A stretch of DNA of 64,000 nt from Mytilus galloprovincialis (lineage: Eukaryota; Mollusca; Bivalvia; Mytilida; Mytilidae): contig NC_134841.1 of NCBI RefSeq assembly GCF_965363235.1, positions 58,797,078 to 58,861,077 on the forward strand, written 5' to 3'. A program made the position numbers and the translations under genes. This document shows positions 1 through 64,000 of this stretch, in pieces. The notes beneath the pieces are model-generated. The model searched no databases. It worked only from the letters and a program-made list of their open reading frames with translations, and was not told where the DNA came from. Position 1 is the first letter of the stretch. Each line of letters starts with the position of its first letter.

Positions 1-448
1 ATCAATGATGTTTTTTAAATATTATAGATGCTTTTGTGCTTTCTTTGTTTTGAGCCTGTTAGAGATTGTAACTCAGTGATGACTGCTGTACCCATATTTT
101 GACTTTTATTTATTATGTCTGTTTTGTTCATGCATCGTTGTAAGTATATCTGAATTTGATGTGACTGTGATATAAGTGAGAGGTTTAGCGCTATAAAACA
201 AGGTTCAATCCACAATTTTCTACATTTGAAAATGCCTGTACCAAGTCAGGAATATGACAGTTGTTGTAAATTCGTTTGATGTGTTTGTCATTTGATTTTT
301 CCATTTGATTAGGGACTTTACGATTTAATTTTCCTCGAAGTTTAGTATTTTTGTGATTTTACTTATTTTTAAGTTACGTTAGAATTTCGTTGGCCTTTGA
401 CAGATGTTATCTTCTCTTATCCCTAAGGGAGCTACCATTTGATATCTA

Positions 449-665
449 GGGGGGGGGGGGGGGGGGGCTAGGATGAAATTTGAAAAGGCAGGACAGGATT
501 TTGAGTAAGAAAAAAAAGGCAGCATGAGTAACTTGGCAAAAAAAAAAGGCAGGATGACAATTGTTGTAAAAAAGTCAGGATAAGCTAAGAAAAAAAAGGC
601 AGGACCGAATAGACTGAAAAATAAAAAGGCAGGACAGAGATTACAACTAAAAAAAAAGGCAGGAC
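449..665. repeat. G homopolymer and degenerate purine-rich minisatellite
   Basis: A run of about 19 G is followed by roughly seven imperfect units, each with an A-run and then GGCAGGAC or GGCAGGAT, spaced about 35-45 bp apart. The minus-strand open frame here is Phe/Pro-rich translation of the repeat and is not taken as a gene. Confidence 0.8.
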
Positions 666-1986
666 ACAATTTTTCATCCTACCAGCAGCAAGAGGGTTAA
701 CTTCTTTATTGAGGTTCAGATGCCGTTGCCGATGTTAACTAGAATGATTCTAGTGGCCAATCTGTCTTTAAGGGTCGTGCATCGTTGTTATAAGTCATAA
801 AATGATTAGTTAGGAATTTAAAGCATGAAAGCCTTAAAAGTGTATATAATGGGTTTTTCCCGTTTGCTATTTGTAGTAATTATTTATAGATGGGAACTAG
901 TATAACTAGTTCGGATACTGGTTCTGTAACAGTATGTATTATTTATAAATTTGATGTAAGGTGCATAAGCTTAAGGCACGAGGAAAGTTTTGGCGGTTTT
1001 TACGGGTGGGGTTTAATGGTACAAATGTACTATATAAAGTTTGACATTTAAACGTATTAGTATTGAAGGTGCTCGCAGTTACTTCGAACTGAAGTTGGTC
1101 ACATAGGTATATATGCAGTTGCTGCTATGTTTATTGTACGTACAGGCGTTGGAGGTATTAGCCGAGGAAAAAAGAAACGATGCGAAAGAGGAACAATGTT
1201 TAATATAGTTTCATGTATTTATATATTGTTTCAATCGAAGAAATATGTACAATAAAGTAAAATAAAATATTGTATCGCAAGAGAAAATAAGATGTTACTG
1301 CGAGCAACTAATCCTATATCTGTGTTTGTCTTGTTTATAGCCTATTAAATTTAGAGATTAAATACTCTAAATTCGGACGAGCAGGGCGAGGGACAATTTA
1401 ACTCATTAGTTTAAGTGCCGAAAACTGATCAGATCTTCTGTCATTGACATGAAATATGATCTTGTTCTATAAAAACAAAATAGAAAAACATTTCATACTT
1501 TATTCACATAATTATTTATTAATATATACATTCATGATTGAAACAAAATAGAACAAAATACAATATTGAATACTACTGTTACAGATTGAGAACAAATCTA
1601 CGTTAGTTGATAAGTAATCTGATTCTATCTTTGATGTTATTTTAGATATTTCATCTATGGTAAATGGGTTGTTTTACATGCCACCTCTACACTATATATA
1701 TATATATGCTTGTCACTCATATTTTTTGTCCATTCTATTTGTGTTTCAGCTCTTTTTGTCTTTGCTTGCTGCTTCGAGCAGATTGAGGAAGTTGCTTATC
1801 ACAGGACATTTAGAATTGAAGACAAATCCGTATAACAACTGTTTTACTTGAGATGGCCTAACTGGTTTACGAGTGCACATCTTCTATTGACAGAGTGCAT
1901 CTCAGAACCAGAATGTCATTGTTTAAGGATCTAGTTAAATTACCTAAATTTGTCAGGCTAAAATGCTGTAACAGGTATTTTTATAA
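666..1986. other. Intergenic, no gene recognised
   Basis: No convincing coding exon was seen. The right part lies downstream of the minus-strand gene that ends at 1987. TTTATT (AATAAA on the minus strand) occurs near 1498-1520 and could be its poly(A) signal. AATAAA-like motifs also occur on the plus strand near 1250, so the end of a plus-strand transcript cannot be excluded. Confidence 0.4.
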
Positions 1987-4900
1987 TCATGAACGTTTCC
2001 TGCTGTACTGGTTAATTCTGGTATTTAGTGTTTTCGGTTTTGGTGTTTTAGGTGGCATAGGAACATATTTTGTTTCAATTTCGCTTTCCAAACCGATGTT
2101 TGTAACCTGCCAATCAGAAAAAGGAGATTGGTTTGTCGCATATTGACAATCATTCCCGGTACCACCTTCGCTTTGTACAATTGTAGTATCTTGGTCGAAT
2201 ACCTTGTCAAAATTTTCTTCTGCAGCATATTTATTTGCGACTTTTATATCCAGCTTTGTACGATGCTGGTTGAATTCTGGGCAGTTATCCGATTTTTCCG
2301 TTTCTGTTTGTTTTCCGGTATTGCTTACTTGCTTTCTTAATGTTAAGTACCTTTCATAGATAACTTTACTAACTTTGTCACCTGGCCCTTTAGGTATAAA
2401 GCAATCTTTAGTTGAATCTTTTTGAAGCTTTGAATATCTGTAATTTCTCTCACGGGGTACAGAAATCCAGCTCATCTTATCCATGGCTAATTCTGAATTT
2501 ACGTTTGATATGTCATTGGAAGCTGATGTCCCTGCAATCGTTCGCAAAGCTGACTTAGGCCTTGGTCTCATTGACATGACTTTGGTTTTCTCTTTCTTTT
2601 CATTCCTGTCCTTATTTATGTTTAATGTCCTTTTTATGTTTTGAGGTAGCATCTTTAACGGTTGGAGAATTTTTGGTGGAATAACAGGGCAATTAGATAC
2701 CTTGCAATTTTGCTTTTGACCCGGCAACAACGGTGGAAGTTTTAGAGGCTCCCAGCATGATGTTATCTTCTTGTTTGGTGATTTTATTGGAGCAGAATAT
2801 GATTCGTCCACGTTGTTTATGTTTGGTAACAGTGCTGGTGGTTTGAGCTGAGTCGAGGAGTATTCATTCATGTATTTCATTTTGGTTGGTAGCAGTGGCG
2901 GAAGTTTCGGTTGAGTTGAGGAGGATTCATCTGTGTGTTTTGTTGGTTTGTTTGCTAAAAGTGGCGGAAGTTTGAGTTGAGTTGCTGAGGATTCGTTCAT
3001 GTGTTTCATTTTCTTGTAAGGTAACTGTTTCACGGGAATCGGAATCTTAGACTTCTGAGATTGTTTATGCAACTCGTGTGTAAGCCCCTCCTTTCTTACA
3101 TCATTTTCATTTCGTTTGCTATTTTCTTCAAATGCATACAACTGACATTCTATATCAAGTTCGTGGTTTTCAAAGCTAAGTACTGATTCAGACCTATAGC
3201 AAGTACAATGAGGGTCGAAACATTTCCCGGTAAAGCATTCATCCAATTCAAATCTATCTTCATAAATTGGTGTCATAATGTTTGCCCTGCCCAGTCTTCC
3301 CATGTATACATTTGTGTTTCCAATGCTGATAGTATTGGTCTCGATCAGACGTCTGGCATTCTTGTTAGCGAGCTCTTTTGAAGTAATAAGCAGTTCTTCG
3401 TTGAACATGTGATAATGATTGAGTTTTACATCAAGTATGAATTTTGAAAATGGATCTGGAACTCTTGATTGTTTACTTTTTTCAAATGAGTTAAAAATAT
3501 GTTCCAGTGTATTCTGATAATCCAGAAGAAATTTTTGCTGATCTCTCAAGAAATTCAGTCGGTCTTGCATTGACCACTGTAAATGGTTCATGCATTTCTG
3601 CATAACATTCCTGTCAGCATGATGAAAATCGATATGTTGCTCGATTTCTTTCCTAGTTCTATTGTCCGATAGTTCGCTTGGTTGCATATTCTGTAGTTTG
3701 TTAATGGCTGTTTCGATGGCGTGCCCATTTTCTTCAACTAAGAACTTCCAGTTGGCAAGCAACCTAAAACAATATTTTGTTATTCTAATCATCGTAATTA
3801 TAATTTAATGAATAGTTCTTGACATAAAAATTGGAATATTTTTTCATGGTTTACATGTATTCATTGAAACGTGTTTATAAAGTGATTATGACAAAAAACA
3901 GCATTCAGTGGCTACAAATACAAATCCATAAGAATATAGATTAACGATCCTAAAACTAGTACAATATATAATTTTTGACTGATAAAATTATATACGATAT
4001 ATTGCAGTACTTTATAATTATGATTTTATTTTATCTTTAAATATTTTGATATTGTCTCAAAGTCTATTCCTTTTTATGAAAAAATTAGTCTACATAAAAC
4101 TTACTCTTTTCCTGTCTTCAATATCCTATCAAATGTTTCGCAATCTATCGTGGGGTTCTTGCTCCTTGACGTGCCTACAAAAATACATATATTTGTGTTA
4201 GGAATGAATGCAGTGTGATAATTGAATTAATAAAAATTGTAAAGAATATACAATAAAAAGCAGTTGAAAAAAATACATGAACAAGTAAATTGAAAGTACA
4301 TAAGACCTTTGAAAAAACCTCCCTGTTGCCGTAGGCAAGTCGGAAGTTCTTCGTTTGTTTGAGGAGAAATCATTCCGTCATACACTGTAATAGCCTTTAT
4401 TTCGGAAAAATCGTTGGTTTTGTTTTATCGAAATTTTAGTGAGAATATCAACAAGACAGCAATCCAACACATAACCTCCAAACAAAAATAAAAACTTGTG
4501 TTCTCTTGTTATGATTTTTTTTGCCCATTTAACCATTAATACCTTAATTTCAAGTATATCTCCACAACTATAATCACACAAGGAAAACAATTTTGTCGAA
4601 AAGTATAGTTTCAGCTTAATTATTAAACAAAAAAGGTTCAGGCAACAATACCGATTTTAAAACAACAGTAAATATATGTTCTAATGTTCTTTTTTTTTTA
4701 AAGTCATTTGTTTAAAAAGACGGTATATATGACCCAAAATATCTAAGAATAAACATAAAGCGCGTTTTCAACTTACTTCTTTCTGGTGTCTTGTTGGTCC
4801 AACATTGAACCTTAGGATTAGTATTTTCTACCTGATCACTAAAAAAGAAAAATAATAAGTATTTTCCAAATTGATTGAAATTAGTCAAGTTTAGTCAGAT

Positions 4901-6428
4901 TATACCTAAAACAATGGTTTGATACATTCACAAAGACATGAATGTATATCTTATGGACGAATGTGTTCATCGTACAAGGATGTCTCACTCGCACTATCAT
5001 TTTCTATGTTTAATGGACCGTGAAATTGGGGTAAAAACTATTATTTGGCATTAAAATTAGAAAGATCATATCATAGACAAGACAAGACAATATTTTATTT
5101 GAGTCTCACCTCTTATAAAACATTTACATAATATTACAATTTCGCATATAAAACAAGAGCCACTCTATCATAGGGAAGATGAGTACTAAGTTTCAAGTTG
5201 ATTGGTCTTCAACTTCATCAAGAACTACCTTGACCAAAAACTTTAACATGAAGCGGGACAGACGGAGGGACGATCGAACGAACGCAGAGACCAGAAAACA
5301 TAATGCCCCTCTACTATCGTAAGTGGTGCATTCAAAAAAAAAATGTGGTTTTATTGCCAGTAAGACAGCTCTCCACAAGAGAATTTTCAACTGTAGGTCA
5401 CCGAAAGGTCTTCAACAATGAGTTACATCCATACCGCATAGTCAACTATAAAAGGCCCCGAAATGACAAATATGAAATGTTAAAACCAGAAAACTAACGG
5501 TTTGATTTATGTACAAAATAATGAACGAAAATCAAATATGAACAGGCTTCTTAATTGGGACAGACACATACAAAATTTGACGGGATAATCTATTTTGAAG
5601 GCACGGTCGCCAATACCCGATTACTTTCCGTAACAAACAATCGTACTGCTGAATTTTGTCTACGTTTCCAACTGCCTTTACAATACAATAGATTTAGACA
5701 ACAGTGTACAGCATATTTAATTCGTGTTACATGTATATATACCTATTACATCTGCAGTACCAACAGTCAGTAATAGGGGGTGGTTTATCTTAAGAATATA
5801 ACATATCACGTGTATTTTTTTTAATTTGGGATCGGAAGATATCATGATATATAAGTATCGAAGTATTGCAAGACAAGTTTAAATCAAACCAAATTTCGAA
5901 CACGGTCTTTTCGTTGATGGATGGAGAACTATCTTGAGAAACAGCAATCATATTTTAATATGCTGTGTAAGACTGTTGTGCGGAACATGCATTAAATATT
6001 TTATTAATTTTAAAATCAAACTTTGGCCATAATGCATCCGATATTTTTTTTAATTTTAAGCTAATTATAAGCTTACACTTATGTTTCACCTTCTATTTAA
6101 CTGTTTTGTTCTAGCAACATCTGACGAATACCATAAAGGGAAATGTTTGGTGTAGTTTTATATTTTTTCATGCACACACTCTTAACTGACAATTGTATCT
6201 TATAATATATAACAAGTCCTCTGTACTAAAGATATTGATACAAATGTAGCTTGAAAACACACTTCGGACATCTAGTGTTGTCGTCTTTCTATCTTCATAT
6301 TTCCGCACTCAGTTACAACTTTGACTATTACGTGCCTTCAATAATGATCACAATTGATACTATAGGACGTTATATAAAATAAATATTAACTTAAATAAAG
6401 CTAAATATGCATACCGATTCTTCTTCAT
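1987..6428 (-). CDS. Uncharacterised hydrophilic protein with Pro-rich repeats (4 exons seen, N-terminus uncertain)
   Basis: The last exon is 1987-3764 on the minus strand, with a clean acceptor (TTTTAG) before LLANWKF and a stop at 1987. Upstream exons with canonical GT/AG ends are about 4106-4174, 4777-4838 and 6415 upward, and their phases appear compatible. An ATG at 6426-6428 gives MKKNR, but the frame stays open further upstream (YYTIQELQKEK) behind a possible acceptor, so a longer N-terminus is possible. The product is about 640 residues. It has a helical, charged N-terminal half, a Cys cluster (CFTGKCFDPHCTC), then about four repeats of 22-27 residues built around SSTQLKLPPLLP, and a basic C-terminus. 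No signal peptide or membrane segment is seen. I do not recognise the family; a cytoskeletal or ciliary scaffold is possible but unsupported. Confidence 0.7.
4950..5310 (-). repeat. Interspersed repeat family B, antisense copy
   Basis: Runs antisense to the repeat at 54572-54840. Both share the block around TTAAAGTTTTTGGTCGAGGT-like sequence, the TTGAAACTTAGTAC-type block and the ATAGAAAATGATAGTG block. An insert of about 80 bp (about 5075-5155) interrupts this copy. It lies in an intron of the minus-strand gene or upstream of it. Confidence 0.7.
5311..5515 (-). repeat. Interspersed repeat family A, antisense copy
   Basis: Antisense copy of the most abundant repeat in the window (see 24870-25080 and 47395-47660). 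Recognisable parts are CTCTCCACAAGAG, ATACCGCATAGTC and CCCGAAATGACAA. The short open frame here is repeat translation. Confidence 0.8.
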
Positions 6429-6429
6429 T

Positions 6430-7000
6430 TTTTCCTTCTGTAATTCTTGTATAGTATAATACACTGACAGAAATAATTCGATTATGTTGGCTTCTTGTAA
6501 AATAACATCAAACGGTCATGGTACAGATGGAATTCTGTAGTGAGGGGAGGTGCCGTCACATTGACAACGTCTCTTCAATTGATCGGGTCTTCAATTGTGA
6601 CGTAAACTTCCGCCCAGCTTATCCATTCTACATGCTGTAAATCTCAGACAGTGCAATACACACGTTTGAATTTAGTTTTGCGTTAGTCAAGCAATCATTT
6701 GTTTAGCCTAGATTAATGTGGAAATACCGAGTTTAAATCTGTGGACAATTCAACGATCATTAGTTTTTTTTTAAATGAAATCTAACATTTACTAGAAAAC
6801 CATGAACCGTATTCCTTCTTCCAGAATACAGTGAAAGTTGTGCTATATAACAACCAACTATGAACCGTAGTAGGCATATTAAACTTTTTGAAGATCTCAA
6901 ATACCAAAAAAAGTGCATGATGGCACGATTTCATCAGAAATTAAATACTCAGGGCTTGCTTTTATGAATAGTAAGTATTATTTGGGATAAAATAGATTAT
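6430..7000. other. Upstream of the minus-strand gene, no feature recognised
   Basis: AT-rich, without a convincing exon. It should contain the promoter or a further 5' exon of the gene ending at 1987, but no TATA box stands out. Confidence 0.3.
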
Positions 7001-7079
7001 TTCTTATGCAGCAGAAATACTGCAATCTGATTGGTTAATAACCCCGGTGTAAATAACACCCCACCCTTGTTCACCCGGG

Positions 7080-7310
7080 GATAAATAAAATTTTGCCAAA
7101 AAAAATTTACAAATAAAATTTTGACAAAAATTTTAAATATTAAAATTTTGCCAAAAAAAAAAAATATAAAAAAAAATAAAATTTTACCAAATAAAAAAAA
7201 TAAAAAAATAAAATAAAAGTAAAAAAAAAAATAAAAAAGAAATAAAAATAAAATTTGAAGAGAAAATAAAAAAAAATAAAATAAAAAAAAAATATTTTCA
7301 ATTTTTTGTT
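7080..7310. repeat. A-rich low-complexity tract
   Basis: Degenerate repeats of AAAATTTTGCCAAAA and AATAAAAA. The minus-strand open frames here (Phe/Leu/Tyr-rich) are translations of the tract and are not genes. Confidence 0.85.
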
Positions 7311-7498
7311 TCCCCAACAATTCAAAAGAACAAGAAAAATTCGGAATTTACCCTAAAATAAAGAAAAAAAGTAGTTGACAATGCACAGCAAGTTCGCCAT
7401 TGAAATATTGTTAAACTGGAAATTTTCCATTACCATTTTTCAATTATTACATCCTGGTTTAAAAATGAGTAATAGAATTGTTCATAAGAAATAAATTC

Positions 7499-7638
7499 GT
7501 TATCTTGGTGTAATCAGGGGTGTACGGAATTTTACACCGTTGTTGAAAATTCATACACCCATTCGGCTGCGCCTCAGGGTGTATGAATTTTCAACAACGG
7601 TGTAAAATTCTGTACACCCCTGATTACACCAAGATAAC
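7499..7638. mobile_element. Foldback hairpin, 62-bp arms
   Basis: Arms 7499-7560 and 7577-7638 are complementary with a single mismatch and enclose a 16-nt loop. It looks like a small foldback MITE. No target duplication could be set with confidence. Confidence 0.8.
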
Positions 7639-7706
7639 TAATAATAACTCTTTTCAAGACAATTGATAAAACACTTTTTTTAAATTTTGAATGATTCTAA
7701 AACTTT

Positions 7707-7836
7707 GGTTACGTTTATAGATATTTCATATCTTTTGGACAGTTTTGTGGTGTTTCGTAAATTATACTAATTATAATTTACGAAACAACACAAATTTTGA
7801 AAACTTTCCAAAAAATATGAAATATCTGTTTTAACC
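7707..7836. mobile_element. Second foldback hairpin, ~60-bp imperfect arms
   Basis: The left arm (GGTTACGTTTATAG...) and right arm (...CTGTTTTAACC) pair along about 60 bp with several mismatches around a short AT centre. It is unrelated in sequence to the hairpin just upstream. Confidence 0.7.
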
Positions 7837-7839
7837 TAT

Positions 7840-8320
7840 TGCATCTTTCGCTGTTAAAAATTGTGTATTTCATATATTTTTGTTTGTTTACTTCGAAATT
7901 ATTTTTTAATAAGAATCTGTAAAATAACCCTTTTCGGACCTTACACTTAAGGCTCCGCCTACTTTTTAGAACTAGCACGGGCTTCAGAAACAGCGGGTAG
8001 TCCGTTTGAAAAGATTTTTCGACAGCGATGGATGCATCTTTACATTGGTGACGAAAGGATGTTCTGGATAAGGACACAAGAAACTTCTAGTACAGATTTC
8101 TGATATTTTGGAAGATTGCTGCAATCCCAAACTTACGTACAATTGAACTGCAAAGGGTAGTATAGGTTTTTTTAATTTTATTATTTGTTTTCAAAATGTT
8201 CGAAATGTTTTATTTTTTTTACATTAATTAATGCTTTTGAGGAGTTAATTTCACAAGAATCTGTCTGAGAGTTTGTATGAATTATTCCACGTTTAACTTG
8301 AAATCAGAAGCCCATGAGGG
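7840..8320. other. No feature recognised
   Basis: AT-rich. The minus-strand open frame at 7778-8077 overlaps the foldback and shows no family signature. Confidence 0.3.
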
Positions 8321-8324
8321 AGGG

Positions 8325-8512
8325 TAGGAGGGGTCCTGATCCCGCAATCCCAGGCTTAAAAACACGAAATCCCGAAATGCCGGGCTTGAAAACACGAAAT
8401 CCCTAGGTCCCGCAATTCGAAAAAAAAAAAAAAAAAAATCCCGGATCCTGAAAGGATCAATCCCGAAATCCCGAGCTTAAAAACACCCGATCCCGGAGTC
8501 CCGATAAAGGTC
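8325..8512. repeat. Degenerate tandem repeat with CCCGAAATCCCG core
   Basis: At least four units carry GAAATCCCG or GCAATCCC followed by GGCTTAAAAACAC. A poly(A) tract near 8421-8438 interrupts them. Confidence 0.65.
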
Positions 8513-9009
8513 CAATCTCCCCTCGCCAATGGCGTACATTAATTAAACGGGATTTCAAAATGTTTACGATTAAATTCATTGACATGCGACGATATAATTA
8601 AAAAAAAAAAAAAAAGAAATAGCTCATTTAGAGCTGGGAACAGTATATCTAACATATATATAAAAGTCTATAAAAACGACCAACCAGCAAATTTACTATG
8701 TACCGGATCGTCTAGATATATATATATATTCCTGTTTAGAGTAAACAAACTCTCTAATTTTAACGGTCAAACATAGAGTAGCCTCATTAAAAGTCCAGAT
8801 GTCAGCAGTGTTTAATAAACCGGGTGTGGATCAAACACTTTTAAAGTGGGGGTGGGGGTAAAGCAAGCCAACATTTGAAAATACTATAAAATAGGTTATT
8901 TGTTAACCATATTTAAAGTTCTTTAAAAGGGGCGTGCTTCCTGTCCCCTCCATCCCCTAAAAACTAACCCGCCTTGCCAAACAAACGGTTAGATGTGATT
9001 CATGTAAAT

Positions 9010-9415
9010 GTAGCTGTACAGTGGAGCCTATAGAAAGTTTACCATTTAATAACCGAAAATCAACATATTTTTAAACTTTATTTGTTTGTTCTGGGAGCGA
9101 ATCTTGGTTCATTTAAAATATAGGACAACAGAGTTGGTGTATGTGGGTTCGATTCCCACCTTAAGCAATCATTTATTTCAGCTGGTGCAAAGCGGGCAGT
9201 TTAGCTTATTGGCCCCACACTGACTTTGTTGTTTCTATCAAAAAATTCAGGCGGCCGCGGCCAGGTCTTGACAATTTTTTTCCTTTGGATACCTTATACA
9301 ACAAAACCATGGTATAATTGTGAAAATTATATCATGGATAGCTATGGTATAATTTTCGGTTATTGAGATTTATACACGGGTTGCACTCCCATAGGTTACA
9401 TTGTACAGCTATATG
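9010..9415. mobile_element. Small TIR element (MITE-like)
   Basis: The left end (TAGCTGTACAGTGGAGCC, then AATAACCGAAAAT) is matched in inverted orientation at the right end (ATTTTCGGTTATT, then GTACAGCTATA). The span is about 400 bp and no transposase is present. A second imperfect inverted pair, ACCATGGTATAAT, lies near the right end. Confidence 0.6.
9143..9159 (+). other. tRNA T-arm / Pol III B-box-like motif
   Basis: GTGGG-TTCGATT-CCCAC gives a perfect 5-bp stem with a canonical 7-nt T-loop. No matching acceptor stem, D-arm or anticodon arm could be built around it, so it is at best a relic of a tRNA-derived SINE and not a tRNA gene. Confidence 0.45.
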
Positions 9416-9670
9416 TTAAAATATAATTATAGAAACCAATTTGATTCGATTTCATTATATTTTTCAATTTTAACAGCTTTTATTTTGAATGATCTCGGGG
9501 AAGACATTATTTCTTGACCACATTTTATTGTATCCAACCAAACAAATAACAGCTTTTGGAAGAATACTCTTTACATGACAAAACAACATAAAGGTAAAAA
9601 AAACTATTCTAAGTGTTTCAAATACGAGCTAGACATAGCATATAAGTCATCAATACTTCTTTAAATATAC

Positions 9671-9771
9671 CATAGCTTCATCCCATGTTAACAGTTTTTG
9701 ATGAACCGTATAACATTTGCTGTAGCCTACAATCCACCCAACATCACAGTTATGTGCAGAGGACACAGTAA
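9671..9771 (-). CDS. Isolated C-type lectin-domain exon (N-terminal part of the CTLD)
   Basis: A 101-nt minus-strand exon bounded by an acceptor (GTTGTAG) and a donor (GTATAT). It encodes CDVGWIVGYSKCYTVHQK, then LLTWDEAM: the first CTLD disulphide pair and the W.EA motif. Length class and phases (enters in phase 1, leaves in phase 0) match exon 2 of the lectin gene at 53-59.5 kb. No partner exons (signal peptide, C-terminal CTLD) were found nearby, so this is either a surviving piece of a disrupted gene or a gene with distant or diverged exons. Confidence 0.7.
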
Positions 9772-9774
9772 CTA

Positions 9775-10490
9775 CAACATGAAAAAGAAGGAAACCTTAA
9801 AAAAGAAAAAGTAGGAGACATGATATACGCTTATACGCTGAGAAACTGATATTGTTAATTTTCTGTCCTTTCAAAATCACGATCTTAAAGTTTATAATAT
9901 ATTTATACAACTGATATTAAAATTTTGATTTTCCAGTGGCGTCCATCACGAGAAATAACAGACACATTTGACTAGAAATAATCAATAGCTATTGGTCAAA
10001 TTAAATACGAAACAGCGAACAATTAAGAGCTGCTTCATTTTTACTCTATTGGATAGTTATCTGATTGGCAATCGTTCTTCTCCCTAATTAACGAGGAAAT
10101 ATATATTTTTTGCCCATAAGATTTATAGAAAATGTGAAGTCGAAATGGTTTTGAATTATATAGTCCTACTATATCATTTTGGTCTCCTCCACGACAGTTT
10201 TGAGCATTAAAACTAAAAATTAGTTAAACCACACTGCTGATTTTGAGTGTTTGGTACTGGTTGACTGTAACTATGCAAAAATAAACATCGAACCCTATGG
10301 GGAAAACAGAGAATTCTATTTGTCAGAAGAAAAATAACTATCAAACATTCAAACATACTATCAGCACTGATCTGTTTCCACACTTTATTCTTAAACTGTT
10401 AAAATGTATCAATAAATGGTAATTTAAAGATTTTAATTGTAGTTTATACGATAAATAATTCCTGCCTACGTCAGGTGGGATATTAATAGA
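9775..10490. other. No gene recognised
   Basis: AT-rich. It would contain the 5' part of the lectin exon's gene if one survives, but no signal-peptide exon was seen. Confidence 0.3.
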
Positions 10491-10498
10491 ATACAAAT

Positions 10499-10590
10499 GG
10501 AGAAACCAGAGAGAGATATTTTTAGAAATTAATGAGAGAACCGAGATATTTTTAGAAATTACTGAGAGAACTGAGATAAGTTTAGAAGAT
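10499..10590. repeat. Three short tandem units, ~33 bp
   Basis: Repeats of GAGATATTTTTAGAAATTA followed by GAGAGAAC, three imperfect copies. The minus-strand open frame through it has a matching ISVLSLISKN peptide repeat. Confidence 0.75.
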
Positions 10591-11005
10591 TGGTTAGCCA
10601 ATCAGATAGGAGATATAAGTAAAGTATTAATAAGCTCGTTTTAAGCTGCCAGTTCATCGTAGCATATTTTAATTTTGTTTTTTGTTTTTTACAAAAAGTT
10701 ATTATTACAAAACAGTTGTTTCAGTATTTAAACTGCTGTGCATAAACTTTAAGTGTTGGATTATTCAGACTTTATATGAACTCAAATAAGTTATCCCGTG
10801 TGATAAAATATATCAGGAAAAGGAGCATGGAATAAACTTTGAACAATCCACGTGTTTGTACGGCGAGAAGTCTTCATTCATACGATATGTTCTATTTTAT
10901 ATTTGATTTGGAGTTTTATTATTCATAGATCTGAGGTCTGTTTATTTATTTATTCACCTATATTGCATTTGACATTACATTTATATATACACATGCACGG
11001 ACGCA

Positions 11006-11254
11006 ATGGGTCCGATTAGGAAAAAGAAAAACAATAACGCAGTCTATAATCCTACATTACTTGAAAATTGGACAATTGCTAGACTAAAAGCAGAGTTAGA
11101 AAGAAAGAATATCGCTTTTCCCATAAATGCAAAACGTTTGACATTGGTCCGTATTTTGAAACGATACGAACATTCCGATAGTATCACATCAAACACAACA
11201 AACGCACGTGGAGAGGAAGCACGAGGCGAAGACAACGTGGTGAGGAACCCTTAA
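11006..11254 (+). CDS. DIRS element: small SAP-like ORF
   Basis: An 82-residue product. Residues about 18-52 (LENWTIARLKAELERKNI, then ...RLTLVRILKRYE) fit the two-helix SAP motif, a DNA-binding fold found in chromatin and transposon proteins. It lies just 5' of the gag-like ORF of the same element. The SAP call is by pattern only. Confidence 0.55.
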   Translation: MGPIRKKKNNNAVYNPTLLENWTIARLKAELERKNIAFPINAKRLTLVRILKRYEHSDSITSNTTNARGEEARGEDNVVRNP

Positions 11255-11280
11255 ATGGTAGTGCGGTATACCATCATGCA

Positions 11281-12474
11281 TTGCCACAACAAAACGCACG
11301 TGTAGATGGGGATCCGCGATCCCAGGATGCACCAAATATAAACAATAATGAAAACACGCCCAGTAACGACAATCGTGTTTTGATTGGAATTGTATCAAAA
11401 TTATCATCGACTGTACAATCCCTACAACAGAATGTTTCCGGCTTAACAGGAAAGGTTAATTTATTACTTCAAGCCAGAAATGAAACTACCAGTATTAGTA
11501 GAATCGCAGAAACACCAAATGCATATGTCTCCGCTCCGGTGGATAGTGCATCCAACAGTCTGGGAATTCATGGTCAATCTTGGTCAATTTTCAATTTACA
11601 GTCCGCATACAATGCATTACAAAACACACGAACTGCACCGAACGCAGCCGCAGGAAGCGAGGAACAGCTTTTAAATATGGGAAATTCAGGCAACATGGTG
11701 AGAACAGCACACGGCTATTCTGCAGAAACTCTACCGTTTGTGGAAACAATTTCACCCCAGTTACGAAAGAATATTATATCAGGTATGGACATTAATCTAA
11801 CATCTTTACTGATACCATACTATTCTGGTTCAGGAACACACGAGTTAAGCTTGAGTGAAGACAAAAACAATAAATCTGACCCTAGGAGTTCAAGATCATT
11901 GTCTCTGGCCGAATTTATTCAGGCTTTTGGGATTTATAAGAACATAATGTGTACAACATTTCCTCATCGTAGGAGTGAGTTGGATCTTTATGAACGGGAT
12001 TTGGTTGATATGGCCACCAGGTATCCGGGTAAGGGATTTTACGAGTACCATAAACGGTTTTCTGCTGATGCGGCAGCTCATTTAAGGCATAACAATATTC
12101 CTGTTGACTGGTCTATCCGAAATAACACTTTATTTTGCAATATTTTTGCAAACATTAAACCTAACACATGTAGCATTTGCGGTAGCACTTTTCACTCAAG
12201 TAGTTATTGTAATCAGTCAAACAATAGCAATAGGAATACGACAGGGTCATACAGGTCAGATCAAGACATACACGGCAGGGAGCGTTCTTACCATGGAGGA
12301 AAGGAAATCTGTAATAATTTTAACGGGAAAACGGGTTGTTTTAGACCTCATTGTAGAAATTTACATATTTGTCTAAGTTGTAATGGAGAGCACCCTAAAA
12401 CAGTCTGTACGAGTTCAAAAAACGAGGCACTAGGACCCAACAAAATCGGGTCCAATATGCAGAGAAGAATGTAA
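11281..12474 (+). CDS. DIRS element: gag-like ORF with Cys/His knuckles
   Basis: A 397-residue product: a Gln/Asn-rich N-terminus, a central helical region, then C-terminal CSICGSTFHSSSYC and CNNFNGKTGCF...CRNLHIC..C (CCCH then CCHC spacing). This arrangement is usual in gag-like proteins of DIRS elements and is thought to bind nucleic acid. It is followed at once by the RT ORF. Part of a fossil element. Confidence 0.75.
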   Translation: MPQQNARVDGDPRSQDAPNINNNENTPSNDNRVLIGIVSKLSSTVQSLQQNVSGLTGKVNLLLQARNETTSISRIAETPNAYVSAPVDSASNSLGIHGQSWSIFNLQSAYNALQNTRTAPNAAAGSEEQLLNMGNSGNMVRTAHGYSAETLPFVETISPQLRKNIISGMDINLTSLLIPYYSGSGTHELSLSEDKNNKSDPRSSRSLSLAEFIQAFGIYKNIMCTTFPHRRSELDLYERDLVDMATRYPGKGFYEYHKRFSADAAAHLRHNNIPVDWSIRNNTLFCNIFANIKPNTCSICGSTFHSSSYCNQSNNSNRNTTGSYRSDQDIHGRERSYHGGKEICNNFNGKTGCFRPHCRNLHICLSCNGEHPKTVCTSSKNEALGPNKIGSNMQRRM

Positions 12475-12494
12475 ACCATCAAGTTTCACTAAGT

Positions 12495-13871
12495 TTGGGA
12501 GTAACAACACCCATTGTGATTAGTAATTTAGTTCATGAATTAGAAAATCATCCAAATAAGGAATTCAAGAATTACCTAGTTTTTGGGTTAAGTCAAGGTT
12601 TTTCCACCGGTATTACAACATTACCATCTAAGTCTATTGAGTGCAAAAACTTAAGATCAGCGTTATCTCAACCAACACACGTTTTAAAATTAATAGAGAC
12701 GGAGGTAGAAAAGGGCTATTTAGAAGGACCATTTGATTTCATTCCATTTACACATTACCGCATTAACCCTATCGGTGTGGCAGAAGGTAAATACAATAAA
12801 AAGAAGCGTTTGATCGTAGACTTGTCAGCGCCTCATGAGGATCCAAAAAATCCTAGTTTAAACGAACTTATCGAGAAAGATGAATTTTCTTTGCAATATG
12901 TTTCAATTGATGATGCTATCAGAACTATAAAAAGCCTAGGTTTTAAATCTTGGCTTTTAAAAACCGATATAGCCGACGCCTTCAAGGTTATGCCCCTGTC
13001 GCCAATGTTATGGCCGTTTCATGGAATCAAATGGGATGACAGATATTACTTTTTTAATAAATTGGTGTTTGGGTGCAGGTCTAGCCCAAAAATCTTTGAC
13101 ACTCTTTCACAAGCAATTTGTTGGATTGCTCAGAACAATTACAATATAGAGCACATTTTACACTTGTTAGATGATTTTCTAGTTATTGTACCAGAACAAG
13201 ACAATGCTCAACAAACTATGAATACTTTTTTAGATATTTTTAAGTCATTAGGTGTGCCACTTTCAATTAAGAAAACTGAAGGACCATGTCATAAGTTAGA
13301 ATATTTAGGGATATTTTTAGATACTATTAATATGGAGGCTTATCTCCCTTTAGAAAAGGTTTTACGAATTCAAGAAATTATAGAATATTTCAGTAAGCGC
13401 AATTCGTGCACAAAAAGAGAGTTATTAAGTTTACTAGGGCATTTAAATTTTGCGTGCAGAGTTATAGTGCCAGGTAGATCATTTGTTTCACACTTAATTA
13501 AACTGTCTACTACTGTTAAAAAGTTGCATCACCATGTGCACTTAAAAAGTTGTAAACCTGATCTTGTTATGTGGTCAAAATTTTTAAAAGATTGGAATGG
13601 TGTTTCCTTCTTTTTAAATGATAATATAACGAATGCTGCGGACATTCACTTGTTTACTGATGCTACACCTTCCTCATTTGGAGGTTTTTATCAAAATGAA
13701 TGGTTTCAAGGTGACTTTCCTTATGAACTATTGTCTTGTGAGCAAACATCTATGGCGTTTTTTGAATTGTATCCCATTGTAATGGCATGCGTACTGTGGA
13801 GAGATAGATGGAAAAGGAAACGTATATTATTCAATTGTGACAATTTAGCTACTGTTGATATTATAAACTAG
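12495..13871 (+). CDS. DIRS element: reverse transcriptase / RNase H region
   Basis: RT landmarks: LIVDLSAPH, LLKTDIADAFKVMPLSP, GIKWDDRYYFFNKLVFGCRS and the catalytic LLDDFLVI. An RNase H-like stretch follows (HLFTDATPSSFGG and a later FNCDN). The GIKW...YYF and GCRSSPKIF wording is typical of the DIRS clade and differs from Gypsy or Copia. The inserted tandem-unit element abuts the 3' end. Confidence 0.85.
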   Translation: MGVTTPIVISNLVHELENHPNKEFKNYLVFGLSQGFSTGITTLPSKSIECKNLRSALSQPTHVLKLIETEVEKGYLEGPFDFIPFTHYRINPIGVAEGKYNKKKRLIVDLSAPHEDPKNPSLNELIEKDEFSLQYVSIDDAIRTIKSLGFKSWLLKTDIADAFKVMPLSPMLWPFHGIKWDDRYYFFNKLVFGCRSSPKIFDTLSQAICWIAQNNYNIEHILHLLDDFLVIVPEQDNAQQTMNTFLDIFKSLGVPLSIKKTEGPCHKLEYLGIFLDTINMEAYLPLEKVLRIQEIIEYFSKRNSCTKRELLSLLGHLNFACRVIVPGRSFVSHLIKLSTTVKKLHHHVHLKSCKPDLVMWSKFLKDWNGVSFFLNDNITNAADIHLFTDATPSSFGGFYQNEWFQGDFPYELLSCEQTSMAFFELYPIVMACVLWRDRWKRKRILFNCDNLATVDIIN

Positions 13872-16171
13872 AGGCTCTAAAGAGCCTGTGTCGCTCACCT
13901 TGGTCTATGTGCATATTAAACAAAGGACACAAATGGATTCATGACAAAATTGTATTTTGGTGATGGTGATGTGTTTGAAGTTCTTACTTTCTGAACGATT
14001 TTGCTTCTTACAATATTATCTATAATGAACTTTGCCCATTAGTAACAGAGAACTATATTTGGTAAAAATTTACATAAATTTACCAAATTAATGAAAATTG
14101 TTAAAAATTGACTATAAAGGGCAATAACTCCTTAAGGGGTCAATTGACCATTGAGGTCATGTTGACTTATTTGTAGATCTTACTTTGCTGAACATTATTG
14201 CTGTTTACAGTTTATCGCTATCTATAATAGTATTCAAGATAACCAAAAACGGCAAAATTTCTTTAAAAATTACCATTTGGAGGGCAGCAACCCAACAACC
14301 AGTTGTCCAATTCATCTGAAAAATTCAGGGCAGATAGATATTGACTTGATTAACAAATTAACTTCATGTCAGATTTGCTCTAAATGCTTTGGTTTCATAG
14401 TTATAAGCCAAAAACTGCATTTTTCCCCATGTTCTATTTTTAGCTGTGGCGGCCATCTTAGTTGGTTGACCAAGTCATGCCACACATTTTTTAAACTAGA
14501 TACCCCAAAGATGATTGTGGCCAAGTTTGGATTAGTTTGGCCCAGTAGTTTCAGAGAAGAAGATTTTTGTAAAAGATTACTTTAATTTACGAAAAATGGT
14601 TAAAAATTTACTATAAAGGGCAATAACTCCTAAACGGGTCAACTGACCATTTTCGTCATGTTGACCTTTTTGTAGATCTTACTTTGCTGAACATTATTGA
14701 TGTTTACAGTTTATCTCTATCTATAATAATATTCAAGATAATAACCAAAAACAGCAAAATTTCCTCAAAATTACCAATTCAGGGGCAGCAACCCAACAAC
14801 GGGTTGACTGATTCAACTGAAAATTTCAGGGCAGATAGATATTGACTTGATTAACAATTTAACTTCTTGTCAGATTTGCTCCAAATGCTTTGGTTTCATA
14901 GTTATAAGCCAAAAACTGCATTTTACCCCTATGTTCTATTTTTAGCCGTGGCGGCCATCTTAGTTGGTTGACCAGGTCACGCCACACATTTTTTAAACTA
15001 GATACCCCAAAGATGATTGTGGCCAAGTTTGGATTAATTTGGCCCAGTAGTTTCAGAGGAGAAGATTTTTGTAAAAGATTACTTTAATTTACAAAAAATG
15101 GTTAAAAATTGACTATAAAGGGCAATAACTCCTACACGGGTCAACTGACCATTTTGGTCATGTTGACTTATTTGTAGATCTTACTGTGCTGAACAATATT
15201 GCTGTTTACAGTTTATCTCTATCTATAATAATATTCAAGATAATAACCAAAAACAGCAAAATTTCCTCAAAATTACCAATTCAGGGGCAGCAACCCAACA
15301 ACCGATTGACCGATTCATCTGAAATTTCAGGGCAGATAGATCTTGACCTAATAAACATTTTTATCCCATGTCAGATTTCCTCAAAATGCTTTGGTTTTTG
15401 AGTTATAAGCCAAAAACTGCATTTTACCCCTATGTTCTATTTTTAGCCGTGGCGGCCATCTTAGTTGGTTGACCAGGTCACGCCACACATTTTTTAAACT
15501 AGATACCCCAAAGATGATTGTGGCTAAGTTTGGATTAATTTGGCCCAGTAGTTTCAGAGGAGAAGATTTTTGTAAAAGATTACTTTAATTTACGAAAAAT
15601 GGTTAAAAATTGACTATAAAGGGCAATAACTCCTAAACGGGTCAACTGACCATTTTGGTCATGTTGACTTATTTGTAGATCTTACTTTGCTGAACATTAT
15701 TGTTGTTTACAGTTTATCTCTATCTATAATAATATTCAAGATAATAACCAAAAACAGCAATATTTCCTCAAAATTACCAATTCAGGGGCAGTAACCCAAA
15801 AACCGATTGACCGATTCATCTGAAAATTTCAGGGCAGATAGATCTTGACCTGATAAACATTTTTACCCCTGTCAGATTTGCTCTAAATGCTTTGGTTTTT
15901 GAGTTATAAGCCAAAAACTGCATTTTACCCCTATGTTCTATTTTTAGCCGTGGCGGCCATCTTGGTTGGTTGACCGGGTCACGCCACACATTTTTTAAAC
16001 TAGATACCCCAATGATGATTGTGGCCAAGTTTGGTTTGATTTGGCCCAGTAGTTTCAGAGGAGAAGATTTTTGTAAAAGCTAACGCCGGACGACGACGGA
16101 CGACGGACGCCGGACGCCGGACGCAAAGTGATGAGAAAAGCTCACTTGGCCCTTTGGGCCAGGTGAGCTAA
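13868..16171. mobile_element. Interspersed element built of ~500 bp tandem units, inserted in the DIRS element
   Basis: Four direct units begin with GGGCAATAACTCC at 14119, 14618, 15120 and 15621 (period about 500 bp, last unit shorter). The left end carries GGCTCTAAAGAGCC and CGCTCACCTTGG. The right end has a GGACGACGGACG-rich stretch, then GGCCCTTTGGGCC and CAGGTGAGCTA. Each end thus has a short palindrome, with an inverted CTCACCT/AGGTGAG. No transposase or long ORF is present. Termini plus a central tandem array recall non-autonomous bivalve elements (pearl-like or Helentron-like), but the family is not proven. Confidence 0.75.
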
Positions 16172-16173
16172 AA

Positions 16174-17371
16174 AGGGTAGATCTAAGATTCAAAGCTTGA
16201 TGAAGTTAATGAGAAAGCTCACTTATCATTCAGCAATTAATAATTTTGTGGTGCATGCCAAACACATTCCTGGTATAAAAAATTGTATAGCTGATTCTCT
16301 TTCTCGTTACCAGATGATGAAGTTCAGAGCCTTGGCACCACATGCAAACGCGATACCAACTCCTTGTCTGCATCCCTCAGAGCTGATGATGGTTTGAATT
16401 TAAAGATAGACGAATTATGGGATGCGTCTTTGAGCGGAAGCACTAGATTGACATATAAATCCGCTTTTAAATGTTTCAGAACTTTCCTGGTCATGAATGG
16501 TCAACCGTGCTCCGAAGTTAATCTTCCTTATGTAAAAGAAGATCTTCTAGTCTATTTCGTAACTTATTGTCAAAAAGCACTTAATCTGAAACACCAGACT
16601 ATTAAACTCTATCTTGCCGGAGTACGTCATTATTATATAAGATTTTTAGGATATGATCCTATGGCGAATGCTATCAGATTACCAGTTATTCTTCGGGGTA
16701 TTAAAAAATCTCAGAACAATGTCGTTCAAGAAAGATTGCCAATTACATCATCAATTTTGAATAAGCTTTGTGCATTATTATCGAAAGGAATATTTTCACC
16801 AGTGCTAGACCTCATGTTTCAGTGTGCTTTTAAAATGGCTTTTTTCGGTTTTCTTAGGTGTGGAGAATTTACCTGTCGGTCTTATAATGATAATTCATGT
16901 ACAGTACTTTTGCAAGATATCACTGTGGATCCGACGAAACAGTTTTTCATTTTTCGCCTGTGATCATCTAAGCGTGATCCCTTTCGTCAAGGGGTAAATA
17001 TTACTATTTATGAAAATGACACATTTAAACCAGTGGATACAATGAATAAGTATCTGTCTATAAGATATAACAATGGCGCTTTACCAAAATCTCCACTTTT
17101 TGTCGAGGATGAATTTCAATCATCGCCGTTAAGCAGGGAAACATTTATTTCTTCATTGAGACAACTATTGGACACACTTGGCTATAATACTGTTAAGTTT
17201 TGTGGTCACTCCTTTCGTATAGGAGCAGCTACATCCGCAGCAGCATGTGGTGTCGAGGATGATATAATTCAAACATTAGGCAGGTGGTCATCAGACTGTT
17301 ACATACGATACATACGAACTGATGCCAAAGTATTGAAAAGAGCTCAGCACGATATGTGTTTTCATAACTAG
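16174..17371 (+). CDS. DIRS element: tyrosine recombinase region
   Basis: Before it lies a short RNase H-end-like stretch (HAKHIPGIKNCIADSLSRYQ). The recombinase then runs to 17371, with an N-terminal core-binding part (SGSTRLTYKSAFKCFRTFL) and the catalytic block HSFRIGAATSAAACG with LGRWSSDCYIRYIR. This supplies the second Arg of the catalytic set, the His/Trp position and the nucleophile Tyr. Such enzymes integrate DIRS cDNA without a DDE integrase. Reported as one fossil region. Confidence 0.8.
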
Positions 17372-17780
17372 TTCATTTGTTGTAGTTTAAAGCTTTAGAG
17401 AGATTATTATTGTTTCTTTTTTTTGTAGTTTTACACACATGTAATTTTTGTTTTGGTTTTTTTTGTAACATTATGTGATATTTGAGTGGTAAAAAAAAAA
17501 AAACAACATGAAGACCATTTTAATTCCATATTTTAATAAATTTAGGTTAGATTACATAACTAAATAAATAAAAATATATATATATTAAATCGCAATAAAT
17601 GATGTATCTATCTTGGGGGCTTTCACTCATTTAATGGTATTAAATTCGCTTATTTGGCCATGTTAATTTCGGGGAAATTATTTTTTTACCCCCAAGTCAA
17701 TTATACATCAGTATAGTATATATTCTTAATTATCAGTTCCAATTATTATTGTATAAGTAAGCATGGGATTATTTTGCATA

Positions 17781-17956
17781 TCGTGCTGCTGGTATCCACC
17801 GCAGCCGATACCCCGCTGCTGGTATCCACCGCAGCCGAAACCCCGCTGCTGGTATCCACCGCAGCCGAAACCCCGCTGCTGGTATCCACCGCAGCCGAAA
17901 AACCCGCTGCTGGTATCCACCGCAGCCGAAACAATGTTGCAGGTATCCACCGCATC
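17781..17956. repeat. 30-bp minisatellite, six units
   Basis: Six copies of a 30-bp unit with core GCTGCTGGTATCCACCGCAG, one copy one base longer. It is GC-rich against an AT-rich background. The unit length is divisible by three and lacks stops, so several frames stay open on both strands. This explains the apparent ORFs here. Confidence 0.95.
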
Positions 17957-17959
17957 CTA

Positions 17960-18750
17960 TAGTTAATAGTTTATTTTTAGAATAATGTTTCAAATTATTG
18001 TTTAGATTAGGTAGATTTTTTATAAAGTGAGTAGCCCCCGAGAAAGCCAAAACATAGATACATTTATTGATTATATTGTTACATTTTTTATATGTTGTCA
18101 TGTAGTTTTAGCAATTATATAATGGAAGAAGTATAGCTTGTTTTTTATTAGTCTAGATAATAAATATATATACCACTATGCTATATTATGATGTTTGTTG
18201 TTTTGTCGTCTTTAGATATCATGAGAGGTTAAGAAGGGATCGGAATAATTATACGATAGCTTTTACTGATTGTCATTTAGAGACATGTGTGCTTATATAC
18301 AGTCATATAGATTTAACATTTGGGTTGTCGTAATTTGTCTTTGCATTTGGTTAGTCGTTTTTCAAGTCACTGATACTAGAAAAGTATGATTGTATAAAAT
18401 ACAAATATATTTCAGCATTACGACAGGTTGCTGTCTGAATGATACATCTATAACACATCTACTATCTGATCAGAATCATGATCTATATAACTAATGAAAA
18501 GATACAGTGTAAATACATATGATCATCACTATTTTGAAAAAATTGAAAATAATAAAGTTATTGTAAACTAAAGCATATACTAACGGAAAACTAGTGTTAA
18601 AAGCCAAAAAGATACATAAATCTGAGTCTTAGAAATTAATTTTATTGGCATCTTTGTTCTTCTCATACATGTATGACATTGTGCTTGTTTGTGAATAGAC
18701 AGAAATAAGTCTTACAACAGGACTTAAACGTTACATAACAAAAATCCGTG
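17960..18750. other. No gene recognised
   Basis: AT-rich. May include the 3' non-coding part of the DIRS element, but no terminal repeat was resolved. Confidence 0.3.
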
Positions 18751-18754
18751 TTCT

Positions 18755-19012
18755 TATCTCTAAGTACAATGACCCCTTACACTCCATTACTTACATCGAA
18801 ATACTAAGGATTTTTCTTGTCCAAGGCATAAATTACCGTAGCCGTATTTGGCACAACTTTTTGAAATTTTGGATCCACAATGCTCTTCTTCAACTTTATA
18901 CTTGTTTGACTTTCTAACTATTTTGATCTGAATTTCACTGATGAGTCTTATGTAGACAACACACGCGTCTGACGTATCAAATTATAAACCTGGTATCTTT
19001 GATTATAACTAT
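18755..19012 (+). repeat. Hammerhead-core repeat, degenerate copy
   Basis: Shares the body of the family (AATACTAAGG, TAGCCGTATTTGGC, CTTCAACTTTATAC) and ends in the hammerhead-like segment at 18938-18976. CTGATGAGTC and TAGAC are present, but the GAAAC core box is altered. It is followed by the family tail CCTGGTATCTTTG. Confidence 0.7.
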
Positions 19013-19246
19013 TAAGCTTTTTAAAATTGAAGATACGTGACCAAGACGGCAATATTTACACAGATTCTGTGTTTGTCATAAGTGAAACTTTTTCTCTGTC
19101 TCTCTCCAAATATATTTAGATGTCCATTAAAAAAAACCTCCATGATTCGATACTAATAAATGAAACTCAAAAATACAGATACTGGGAAGATATAGAACCT
19201 CGTTTTTGGAAGAAATTTAAGAATTAGTTTTTTTTTCTTTCATTCC

Positions 19247-19290
19247 ATCAAGGATTTGTATAGTAAGATCTTACTATACAAATCCTTGAT
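19247..19290. repeat. Perfect 44-bp palindrome
   Basis: 22-bp arms meet without a loop at AGATCT, and every base pairs. The outermost bases read ATCAAGGATTTG and CAAATCCTTGAT. Confidence 0.95.
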
Positions 19291-19391
19291 TCCATATACA
19301 ACGACGGGGCCTGATCATACCTTCTACAACGTACAAGTTTGAAATAAGAGGTTGGTGTAATTTAATTAGTAATATTTGATGCAGGCTATAC

Positions 19392-19504
19392 TTTATTGTA
19401 GTTTTAACATGGGTGGGCATTACATTCGTGATTTATTTGCCCGAGCGATAGTGAGGGCTAAATAACACGAATATAATGCCTACCCATGTTAAAATTACAA
19501 TAAA
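19392..19504. mobile_element. Foldback hairpin, ~50-bp arms
   Basis: The left arm (TTTATTGTAGTTTTAACATG, GGGCATTACATTCGTG) pairs with the right arm over about 50 bp with few mismatches. The loop lies around the GAGCGATAGTGAGG segment. Confidence 0.8.
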
Positions 19505-19509
19505 AAATA

Positions 19510-21080
19510 ACTTGTGTATAAGAGTAGAAGGTTTGTGTAGGCTCTTCCATGAAACTCCCTTTTTTGTTTGTAAACAAGCAAATGACTGGCATTGTGATTT
19601 TTCAGAGGAAGGAGTTTGAACAGCTAGCATGAACGGATGTCGCATCTAGGTCAAATATGTCAATCTCCAATTGCAACACATTACAGTCATATAAATTAAT
19701 TATTAACAACATGTGCATCATATAAGAGTTTGGAAGAGTTTTAAGTTAATAAAATATATCAAATGTATGCCAATTTGATAAAATTCATTATTATGCAGTA
19801 GTCAATAAATACGCATGTGCAAACAAATTTTATTGGATTTAGAGCATGGGTTTATTCACACAGCAAAGGAAGCACGTCATAGTAGAATTTCTGTTGCATA
19901 TGGAGCAGGAATTGCTGCCTTCCGGAGTACCTGAGTTCACCCAGATATTTGTTTAGGTTCATGTTGTTCAATCTTTAGATTTTTGTTTCGTGTTTTGTTA
20001 ATGTTGTTTGTCTTTTCGTCGATTTTTAATTTTTTGTTTGTTATGGTGTTGACTTTTTTTTATTGGACATGAATTTTAATTGTTTGGTATCTTCTCTATC
20101 TGGCAAACAAGAAATTTTTAGATGAAGAACATTTATTTCGGAAATACTAAATTTATTCAAAATTGACAATCTTGATTGTTCTAATTTTAAAAGGTTTCCT
20201 TAAACAGAAAAAAGGTTATTTTTACCCGGCATTAGTACTGCAATGGAATAATTACATGAAAATACGGATATGGTTTTATTGAAGTTGTTGTTATTAAATA
20301 TTGAAAATGATCAAGAATCAGAGGACATATCTCCCTTATGCAAGGCTTTGATTCAATGTCCGGTTTTGACTATAGTTGTTTTTTGTTTTTTTGATAAGCT
20401 TGTCCAATGTATGAATACATTTTTTTTCAAATAGTTTGGCGACGAGCATCCTTGACGAGATATTTAATGCATCTCGTGCAGTAATAGTAGAACTAAACTA
20501 AAAATCGTCCTTTTGGGTAAACCTCCTTTGGGAAGCTTAAACGCCATAATATGAAAGCAAAAGATGTATAAACACTTGTATATGTTAAAAGGGGACTAAA
20601 GGGGACCTAAACGGAATATTTTAAAACGCATGCAAGGGTTCAAATCTTATTTTGTTAACTAATTATAATATAGATATGAAAACATATGGTCTAACATCCC
20701 TTTTCCTACCTTTTATGACAATGTCATGTCTTTATTAGACTGTAAACAGTGTACTGATTGATACTTTAGTCTAGGAAAAAAATATTCATTTATTTGTTGG
20801 TATGTACCTGTCCAAAACTCTGGAGCCGTTAATTCAGTGGTTGTTGTTGGTTGCTGTCTGTAATGTTTATTTTTCGTTTATTGTTTTGTTTTTTTCTTCA
20901 TTAATCAGACCTTTGATTTTTCTTTTAAATTGTTCAATATTTTTGACATGTTGGAGTCTCTATAACTGATTTCATTGTGTATGTATGAATGTTACTATGT
21001 CCATTAATGCTCTTCAACTTTGTAGAAAAGGTAGAGGGTTGCTGCTCACAAGGAAGCTATTAAACCAAGAGTTCCAAATG
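19510..21080. repeat. Repeat-rich stretch with a family C fragment (about 19835-20097)
   Basis: 19835-20097 is a diverged copy of family C (see 21080-21480): GTTGCATATGGAGCAGGA, CTTCCGGAGTACCTGAG, then the TTGTTTGTCTTTT run. Near 20820-20960 is a piece resembling family A's upstream part (TTCAGTGGTTGTTGTTGG). No gene is seen. Confidence 0.55.
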
Positions 21081-21480
21081 GTGAAGTTGAAATCATTCCT
21101 TCGTAAATTTTACGGACGCTATCACGAGTTGGTTGACCGTTATGGAATAACCGATTCACAGATGATATCAGATATGTTCCTTACGTCGTAATTACAATCC
21201 CCTTCCCTTTTAATGAATGTGACCTACCGAATCATATTACTATTGACGGTATTTGTTAATTTGTTATAACATGAGTAACACGACGGGTGCCACATGTGGA
21301 GAAGATTTGCTTACCCTTCCGGAGCAGCTGAGATCACCCCAGTTTTTGGTTGGGTTCGTGTTGCTTATTCTTTAGTTTTTATGTGTACTATTGTTTGTCT
21401 GTTTGTCTTTTTCATTTTTAGTCATAGCGTTGACAGTTTATTTTCGATTTATGAGTTTGACTGTCCCTCTGGTATCTTTC
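21080..21480 (+). repeat. Interspersed repeat family C
   Basis: Matches 34093-34480 almost throughout: TTTTACGGACGC, CACGAGTTGGTTGACCG, TATGGAATAACCG, AACACGACGGGTGCC, CTTCCGGAGCA and GAGTTTGACTGTCCC. It runs directly into a hammerhead-core segment at 21530. Confidence 0.85.
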
Positions 21481-21529
21481 CACCCTCTTTTGTACTTGTT
21501 TGGCTTTAACTATTTTAATCTGAGCGTCA

Positions 21530-21568
21530 CTGATGAGTCTGATGTAGACGAAACGCGCGTCTGGCGTA
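21530..21568 (+). ncRNA. Hammerhead-ribozyme-like core, intact
   Basis: CTGATGA (21530-21536), then GTC / 7-nt loop / GAC as stem II, then GAAA (21550-21553), then CGC / GCGTCTG loop / GCG as stem III, then TA, with A21568 at the predicted cleavage position. All invariant core bases of a type I hammerhead are present. Stem I pairing with the flanks is weak, so activity is uncertain. Embedded in a dispersed repeat. Confidence 0.6.
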
Positions 21569-22091
21569 TTGAATTATAAGCTTGATACCTTTCATTGTTG
21601 AATGTCGTAATATAGAAACATATAGCTGCTTATCAATCACGTCAGAAACTTGACAGTGATGAATTAGAATGTGCGAGTATTTTACGAATTTGTCTAAGTT
21701 TTCTTTACTTTGAATAACGAGAGGTGTATGCTTAGCACGATAAAACGTACAATATCTGGTTGAACAATAAATAACAAAAAAGTGAGTTTCAAATTTATTA
21801 CGTTGTAGGGTTTGTAGTGAATGTAGTTAAAACTGGTTGGACAGGTGTAGTCAAATAGAATGATGTTATATTTCTTAATGATCAAATGACTTTGGAGAAC
21901 AACATTAATTTTACAACCGTATTTTGATATAAACGCATATTCTTGACCTTATCCTGAGGAATCAAGAAATTGCCGTCAAAAATAGAATGTGAAAAGTGCA
22001 ATCTGTCTCTATGCATTAAAAGGTTACACAATACATTAACTTATAATTGTATCATGTGACGTAATTAAGTTTGTTTATGGTTCTTTATCCC

Positions 22092-22174
22092 TATATATAT
22101 CCTGCAATCTGTGATATAAACAATAAACATTTTAATTCTTATGATACTGGAAAGGTACGGTCATTGAAAAAGGT
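22092..22174 (+). promoter_or_regulatory. Core promoter and first non-coding exon of the secreted-protein gene
   Basis: A TATA box (TATATATAT, about 22092-22100) is followed by CCTGCAATCTGTGATATAA, a block conserved before the paralogue at 49663. A conserved donor (AAAAG, GT at 22173) ends a predicted 5'UTR exon. A TGACGTAA (CRE/bZIP-like) motif lies about 35 bp upstream of the TATA box. The start site itself is inferred. Confidence 0.6.
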
Positions 22175-22609
22175 AGTATTTTTTTCAGCTGGTACAGGTT
22201 GTATATTTCAGTTATTTTTAATGTCCTTTTTTCAAATTGTGTAATTCTAACATGTTCATTTATTTCCATTTGATCATTTGTTTTCTGTAAACCTTGTGGA
22301 AAGGTTCGTAAATATAACTTGCGATGGGTACATCGAAAGTGAGTATTAAATTTATATAGTATCAGTAATCTCGACCATGTGTTTGTAATAAACAAATGTT
22401 ATGTGTTTGTATGTGTTGTTTGTCATTGCATTGTATTACTTTTTATTCTGAGATGTCTTAGTGTTGGTGGTCGATATGGTCTGCTGCATAGTTTGGTATT
22501 TTGTTAGCGATTCCTAATATCCACATTTAATGTACTACTGACTTAAACTTCACAAACACATCTATACCTAATACCTATCAATATTTTCTTATTTGATTTT
22601 TTTTTTTAG

Positions 22610-25379
22610 ATTATGATGGAAATTTTCTGTATTTGTATCAATTTGATATTGTTAGTGGCTGTGCATGCTCAGAATGAGTATGATCCTGTTGTTTTAAAGG
22701 ATTGCTATTCGTACGAAAATATGGAAAAGTTCCTTACCATGGGAACGTTGGAACAGATCAGATGTTTGCAGCAGTATATGTTAACCTTTAATAATGGTAT
22801 CATCCAATACAAACTGAATGATATATTTCGAATCCCTGTCAGCATGACGTATTCACGAAATGGCGGGAAACAAATGTTGGACATCTTACCAATGATTGAA
22901 AGGAAAATCTATAATCTCCGTCCAGGAATGTTCAAACACCTAACGGTAAGGCAAAAACATCTTTTTAAAATGTGTTTCAACTGACTAAGGCATTAAGACA
23001 TTCGCTTTCCACTTAATTGTATTACATGCATCATTATACATTATACATGTACCACCTCTTTGTCAATGCCGTGACACATACAGAATGAGAAATCCTGCAT
23101 GGCCGTCCGTTCGTCTGTTTACTCCGTCTTTCTGTCCGTTTGTCGTTCTGTAACCCCTTTATATTCGCTACTTCTCGTTAAACACTAAACTAAGTGGTAA
23201 CTTCACATGATGAACTTCATACTTCATATTTCATTTTTTCTTCTCAATTTTTCAAGGGTTTACTGAGGCAAGAGAAATAAAGGTTTTCTCTCATCACAAG
23301 ACAATATTTTTTAAACGTCCTTCTCTGAAAACTCTTTGAAAAACTAAATGATCAAACTCAAAAATGATCAAAATATTGGCATGACTATTTGTAATGGTTT
23401 GAAATGGATGTTTCTATGTAACGCTTAAGCCAAAGTATACTTTGACATTGTACAGTCAAAATGCAAAAAAAAAATATGACTGTATATATTCTGGAACAAC
23501 TCTTTAGAAGCGAAAATCTTCTGACGCGGAAGACTTTTGTTGTCGATATGTGTTGACAACTGCACTTACCTCAGCCATTAAATACTTTCAATATGCCATT
23601 CAAAATCGTCCTCTAAGTTGTTTTTAAATTTTTATTTTTATCTATTTCCAATGTCAATTTCAGAGAATTGAATGATCATGTAAAGTCAATTTTAATCATT
23701 AAAGGACCATAATCTGTCAGTTTCATGTTCACCGATTTCACCAAAATTCTAAAATTTGAATTATAACATACTAAAACGTATATCCAAACATAAAAAGGTT
23801 AGAATGAACAATTTACAATACATGCGCGCGTCTGGAATAAATACAAAATTTAATCCTGGTATCTATGATGAATTAATTTACAAACACTGGGTCAATGCCT
23901 CTGCTGGTGGAGTTTTAATTCCCCGAGGGTATCACCAGCCCAGTAGTCAGCACTTCTGTGCTGACATGAATTATCATTGATATGGTTATATTTATAATTC
24001 ACCTGTTTACAAAATTTTGAATTTTTGAAATACTAAGGCTTTTCTACCTCAGGAATAGATTACCTTGGCTGTATTTAGCAAAACTTTTAGGAATTATGGT
24101 CCTCCATGCTCTTCAACTTTACTTTTCCTTTTAACTTTTAAGGATTCGAGCGTCACTGATGAGTTTTGTGTATAAATATTATAAAATTAAATCCTTGTAT
24201 CAATGATGAGTTAATCGATAATATGTTTCAGCATTTCCTGTGTATTTCATAAAATAGAGTATTGAAATGGAGAAGGTGCCAAAGAGACAACAACCCGGCC
24301 AAATAGCGGAAATAGCTGAAGGCCCCCAATGGGTTTAGTCGAGACTCAATCTTCTAAACCATCTAGGTGACCTCCAAAGACTGTCGACAGTCATATAGCC
24401 CGATATAAACATACATATACCTGTAGATACAAATAGATAATTAACTCGTGCGGTTGGATTTTTCTAGGTCTGTTTGATTTCATATAATAGGTTAAAAATA
24501 TATGCTACTTATTGTTTTTATCTATTATATAAGAATGAGTTTTTATGGATCGAATAAGTCAATCAGATGGTTTACCCTTGTTTCATTTTCAATGTTGACA
24601 TTGTTTCCCTTTTGATAACTGAACACGTCTAATGCATGCGTAACCAATCTCTTAGATTAGCTAAGGTGTTAAATTGAATGTCACATGACTATGATTACAA
24701 TTAGCGTCAAATTATTCACTTTAAATAAATAATTCATCAGCGATGGGTTTTTTTGGTGGGGTTTATTTTGACAAAATCAACCCAAACGGGCTGCCATATG
24801 CGAATTATCATTTCACTACTTTACAACTTTACTTTCTTTCATGATTGTTTATGTGTTACATATTTGTTTTTAGTTATTTTTTTGTACATAAATAAGGCTG
24901 TTAGTTTTCTCGTTTGAATTGTTTTACATTGTCATTTTGGGGCCTTTTATAGCTGACTATGCGATATGGGCATGGCTCGTTTATGAAGGCCGTACGAAGA
25001 CCTAAAGTTGTTAATTTATGTGTCATTTTGGTCTCTTGTGGAAAATTGTCTCATTTGCAATCATACCACATCTTCCATTTTTTATATAATACATATTTTT
25101 TCAAATCTTGAAGTTGACACCCCTTAAACCCAAAATGGAAAAAAATATTGATGATCACGAATATTACATCACTATATGTTTCAAATTGACACCGCACTTC
25201 TTTTGATTTACTAATCTGTTTATAATTTTTCATTGTAGGGTTTAATAAAGAATCCAGTCAAAAGGTCAAAGAGACATACATTGAAATCCGGTCAAACACG
25301 CTATCCACTATCTGACATTGTTCCAATTTCACATTCGCCTATTCTTGGGGATCTTTTCCAGATTCCTTGGAAGAACTAA
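22610..25379 (+). CDS. Small secreted protein, paralogue 1 (2 coding exons)
   Basis: Coding exons are 22613-22945 and 25239-25379. The acceptor at 22608-22609 follows a T-run, the donor after ACG is GTAAGG, and the next acceptor is TTGTAG. The join is in phase 0, giving 157 residues. The start has a hydrophobic signal peptide (MMEIFCICINLILLVAVHAQ), then acidic/aromatic sequence with only a few Cys, and exon 2 opens with NPVKRSKRH, a dibasic processing-like site. Exon 1 has the same 111 codons as the paralogue at 50433. Exon 2 is much shorter: the stop after WKN lies where the paralogue continues, and downstream sequence still resembles that longer tail out of frame, so the C-terminus was probably lost here. 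Function is unknown; a secreted peptide precursor is possible. Confidence 0.75.
23821..24226 (+). repeat. Hammerhead-core repeat, more than one unit in tandem
   Basis: Begins with the 3' part of the hammerhead core (GCGCGCGTCTGG, then CCTGGTATCTATGATGA) and continues through the whole family body. It reaches a second, damaged core at 24156 (GAGCGTCACTGATGAG), again followed by the family tail. The core-to-core distance is about 330 bp. This unit-plus-partial tandem layout is what reverse-transcribed circular or multimeric RNA would leave. It lies in the intron of the secreted-protein gene. Confidence 0.7.
24260..24420. repeat. Interspersed repeat fragment
   Basis: CAAAGAGACAACAACCCG, GAAGGCCCCCAATGG and the following block resemble a common mussel dispersed repeat. 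Only one good copy is present in this window, so the call rests on style. Confidence 0.4.
24870..25080 (+). repeat. Interspersed repeat family A
   Basis: Shows the family landmarks: GTTAGTTTTCTCGTTTGAA, GGGGCCTTTTATAGCTGAC, GCGATATGGGC, GAAGGCCGTACG, TCTCTTGTGGA and CAATCATACCACATCTTC. Other copies are at 29475, 31690, 46216, 47395 and 54290 (plus), with antisense pieces at 5311, 52340, 52570, 53870 and 56575. Confidence 0.9.
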
Positions 25380-25479
25380 ACTGACACAAGAACGATTTGT
25401 AAAGCCTCGGCTGATACATGTACCTCTAGTTCTTTGGACCAAACTGACAATTTCGAAAACTTACTGTCACATATAAATA

Positions 25480-27015
25480 AACATCCCTCGTGAGGATTTC
25501 AATAATCCGATCGTCAAGTTGATATTGTGATTACTGGCGACAAGATGTAAACATTTATATCCGTGTATATTTCTAAATGTGCTGAGACAGATAACATTAT
25601 TGTAATACATTATCATTCTTAAGGCAATGGCTAATTATGTAATTACAACTTTACTACTTGGATGATTTAAAAAAGAAGATTATCATTATTAAATAGAATT
25701 GCAGAAAAAATTGTCATTTATTAATGTATACTTTTATTTGCTATTTAAAACTATGACAACAATGACAAAAAAGGCTATACACCATTCTCTGCATATGAAA
25801 TGAGTCCTAGTAAAACGAAAACAGTTGAAGACTGTAAGGTATGAATTAAATAAGGTATGTGATTTGTTAATTGTTGTCATCGGGTTTCTGTCGCGGGGAC
25901 GTATAATATGCTCCACATCACCTATTTTTTTTTAAAGTTACATTGTTTAATAACTCTTTTTTGATACTTACCACATCGAAACGTACTTCGTCGATTTAAG
26001 AAAATTTTGTTAAACCAATGCAAACACTTTACTGAATAGGAAAATGAATCCAACGAAAAGTGTGGAGATAGACTGATAGTATAGGCAAATATGTAAATGT
26101 CATATCGATATAGAAGATTACATACTTATGGTAAGCTACAAATTAATTTTTATGCGGAATAACGCTTAGAAGAAACGCTGGGAAATTGAAATGGCGAGGT
26201 TGCTGAAATATGTTGTATTGGATGATTGACTGTGTTGTATACAAAAAACAATTCCTAGTCTCCAAAGTCCAATGACATTAAGGTCAAATGAAGTTGTTGA
26301 TCAAATCTTTTGAAATTTGAGCAAGATAAAAAAAATTATCAAACTCTCATAGAAAAACATTAGTACCGATACTCGAATTGCAATTTAATGTTTGTTTGGT
26401 TTTGCAAGTTTTAATCCCATTATACATGTACTGTTAAAAATGAAATTATGCAATTGGATTCATTAGAAAACTTTCATACATGATGAGGTGACAAAAAGAA
26501 TTAGTAATTAAAACTAAACAAGTTTTTGACACTTTTTCTTTTATTTATTATAGACCAAAAAGGTTTGGAGAATTCGAAATTCTGAAAGCCCTGTTATAAT
26601 TTTAAATTTAGTTACAATAAAAAATCTGACAAGAATTATACAAATAAGAGCACTTACAAGACAGAACAGGAGAACCCAGAGACGCACAGACGAAAAGACG
26701 GACAACCGATTTTCAATGCCCCCGCAACGCCTCGCATTTGGAAAATACAAAACATTTACTAATGATTTAAGAAGACTATGAAATAGACGAGAATCAAAAC
26801 AATCTTGATAAAAATTCTTATGAAAGAAAATGTAGAAAAGCGCCTCGAAAATACCAAATATAATAACGGTATTTTCATTCGTTTTTTTTTAAAACTGGAC
26901 TGGCAGCAAACACAGTAGACCTTAATAAGTACATGAGATTGTTTTCTGATAAATATAATTTCATACGGTTGAACGTAGTGAATTAGAGAGAAATTATTTT
27001 CTCTTGTCTTTTCAT
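25480..27015. other. No gene recognised
   Basis: The first ~200 bp is the 3' flank of the secreted-protein gene and matches the flank after 52050. The rest is AT-rich without recognisable exons. Confidence 0.35.
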
Positions 27016-27019
27016 GATG

Positions 27020-27517
27020 TATATCGTCGCTGTTATGCAAAAACCTCGTATCTCAATTTTTTGCGGAAATCTTTTTATCGATTATTTAAGATTAGATAGG
27101 TATGATCCACTGTATGCGAAAATATCTGATCTTCTAACCAATCATTTACTCGAATTCTGACACGAGACGAAAAAGTGTAGTCGGATCGGTGAGACATTTT
27201 GTTGTGCGAAAATATCGTATCTCAAAAGAAAACACATGGCACGGCAGATTATATTATAACAGGTACAGTTTTATCAATTTCAGGTTTTCAAAGCTAATAT
27301 AGCTTAAAAATAATGAAAAGCTTTGAAAAAACAATATAGGTGCAGAAATATTTGCTCGTCTTGGTAATTGATTGGTTAGAAGATCAGATATTTTGGCATA
27401 CAGTTGAACATACATATTTAATTCTAAATAATCGATTAAAAGATTTCAGTTTTTAATGCCTGGTGAAAAATTATCAAAACCTTAGATACGTGGTTTCTGC
27501 ATAACAGCGACGATATA
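27020..27517. mobile_element. TIR element with ~140-bp inverted ends
   Basis: The left end (TATATCGTCGCTGTTATGCA, then about 27020-27150) pairs with the right end (about 27360-27517, ...CAGCGACGATATA). A conserved block CTGATCTTCTAACCAATCA lies in both arms. The length is 498 bp with no transposase. TA at both borders suggests a TA target duplication (Tc1/mariner-like), but this is not certain. Confidence 0.75.
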
Positions 27518-27519
27518 AG

Positions 27520-29470
27520 TGTCGTACCTATCATGTGGTCAGTTTCCCGCCGAAACGGGGTGAAACGTGGGTTTCGGTCATTCAGCACGACAGCGCCAAA
27601 GTGATCGGTCCTTCTTTAAACGCTTGGTAAATTTTGATTTATTCCCGTAGTCCCCCCCCCCCCCCTTTTTAATTATTTATAAGATATATAGGATTGATAG
27701 GACTGGAGGGTTGTTTTTTCTTTTTGGTATCATATTGTGTGAAGTATATAGTTGTGTATAATATATATATACATATGTGATTATGAATGTTCATGTGTAA
27801 CATATTTAATAAACATAGCAGCGGCGTTGTCGTGTAGTTTTGCACTTTAATTATGAGTTTTGTATTCTTTATACTTTCACAGTAAAGGTTTTTCAAAGGC
27901 ATACATTATCATGGGGTGACGTACATGAGACTAGTATTATGTAATGAAGTTTAATACAGAATGAAGGTTGTTACAAGAGAATAAAACAAATACCAATACA
28001 CTGTATGATTTTTAAAGCAGTTATTTTAACATGATCCGCTTCATAACGAAAGTCACTCTGTAATATTTATTTTGCATATTCTAATCTAATGTTTAGAATA
28101 ATCTTTGAGACGTTACGCACAATGTTGGTGACGTTTTCTGATATCATGTACATTTGACAAAAAATCAGCTTTATATAAGAAAAATACAGAACAGAGAAAG
28201 TGTAATTTTGTGTAAAAAAAACTTTAAAGCACTTAAGAATTTAAATTACAAATAGCTTATTGATTTTTGTTAGTTTTTGTCAATCAGCTGTCCGAATTCT
28301 AACGAGAAAAACCTTATATTTTCCGTGTAGACGGGTAAGATAGTAATGTTGTTCTTTGATTATTACTCCTATTTTCGGTTACTTATAAGTATGTGAAACA
28401 TAACAATGCTATATCATTTGGAAGAGAAAAATTATGGCTTTGTGATGACATGTGTTTAAGACCGAAAAAGAGCAAATTTCGGACTGGGTAGACCTTGAAA
28501 GAAGTCATTATTGATTGTAGACACCAATGATAAATATCACTCCCTTACGGCACAACAGTTCATAATCCATGTATAGTGAGAGATTTTTGTTATCAGATTC
28601 AGGATAGCGCATATCCTTTTGGAAAACTCTTTAAAAGCAAAGAAATCCAATGGAAAAGAGCAAATCCCATGAATAATTCGATCTCATTACCAGAAACCTA
28701 GCCCGAAGTACACTGTCACAACAAGGTTTAAGTCAGGAATCTGATGTACAGTAGTTGTCGTTTGTTTATGTAATATATACGTGTTTCTCGTTTCTCGTTT
28801 TGTTTATATAGACTAGAACACACCCGTGATATCGCGGGTCCGTGACTGAATTAAAGTATATAACTATGCGCAAGCCTTATTTTAGTATTAGTACTGTCAT
28901 CTGATAAAGTCATGCCGATTATAAGATACACAATTTTCTCTGCTTTCAAATCTTTCTGTTTGAACCCGTCGAACTGGAACTTGTCAATTATTGGTAATAT
29001 TAATTATTTGGAAAACAAAAGGTCCTGGAATGGAGTATTTTTTAACAAATTGAAACTTATTTTTAGTCCAGATTTTTAGTATTCGTATTGTTATCTTAGA
29101 AAGTCTTACGGATTAAAATACTACAATATGTAACAATTTGACAATTTAGTAGTGTCAACCCTGTGATTATGACCCGTGTATATAGCATATTAATCCTGAA
29201 TACACCGTTTGGTGGTGCGCCTGTCAGATGCGGAACGTACAGATAAGGTAATAGGTAACAGGTGATTATACTATTGGTATCGGTATCGGACTCGACCCGG
29301 AACTTCCTAATTATTGGCAATATTAATTACGTGGAAAACAAAAGGGCCTAGAGTGGTGTAATTTTTAATCTACACCTTTGTACTATATTTGTTGTATATA
29401 AAGTTGAATTCTTTGATTCGTCGTTTTTACGTGATGACGGCTGACAAAATGGACCTCGTAATTTTAGTAT
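27520..29470. other. No gene recognised
   Basis: Contains a C homopolymer near 27650-27665 and AT-rich sequence. Near 28725-28800 a fragment (TCAGGAATCTGATGTACAG, TAGTTGTCGTTTG) resembles the upstream part of family A. Confidence 0.35.
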
Positions 29471-29474
29471 TATA

Positions 29475-29665
29475 GATAAGACCGTTGGTTTTCCCGTTTG
29501 AATGGTTTTACACTAGTAATTTTGGGGCCCTTTATAGCTTGTTGTTCGGTGTGAGCCAAGGCTCCGTGTTGAAGGCCGTACTTTAACCTATAATGGTTTA
29601 CTTTTTAAATTATTTGTATGGAGAGTTGTCTCATTGGCACTCACACCACATCTTCCTATATCTAT
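29475..29665 (+). repeat. Interspersed repeat family A, variant
   Basis: Landmarks CCCGTTTGAATGG, TTTGGGGCCCTTTATAGC, GAAGGCCGTAC, GGAGAGTTGTCTCATTGG and ACACCACATCTTCC, with more divergence in the middle. Confidence 0.8.
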
Positions 29666-29669
29666 TAAA

Positions 29670-31685
29670 AAAAAAGTTGTATAAAGAAATTATCAATATT
29701 GAGCAAAACTGTGCAAAACATTTTATGTAGTCAGAAAATGTAACATGTCTCCTAAAATATAACATTTGAACAGCATTTATTCGGACATAAATCTCATTTT
29801 AGCATTAAACAAAAAAATACCATGTATATGAATTCTCAAAGGTCTCCCGCCACAAAACTTTAACCAGCGTTTCACGTTAGTAATTCCGGGGTGGGTTACA
29901 GGAAACAATGTAAAATAATGTGTTACCAAATTGTCACAATGTTAGCGTCTTCATTTGTGCTTTGAATTATGAGGGACAAGTTATTACAAATCTTCAAAAA
30001 AGAGTAAAAACAACATCAGTTGTTTGAAATCAAATTCCTTTGCAAAAGGAACCTTTTAATATATTTGAAATAAAGATTAATGCATAAATCATAAAAATAA
30101 AGCAGTCACATCGTGGTCTACCAAAATGTCACAGCATCTCTAATTTGACGTTTTCAACGTTAACTCTATAGTTAACGTATTTTTGCATTATGGTGTATTA
30201 TTATGTATTGGTAACGTATCTATTCTAACAAAATAATGCATAATACATGAAATTAGAATATATAGTTTTCATGGTTCCTCTTTTCGAAATAACATTTATT
30301 TTTAATAAAACTTGATATGGGTACATTTTAATGAGACAGCAACTCAACAACAACAACAAATTCATATTTACTAAAATCTTTCAGTTACCAAAGTAGAAAT
30401 TCAAATATTACTGACATCATATACAAAATGTTAGTATAATATTCATATCAATTCAAATGTTGATCGTTTTGACTTAATATAAATTATGTAAAACTTGGGT
30501 ACAACTGCAATAAATCAAATTCGGATTTTTAAAATTATTTAATTACTATAACAAGTTACAGTAAAATTTCACACACAAAAAAACGCAATGAAAGATATAT
30601 TCCATACGTATTTGTTAGTATATACAAATATGCTAAATCCTGTGCAGCGAGCGTTTATGTTGTAGATTGGAGATGGAACTGTCGGGGAATTTGCAAATTG
30701 GCTAATTACGGTGCATATCCAGTTAACATCCGTAAAATGCGTGTGGGAATACTATTGTTCATTTATATATATATACGAAGCATTTTTTTTAAACTAATGA
30801 ACAATCTGTGAGACAACACCTAACTTTGCCCCCTGTTTTCAAATAGGGTGCAATCAACAGTTTTTTTCTATGACGTCACATTTTGAGGTACCATGCATAA
30901 GTGACCCTTAGTGGTGGACTGATTAATAAAGATACTTGTATAAAACTAGATATCACTGGAATCAGAATGTTCTCTAGTTTATAATGAAATAAAAATAATG
31001 TGTACTTTTAATATATTAAAAATATTCCTTCCAATGAACATGGGGGGAAAAGGTCTAATTTGAACATAAAAAACTTGAAACCAGGTCATGTGCACACCCA
31101 TGAAGACATGATCCATGCACATTTTACATAATCAAAACTGTAAGAAATTTGTAGGTTTTTACCTGGCCTTTCAAAAAAATCTTGTTTCAGGGTACGGTTC
31201 CCTGCTCCGAAAAGAGCTACAGTGGCTGCAAATAAGTTTTCAATTTTCACTGCCAAAAAAAAACAGGATGTTAACAGTGTTGTCTCCCCTCAAAACATGT
31301 AAAGTTAATATAATTTTTAAAATTATTTCAATCCTTCAACCTGTTTTAATTCAAAGCTAATTAACTAATTTTTACAATCAAATACAAAAAACATGATACT
31401 TTTTCACCAATTGAGTAAATAAACAGGGGTTTCCCTCCATGGTTATTTTTAGTCGGGGAATAACTAGTTTTTTATACGAAACTGTTTATAGCACCCTAAA
31501 TATCTTCAAAAGAGACTTTAGTTATTGAGGTCGACATTTGACTTGATTTATCTGTAAAGTTTTCTTAAAAAAAGACTCGATGAATTTAACTGAAGATAAA
31601 CATTATATAATTTTGGAGAGTGCGAGTGTGTTGTACTGTTTCACCACTGTCCTAGAGGGTTTGACATCGCACAGCAATCATGTTA
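29670..31685. other. No gene recognised
   Basis: AT-rich, without exon-like sequence or a repeat that recurs in the window. Confidence 0.3.
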
Positions 31686-31689
31686 ACTC

Positions 31690-32010
31690 CGCCATATTAT
31701 GTATGTGGCTGTTCCAAGTCAGGAGCCTGCTATTCAATAGGTGTCGTTTGTTGCTGTACATCATATCAAATTTGTATTTCGTGTATTGTTTTGTACATAA
31801 ATTAGGCCGTTAGTTTTCTCGTTTGGATTTTTTACATTTTCCATTTCGGGGTCTTTTATAGCGTACTACGCGGTATGGGATTTGCTAACTATTTATAACT
31901 TTTATAATTGTTGAAGGCCATACGGTGATCTACAGTTGTTAGCTACTATTTTATTCAGTCTTTGGTAGGGAGTTGTCTCGTTTGAATCATACCACATCTT
32001 TTTATCTTTC
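31690..32010 (+). repeat. Interspersed repeat family A, longer copy
   Basis: Includes the upstream part (AAGTCAGGAGCCTGC, GTCGTTTGTTGCTG, TACATAAATTAGGCCG) and the core (CTCGTTTGGATT, TTTTATAGCG, ACTACGCGGTATGGG, ATACCACATC). Confidence 0.85.
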
Positions 32011-32264
32011 TGTTATTTCCGATGCCTCGTTTGCCGAACGATCTTAGAAGTTTATATACAGTAAGCAATAGACTGTCAACATTGAGGTTGTTAATTCGAT
32101 GAACCCCACTCGAAGCAACGGCGTTCTTCTCCTATCCTTATTTACTAGGATAGCCAGTCGGTTTCCTGTGGAGTTCGTCGGTAGTTTTCTCCGGGTACTC
32201 CGGCTTCCTCCACCAATTAAAAAATGGACACCAATTTTTTTATTTATTTACAGTCTAAAAGTAA

Positions 32265-32636
32265 TGTCTTACATTGGTAAATACTCTTTGTATCACAAGC
32301 CCAGTAGTCGGCACTTTTTGTGCTGACATCAATTAACATTGATATTGTACTATTTATAAATTAACTGTTTACAAAATTTTTGAATTTTTTTAAATCATAA
32401 GGCTTTTCTATCTCAGGCATAGATTATCTTAGCTGTATTTGGAAACACTTTTAGGAATTTTGGATCTCTATACTCTTCAACTTCGTACTTTATTTGTTTT
32501 TTTTTTTTGTGTTTTTTTTTTGTGTTTTTTTTTAACTTTTTTGGATTCGAGCGTCACTGATGAGTCTTTTGTAGACGAAACGCGCGTCTGGCGTATATAT
32601 AAAATTTAGTCCTGGTATCTATGATGAGTTTATTTG
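32265..32636 (+). repeat. Hammerhead-core repeat, near full copy
   Basis: The body (AGCCCAGTAGTCGGCAC, GTGCTGACATC, TTTACAAAATTTTTG, AGGCTTTTCTATCTCAGG) is followed by the intact core at 32557 and the tail CCTGGTATCTATGATGAG. It matches the unit at 23880-24226 over its length. Confidence 0.8.
32557..32595 (+). ncRNA. Hammerhead-ribozyme-like core, intact
   Basis: CTGATGA, stem II GTC/GAC around a 7-nt loop (TTTTGTA), GAAA, stem III CGC/GCG around GCGTCTG, then TA. Identical to the copy at 21530 except in the stem II loop, as expected when the core is constrained. The flank GGATT could pair with AGTCC as an outer stem I, with an internal loop in between. Catalysis is untested. Confidence 0.6.
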
Positions 32637-32639
32637 TAA

Positions 32640-33715
32640 GCCAATTGATGGAAATAAAAGATCGTCATCATCTTCTACAGCAAATGGCGCTGAAAGTGGC
32701 GTTAATGATGCCAACAACCAATCAGTCAATCAATTTTTTAAGATTTTCCGTTTTATCTCGTGTTACAGACAAGCTGAGAGTACTTGCATATCATTCCTAC
32801 TATTTATTAGTTTGCAAAGAATTTTTTTTCATTATTTTACTCATCCATTTACTATTTAAGGAAGCAATTAAGCAATCAATGTTGTGTTGATCTTTTTTAC
32901 GATTTGCAACGCTTGCCATTTCAAGAAAACTATTCCGAACTGTGCACGATGTATTTATTTTCGATAGTCGTTTTGGAAATACATGATAAAATACTAAAAA
33001 AACAACATATATAAAACGCTTATAAAATTTGGGCTCAACTTCTACCAGTCTTCCATACAGCTTTGAAAAAATTGGGAATAAGTTTTTAAAAAATTTATCC
33101 GAAGATTTCAAAGTTAACGGCGCTTCCTCTCTTCACTCTTCTTTTAAAAAAATGTGTTAAATGAATGCGAAACCATGTACTTTGATGTGCGTAAATATAG
33201 TTTAACCATGTTTAGTTCCACAATTGTTGGTGTTCGAAATCAATAAAAGAAGTACGTTCTTTTTGCCCTAATTCTATTATCATGATCTCCAGCTAGTACT
33301 CGATCGTATATTGTATAAGTTCTGATTTTCTCAAACACATGTAAATCGGGTCAGTCAATATAAAATTTAAAATTATTTAAAAAAAAAACCACTTCTTTAC
33401 GGCTTTTAGAGTAGAATTTTCACAAATCATGTAATGACAGAAGCAGCATTGTCTAAAGTGTACTATTATAGTTGTTTATTTGTTCATATTTTTTCTTCAG
33501 TTATTTTTTTTCTCTTGATGAAAATCGTGATGTACATCAAATTAAATTAGCAGAACACGTTGAATGCAGCCCCTTGTCTTGCTAGTTGCAGGATTGAATG
33601 TGAAATAAAAAAAAAAACAGTGATCACGTTGCACGAAAATAACCCTTTAAATTACCATGTTTACCACCCTCTTAAGTATACCCTTTTTTTTGTACATGTT
33701 ATCTACAACAAAATG
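32640..33715. other. No certain gene
   Basis: A minus-strand open frame near 32800-33111 contains a plausible segment (SCTVRNSFLEMASVANRKKD) that might belong with the Mutator-like exon upstream of it, but no splice pair could be fixed. Otherwise AT-rich. Confidence 0.3.
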
Positions 33716-33720
33716 TTTAC

Positions 33721-33936
33721 CTGCTGCTAATTTGGAGTTGACATCCCATACTTTTCCATGTCTTTTTCCTGTGGGGATTAGGTTGGTGTAGAGACATGCT
33801 GTGTTGACACATACTATCTTCAAAATGGCAGCTAGACCGTGAGAGTTTATTGTACTGCAGTTTTGCAAAGAAAGGGGAAGACCTAGAATATCCGCCAAAA
33901 CTCCCAATTCTACAACCCTAAGACCTACTCTCCATT
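33721..33936 (-). CDS. Mutator-like transposase domain exon (fragment)
   Basis: A 216-nt minus-strand exon with an acceptor (TTTTTTAG) and a donor (GTAAAC). It encodes WRVGLRVVELGVLADILG, then LPLSLQNCSTINSHGLAAIL, KIVCVNTACLYTNLIPTGKR and HGKVWDVNSKLAAG. The RVVELGVLA opening and the GKRHGK...D.N.K.A.G ending match what I recall of the N-terminal domain of bivalve Mutator-like transposase proteins. Two of the usual zinc-ligand cysteines in the first half appear replaced. No catalytic exon was found, so this is probably a remnant of a transposon-derived gene. Confidence 0.6.
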
Positions 33937-34092
33937 CTAAAAAATCTGCTGTTATGTTACTACCGTCAATTTCAAATATTGAAAAATAAAAGAGATATAA
34001 ACACTTGTGTCAATCATTTCATTATATTATATTTGAATTAATATAGCTCTTCTCTATGAATGAATACATAGTTTATTACGGATTATTATTAT

Positions 34093-34480
34093 AAATTTTA
34101 CGGACGCCATCACGAGTTGGTTAACCGTTATGGAATAACCGTTTCACAAATGATATCGGATATGTTCCTTACATCGTAACTACAACCCCCTTCCCTTTCA
34201 CGAATGTGACCTACCGAATTAGACCATTTACCGGATTTGTTATCACATAAGCAACACGACGGGTGCCGCATGTGGAGCAGGATCTGCTTACCCTTCCGGA
34301 GCACCTGAGATCACCCCTATTTTTTTTGATGGGGTTCGTGTTGTTTATTCTTTAGTTTTCTATGTTGTGTCGTGTGTGCTGTTGTTTGTTTGTCTTTTTC
34401 ATTTTTAGCCATGGCGTTGTCAGTTTGTTTTAGATTTATGAGTTTGACTGTCCCTTTGGTATCTTTCGTCCCTCTTTTAT
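34093..34480 (+). repeat. Interspersed repeat family C, second copy
   Basis: Matches 21080-21480 along its length (TTTTACGGACGCCATCACG, TATGGAATAACCG, CAACACGACGGGTGCCG, CTTCCGGAGCACC, GAGTTTGACTGTCCCTTTGG). It ends before a hammerhead core would be reached. Confidence 0.85.
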
Positions 34481-34669
34481 TAGAGTGAAACCTGAATATA
34501 TAATAAAATAAAATAACAGCAATTTTTATACATACACTTAAGGGTACGACACTCATAAAATACCATTATATTTTACAAAGTATTTGTTATTATCTTACCT
34601 CCTATACATTTCCAGGAATATGATTGGTTAAAAGCGTCCGCGTGCAAACCGTGTATATTTGATATTAGG

Positions 34670-34800
34670 TTAGTAGGGAGGCGGGGCTTATCTCATACAC
34701 GGTAAGTAGTGGAGTTACGTCCCTTTATATACCTTATTAGGTAAGAAGTGGGCGGAGCTTATTTCATACACGGTTAGTAATGGTGTTATGTCCCTTTATA
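34670..34800. repeat. Tandem duplication, two ~65-bp units
   Basis: GGCGGGGCTTATCTCATACAC ... TACGTCCCTTTATA recurs about 72 bp downstream as GGCGGAGCTTATTTCATACA ... TATGTCCCTTTATA. Confidence 0.75.
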
Positions 34801-35030
34801 AAAAACAAAACGGTACTGAGAAAAAAATCTTAAAAGATCCAACAGACGAAGAAATTGATGATTAAGATTGAAACAAATTCATAAAACACATTTAAAGTCG
34901 TTATTGTTGGCATCTGTTTTTGTAGGAATAATGGAAGTATTTTCTTAGTGCTAACAGTATTGAAGACTTGCTCATTTTGAGAATCACTAGTCTTAATTTC
35001 ACACGTTAAGATAGTCGGTAAGATAAATTC

Positions 35031-35091
35031 GTTACATAGTGTGCTAGTGACGTAATACGTTATATATGGGGTCACTAGCACACTATGTAAC
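35031..35091. repeat. Perfect inverted repeat, 21-bp arms
   Basis: GTTACATAGTGTGCTAGTGA plus C (35031-35051) pairs perfectly with 35071-35091, with a 19-nt spacer (CGTAATACG...). Possibly a small foldback element or the two ends of an internally deleted one. Confidence 0.85.
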
Positions 35092-35099
35092 TAATAATA

Positions 35100-35812
35100 T
35101 TGTCTTTATGTATTGTATACTGTGTGTTGTAAACTCATATGCTTAATATAATTAAATAGAATATTATTATTATAATATTATTAATTATTATTTGGAATAG
35201 ATTTTGCTAAACGTCGAAAGTTCGCCTCTTGCAATGTTTCTTGACAAGAACGATCCGGTTTTATATAGTAGTTTTTTAAATCATCAATATCTTTTAGTTT
35301 TCGAGTTGAAAAGTTAAAAACTGTTCAAAGTGTGGGGCTTGTATCTATTAAAATCAGATTTTGAAATATCAATATTTACATTATTTGACACATGCAGAAA
35401 ATATGTGTACATGGTATTTGTCCCTTAATATTTTTTTCCTTTAAAAGCATTTTCCAATAAGAGTTTGAAGACTTTTCTTTCCGAACCCAATATTTAATTA
35501 TAATTTTGAATCAATCCATTACGTCCTAGTTCGCTGATAACAGCACAATTTTAGCTAATTTTTGTACCCCTAGAATATATTTTGAAAAATATTGGTTCAT
35601 CTTTTCCGCTTCCACTTGCTATTTCAACAAAGTTACACAAGACATCTGATTTAACCTTTAAATTAATATAACTTCCCTACATTTAAGAGCAAAATACAAT
35701 GTACCAAAAAACCAGGTTTAATAGTGTAGTCAAATACATGACATGACGTTGAAATTGATGGTTGTAGTGAAAGTAAATCTTATTTGAATTTCCAAAGGCC
35801 TTATTTGCCTTT
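35100..35812. other. No gene recognised
   Basis: AT-rich left flank of the Gypsy element. Confidence 0.3.
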
Positions 35813-36476
35813 TTATTATAGTATTTGCAACTAGACTGATATAATAAGTAAGGTTACCTTGAGTTATCCAAGTAAGTGTATGGCAAATGGCAGATACGAG
35901 TTGAGGATTAGACGTCTGTCTTCATCAAGCTCTCTGGTTATTCTGCAATGTTGGTAAGTACTCACCACAGGAAGTTGACAGTCGCACTATAGGTCAATGT
36001 CCGGGTTCGGTGATAATCAGATCCGGACAAGTCGATTACAACATTCTTCCCCCTTCTCTCTGAAAAGATTGTTGGTATAATGTAAATTTATAAAAAGACT
36101 GATTAGTGATAGTTCTCTATTCTGAAGTCCTCTTTGTCCCACTATGATTTCCTTAAACTGTGAATGAAGTTACTGTCATTTAATCATGTCAGAAACTGTC
36201 CCGCAGATATCATGATATCTCCATTGATTTACTTATAACTTGAGGTGTTACTGTCATTTAACCATGTCAGTAATAACCCCCCTTTATCCTAATATTTCCA
36301 GTGGTCCTTTGAAACGAAAGTCATTCAACAGAATGGCACAATATTTACAGTTACACATCAAACACACATAGTTCACATAACAGTTTTACAACACAGTACA
36401 ATTGTTACAGTTCCACATGATACACACACGCATATAGTTATTTACAGTTAAAAATATATATACACACAAAGATACG

Positions 36477-37361
36477 CTATTCAAACTTATATAGCTGCTG
36501 AGCATTACGGGTGGTGATGTCAGCAATTTCCCTTCCTGGAATATTAAACATGATAGACAATTTCTGTATAGTAGATCTAATCAATATTGGAGAACTGTCC
36601 TCATAGTTCTTGGGTTGGAGGTATGGTGCATCACTTTCCAAAATGATGTCCTCTAGGCTCATCTCGCAAACCTGTGAGCGGAGTTGTGGATAGGTATCTT
36701 CCATTAATAGTAATGGAGAAATACCAAATTTGGTATTAGGAAAACAACGCTTTATATTTTCGTATGTTCTCTTATCCTGCGAGAAACAGTGCCAGTGGAC
36801 ACCATGATCCCTGTCCAGTATCTCTGACATAATATCTAAGCACCTGGCAGTTATGCTTTTACCTCTGCAATGAATTACGACGGGTAACTTGCAATCTCTG
36901 GCCAACTCTAATTGTACTCGTAGTACCTTAACTTGCTCTCTCATATCTTTCTCCCCCTGACTTACGTCCAATCCACATTCCCCTATTGCTAAAAAATTAC
37001 CTGGGATTCTTCTTTTCAACTCATTAAAGTGCCGACCCACCTGGTTCCCTGCTACCTTTGGATGGATTCCAATAGTGTGGAGAATTCTCTTATCCTCCTT
37101 TAACAAGTCCCCATCTAAGCAAGCTGTCCACCGACTTGGAAAAACAAAATTTGATATTAGTTTTCTAATCTGAAATTTCTCATTATCTTGTTCTTCCCAA
37201 ATGTATGATGGCAAGCCAGAAAATCTGGCTTGTAGGAAGAATTTGTCCCAATGAAAATGTGTGTCAATAATTGTGTGTATCGGATGTGAGGTAATTTTAC
37301 ATAGAGACAATTTACAATTATATGAAAGTAAATTTTCAGAATCCTCGGATGATTTAATCAA
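36477..37361 (-). CDS. TatD-type metal-dependent nuclease ORF carried by the Gypsy element
   Basis: A 294-residue product with the TatD family motifs in order: IIDTHFHWD (metal-binding HxH), TIGIHPKV, FLAIGECGLD (metal-bridging Glu), LPVVIHCRGK (His), HWHCFSQD (His) and IILESDAPYLQP (catalytic Asp). Length matches the family (about 260-300). All recognised metal ligands are present. TatD proteins are 3'-5' exonucleases or DNases of the amidohydrolase superfamily. It lies between pol and the 3' LTR, after the Cys/His ORF and in the same orientation. An effect on cDNA or on host DNA repair is inference only. The TatD assignment is firm; activity is not shown. Confidence 0.9.
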   Translation of the reverse strand: MIKSSEDSENLLSYNCKLSLCKITSHPIHTIIDTHFHWDKFFLQARFSGLPSYIWEEQDNEKFQIRKLISNFVFPSRWTACLDGDLLKEDKRILHTIGIHPKVAGNQVGRHFNELKRRIPGNFLAIGECGLDVSQGEKDMREQVKVLRVQLELARDCKLPVVIHCRGKSITARCLDIMSEILDRDHGVHWHCFSQDKRTYENIKRCFPNTKFGISPLLLMEDTYPQLRSQVCEMSLEDIILESDAPYLQPKNYEDSSPILIRSTIQKLSIMFNIPGREIADITTRNAQQLYKFE

Positions 37362-37430
37362 TAAAGCTAAGACCTTCCAGTGTAGGAGAGAATGTATGTA
37401 TGATGGTGGAAAGACCGTGTAAGCTGATGA

Positions 37431-37949
37431 TTAGTGAAAATGGTTTATCCTGTTGAAATTTAGCAGAAACGGCAGGTCTGTTTGATGAAAGGTTGCTTTG
37501 TCACACTGTTCTAGAGTGGACATCTCTCCGGCGAATGTTACCAATTTGTCCAATGTGGAAACCTCGAACTGACGACAAAGTTCTATGAGTAAGCCATTCA
37601 TCAATTCAACCCAGTCAACCAAAAATTCCTCTTTGTACCCATGTGTCTGTTCTGAATTGTGATAGTCGTTGCAATGTATGGTAAATGCACCTTGTTGGCC
37701 AAATTGAAGTTGACAGGTCCAACATGCCAACAGAGGTGCAGTATACCAGGGTACATGAGCCCGAAGCACATGTCTTCTTACATTCACAAACCTACCAGAG
37801 CGTATACAGCATGGTCTTGATCTTTTTTTATTATTACTGCTACCTTTAATTCTTTGTTCTTTCAGCAAACACCCTTCCTTTTCTGTCTGTTCTTTCAGCA
37901 CATCCACTTCCTCTTCTTCTGGCTCATAGTCTAGCTCTTCCTCTTCCAT
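37431..37949 (-). CDS. Cys/His-rich ORF carried by the Gypsy element
   Basis: A 172-residue product: an acidic N-terminus (MEEEELDYEPEEEEVDV), a basic patch (KKRSRPCC), then a zinc-finger-like stretch CCIR...VRRHVLRAH and CWTCQLQF...FTIHCNDYH with C2H2-like spacing. It ends about 70 bp before the TatD ORF on the same strand. No signal peptide or membrane segment is present, so it is not an envelope. It probably binds nucleic acid or a partner protein. The family is not recognised. Confidence 0.65.
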   Translation of the reverse strand: MEEEELDYEPEEEEVDVLKEQTEKEGCLLKEQRIKGSSNNKKRSRPCCIRSGRFVNVRRHVLRAHVPWYTAPLLACWTCQLQFGQQGAFTIHCNDYHNSEQTHGYKEEFLVDWVELMNGLLIELCRQFEVSTLDKLVTFAGEMSTLEQCDKATFHQTDLPFLLNFNRINHFH

Positions 37950-38027
37950 TCTTTAAAAGTAAGATAAAGAAAAAACAAATTAAACATATAACATATATAC
38001 ACTATTTATACACAAACTACATCACCA

Positions 38028-41000
38028 TTAGTCCATTACAAAATCTCTAAAGTGGGCAGGGGCCTTCCTGTCCCTCCCTCTGCTCCTATCAGACAGTTTA
38101 ACTCGTGCTTCCCCAGTATCGGCTACATTATAGATTATTGTCTGATCCCCAAAATTATCATCAAGGTTCATTAGGGTTTCCCAATCCTGTATAGTAAACT
38201 GATCAGATTCTTGTGAGCTCCTTTTATTAGTCAGAAAATCTGACTGCCCAATTCCAGTATTGCCTCCACCAGTCAGAGAGTCTGACTGTGCCAGGCTACT
38301 GTCCATCATATTCCACAACATTGGCTCATTATTACTGAAAAGCAAATCTAGCCCTAAGTCACAGTGTTCTTCCTTGTCAGTTAAATCTTCCAACATTTTC
38401 CTCTCCACCTGTTCTAGTATTCTTTTCTTAAGCATTTGTGTCCAGACAGGTAAATCACGAATTTGACTGAGTTTGAGCCTATCATGATGAACAACTTCAG
38501 ACGTTTTTTTGTTCCTAATTTTGTATAGGACCGGTGATTTAACCTCAGCTACCACAAAGGGCCCTTTCCATGGTGCCTTCAGTTTTGGACACACCCCAAC
38601 TTTCCTGGCTGAATCTATCTTAAAAACAATATCTCCTACCTTATATACCTTACAATTGACATTCAGGTCATAATCTCTCTTTTGTCTCCACTGAGCCATT
38701 TTAATGTTTTCCCTGGCAAGGACATGTACCTCTGTCAGCGTCTCTCTAAGAATCTTGATATAATCTGTTAGCTCTTTTTGTTCTCTAGTCCTGTTAGGTG
38801 GATCAAGACCCAAAACTAGGTCAATAGGTTGACTATTTTCCTTGCCAAAAACCATGAAATTTGGTGTGAACCCAGTTTGTCTCTTTTCTGTAGCTCTTAT
38901 GGCACCAGTAAGTTGCTGTAGGTGTACATCCAGCTATCCTGTGGTCTCTTAGTGAAACACCTTATCATCTGCGCAAGAGTGCGATTATAACGTTCAACTT
39001 GACCGTTTGAAGCTGGATGATATGCTGTCGTCCTTGTTTTCGTTATCTCTAAGAGTTCACAGAGCTGTCGTATCACATTACCATCAACATTTTTCCCCTG
39101 ATCTGTATGAATCTCCAAGGGACACCCAAATCTTGATATTGTACTGTCCATAAAAGCTTTGGCAATTGTTTCTGCATGTTGGTTCGGCAAAGCACAACAC
39201 TCAATCCATTTGGTAAATTGATCAAGGATCACAAGTATATATTTATTACCCATTTTAGTTACAGGTAGAGGGCCTAAAATGTCCATATGTATCCTTTCAA
39301 AAGGGACCCCAGAGTGATATTGCCCCAGATCTGCTCTTGCCTTCCTGCATGCTTTCTTCTGCCTATTGCAAACATGACATGAACTTACATAGATTTTACA
39401 ATCTGTTGACATCTTGTACCAGTATGCCGTCTTCCTTAGTTTTGAAAGTGTCTTGTCCTGCCCTAAATGTCCAGAAGATCTTAGATCATGACAGCACCTG
39501 AGCAATTCATCTTTCAGACTGTCTGGGGTCATAAAAAAAGTCCTAGAACCAATAGGGTCCTCCCAGATATAAGACAGTATACCGTCTTGATATCTAAGTT
39601 GTGACTTACATTGCCAAAGATGTCTAACTCCTGGACTCTGCATCTGTAATTCCTGCTTAGAGGGAGTATGATTCAGTGTAAACCATGCAATAATAGTACT
39701 TAGGTGTTTATCCTGACTTTGCAATTGTCTCAAGTCATCATTTGAATAACTGGTAGGCATTCCCATTATACCTATATTATTGTCTGATGTTACATTCCTT
39801 ATTGACCTTATGGTTAATCCTATGATGCCAACTGGTGAAGTACAGCTGACAGATCTCGCTGTCAAAGGTACCACAAAGTCTACATCTTCTTCAAATGTTT
39901 GCCACTGGTTCCTTGCTCGAGTGCAGTACTTACAACCTCCACAAGGAAGCAAATTAAGGGGTATCTCCGAGCAGTAGTGCGAGCAAAGGTCTTGGTGATT
40001 AGGTATCCTGGAAAGCCCATCTGCATTTGAATGTTTCTTACCTGGTCTATGTTGAATGATCAGGTTATACTGTGATAACTCTTCTAGCCAGCGAGCTAAC
40101 TGTCCCTCTATGTTTTTGAAGTTCATGAGCCACTTCAAACTGTTATGGTCTGTGCGTATAGTGAACTGGTTACCAAGAAGATAATGACGATATTGTCTGG
40201 TAAAGGCTATTATTGCTAGAAGTTCCTTCCGTGTAGTGCAATATTTTCTCTGAGCTGGTGTCAATACCCTACTTGCATAGCTTACTGTAACACACTTGCC
40301 GTTTTGAATTTGACTCAATTCTGCTCCGATAGTATTTTCAGAGGCATCAGTATCCAAAATGAATGGAAAGTTCGGATCAGGATATCCCAATACAGGTGGT
40401 GTAGTTAAAGCCTTCTTAATACTATTAAATGCATCTTGATGTTCTGATTCCCATTTAAACTCCTTTCCTCCTGTAAGGACATGTAAAGGTGCGGCCAGAG
40501 CAGCATAATGAGACACATGCTCCCTGTGGTAATTAGCAAATCCCAAAAATGATTCTAGTTCTTTCTTACTTTTTGGAACTGGCCATTTCTGTACAGTATC
40601 AATGTTCTTACGATCTATTGAGATCCCATCCTTGCTGACAATCTTGCCTAAAAATTTTACCTCTTGTTGGAACAGATTGCACTTTGATGGCTTCAACTTG
40701 AGATTATACTGCTGGAATCGCTCTAATACATGTCTCAGCTTCTGTAGGTGGTCCTCAAAACTATAACCCAAAATGACATCATCCAGATATGCTAAACACA
40801 CCTCCCAAGTTAAACCCTGCAATACTAACTGAACAACTCTACTAAAAGTAGCTGGCGAATTACAGAGACCAAATGGCAGTCTGATGTGCTCGAACAAACC
40901 ATACTTAGTCACAAAAGCGGTCTTATAGCGGTCTCTCTCGTCTATTTCCAACTGCCAATATCCCGCAGCCATATCCACCGTACTCATGTACTGGCTTCCA

Positions 41001-42466
41001 CGCAAAGTATCTAGACAGGTTTCTATTTTCGCTATCGGAAATAAATCTTTTGTTGTAGCTGAGTTGAGCCCCCTATAGTCTAGACAGTACCTGATAGAGC
41101 CATCCTTTTTCCGTACTAGAACCGGACATGCCGCCCAATCAGATATTGACGGCTGAATAACCCCTTTATCCAACATATCCTGTAAATGTTTTTGTTCCTC
41201 ACCTTCAAACTTTAATGGAGTCCGCCTCAGACGATGTTTTACTGGAGTAGCATCTCCTGTGTGGATACGGTGTTTAATTTCCCCTTTAAATAAACCCAGA
41301 TCCATATCCCCTTTCGCAAACACATCTTGAAATTGAATCAATAATTCTGCTATGTCCTTACATTCTGACAGTGCCATACCTTTAATGGTCCTTGAATACA
41401 GATCTTGTATATGTTTTGGAATAAGTTCATCTATATCTTCAATTGAATGAACTTGCTTGACAGAGACCCTGTCAGGCATGTTTTTATCAAAATCTTGTGA
41501 ACTTACCTCTGCATGAGAGTGGTTCTTGTCAGCTTTAATGGATAAAATTGTATGTGCTTGTGAACCTATATTTGAGTTCTCATTCGACTCTGACCCAGTT
41601 GTCAGGCTATCAGATATTCTGTCAGCCTGGGCAACTTGATGTGTTACAAAATCATTAAATGACTTGTCAGAAAACCTGTCAAGTTCATCTACATCTGTCA
41701 AGGGTATTGCACATTCTATTTCTGTGCCAATTCCAAATTTCAACCCTCCTTTCAAAGTGACAAACTTATTGGAGCCATTGCGTACTACTGTTGAAACCTC
41801 CTGACCTATTTTCAGCACGACATTCGGTGTAAGTAAACCTTTGAGTTCATAGTTTGGTTGTATAATAATATCAGACTTAGGTGTCCCATCAATCTCAATT
41901 TTCAATACCTTCATTGACTGTGGTGGAACAACTGTTTTCCTCCCTACCGTCACTCTGTAAACATGTGAGATTTTACCCTCCTTATCACCTAAACAAATGG
42001 CGGGTATGAGATCTTGATTTATCTGTACAGTATAATTGCCTAGATCAATTATAGCCTTGAAATGTTCCAAAAAATCAATACCTAATATTACCTTATCTGT
42101 AATCTCTGCAGCCACAAACCTCCATTTGACTTTGAGTTTACCAACTGTCACGTCAAGGTCATCTGTGTATCTGGCTTCCATTTCAGACCCTTTTCCGGCT
42201 CCTTTCAATATTATGTGCTGCTTCATCTTTACTCTTGGCCCCAACTGTTTAAGGAGTGATGTACTGATCACGGAAACCTGAGCTGCACTATCTACAACAG
42301 CTAAAACTTTTTGCCCATTAAGAGTTAAGTTTATGTACAATGTTTTTGAATCTGAATTATGTTTATACAAAAATAGTTCCTGAATTTTTGCTGTATTGTC
42401 AATATCTTTTATTTCTAAATTGTTTACATCTGTACATATTTGGCCACCATGCTCTGAGCTGATCAA
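38028..42466 (-). CDS. Gypsy element: pol region (protease, RT, RNase H, integrase)
   Basis: Read on the minus strand: aspartic protease (VLAVVDSAAQVSVIS), RT (DYRGLNSATTKD, MAAGYWQLEIDERD, catalytic YLDDVILG), RNase H (FILDTDASENTIGAELSQ, RTDHNSLKWLMNF), the integrase zinc-binding HHCC (HLGQDK ... CHVCNRQ), integrase core (DILGPLPVT, IHTDQGKNVDG, YHPASNGQVERYNRTL) and a C-terminal GPF/Y-like module (KAPWKGPFVVAEV, HHDRLKL). The family is Gypsy/Metaviridae. Treated as one fossil region with about one break. The start overlaps the gag end, as is common for programmed gag-pol expression in this family. Confidence 0.9.
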
Positions 42467-44013
42467 GAATTGGCCGTCTTTCTTGATCCCTGGTAGTTTA
42501 AAGTGTTGTGACTTGGTGATGGAGACCTACTTCGCATGGGCGACCCATTTCGATACATTATCTTACTCGGACAATCCCTGGCAAAATGTCCTTCTTTTCC
42601 ACACTGAAAACATCCTGTTCCCCTATAAGGGCTTGTTGGTCTTTCTGGTGTAGGAGACCTATATGTACTCCTTGACCTCTGGTTTTGACCCTGATTTTGG
42701 TTAAGTATATTGAGAATCTTTTTCACAATAATTTTTGTCTCTGCAAGATCATCTTCTGTTTTCTTAATTCTTTTCTCAATACTAGCACTTACCCCTCTTT
42801 TATCATCATCTTTCTCAACAACTCTTACAGCAAATGTTTCCTCTTCCTGCTCTTGGACATCTTCTGTATCGGAAAATGTAACTCTCTTCACTTCAGACTT
42901 CTTACCGCCCATAATAACTTTCTGGTTAGCTGCTGCACTACGTACAAATTGGACTGCTATATCCAAGGATTCTGGGTTCTTGTCCATGGCAACCAAAGCA
43001 GCTCTTTTATCTAGACAACCTCTCAAAAATGCATCAGTAGCGAGCGTCTCAGCAAACTTCTCTGGAGTGTCGGGGTAACCATCAACCGCCAACTCCTGTG
43101 CCCTCTCTGCAAAATCTCTCAAATTCTCTTCATTTTCTTGCCTCAAATCCTGTAATAATCTACGTAAAATATGGGGTAATTCCTTTTTACCAAATTTCTC
43201 ATTAAATTTCTGACAAAACAGTTTATAATTTGCCTGTAATGATTTAACCCTGTTACTGTAGTACTTCAGAGCCCTATCTCTTAAAAGTTCTATTAATTTG
43301 AACAATCTTTGTTCATCAGTCCATTTATATCTATCAGCTATGGTAGAAAACTGTAAAAAGTATGGTCGCCAGTCACTTTTGCCATCAAAAATAGCCAGCT
43401 TTGGAGCAGATGGACCATATTTGTCGGGAGTTGAAGGGGGTTTATAATTTACTCCTGATTTAGATTCCCTGTCAGTTATTACCTTTTGAATTCTAGCAAG
43501 AGACTCTTGCTGTTCTATTTGAGATTGCATTTTCTCTGTTTTTTCATGATACCGGTCTAATTCCTTATCTCTAATCTCTACCATTTCTCTAAAATGATTT
43601 AATTCTTGTTTTACCTTTTGTAAGTATTCATCCCGCTCTTGCTCATACTGCAACCTTTGTTGTTCCAATATGGCCAGGTTCTTCTCTCTCATCTGGTCAG
43701 CCTGTAACTGAAAACTAACTACCATGTCAGAACGATCCTTTTCAATACTAGATATTTTATCCCTTAGTAATGCTACCGTTGACGCAAGATCTTCCCCCGA
43801 TGGCTTAACTTCTTTAAAAGTTATTAGATTGTCTTTTAATAAAGATGCCCAAAGAGTACTAGAAATTTCTGTAATATCAAAGATGCTGTCTTCAGTAAGT
43901 GTACCTTTTTCTTCTCTTGCCCGTAGTATGGCATTTGCTTTAGCCTCCCCAATGCCTTTTAATGACTTAAGTTGTAAAAATGTAGCTGTGTTAATATTCA
44001 CTGGTTCTGTCAT
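42463..44013 (-). CDS. Gypsy element: gag ORF
   Basis: A 516-residue product. The N-terminal helix-hairpin-helix-like part (INTATFLQLKSLKGIGEAKA) is followed by a long coiled coil (about residues 70-180, Glu/Gln/Arg-rich), a capsid-like region (DWRPYFLQFSTIADRYKWTD ... LRRLLQDLRQENEENLRDFA) and one CCHC knuckle near the C-terminus (CFQCGKEGHFARDC). The HhH-like opening is unusual for gag. The ORF is uninterrupted. Confidence 0.9.
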   Translation of the reverse strand: MTEPVNINTATFLQLKSLKGIGEAKANAILRAREEKGTLTEDSIFDITEISSTLWASLLKDNLITFKEVKPSGEDLASTVALLRDKISSIEKDRSDMVVSFQLQADQMREKNLAILEQQRLQYEQERDEYLQKVKQELNHFREMVEIRDKELDRYHEKTEKMQSQIEQQESLARIQKVITDRESKSGVNYKPPSTPDKYGPSAPKLAIFDGKSDWRPYFLQFSTIADRYKWTDEQRLFKLIELLRDRALKYYSNRVKSLQANYKLFCQKFNEKFGKKELPHILRRLLQDLRQENEENLRDFAERAQELAVDGYPDTPEKFAETLATDAFLRGCLDKRAALVAMDKNPESLDIAVQFVRSAAANQKVIMGGKKSEVKRVTFSDTEDVQEQEEETFAVRVVEKDDDKRGVSASIEKRIKKTEDDLAETKIIVKKILNILNQNQGQNQRSRSTYRSPTPERPTSPYRGTGCFQCGKEGHFARDCPSKIMYRNGSPMRSRSPSPSHNTLNYQGSRKTANS

Positions 44014-44657
44014 GATTGAATAAATCTATTTCTTATAAAATGAAATAAATATAAGACACAATGTTTTGCTATCTAATTAATCAGTAACACTGACTAAATT
44101 GTTAACAGGTTAAGTTTCAGTAACACTGACACTTGCCTGTATCTCTTTGTCGTTGACAATGACAAAGAAAAATGTATCAATCAAACTTCAGTTTCTAAAA
44201 TGATTAAATAATTGTCCAATAAATAATCAGTGAAACTGACAAAGGATTATTGACAATTGTTTTAAACACTTAGAAAATTATCCGTATATTTCGTCAATTT
44301 CGAATCTTTTATTGTTTCAAAATTCAAAAAGAAAAATTTTGCCGCTACAAAATCATTTCCGGTATTCTCCAGGTGAGTTGAAACAAACTTCTGACACCAA
44401 TATAGTATTTGCAACTAGACTGATATAATAAGTAAGGTTACCTTGAGTTATCCAAGTAAGTGTGTGGCAAATGGCAGATACGAGTTGAGGATTAGACGTC
44501 TGTCTTCATCAAGCTCTCTGGTTATTCTGCAATGTTGGTAAGTACTCACCACAGGAAGTTGACAGTCGCACTATAGGTCAATGTCCGGGTTCGGTGATAA
44601 TCAGATTCGGACAAGTCGATTACAACATTATTTAGTCATACAGAAAATAAATGTACA

Positions 44658-44743
44658 TGACAAATACTTTATTTCGTCACGAAGTAAATATTTCTCTGTT
44701 TTTCAATTCTAGCTAAATGTCCGCCCAAAGAAAAACAGTAATG
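44658..44743 (-). pseudogene. Decayed C-type lectin exon 3 copy
   Basis: The minus strand reads HYCFSLGGHLARIE and then loses frame relative to exon 3 of the lectin gene (HYCLSLGGHLARIE...), with a stop soon after. The acceptor (TTTTACAG) is still present. Homology to the lectin locus (about 53500-53810) extends into the flanking intron, to about 44945. It lies within 30 bp of the Gypsy element's border. No neighbouring lectin exons were seen. Confidence 0.75.
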
Positions 44744-46215
44744 CTGTAAAACATATTTATTGAATTATACCATTTTTGGCTTATTTTGACACTTATTTCA
44801 AAAACTCGGTGGCAAAGAGGCTTAGGTTGCTCTATTACATGATGCCATTATTCTCTATTTTTTTCATATTTTCAATAGTTAATGAAGTATATCAAAGATG
44901 ATTATCTAAAGGTGCGAGACGATAGGACCTAGTGTTGAGCCCTAATAAAACTGCAAGTAAAATGTTATGTTGCCAGCCAAATATTAATTAAGATCGACGA
45001 CTCCACAGTGTGGGAACGGAACTGTACGGTTTTCTACTAATTTTGTCATTCGGGAGACTGTCAAGCGGTGCTCCGACATTAGCAAAATAACAAGTTGCTT
45101 GATGGAAACTTTGATGAACTCATATGTTGCTATATAACGTTTCTGCTTCAAGTTTTGATGGCTAAAACATTCTTTATGTAAACATGAACAAATAAAATAA
45201 TAAGAAAGATGTGTGCATTCAAACGTTTCCTTAGAATGGTGGAGCTCCTTGTAAAATGATCAAAATTGTCACACAACAGCGATCAAAAATGTCAAATAAA
45301 CATCGAAAAATCAATGTTTGCTACCTGAATTTTCACATGTACCTTTTCTGATATATAGTCTTGCCTATCTGAAAGTTTCAAAGCCATTGTCCCAGTAGAA
45401 ATCTAAATATATTCATTTTCTCCATGTCGGATATTTTTATTGACTGTACAATCGCTTGTAAGTTTACTGTAATATCACTCGGAGCCTTCCTGTACAATCG
45501 CTTGGAGCTTTTCTTTTCATCGTTTGGCCAACTAGACCACTCCGAAAGGAGAGTTACCTACTTTACCTTGTTATGACTTCATGGCCAAGCTAGCAATCAA
45601 GCTACTCAAAGGTATTACTTTTTCCTACACACTCATTGCATTTTGCTGTAATAGTTTCTAGTGGCATATGACTAATTATAACTCTTAAGTAGATAATGCT
45701 TACTACCATCTCTTCTGCCACATTCATGATCAGTTTATGTTTTCCATGATACTTTTGTTATATAAATATTTATTAAAACTATTGCAATCCAATACAATAT
45801 ATGTCTGGCATGATTTTTCTCTCCTTTTTCTGTTACGATTTAACAGTTACTTATTTGGTATTGTTATCATTTTTTTAAAACCTAAATTACACACTTAAAA
45901 TGTTAATGATGTTTGAAGCTTTTATTTGAATGAATGCAGCCTGCATTAACGGATCCGGTATGCGGGGAGAGGGAGTTTTGGTGGTTGAAACCCCATTTTT
46001 CCGATTATTTTTTTATTTTGTGGACATTTCAGTGTGTTCCGTTGTTTTGATCCCCCTTTTGCAGAAAGGCGGGATCCGCACCTGGTCTGATATCGTCAAT
46101 AATAGTATACTGATCCGATCATTCATCTGATTTTTTTTTATAGTTTGGTTTTGTGCTGTGCTAGTTTTGGGGAGAAATGAGCGCACACAGACATTTTTAA
46201 CCCTGCCAAATTATT

Positions 46216-46440
46216 TATGTACCTGTTTCAAGTCAAGAGCTCGTAGTTCAGTGGTTGTCGTTGGTTCATGTCTGTCATATATATTTTTCGTAAATTGTTT
46301 TATTATGAATTAGGCCGTCAGTTAAATTCGAAAGATATTGATTCTTATTTTTTATAGCCGACTATATTAATTGCTTAAATCCATTTATTTTTTATTACTT
46401 TGACAATCATATCACATCTCCTTATTTTTATATTGAAGAT
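46216..46440 (+). repeat. Interspersed repeat family A, degenerate copy inside the foldback
   Basis: TCAGTGGTTGTCGTTGG, TTAGGCCGTCAGTT and TTTTATAGCCGACTA are recognisable; the 3' part is eroded. Confidence 0.65.
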
Positions 46441-47394
46441 ATAAATGTGGTTTGATAAAAATGTTGTTCTTACTAAAATAAACAACTGTTTCGTTCATTT
46501 GCCGGATGCTATAGTGGGGAATATTGAAAAGTTGCTGAATCGTGACATTGATATAAAAAAAAAATCATGTTGAAGGATTTTGTGTTTTCTTTGTCTTTCA
46601 GATAACAAGTCCTCTCCCATCCTTGGTAAAATTTAATTTTACTTGAGCTTTTTCTACCAGTAGCTATAACTTGTAATAAACAGACATCTCACTTGAAATT
46701 ATACCACATCTTCTTATTTTAATATCATGTTTATTGATATATACGTGTCTTTTCTTGGATCAGTGGTTAGCTACCACCATTCCACATTCGAATTTCTTGT
46801 TATAGTTACCAAATTAAATAGTGTTGGGTGTATCTATACACCATAGGAGGAGCTAAATTTCACGTGAAAGCTTTGCTTTCGAGTGAAATTGTATTATTTT
46901 ATCCTATAGTGTATCTACACATAGCCAATCACTTTTTTATTTGGTAAATTACATGTGTCAAAGTTAACAACTGATATCACAGGAAAGAAAATGTGTTACA
47001 TTGTAATTTCTGGCTAAAAGTGCGAGGTATCTAACATACACCACATGACCATTTTCAATATCCTGGTAAACCAATCAGAGGGTCGATATGGAAATGTGGT
47101 GTATGTGTCGATACCCTCACACTTTTTCAATGGAAAATCAGACAAACTATGGTACATATCAAGTTACAATATCCCGATCCTGTGATGAAAAATATTTTGT
47201 TGTATTGTTCAAATATGTATTTATTATTATTTTTTAAATTGCTGGTAAATAATTTATTAAGTAAAATTCAAAATATGCTAATTACCCTTCCAGAGAATCT
47301 AGTCACCTTTTCGGTATATATACATATTTATTTTGTAACAGGATTATTTTAGATTAGATTCTAAACATATTTTGTACTGTCCTTTTCTTTTTGT

Positions 47395-47665
47395 CTTGTA
47401 TATTTATCCACTGGTTTTGTGTTTATGTGTTACATATTTGTTTTTCGTTAATTTTTTGTACATAAATAATCCGTTAGTTTTTTCGTTTTACATTGTTATT
47501 TCGGGGCATTTTATAGCTGACTATGCGGTATGGGCTTTGTTCATTGTTGACGACCGTACGGTGACCTATAGTTGGTACTTTGTGTGTCATTTTGGTCTCT
47601 TGTGGAGAGTTGTCTCTTTGGCAATCATACCACACCTTTATTTTTATATCTGTTGCACACATTTT
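47395..47665 (+). repeat. Interspersed repeat family A, well-kept copy inside the foldback
   Basis: Has all family landmarks (GGGGCATTTTATAGCTGAC, ATGCGGTATGGGC, GACGACCGTACGGTGACC, CTCTTGTGGAGAGTTGTC, CAATCATACCACACC). The 174-residue plus-strand frame at 47372-47896 is translation of this repeat and the foldback arm, not a gene. Confidence 0.85.
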
Positions 47666-48364
47666 GTTTTTGTCTTTGATATAGTCACCTTAAAAGGGTT
47701 CCTTGATAGAATCTTAATTGTCAAAATGACCGGTTTTATGCTTATTTTCACTTCAAATACCATAGATGAATTTAATAGGACAGCAAGAAATAACCAATGC
47801 AATGCATATACAATGTATTTTATAAATTTGGCCAAGCAATTCTACAGGAAAGCTCCAAGCGATTGTACAGGAAGGCTCCGAGTGATATTACAGTAAACTT
47901 ACAAGCGATTGTACAGTCAATAAAAATATCCGACATGGAGAAAAGGAATATATTTAGATTTCTATTGGGACAATGGCTTTGAAACTTTCAGACAGGTAAG
48001 ACTATATATCAGAAAAGGTACATGTGAAAAATTCAGGTAGCAAACATTGATTTTTCGATGTTTATTTGACATTTTTGATCGCTGTTGTGTGACAATTTTG
48101 ATCATTTGAGACGGAGCTGCACCATTCTAAGGAAAACGTTTGGATGCATATATCTTTCTTATTATTTTATTGGTTCATATTTACATAAAGAATGTTTTAG
48201 CTATTAAAACTTGAAGCAGAAACGTTATATAGGAACATAAGAGTTCGTCAAAGTTTCCATCAAGCAATTTGTTATTTTGCAAATGTCGGAGCACCGCTTG
48301 ACAGTCTCCCGAATTACCAAATTATTAGAAAACCGTACAGTTCCGTTCCCACACTGTGGACTCA

Positions 48365-49235
48365 ACACATTATAACATTATAACATTCTTTTATTTTTTA
48401 TCTTTTTATTACCTTGACCGTAAACTTTTGAATGGTAGGAGATTTTTAAGCCATAAGTGTAATTTTTAGTACTACTTACATCAACACAGGCCTTTCATTT
48501 TTTTTCCATCTTTTATTAATATAACTAACTAGTTTCGGGTCTGTTATCTGTATTCTCCGCAAAATCAACTGTTAGGCGCACATTCAAACGGCGTATTTGT
48601 GATTAGTTAGATACGCGGGTCATACCCACACCTGAACATCATCATTATGCACGGATTGATACTTCTAAATTAAATCATTGACCAAACAAATACATCTACA
48701 AGTTGTTTCCGGTAGTAATATGAAAGCCATGATGGATTCAAAAAGAAAGATTTTAAAAGCACTAAAAACTGAGTATCTTATAATCAGGATGACTTTTCAA
48801 GTAACAATTCGATTATTAAAAATAAGGCGAAGGTAAATTCAGCCACAGACCCACAAGGTCCAGGCTTTGTAATACAACCAAATATATTTCTGATTCAAAT
48901 TGCCAATATGCATTTAGAGTTGTGACTCTTCAGGGTAAAACATTTTAGTCTTTCAATGAAAAGCAATATCCGTCCTAATTGTACTTTTTATGTGAAATCA
49001 AATCTGAAGAAAATTCAAATACCGTGAATCAAAGAATGGCAAGGATTGAAAATCATGATAAAATTAAATAACTGACAGTTCGTGGAGACTTTCAAGAAAT
49101 AAGATAAATTTGAGGACTACCAATAACAACAATTAACACAATTACACTTGTAGTTTCCTCTACTTGAATATCAGGAGGTTTGTGCTAACCATACCCCAGA
49201 GAACACAATAACACGTCCAATATCTTTTTTAACAA
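48365..49235. other. No gene recognised
   Basis: AT-rich spacer between the foldback element and the duplicated upstream region of paralogue 2. Confidence 0.3.
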
Positions 49236-49662
49236 TATATAAAAAAAGTGAGTTTCAAATTTATTAGCGTTAATTATAATAAGATAGGGTTTGTAGGGAA
49301 ATGTAAAAGGGTTCCTCTAACTCTGGTTGGACAACAGGTGTAAACAAAAATAGAATAATGTTATATTTCTTCATGATTAAACGTGAGCATACATTAGGAA
49401 ACACACGACTAAAATGATTTTTCACGGAACAACATTAAATGTTTCCTTATAATTTTACATGAAAAAACAAACATTAATTTTACAACCGGATTAGATATAA
49501 ACGCATATTCTTGACCTTATCCCGAGGAGTCAAGGAAATTGCCGTCCAAAATAGAATTTTAAAAGTCCAACTTGTCTCTATGCATTAAAAGGTTACACAA
49601 TACATTAACTTATAATTGTTTCATGTGATGTAATAATTGAGTTGTTTTTGGTTCTATATCCC

Positions 49663-49714
49663 TATATATATCCTGTAATCTGTGATATAACTATCTTATG
49701 AGACATAAAAAGGT
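49663..49714 (+). promoter_or_regulatory. Core promoter and first non-coding exon, paralogue 2
   Basis: TATATATAT (49663-49671), then CCTGTAATCTGTGATATAA, aligns with the promoter at 22092. The donor AAAAG/GT at 49713 is in the same place. The homologous upstream block runs from about 49240 (compare 21780 onward). Confidence 0.6.
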
Positions 49715-50432
49715 AATATTATTTGCAGCTGCTACAGTTGTTTTTAATTTTTTCTTTTTAAATTGTGTTATTCAAACATTTTCATTCGATTGTATATTTA
49801 ATATTTATATCTAGGATTCAACTTATTTTAATTTGATCATTTGTTTTCTGTTAATCCTGTGGAAAGGTTTGTAAGTTGTTATGGGTTTATCGAAGATGAG
49901 TATTCATTTGGATTAATATAGTATCAGGCTATCTGGATCATGTGTTTGTATGTGTTGTTTGTCATTGCTTTGTATGACTGGTTTTTCTGAGTAATCTTTG
50001 TGTTGGTGGTCAATATGCTCTGTTGCGTTGTGCGGTATTTTGTTGGAGATTCCTTATATCTCTTTTTTCCTTTTTTTTTATGTTTTATTGACTTATACTT
50101 CACAAACACATCTTTATCATGTGATCGACCTCTCTATTGTACTTATAGGTGTACAGATAACAGGAAGCGATATACGTATTCTATAGTATATCGTCTCCTG
50201 GTATCCTGCTTCTGTTGCGAGCGAACGGTTATGTCAAATTGCTGTTTGTTTACGTCACAGTTTAATTTGAACTCCTCATTGCGGTCCGCGTTTAAGTCGT
50301 GTTGATTTCTTTAAAAAAAAAAACTTCGTTACACACGTTTCTTAGTCTCGTACAAATACAGCTGATATTTAAGACACTAAACAGTAATTGTCTATATTAT
50401 ATCTCTCAATGGTTTCATATTTGTTTCTCTAG

Positions 50433-52048
50433 ATGCTGTTAGGAAGTTTCCTCTGTATATGTACCTTTTTGCCATTGTTGGTGGCTTTGCAGAATAAGTA
50501 TGTTCCTGTTGTTTTAAAGGATTGGTATTCGTACGGAAATATGGACAATTTCCTTACCATGGGAACCTTGGAACAGATCAGATGTTTGCAGCAGTATATG
50601 TTAACCTCTAATAATGGTATCATCCAACATAAACTGAATGATTTACTTCGAATCCCTATTAGCATAATGTATTTACGGAATGGCAGGAAACAAGTGGTGG
50701 ACATCTTACCGAAAATTGGAAGTAAAATCTATGATCTGCGTCCACAAACTTTCGAACAACTAACGGTAAGGACAAAACATCTGTTAAAAATTATTTGCAG
50801 TTTTGTAGGCATTCGTTTACCACTAACTTTCAATACACGCATTATTATACATGTACAATCGCTTTCTAAATGCAATGTGAAAAACGGAAATCTCGTCTGT
50901 TCGTTCGTTTCTCAGCCTTATCGTCCGTTCGTCTGTTTCTCTATATTTCCTTCCGTTTGTCGTTCTGTCACACATTTATATTCACTACTAATCACATTAA
51001 TCGCTTCACAAATCTAAGTGGAAACATCATAAAATCTGACTCTTATGATTAACTTTAGACTTCCAATTTCATTTCTCTATCTCAATTTTTGTATTGGTTT
51101 ACTGAGGCAAGATAAATTAACGGGACTTAACAAAGGCAAATTTTTCGAAACGTTTGTCGCTGACTCGTTGAATCACATAAACTCATAAAAATGTTGATAT
51201 GAGTAAATGTAACGGTTTAAAATAGATACTTCGATCTTACGCTTAAGTAAAAGAATAAAGTGACATTCTACAGTCCGAATGAAAAATCTATCACTGTGTT
51301 AAATTTGGACCGACTCTTTAGAGGCCTAAATCTTCTGACTTGAAAGACCATTGCTATTGATGCTATGTTAACAATTGCGATTGCCTCAGCCATTATATAA
51401 CTGTATTACACCATTCAATATCGTCCTTTAAGCTAGTATGAACATTCTTCTAGTTGATTTTATTTTACAAGGATTATTGAAAATCATTTTATATTTGGTT
51501 CATATATGAACATCGAAGTGATACATTCTTTTGCACAAAGGTGGCATTAAAGCAATACGCAACTGTCACCTAATCAATCAGTCTCACTATTCAATGTCTT
51601 AGTTACAAAAATACAGCAGTTTAAATAAATGATAACCTTAATAAGACTATTTTTATCATTTTCTCAAAATGAAAGCAAAAGTATAAATGGTCACAAATGT
51701 ATTATTATACGTTTCACAATGTTGATATAGATTTAGCATGTCTATCAAAATGTACTAATCGGTTTATAATTTTTATTGTAGGGTTTGAGAACGAATCGGG
51801 CAAAAAGATCAGTGAAACATAAATCAAAATACGGTCATACTCACCATTCACCAGCCGAACTAGAGCAGATTGCTCGGGACATTGTTCGAGATTCACCTGC
51901 GCCTAAAATTACGGATCGATTCCCCATTCCTTGGAACTCTACTGAAACAAAAACGAATCGTACCGAAACGGCTGATACAAGTGGTTCCTTGGACCAGGCG
52001 GTCAATTTCGATAACTTAGTGAAACATATAGATAAACATCGCTCATGA
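50433..52048 (+). CDS. Small secreted protein, paralogue 2 (2 coding exons)
   Basis: Exons are 50433-50765 and 51782-52048. The acceptor AG directly precedes the ATG, the donor is GTAAGG, the second acceptor is TTGTAG, and the join is in phase 0. The product is 199 residues. It begins with a signal peptide (MLLGSFLCICTFLPLLVAL), then KYVPVVLKDWYSYGNMDNFL. The core TMGTLEQIRCLQQYMLTSNN is almost the same as in paralogue 1. The second exon starts with a basic NRAKRSVKHKSKYGHTHH (dibasic, furin-like) and continues through a polar tail (AELEQIARDIV..., ending VKHIDKHRS). One Cys of paralogue 1 (KDCYSY) is Trp here. This longer form is probably ancestral. Family unknown; a secreted peptide precursor is possible. 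Confidence 0.8.
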
Positions 52049-52049
52049 G

Positions 52050-52960
52050 GATTTATTTTTCATAAATCCGATCGTTTTTCATCAAGTTGATATCATGCTA
52101 ACTTGCAACAAGATGTAAAATATTTAAATCCGTGTAAATTTTAAAATATCATAAGACAGAAAATATAATCTTGAGACATTCTCATGCATAAGGCAATGAC
52201 TAAAGATTTGATTATGTGCTGGAATGATTTGAAAGGGGAAAAATGTAATTTGAAATAACAGAAAAAAAACGCAATTGTCGAATAAATAAATATGAACAAA
52301 ACAAATTAATAATTTTATTGTAAGTTCTTATAAATGATGACCAAGTCTACACAAGAATAATATGTGTATGATCGCCAATGAGACAACTCTCCACCAGAGA
52401 CCATGTGACATAAAAGTTAGCGAAAAGATGTAAAATATTTAATTTCGTGTATATTTTTAAATGTGAAAAAGTATTATAATTTAATAGCATTACAGAAAAA
52501 ATGCAATTACCGACTTAATAAATATATACAAAACAATGTAATTGTAAGTTCTGATCAATGATGACTAAATCTACATAAGAATACGCAAATGTGGTATGAT
52601 TGCTAATGAGACAACTACGTACAAATAATCTAGAACAACGGCATCAAACGGACGCCTTGTATTTCAAAGCCCCCCTCAACACGTTGTTTTACATGATGAA
52701 AATTAGAAGAGTCATTATGAAAACTCTCACGAAGGAAAATAAAAAGAAGCTATTCGAACACACAAAATTTAATCAGAAGTATTTTTGTTCCTTCCTTTTT
52801 TTTTCTTTCTTTTTTTTTAATCAAAAAGGGTACTGAACGGACGAAGAACACATTTTTGAAAAGTGTATTTGAGTTCATGATGTGATTTTCTGATAAAACA
52901 TAGTCTAATAAACTGTTTGGTTAATTAAAGCATGTATTTCAATAGGAGACGGTTCTAAAT
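52050..52960. repeat. 3' flank with antisense family A fragments
   Basis: 52060-52300 matches the 3' flank of paralogue 1. Antisense family A pieces lie near 52340-52420 (CGCCAATGAGACAACTCTCC) and 52570-52625 (ATTGCTAATGAGACAAC). No further gene is seen. Confidence 0.6.
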
Positions 52961-52965
52961 GAAAG

Positions 52966-55900
52966 TCACTCTTCAAATTCTTTTTCGCAAATGCTAAACT
53001 GATGTTTAGAACAATCATCATCATTCCAAAGGCCTCTGATGATGTTAAAAGTTTCCATACAATCTTCATTTCCATAACCATCATTTGGTTCACCCGAGTT
53101 CCAAAATGTTGGCTCTATTTTGCCATAAGTTGACGCCCAGCGCCAGTCAGATTCAGTCACATCATCTATCCCATCTATCCAATATTCTCCTGCAAAGAAA
53201 AAATATTATATGAAAGTACGTTATACTTTTTCATTGGAACTCTTTATCATTCAGCCATTTAAAAACTCGTCAGTTTTTTGTTGTTTGTGTTGATTTTTTT
53301 TCTTCTTTTCGTAATATCACTAAAGATACATAAATCTATTGCTCATAACATTTATTTTGTTCACCAAATTTTAAGTTATCTAAACACACACAGCTGAAAA
53401 CTGTATTTTGTGATATAAGTATAATTGTTTGTTTAATTATATGGATTTTAATCAAAATATGTCTATCACTAAAATGTGTGCTATCTGTCCAAGAAATGTT
53501 ACATAATACAGCAAAATAGCTTACCAGACAAATGCTTTAATTCGTCACGAATTAAATTTTTCTCTGTTTCAGATTCAATTCGTGCTAAATGTCCACCCAA
53601 TGAAAGACAGTAATGCTGTAAAACATATTCAATGAATTAGAACATGTTTTGCTTATTCATGTTAACTATCTGTCGAACTCTGTCGCTTAGAGGCTTGTTC
53701 TATTTCAGGATGTCATCATTCTCAATATTTTATCTTTTAGAATACTAAATTAAATATATCAAAGACGATTATACGAGTGCGCGAGGACAGGCACCAGTGT
53801 TCGCCCTCCCCCCAACCCCCTCCAATAAGTAAATCCCATTCCCTATCATACATTTCTGACTTTTCAATATATATAAAAATAATGAGATGTGATTTGATTG
53901 CCAATGAGCCAACTTTCCATCAAAGTTAAAATGAAGATGTATATCAGCAATTTGTACCACATGTATACAAATATGCCATATTTTACCGAAATAACGTGCC
54001 AATCGACTAAAGAGATTCAGTTCTCCATCTTAAGTTGAAATCCAAGGGATCACAAAAAAAGTAATATACGAGAATTTTATTGACAGTATATAAGTCGATA
54101 ATTAAATAAAAATAGTATGGAGTTTCTCTTTGTAATGACCATTTGGGATTGTATTTACATTTGAGTACATGTACACATAGGAACAATGAATAGCAAGTAT
54201 TGCGGCGTTCAAGACATATGTATTACATATGTTATTACAGTAAACAATTTAAAAAGCAGATTTGAATGTTACTATGTCATCTATACATTTAATCCAACCG
54301 TTAGACTTCTCGTATGAATTGTTTTACTCATTGCAGGGCCTTTAATTGCTTATTATGTGGTATGGGTTTTGCAATTATCGAAAGCCGTACCGTGACCTAC
54401 AGTTGTTAACGTTTGTGTAATTCGGCCACTGGTGAAGGATCGTCTCATTGGCAATCATAACACATCTTCGTAATTTTACACTTACTGTTATTGCATACCC
54501 TAATAAGTAGGTAGACAAAGTCACAAGTTTGTGAGCTAAACATATCAAAAAATATATATTCAATTATGTTTTTTTATGCCCCATTTATGGGCATTATGTT
54601 TTCTGGTCTGTGTGTCCGTCCGTTTGTCCCGCTTCAGGTTAAAGTTTTTGGTCGAGGTAGTTTTTGATGAAGTTAAGGTCCAATCAACTTGAAACTTAGT
54701 ACACATGCTCCCTATGATATGATCTTTCTATTTTTAATGCCAAATTAGAGATTTCCCCCCATTTTTACGGTTCACTGAACATAGAAAATGATAGTGCGGA
54801 TTGGGTATCCATGTACTGGGGACACATCTTGTTCTTTTTGACTCGCATCACGGTGCAATAGTTTCAGTCGAAATACACGCCATCTTAAAATAACTACTTA
54901 TCACATATTGGTTCTTGTTGGTTGCTTTGTGATGCGGCTGAGATACAGCAAAAGCTATTGGTTTAAATGGGATAAAGAATTACAGACTTTTCTTGTCTCA
55001 GCTTAAAACATCAAATTCCGGAAAATTAACTGTGTGTATTTCAGTTCCGATCAACTGTCAATAATTCATGTTCGATTTTATATGCATATATTGTACACTG
55101 TAATTCAATAATGAAATTTCAATTATCAATACGTGTGTATTTGCTTTGTTAATCTGCAAATAAACTCATCATAGATACCAGGATTAAAACTTTATATTTA
55201 CGCCAGACGCGCGTTTCGTCTACAAAAGACTCAAAATGAGATTAGGATAGAACGAAGCAGTCCAAAGCTTTTTACAAAGCTCAAACTTGTCGTCAATTAA
55301 TGTCAGAGTGTTGAAATTTTTTTAAGCTGCACAATGGCGCTTTTGTCCATTTTAAGTTGAAGGACATCCTCTTGAATTGATTTTACTAGTTTATTGTCTG
55401 AATCTCCATATGTTTTAGCGTGTTATATGTATATAATTATTCAAAGTCATTTAAGGCCTTCCTCAATGAGCAGAATCCATACTTTGAGCAAGGACGTATA
55501 ACTAACATAATATACGTCTTTGCTTTGAGTTACCAATTAAATGTTATTGGATTGCAAAGTTTTAAGTAATTCCAAAGAGATAATTTACACGGCAACACCA
55601 CAAATTAAACTCCTTTTTCACATACGAAAAATTTCCTTTCAGTTTAATTAACCTTAAAAATTGAGAAATCATATGTGAAGCACCTTACCGACCGCGAATA
55701 AAAATGAATGTGACCTTAGATGGCAATGTTTCATGCCAATTATGACTAGGTTTTCTATACATTGTACTTACTGATGCTTGAACCCATGATAACGATCGTT
55801 GGTGAAAAAGATAACACGATGAATTATAACCCACAAACCAGCCAGAAGGACAAGCAGATAAAACACAGCCTAAGTGCAGATAATTAGCAAATGGTTAATC

Positions 55901-58900
55901 AATTATAGTATACTGTAAACCAACTTATTTTCGCGAGCGATTTATTTTCGCGACTTTTGCGAGTAGAAAAATAACGTGAATATAAATCGTCGCGAAAATG
56001 TACAACTTGGAGATTTCAATATTAAGCTACGGCATTTAAATGAAAAAATCGCGAAATTAAATAGCCGCGAAGTTGACCAGTAAGGGTAAAACGCGAAATA
56101 AAGTATCCGCGAAAATAAGTTGGTTTACAGTATGTAAACGATAGTCGCTATAAATCAACAACCCGACCATAGAACAAACAATTGCAGAAGGTCACCAACA
56201 GGTCTTCAATGCAGCGAGAAATTCCCGCACCCGGAGGCGTCCTTCAGCTGGCCCCTAAACAAATATATATACTAGTTCAGTGATAATGAACGCCATACTA
56301 AGGCCACACCAATTTAATTTCTTGTTCTACGGATTTTTGGACTCAAAAATTTGGGGCGAGCGAGCGATTTGAAAATTTTAATAAAAAAATATTTAATTTG
56401 CAAATTTTTGAGGCGAAGCTTGAAAAGTAAAGGCGAGCGACTATATTTTTTTTTTGTAAACATAAAATAGTAGGTTTTGACAATAATTAAACTTGATTTA
56501 TAACTTGTACTTTGACATGTCTTTATAATTTCTGAAGTATTTTTTCCCTATACACCAAGAAATAATTAAATCTGGTCTATGTATGTGTGACTGACAATGA
56601 GACAATTCTCCATCCAAGTCATAATCAGTTTGGGGGCAACCCCTTAATGTTATAAATATCCCTTTTACATGTTTTATGAGGGATCAATATAAGTTATAAT
56701 ATATTTGTTTGTACAAAAGGGCTCATATTTTCTCAAAGAACTATATATCTATCTAGTATTAAATGGTCAAAGCATGTCCAAGAATTATGTAATATTCCTG
56801 GACTAATTAACCATGTTAAATTAACACATTTACTTTAACAGTTTAATATTATTCAAAATAAGTGGACCCCTCTTTTAGAAAAAGTTTAAAATATGATGTA
56901 ACTCTCCTCTTTTTGAGTACAAAATTCTAAGTTTTCAAAGGTTTTGTATAGAAGAACTATACCAATCCTTGGTATTTCTATTTTCTTTTCTACATCAGTA
57001 AAATGACCCCTTGTCTGAGGGAGGGTTGTTCTCAACCTGACAATAACAAACACAGGTCAAAGTACGGCCTTTTACACAGGGCTTTGATACAGACCAAACA
57101 GCAAGCTATAAAGGATCCCAAAATTATTAGCGTACACAATTCGAACAGGCAAACCAACGATCTAATTTATATATCCAAACGGGAAAAATTATACCAATGA
57201 ACAACATCAACAAACGGTAACTGCTGAACGACAGGCCCCTGAATCAATCAGGACAGGTGCATAAACATGCAGAGGCTATAGATAGTTTTGTTTTGCCAGC
57301 ATAATATAATTGCAGTTGAAGGCAAATCCTTCAGAAGTTCTTTGTACTTTATTCTAACAACGAGCATTTTTTAATAGGGAATATAACTAAGTAAGGGGGA
57401 AAGAAACCAATGTTGATATCTTTTTATAATATTTACAAAAAAAAAACGGTGCGGGAAATAGACATGATTACATTTCCGGATGCGGGTAGCGGGAATAAAA
57501 AAAAAAATAAAAAAATTCTGTTTTGAAAAAAATAGGTGCGGGCGGGTCCGTCGAACAAGGAATCAAATTGGTGTGGCCTAAACTCCAAATTGTACACAAG
57601 AAACTAAAATTAAAAATAATACAAGACTAACAAAGGCCAGAGGCTCCTGACTTGGGACAGGTGCAAAAATGCGGCGGGGTTAAACATGTTTATGAGATCT
57701 CAACCCTCCCCCTATACCTCTAGCCAATGTAGAAAAGTAAACGCATAACAATACGTACCTTAAAATTCAGTTCAAGAGAAGTCCGAGTCTGATGTCAGGA
57801 GATGTAACCAAAGAAAATAAACAAAATGACAATAATACATAAATAACAACAGACTACTAGCAGTTAACTGACATGCCAGCTCCAGACTTCAATTAAACTG
57901 ATTGAAAGATTATGTCTTCATCATATGAATATCAGGCACAATCCTTTAAGTGCATCAATATTAACGCCAAAATATGCAATCTTTAATGACCTGACAACAG
58001 TATCGTAACTATATCTACTTAGATAATTCCTTAACCGAGGCCCCCACTTAAATTTGCGCTTTATGCCCCTCCCCCTCTCCCATTTTATACCATACAGGTA
58101 GTTTACCAGACAAATGGTTTAATTCATCACGAATTAAATTTTTCTCCGTTTCAGATTCAATTTGTGCGAAATGTCCACCCAATGACAAACTGTAATGCTA
58201 CAATTAAAAAAGTTTTTGGCTATTTTAGTTCCATGTAACTACCTTCATTACTCGTTCGCATCAATTCTAAGGTTGTTCTATTACATAATGTTTAGAAACT
58301 CCTTGTTTGTTCGAATCTTTTATGATTTAAAAAAATGAAATTGAAGTCGTTCGACAACAATGAAAACTGACAACCAGAAGACCTGAGAGTTCACGTATTA
58401 GTTTCTTTTGAGATTCATTTTGTTTTTGTGTATTTTACATCACTTTTTGTCTAACTATACAGTAAATACAATGTATAGAAAATGTAGTGAAAGCGAGTCA
58501 TCTTGCATGCCATCTGGATTTACCATTAAAAAAACACATACTTCAGTAAATAAATAAAATAAACAAGAATGTATATCGTATACAGGATTCGAATCTAGGA
58601 GTTAATCTTAGTATATAAGACTTCGTGCTATAGCTACAGTACATTGTACTTACCGATGCTTGAACCCATGGTAACAATCGTTGATGAAAAAGATAACACG
58701 ATGAGTTATAACCCACAAACCAGCCAGGAGGACAAGCAGATAAAACACAGCCTATGTGCAGATAATTTACAAATAGTTAATCTTAAGGACGAATAGTTAG
58801 TCGCTATTCAAGGCACATACTTGTAATTCTCCACAAGTCTTTCATCTTCGCTAGCCAGGTTACGATCCACTCCCGTTCTCTCGGGAGTGGATCGTTACCC

Positions 58901-59543
58901 TTGGCTAGCGAAGATGCAAGTCTTTATAGCCAGTTTTTTTCTAATTTACAGGCTTATCCAAAATAATATTAATTGAAAGAAAGAGGAATACCGAATTTGT
59001 AAAACAACGATATTTTTATGAAATGTGTCCAGCGGCAAAAACGAAAGTCTTCCTTTAACGTTGAAGGCGTAGTATCGACAACTTTTAGCTTCGTTATAAG
59101 CACATCGAATGAGCTATAAAAAAAAACTAAGCTTATTTAAAGTAGTCTTCGTTTAATTTGTCCAGAGAACTGTGAAAGATGAATGGAATTTCCTACAAAT
59201 AAGTGTTTTTCAAGCTCATTTGTCATAATACACATAACATTTTCGCGGTTCATTGAATACGAAATTTGGTCAATGCTTTCACACCCAAATAAAATTACAA
59301 AAAAGAATCACAAAGTCTTAGGTGCCTGTGGTATTTGTATCATAGCATCTTATATACAGCATAAATCACTACCGTGGTATATCATGTGTGTTTATTTTTA
59401 TGACAAAATATTGTGTATGCTTTAAACCCGTTCAAGACGACATGAATACATATATAAATAAGTAAACTTGACTATTTTGAAACATAATTATACTTACATG
59501 CTGATAACAACAAGAACAAAGGAACTGACTTCGTCATAGCCAT
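52966..59543 (-). CDS. Secreted C-type lectin gene with a duplicated exon 2-3 cassette
   Basis: Minus-strand exons: 1 (59498-59543, signal peptide MAMTKSVPLFLLLSA), 2B (58654-58751), 3B (58107-58197), 2A (55772-55869), 3A (53525-53615) and 4 (52966-53189). All have GT/AG ends. Using 1-2A-3A-4 gives 152 residues, a typical single-CTLD lectin: CPSGWFVGYNSSCYLF, WVQAS, HYCLSLGGHLARIES, EYWIDGIDD, then GEPNDGYGNED and LWNDDDCSKHQFSICE. EPN plus WND are the calcium/sugar-binding motifs and predict mannose-type specificity. It is secreted and a humoral recognition role is plausible. Cassette B has Ser for the conserved Cys in exon 3 (HYSLSLGG). Only one exon 4 was found. Whether A and B are alternatives, or B is dying, is not known. 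Confidence 0.85.
53870..53935 (-). repeat. Family A fragment, antisense
   Basis: GATTGCCAATGAGCCAACTT resembles the antisense 3' end of family A; it lies in a lectin intron. Confidence 0.5.
54290..54480 (+). repeat. Interspersed repeat family A, in a lectin intron
   Basis: Landmarks CTCGTATGAATTG, CAGGGCCTTTAATTGC, TTATGTGGTATGGG, AAAGCCGTACCGTGACC and CAATCATAACACATC. Confidence 0.8.
54572..54840 (+). repeat. Interspersed repeat family B
   Basis: TGCCCCATTTATGGGC, then TCTGGTCTGTGTGTCCG, TTAAAGTTTTTGGTCGAGG, CAACTTGAAACTTAGTACAC, ATAGAAAATGATAGTG and GGGGACACATCTTG. Antisense counterpart at 4950-5310. Confidence 0.75.
55160..55240 (-). repeat. Hammerhead-core repeat end, antisense, damaged core
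   Basis: On the minus strand, GAGTCTTTTGTAGACGAAAC, then GCGCGTCTGGCGTA and the tail CCTGGTATCTATGATGAG. The CTGATGA box is altered. Lies in a lectin intron. Confidence 0.75.
55913..56130. mobile_element. MITE, 218 bp, TA target duplication
   Basis: The ends CTGTAAACCAACTTATTTTC plus GCG and the inverted match flank a centre rich in TCGCGAAA motifs. TA lies on both sides (55911-55912, 56131-56132). This is typical of Tc1/mariner-derived MITEs. Located in a lectin intron, next to exon 2A. Confidence 0.9.
56302..57578. mobile_element. PIF/Harbinger-like non-autonomous element, 1.28 kb
   Basis: Terminal inverted repeats GGCCACACCAATTTAATTTC (left) and a near match on the right; a TAA duplication flanks it (56299-56301, 57579-57581). 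GG ends and a 3-bp TAA duplication fit PIF/Harbinger. No transposase is present. The inside includes antisense repeat pieces near 56575-56625 and 57040-57110. Confidence 0.8.
58843..58916. mobile_element. 74-bp foldback hairpin with 9-bp target duplication
   Basis: Arms starting CATCTTCGCTAGCC and ending GGCTAGCGAAGATG enclose a TTCTCT-type loop between CTCCCG and CGGGAG, with one or two arm mismatches. CAAGTCTTT occurs immediately on both sides (58834-58842 and 58917-58925). It sits in the lectin gene's first intron. Confidence 0.9.
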
Positions 59544-59544
59544 G

Positions 59545-61454
59545 AACTTTCGAATGATCTAGTACTAAAATTTATAATCGTCGACTCTTTCACTAGTTAT
59601 AATATCTAAACTAAGGTACTATGGTATCTTGATTTTCTCCTGTTTCCTTAATTTCAGTGTAACCTTGTCAAGAACTTCATATAATAATGACCTGCAATTC
59701 AAGACTTAGATAACCTTGTTTTGTTGTAGGATATATTTGATTGGATGAAACATTTACTTCTGTGCACTAGTTCTATATATGTATATTGTTATGTCATAAA
59801 TGTAGGTATAAAATGGAAAAGCAACGAGAATAACTTCTTCGGTTAACAACAAATAACGACTAGTTAAAAATTAAATACAGTCAGGATTCTACTTCGTCAA
59901 AATTATCTCCCCATTACGCCAGTTCATTTTCACAATCGTATAAATGGAAGCCATTGTAGGGATGACGCGCTGCCAATTGTGCTCTTGGAAACCGATAAAT
60001 TTATCCACATTGCACCATTACGACTCTTATATGCCATTTGTATTTTAAAAAACAAATGTACCAACTAGCAAATGAGCATCAGTTAATGGTCTTGTCTGCA
60101 TTGATTCAACTTAAAACTATTGTCTGATCGGTTTGTTAGGTGGAATTTCCGAAAATTCCTAAACATTTAAAAAAATTCTAATTAAATATTTCGTGGAAGG
60201 GCAGACTAGATTTTTGTTAGTGGTTGAAAACTATAAATATAGAATAAAGGACTTTTTGTTTTTGATACTGACTTTATCACAGTAAAATATCAGGTGAGCC
60301 CGAAGGAAGACTGTCATCAAGTACTTTTAGTTAAAAAAAAAATATCTATTCTAACACACCTACTCTGTTTTTGTGATTCATTAGATAGGTATTTCACTTG
60401 ACCCATATATTTCATCTTTTAGCACTGTGATTTTTTTAAGTTATAAAGTCAACCTGTAGCTTTGATATATAAAAAATATAGAATCTGAAGCGAGACGATG
60501 TATGAAATATTCTTACTTTGTACGATATCAAGACAAGATGTTCAACTCAAACACGCCCTAACATAAAAAGGTGTACTCGATTTTCTCTTTTCGATACAAT
60601 TGTTACCCTTTTTTTGGATTTTTTCTTGAGTCACATAATGGAAGGGCAGACACGAAAATTACTGAACTAATAGATTGATATGTTTTCCGTCCGTGGTAAA
60701 AAAAAATTTAAATCGGAGGTTATGACGTTACGCACGGTATTCGGTCTATTTTTCATTTGACCATTTCTTCATGCATAAGTAGGACAAAAAGAAATCAATT
60801 CTGCGTATTATTAAATAATTACTGGTCTTGATTCATCATTCGAATCGAAATTAAATCAAACCTGATTTTAATAAATTTAATGTTATGTATTATTACATAA
60901 TTAAGCAATGATTCCGTGTTCATAATGCTATTTTTGCCGTGTAAGACGTAACAACAATAACTAACCATCCAAATATAAACGAAGAAAACATATAAACTAT
61001 TAAATGAATTTTGATAAAATTTGTACAGATGGGATATAATATGATCATATTTATGGTGTGAAACGGTGGAGATAAATATCCTGTCAGTTCGCAATCGAGC
61101 GGCTATTTACGAAAATCAAAAGAGCTGTAAGATTTGAAAATTCGAGTATACAAAAATGATAGTACGCATTTTGATATATCAATATTTTCACATAAATTAT
61201 AGAAAAGGTTCGCTATCTCTACATGAAAATGTGATTTTATTTAATATTACGTACACATTTTTATTTCTAACACAGCTTCTCTCATTTTTATTTTTTTTAG
61301 TATTTTCCGTGTCTCCCTTAAATGTTACCATAGAGCAAATATTCAAGATTTTTCAGTACCATGATATTTTAGGGTATTTTAAATTTGTGACAGACAAATA
61401 CAATATGAAAAACTGACATGTGATTTTTTTCAAGATTTGTTTAAGCCTTTAATA
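59545..61454. other. Upstream of the lectin gene, no gene recognised
   Basis: Should contain the lectin promoter, though no clear TATA box was fixed. The rest is AT-rich, without recurring repeats or exon-like sequence. Confidence 0.3.
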
Positions 61455-61458
61455 TTAA

Positions 61459-62013
61459 AGTCATATGAAACGAGTGAGTGGTGAAAAATAATGTTTTTCC
61501 AATTCTTGAACCAATGCATGTATGTATCACAAACTAAGTCCTCTGTGCACGATTTTATCATTATTTACGCAAATATATCGTATAATCGTCAATTTTTTTT
61601 CTCTCTGTCTGTTATGATTTAACAAATATGGCTGCTCATTAAATGCCGTGTTTTGAAGCCGAAGTTTACCGATTGTCACCTTATAGTAAATAAATAACAA
61701 AAAGCATGGGTATTGAGCACGTGCTTAACATGTACAATCAGGTAATTGTTTATTTTAATGACAGATTCATGCGTATTGCGATCACCGGATTTTTACGAGG
61801 AGGGTTACGCTCAGGTCAATATGCATACGGAAAATATGTCGGCGAATTGCTTCATGGAAGCAAGCAATTAAAAATAAGTAAACTTCTTCTAAATGTGGAC
61901 AAATTAAAGAATTTTCCTCAGAAAAAAGTATATGTACAAAAGTTTTATAATGAAAACTATCCATTTAGTTGAACAGATGCATATTTTTTTTTAATTTGAG
62001 GTTTCATATGACT
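61459..62013. mobile_element. piggyBac-like MITE, 555 bp, TTAA borders
   Basis: The ends read AGTCATATGAAAC and its complement, each bordered by TTAA (61455-61458, 62014-62017), the piggyBac target. An 88-residue frame (61706-61972; ITGFLRGGLRSGQYAYG) lies inside but shows no piggyBac transposase signature. The element call rests on short TIRs and TTAA. Confidence 0.6.
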
Positions 62014-62017
62014 TTAA

Positions 62018-62678
62018 GGAAATGCTATTTATTTCATCAATTTCCACCAAGTTGTCCGTGTCTCCCGAAAATGTTACCACGTCCAAATTGAACGTTATTT
62101 GCACGGAACGTCAATGTAACGTAATATATATAATTTTATTTTCCATTGTCTGAAAGTTTAGAATTTGTGTGTCTTTAGCATTTGACACGTTCTCATCAAT
62201 GTTTTGTAAACCTTTCAATGATCTTAAAGGCGTCGAAGTTTTTGGTAAAAAATAAGTTTTCTATAATACTTTGGAACATTTGAAGGCTAACATTTATACT
62301 CTTAAAGCAATAAACAGCTTTTGTACTGGCTGTATCCACGCGATATATTAATAGTAGTTAAACATCAAAATGTCAGCTGTATTAAAATATAGTGCAAAGC
62401 TTTGACGTTTTGTACAGAAGTCGGTTGAAATAATTGAAAAACTACGTCGAGTAACGTTAGTATACCATTACTAAACCAAATACTGTGCATTTTCTACATC
62501 CAACTTGAAAGATAGCCATGTCGTCGACTTGATATCTAATTGTTCTGTTTAACTATGTTCTAGATAAATTGAAAACTTATGCAAATGGTGTTTTTAAAAT
62601 AAAACACTTCGTAATTGAGAAGAAAATTGCCATTTTATTTGTTTCTATTAACTTTTAAAAATTTTGTCACTATAGGTA
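62018..62678. other. No feature recognised
   Basis: AT-rich, without exons or recurring repeats. Confidence 0.3.
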
Positions 62679-62679
62679 C

Positions 62680-63808
62680 CGATTATCAGGTTATCTGCAT
62701 GTTGATATCGTAAAATATCAGCTGCGAGACATAATATGAAGCTTTTTGTCGAGTGAGCGTAGCGAACGAGATCAACAAGCCTTCATATAATGTCAAGCAG
62801 CTGATATTTTACAATATAAATACAGTCGACTCTCGTTATGTCGAAGTCAGCCGGACCAGAGAAATATTTCGAGATACACGTAGTTCGACTCAAACGAACA
62901 CCGGAAGTTCGACAATCTAAGAGACACAACTCTTGCTTAGCTTGGTAAAGCTAAAATAAATCCGGGTGAATATGACAAGGGGATCGATATTCTAGTATCA
63001 GATCGATGTATTTGTATGTCACAGTCTTTTATTATTATAATGACTGTTATTTTTACTTATTCAATTGTTTCAATTAAAAAAAAATCCTATGGCTTTTCCA
63101 AGAGAGTAATTTCCAATTGACAGTTTCGTAATTCAGGTCGCTAATAGCTAACAAAATTGTTTATTCTCGGATACAAGAGATTTAAGAAAATTTTGATTTC
63201 TATTCATTTTGTTTTATCTCACTCTTTGTTTTCAAAAGAACATATAATAAGATTAAAGACGCCGTTTGAGTAGTTTTTAGGTGATCATCAACGGAAGCCA
63301 TAATCCTCACTTTATACACACCCAAGCTCATTAGTGTAAATCACAAATTAATTGTTTTGTAAACAATTGAAATACTTTTTCATGAACATCAACAATTTAT
63401 CACTAATTATTTGTAAAAATTCTACAAAAGATAATCTTAGGAAAACACTCATGGAAATAGCATGTCATTAATCAATACAGTGGTCAGTGACCGGAAATTT
63501 AATTACACGTGTATTGTCAGATTAACTCTTCAATCCATTTAAATCCCGGAGGTCATGTTTTGACATATGTGTATTAGTTCGAGATAAAAAATGATTTTTG
63601 AATGCTTTTGTTAACCTTGGGACCGTAAATTTAGTTCGACTCAACCGAAATTTCGACTCATCCAATTTCGACTCATCAGGAGTCGAATTACATACTTTTG
63701 TATGGAATAAAGTTTGGGACCACGTGAAAACTTCGACTCATCCGAAATTTCGTGTCAACCGAGTTCGAGACAACGAGAGTTAACTGTATGCAGATAATCT
63801 GATAATCG
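62680..63808. mobile_element. Foldback hairpin interrupted by a Tigger-like element
   Basis: The left arm starts CGATTATCAGGTTATCTGC and continues through GTAAAATATCAGCTGC. The right arm is split: ...GCAGCTGATATTTTAC up to 62822, then TGCAGATAATCTGATAATCG after 63787. Without the insert the hairpin is about 163 bp. The loop is around GTGAGCGTAGCGAACG. Confidence 0.8.
62823..63786. mobile_element. Tigger/pogo-like non-autonomous element, TA duplication
   Basis: The ends CAGTCGACTCTCGTTATGTC and (inverted) CAGTTAACTCTCGTTGTCTC, with TA on each side (62821-62822, 63787-63788). CAG ends with CTCTCGTT are typical of Tigger elements. Subterminal repeats of TTCGACTCA occur near both ends. No transposase frame survives. 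It sits in the right arm of the foldback. Confidence 0.8.
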
Positions 63809-63874
63809 ATTTATCGGGCTAAATTTGCGTGTTTCGGAAGTGGTTTCTTTGTTTCACCAGCACACAAAAGATGA

Positions 63875-63985
63875 CTTGATAAGTTCGGGTCAAAGTTATT
63901 AACGTCGGTTCAAACATTATGACGTCGCTGATATGTCCGGGTCAAAGTTATTAAGGCCGGGTCAACGTATTTGACGTCACAAAGA
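63875..63985. repeat. Degenerate short tandem repeat
   Basis: About four imperfect copies of GGGTCAAAGTTATTAACGTC, alternating with GACGTC-like sequence. Confidence 0.6.
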
Positions 63986-64000
63986 CATGATACGGAATAA

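What the first reader, a model, noticed from the sequence alone, without database searches (positions are those of the whole stretch)
36477..37949. A young Gypsy element carries a complete-looking TatD nuclease gene plus a zinc-finger-like ORF
Seen: between pol and the 3' LTR are two extra ORFs, a 172-aa Cys/His-rich one and a 294-aa one with every TatD metal-site motif (DTHFHWD, GIHP, AIGECGLD, VIHCRGK, HCFSQD, ESDAP). LTRs differ at about two of 226 positions, so the cargo arrived within a recently mobile element and is under the same retention as gag and pol. Known: Gypsy elements sometimes carry a third ORF (usually env) here; TatD enzymes are DNases. Inference: the nuclease may act on cDNA ends, on integration intermediates, or against host or rival DNA. 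I know of no established role for TatD in an LTR element.
Basis: partly seen in the sequence, partly recalled or inferred. Interest (0 to 1): 0.9.

Follow-up and report, generated by a model that had tools for sequence, protein, structure and literature searches.

The report
Retrotransposon lineage carrying a TatD nuclease
In a mussel genome, a lineage of virus-like jumping genes (Gypsy LTR retrotransposons) carries as a third gene a zinc-finger protein fused to a TatD-type nuclease that selection keeps working, which suggests that these elements use a nuclease of their own.

Summary
The TatD gene is real: PF01026 E=1.6e-41, metal-site residues present. The two reported ORFs are one gene (36477-37949) split by an in-frame stop; in 23 of 31 copies read it is one open frame of about 490-670 aa: CCHH finger, HW linker, TatD. 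It is a lineage trait. In the window's own genome (Mytilus by protein matches), 46 of 48 integrase matches at least 50% identical to the window's have TatD downstream; below 50%, 12 of 102. TatD-bearing integrases lie in one supported clade, which also holds a subgroup keeping finger and linker but not TatD. Element TatDs lie on one side of the TatD tree against 17 host and bacterial rows; integrase and TatD trees share 6 of 9 splits. Pooled pN/pS of TatD is 0.12, RT 0.10, gag 0.17. A splice-acceptor-like site precedes the gene in 9 of 13 families. Finger-TatD proteins occur in other bivalves; whether inside LTR elements is untested. Our paper searches found no TatD in an LTR element. The role, most likely processing 3' ends or RNA:DNA hybrids in replication, is inferred.

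The parts
44401..44627 (-). 5' LTR, 227 nt; ATAA repeat just outside at 44628-44631
   Evidence: 232-nt direct repeat, 99%; 2 differences over 227 nt, flanks
44388..44399 (-). putative primer-binding site TGGTGTCAGAAG
   Evidence: sequence read; that it fits tRNA-Leu is recalled, not tested
42463..44013 (-). gag: helix-hairpin-helix, Retrotrans_gag, CCHC knuckle
   Evidence: HHH_3 6.8e-9, zf-CCHC 8.8e-7, Retrotrans_gag 2.1e-6
38897..42466 (-). pol: protease, RT, RNase H, integrase; frame ends inside the integrase region
38028..38855 (-). rest of integrase (p58 C-terminal domain) in another frame
   Evidence: PF22938 1e-8
37951..37980 (-). pyrimidine-rich tract ending in AG, just before the ORF3 ATG (in this copy AAG, not C/TAG)
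37431..37949 (-). ORF3, N-terminal half: CCHH finger (one ligand altered in this copy), second C2H2-like motif, part of the linker; ends at an in-frame stop
   Evidence: no Pfam match
36477..37361 (-). ORF3, C-terminal half: TatD nuclease domain, same frame
   Evidence: PF01026 1.6e-41; TatD structures, best 3.6e-17
36044..36061 (-). purine run before the 3' LTR (putative polypurine tract)
   Evidence: sequence read
35817..36043 (-). 3' LTR, 227 nt; ATAA repeat just outside at 35813-35816

Best explanation
A Ty3/Gypsy lineage acquired, probably once and long ago, a third gene encoding a zinc-finger, linker and TatD-nuclease protein, and has largely inherited it together with pol since. The protein is probably made from a spliced subgenomic RNA, as env is, and in at least one family as an extension of the Pol frame. 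Most likely mechanism (inferred): the finger holds the protein on the element's nucleic acid, and the metal-dependent TatD barrel acts on 3' ends or RNA:DNA hybrids (residual RNA, flaps, frayed ends) during reverse transcription or integration, so that copies without it spread less. Shown: anatomy, linkage across the lineage, intact metal site, purifying selection, history shared with integrase. Inferred: nuclease activity, substrate, step of the cycle, splicing. I put about 0.9 on the anatomy and lineage part and about 0.4 on the mechanism; the number below is for the whole.
Against: No activity, RNA or protein data. One subgroup of the clade has no TatD, and group-2-like integrases exist without TatD found (L048), so TatD is not needed by every relative. 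3 of 9 splits differ between the trees. Four very young pairs of copies show nonsynonymous differences only (12 in all). The acceptor rule was set after seeing the sequences, and the window copy itself has AAG. 81 of 144 TatD matches were not paired with a scored integrase.
Confidence: 0.45

Rival explanations
1. Counter-defence or competition: the finger-TatD protein acts in trans on host silencing RNAs, host R-loops or the cDNA of rival elements, not in the element's own replication.
For: A TatD nuclease serves in the bacterial Qat anti-phage system (model QatD matches at E=1.3e-13 but far under its cut-off). A separate third ORF with its own acceptor-like site could be made apart from Pol.
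Against: In L043 the domain is in one frame with integrase, which fits action within the particle better. Nothing here tests trans action.
Confidence: 0.2
2. Repair: ORF3 works as an abasic-site endonuclease or end-cleaning enzyme for damaged cDNA, comparable to the dUTPase of some retroelements.
For: TATDN1, TATDN3 and E. coli TatD cleave abasic sites (PMC12709183, passages).
Against: The element TatDs do not group with the TATDN3 row; no human TATDN1 row was in that tree. Substrate not tested.
Confidence: 0.15
3. Targeting: the conserved part is the finger and linker, which bind nucleic acid or chromatin; TatD mainly binds, and catalysis is secondary.
For: Finger and linker stay in a subgroup without TatD; PHD finger after integrase in L043 and L062.
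Against: Catalytic and metal positions are invariant or nearly so in 17 proteins, which binding alone would not require.
Confidence: 0.1
4. Passenger: TatD is neutral captured cargo or an annotation artefact.
For: The window copy is interrupted, and the gene is interrupted in 8 of 31 copies read.
Against: Pooled pN/pS 0.119 and 0.08-0.29 in one pair from each of 9 families; deep shared history with integrase.
Confidence: 0.03

Closest known systems
DEDDy-exonuclease ORF3 of bdelloid rotifer LTR retrotransposons (PMC5408684: abstract, section 3.3 and Discussion read)
   Same: A nuclease as third ORF of LTR retrotransposons with its catalytic residues present; role unknown.
   Different: Different fold (DnaQ-like, not a TatD barrel); the authors report recent branches, at least two acquisitions and no significant departure from neutrality, whereas here the gene is deep in the lineage and under purifying selection.
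Animal TATDN2 (PMC12709183, PMC10707325, passages)
   Same: TatD domain at the end of a longer protein; shared motifs.
   Different: The two TATDN2-like rows (named so by me from architecture; human TATDN2 was not compared) fall outside the element TatDs and show no finger-linker match.
E. coli TatD / YcfH
   Same: Fold and metal site.
   Different: Stand-alone bacterial enzymes without the finger-linker part.
QatD of the Qat anti-phage system
   Same: TatD-family nuclease in a genetic conflict system.
   Different: 50.7 bits against a cut-off of 230.
env-type third ORF of Gypsy elements (recalled)
   Same: Position between pol and the 3' LTR; acceptor-like site before it.
   Different: A TatD enzyme, not a fusion glycoprotein.

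Membership tests
Ty3/Gypsy LTR retrotransposon | LTR pair with target duplication | tested here: met
   227-nt LTRs, 2 differences, ATAA repeat
Ty3/Gypsy LTR retrotransposon | protease, RT, RNase H, integrase in this order | tested here: met
   Pfam order in 38897-42466
Ty3/Gypsy LTR retrotransposon | membership of a named Gypsy clade (C-clade, MolGy and so on) | not tested
   no reference elements were held
TatD nuclease family (PF01026) | profile match above the curated cut-off | tested here: met
   142.9 bits, cut-off 27
TatD nuclease family (PF01026) | HxH, Glu, His, His, Asp metal site | tested here: met
   the assignment as metal ligands is recalled
TatD nuclease family (PF01026) | nuclease activity | not testable with these tools
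   needs an assay
TATDN2 | groups with TATDN2 in a tree | tested here: inconclusive
   the two TATDN2-like rows fall outside the element group, but no named vertebrate TATDN2 was included
DEDDy-type ORF3 | DnaQ/DEDD fold | tested here: not met
   TatD barrel by profile and model
QatD of Qat systems | NCBIfam cut-off | tested here: not met
   50.7 of 230 bits
spliced third ORF (env-like expression) | subgenomic spliced RNA | tested here: inconclusive
   acceptor-like site in 9 of 13 families, 1.4% of 1976 control ATGs; no RNA data

The most novel reading that the evidence does not exclude
An old lineage of LTR retrotransposons, perhaps bivalve-wide, replicates with the help of its own TatD nuclease. 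Its third gene is a modular platform (zinc finger plus HW linker) on which the effector can be exchanged: TatD in many families, a small and perhaps ubiquitin-like domain in a sister subgroup, sometimes in one frame with Pol beside a PHD chromatin reader.
Probability: 0.4. Interest if true: 0.85.

Novelty: new variant of a known kind. Interest (0 to 1): 0.74.

Why it matters
LTR elements are taken to need Gag and Pol, plus env for spread (recalled). A lineage that keeps a further nuclease under selection like that on pol points to a step of reverse transcription, end processing, integration or host conflict that RT, RNase H and integrase do not cover there, and that step becomes testable. It also explains many gene models named tatD, TATDN2-like or HI_0454-like in Mytilus annotation as probable retroelement genes rather than a host gene-family expansion; for other bivalves this is a guess. 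The sister subgroup without TatD is a natural comparison.

Tried and rejected
Considered and rejected or disfavoured. Passenger cargo: pN/pS. Two separate ORFs: same frame. Repeated capture of TatD by different elements: disfavoured by the trees; 3 of 9 splits differ, none of them with bootstrap above 94. All TatD copies being element genes: no, L009 matches human TATDN3 at E=6e-85, and L010 and L012 carry another TatD frame without Gypsy pieces, not followed further.

Led nowhere. Viral contigs gave 4 distant TatD loci, not looked into. A genome-contig scan with P0234 found no relative. The L062 model is unusable (pLDDT 33.9), so the ubiquitin-like reading of its C-terminus rests on a low-confidence strand and helix order only. 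The finger-linker part had no Pfam match in P0001 or the window, a sub-threshold DUF4729 match in L069 (E=6.8e-4, 19.6 of 26 bits), and was barely tested in the fold search because TatD filled the list. BFVD gave one match under E=0.001, a Yasminevirus protein. Paper searches gave listings with no title or shown abstract that reports TatD in an LTR element; the papers I opened are named in the report. Only open PMC papers are held; Repbase and GyDB were not searched.

Full report
WHAT IS IN THE WINDOW. On the minus strand at 35817-44627 lies a Gypsy-type LTR retrotransposon: two 227-nt LTRs with 2 differences and an ATAA target repeat, a purine run before the 3' LTR, gag with helix-hairpin-helix, Retrotrans_gag and a CCHC knuckle, and pol with protease, RT, RNase H and integrase in Gypsy order. 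Between pol and the 3' LTR is the reported TatD domain (PF01026, E=1.6e-41). The two reported ORFs (37431-37949 and 36477-37361) are in one frame and separated by one stop codon; relatives read through the same place as coding sequence (P0001). I call the gene ORF3. In this copy ORF3 and pol are both interrupted, and one of the finger ligands that are invariant is altered. The insertion looks recent, but this copy is probably not autonomous now.

HOST. The closest proteins are Mytilus (P0001, 96% identical, named M. trossulus). The window's own assembly has 1.38 Gb in 331 contigs. The species was not determined.

THE LINEAGE. A PF01026 search of the own genome gave 144 matches (150 of 173 candidates scored). 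Of 20 loci fetched, 17 carry gag/pol pieces and the Cys/His part upstream in the same orientation, 14 of them with all eight pieces searched, and 8 of 20 have a direct repeat pair at element spacing that looks like LTRs; 3 (L009, L010, L012) have TatD alone. From the other side, 150 integrase matches (scored out of 2223 candidates) were checked for a same-strand TatD match within 8 kb downstream: 46 of 48 at 50% identity or more, 12 of 102 below. In the 46 the distance is 1.66-2.36 kb except one at 6.3 kb. The two exceptions are partial integrase matches. 63 of the 144 TatD matches were paired this way and 81 were not; the 81 include fragments, what look like host exons, and perhaps elements whose integrase was not scored. 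A search with the window's TatD found at least seven further places with 87-97% identity, so the window family has several TatD-bearing copies.

HISTORY. Integrase tree (34 rows): 14 group-1 rows form one side of a branch (98/94). With 7 group-2 rows and 3 rows without TatD they form a 24-row clade (96/90); the 10 other rows without TatD lie outside (midpoint root). One of the 7 rows called group 2 (L048) had no TatD match, and three further integrase matches with near-equal scores (C1:33546145, C12:69480960, C14:52322638) also had none; these three were not fetched. TatD tree (61 rows): group 1 (23 rows) 99/96, group 2 (21 rows, 17 of them database proteins whose genomic place is unknown) 100/100, and all 17 host, bacterial and TATDN2-like rows on the other side of one branch (96/85). 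Rooting among those makes the element TatDs one group. Over 12 families the integrase and TatD trees share 6 of 9 splits; shuffled labels share 0.28 on average, and none of 5000 reached 6. One acquisition followed by common descent, with loss in one subgroup, is the simplest reading.

SELECTION. Pooled pN/pS over pairs of copies: TatD 0.119 (24 pairs), Cys/His 0.135 (14), RT 0.097, RNase H 0.087 and integrase 0.087 (7 each), gag 0.171 (5). Pairs within a family are not independent; in one pair from each of 9 families dN/dS of TatD is 0.08-0.29. Four very young pairs differ at nonsynonymous sites only (12 differences in all), as expected when selection has had no time. The copies came from a search that favours open frames, so the comparison with gag and pol of the same loci is the fair one.

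A SUBGROUP WITHOUT TatD. Three rows of the clade (L049-L051) had no TatD match. Downstream of two of them (L063, L062) lie the end of integrase with a PHD finger (PF00628 in L062; read by eye in L063) and an ORF with the finger and HW linker but no TatD (best tblastn E=0.13). L069 and L070 look alike. In L068 the module follows gag and protease in one frame (RVP 1.1e-5 above its cut-off, Retrotrans_gag 1.4e-4 below it). The one TatD-query match to L069 (E=6e-4) came from a row that also held the finger part. The L063 protein matches TatD-bearing group-2 ORFs over its finger-linker part only. The last 70 residues or so have a strand-strand-helix-strand-strand order in a poor model, reminiscent of ubiquitin; a lead only.

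OTHER BIVALVES. A profile search returned TatD proteins of this type from Saccostrea, Pecten, Pinctada, Argopecten, Ruditapes, Mya, Crassostrea/Magallana and Dreissena; of its 98 new proteins (P0225-P0322), 88 carry PF01026 in the listing and 82 match a profile of the finger-linker part at E<=1e-3. Bacterial names among them (Sedimenticola and Thiodiazotropha MAGs) are probably host DNA in symbiont assemblies (inference). I could not see their surroundings, so whether they belong to LTR elements is untested.

MECHANISM. From papers: E. coli TatD is a 3'-5' exonuclease on ssDNA and RNA, TATDN1, TATDN3 and TatD cleave abasic sites, and TATDN2 degrades RNA in R-loops (PMC12709183 and PMC10707325, passages). 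Reverse transcription and integration make such substrates: hybrids, residual primers, flaps and frayed 3' ends (general knowledge). With selection like that on pol and, in L043, a common frame with integrase, a role in the element's own replication is the best guess. Trans action on rivals or silencing RNAs, repair of abasic ends and a mainly targeting role remain open. Substrate and step are inference.

KNOWN OR NEW. The nearest precedent is the DEDDy ORF3 of bdelloid elements (PMC5408684: abstract, section 3.3, Discussion). One paper names chromodomain and DnaQ-like exonuclease as known accessory domains of LTR elements (PMC6338049, passages). A survey of mollusc LTR elements defines 21 Gypsy clades, and the terms nuclease and additional ORF do not occur in its main text (PMC6238403, term search). 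No listing or 90 shows a report of TatD in an LTR element; I saw listings and not the full texts of most of those papers. Hence: new variant of a known kind.

Noticed in passing
L062, L063, L068, L069, L070: Sister ORFs keep the finger and HW linker but have another short C-terminus in place of TatD; in L068 the module follows gag and protease in one frame.
   Followed up: partly
42463-44013 (-): Gag begins with a ComEA-like helix-hairpin-helix (HHH_3 E=6.8e-9), an odd part for a Gag.
   Followed up: no
L043, L062: PHD finger right after integrase (E=4.8e-9 and 1.1e-11), a possible chromatin reader for integration.
   Followed up: no
L010:7935-8807, L012:7827-8807: A TatD frame without Gypsy pieces, in two places that share over 2 kb at 90-93% identity; possibly a duplicated host gene or another mobile unit.
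   Followed up: partly
12495-13871 (+): ORF with a reverse transcriptase domain (RVT_1 3.6e-13), a second retroelement in the window.
   Followed up: no
45360-45514 and 47846-48000: Inverted repeat, 155 nt, 97% complementary, 2.3 kb apart (the second arm ends at the edge of the stretch searched).
   Followed up: no
P0128, P0131, P0317: Mytilus gene models that fuse TatD with integrase, CCHC or helix-hairpin-helix parts, apparently retroelement pieces annotated as host genes.
   Followed up: no
PMC6962438, passage: The giant squid Hox cluster figure legend lists a TATDN2 model among intervening non-Hox genes, next to a pogo transposable element gene; it could be of related origin.
   Followed up: no
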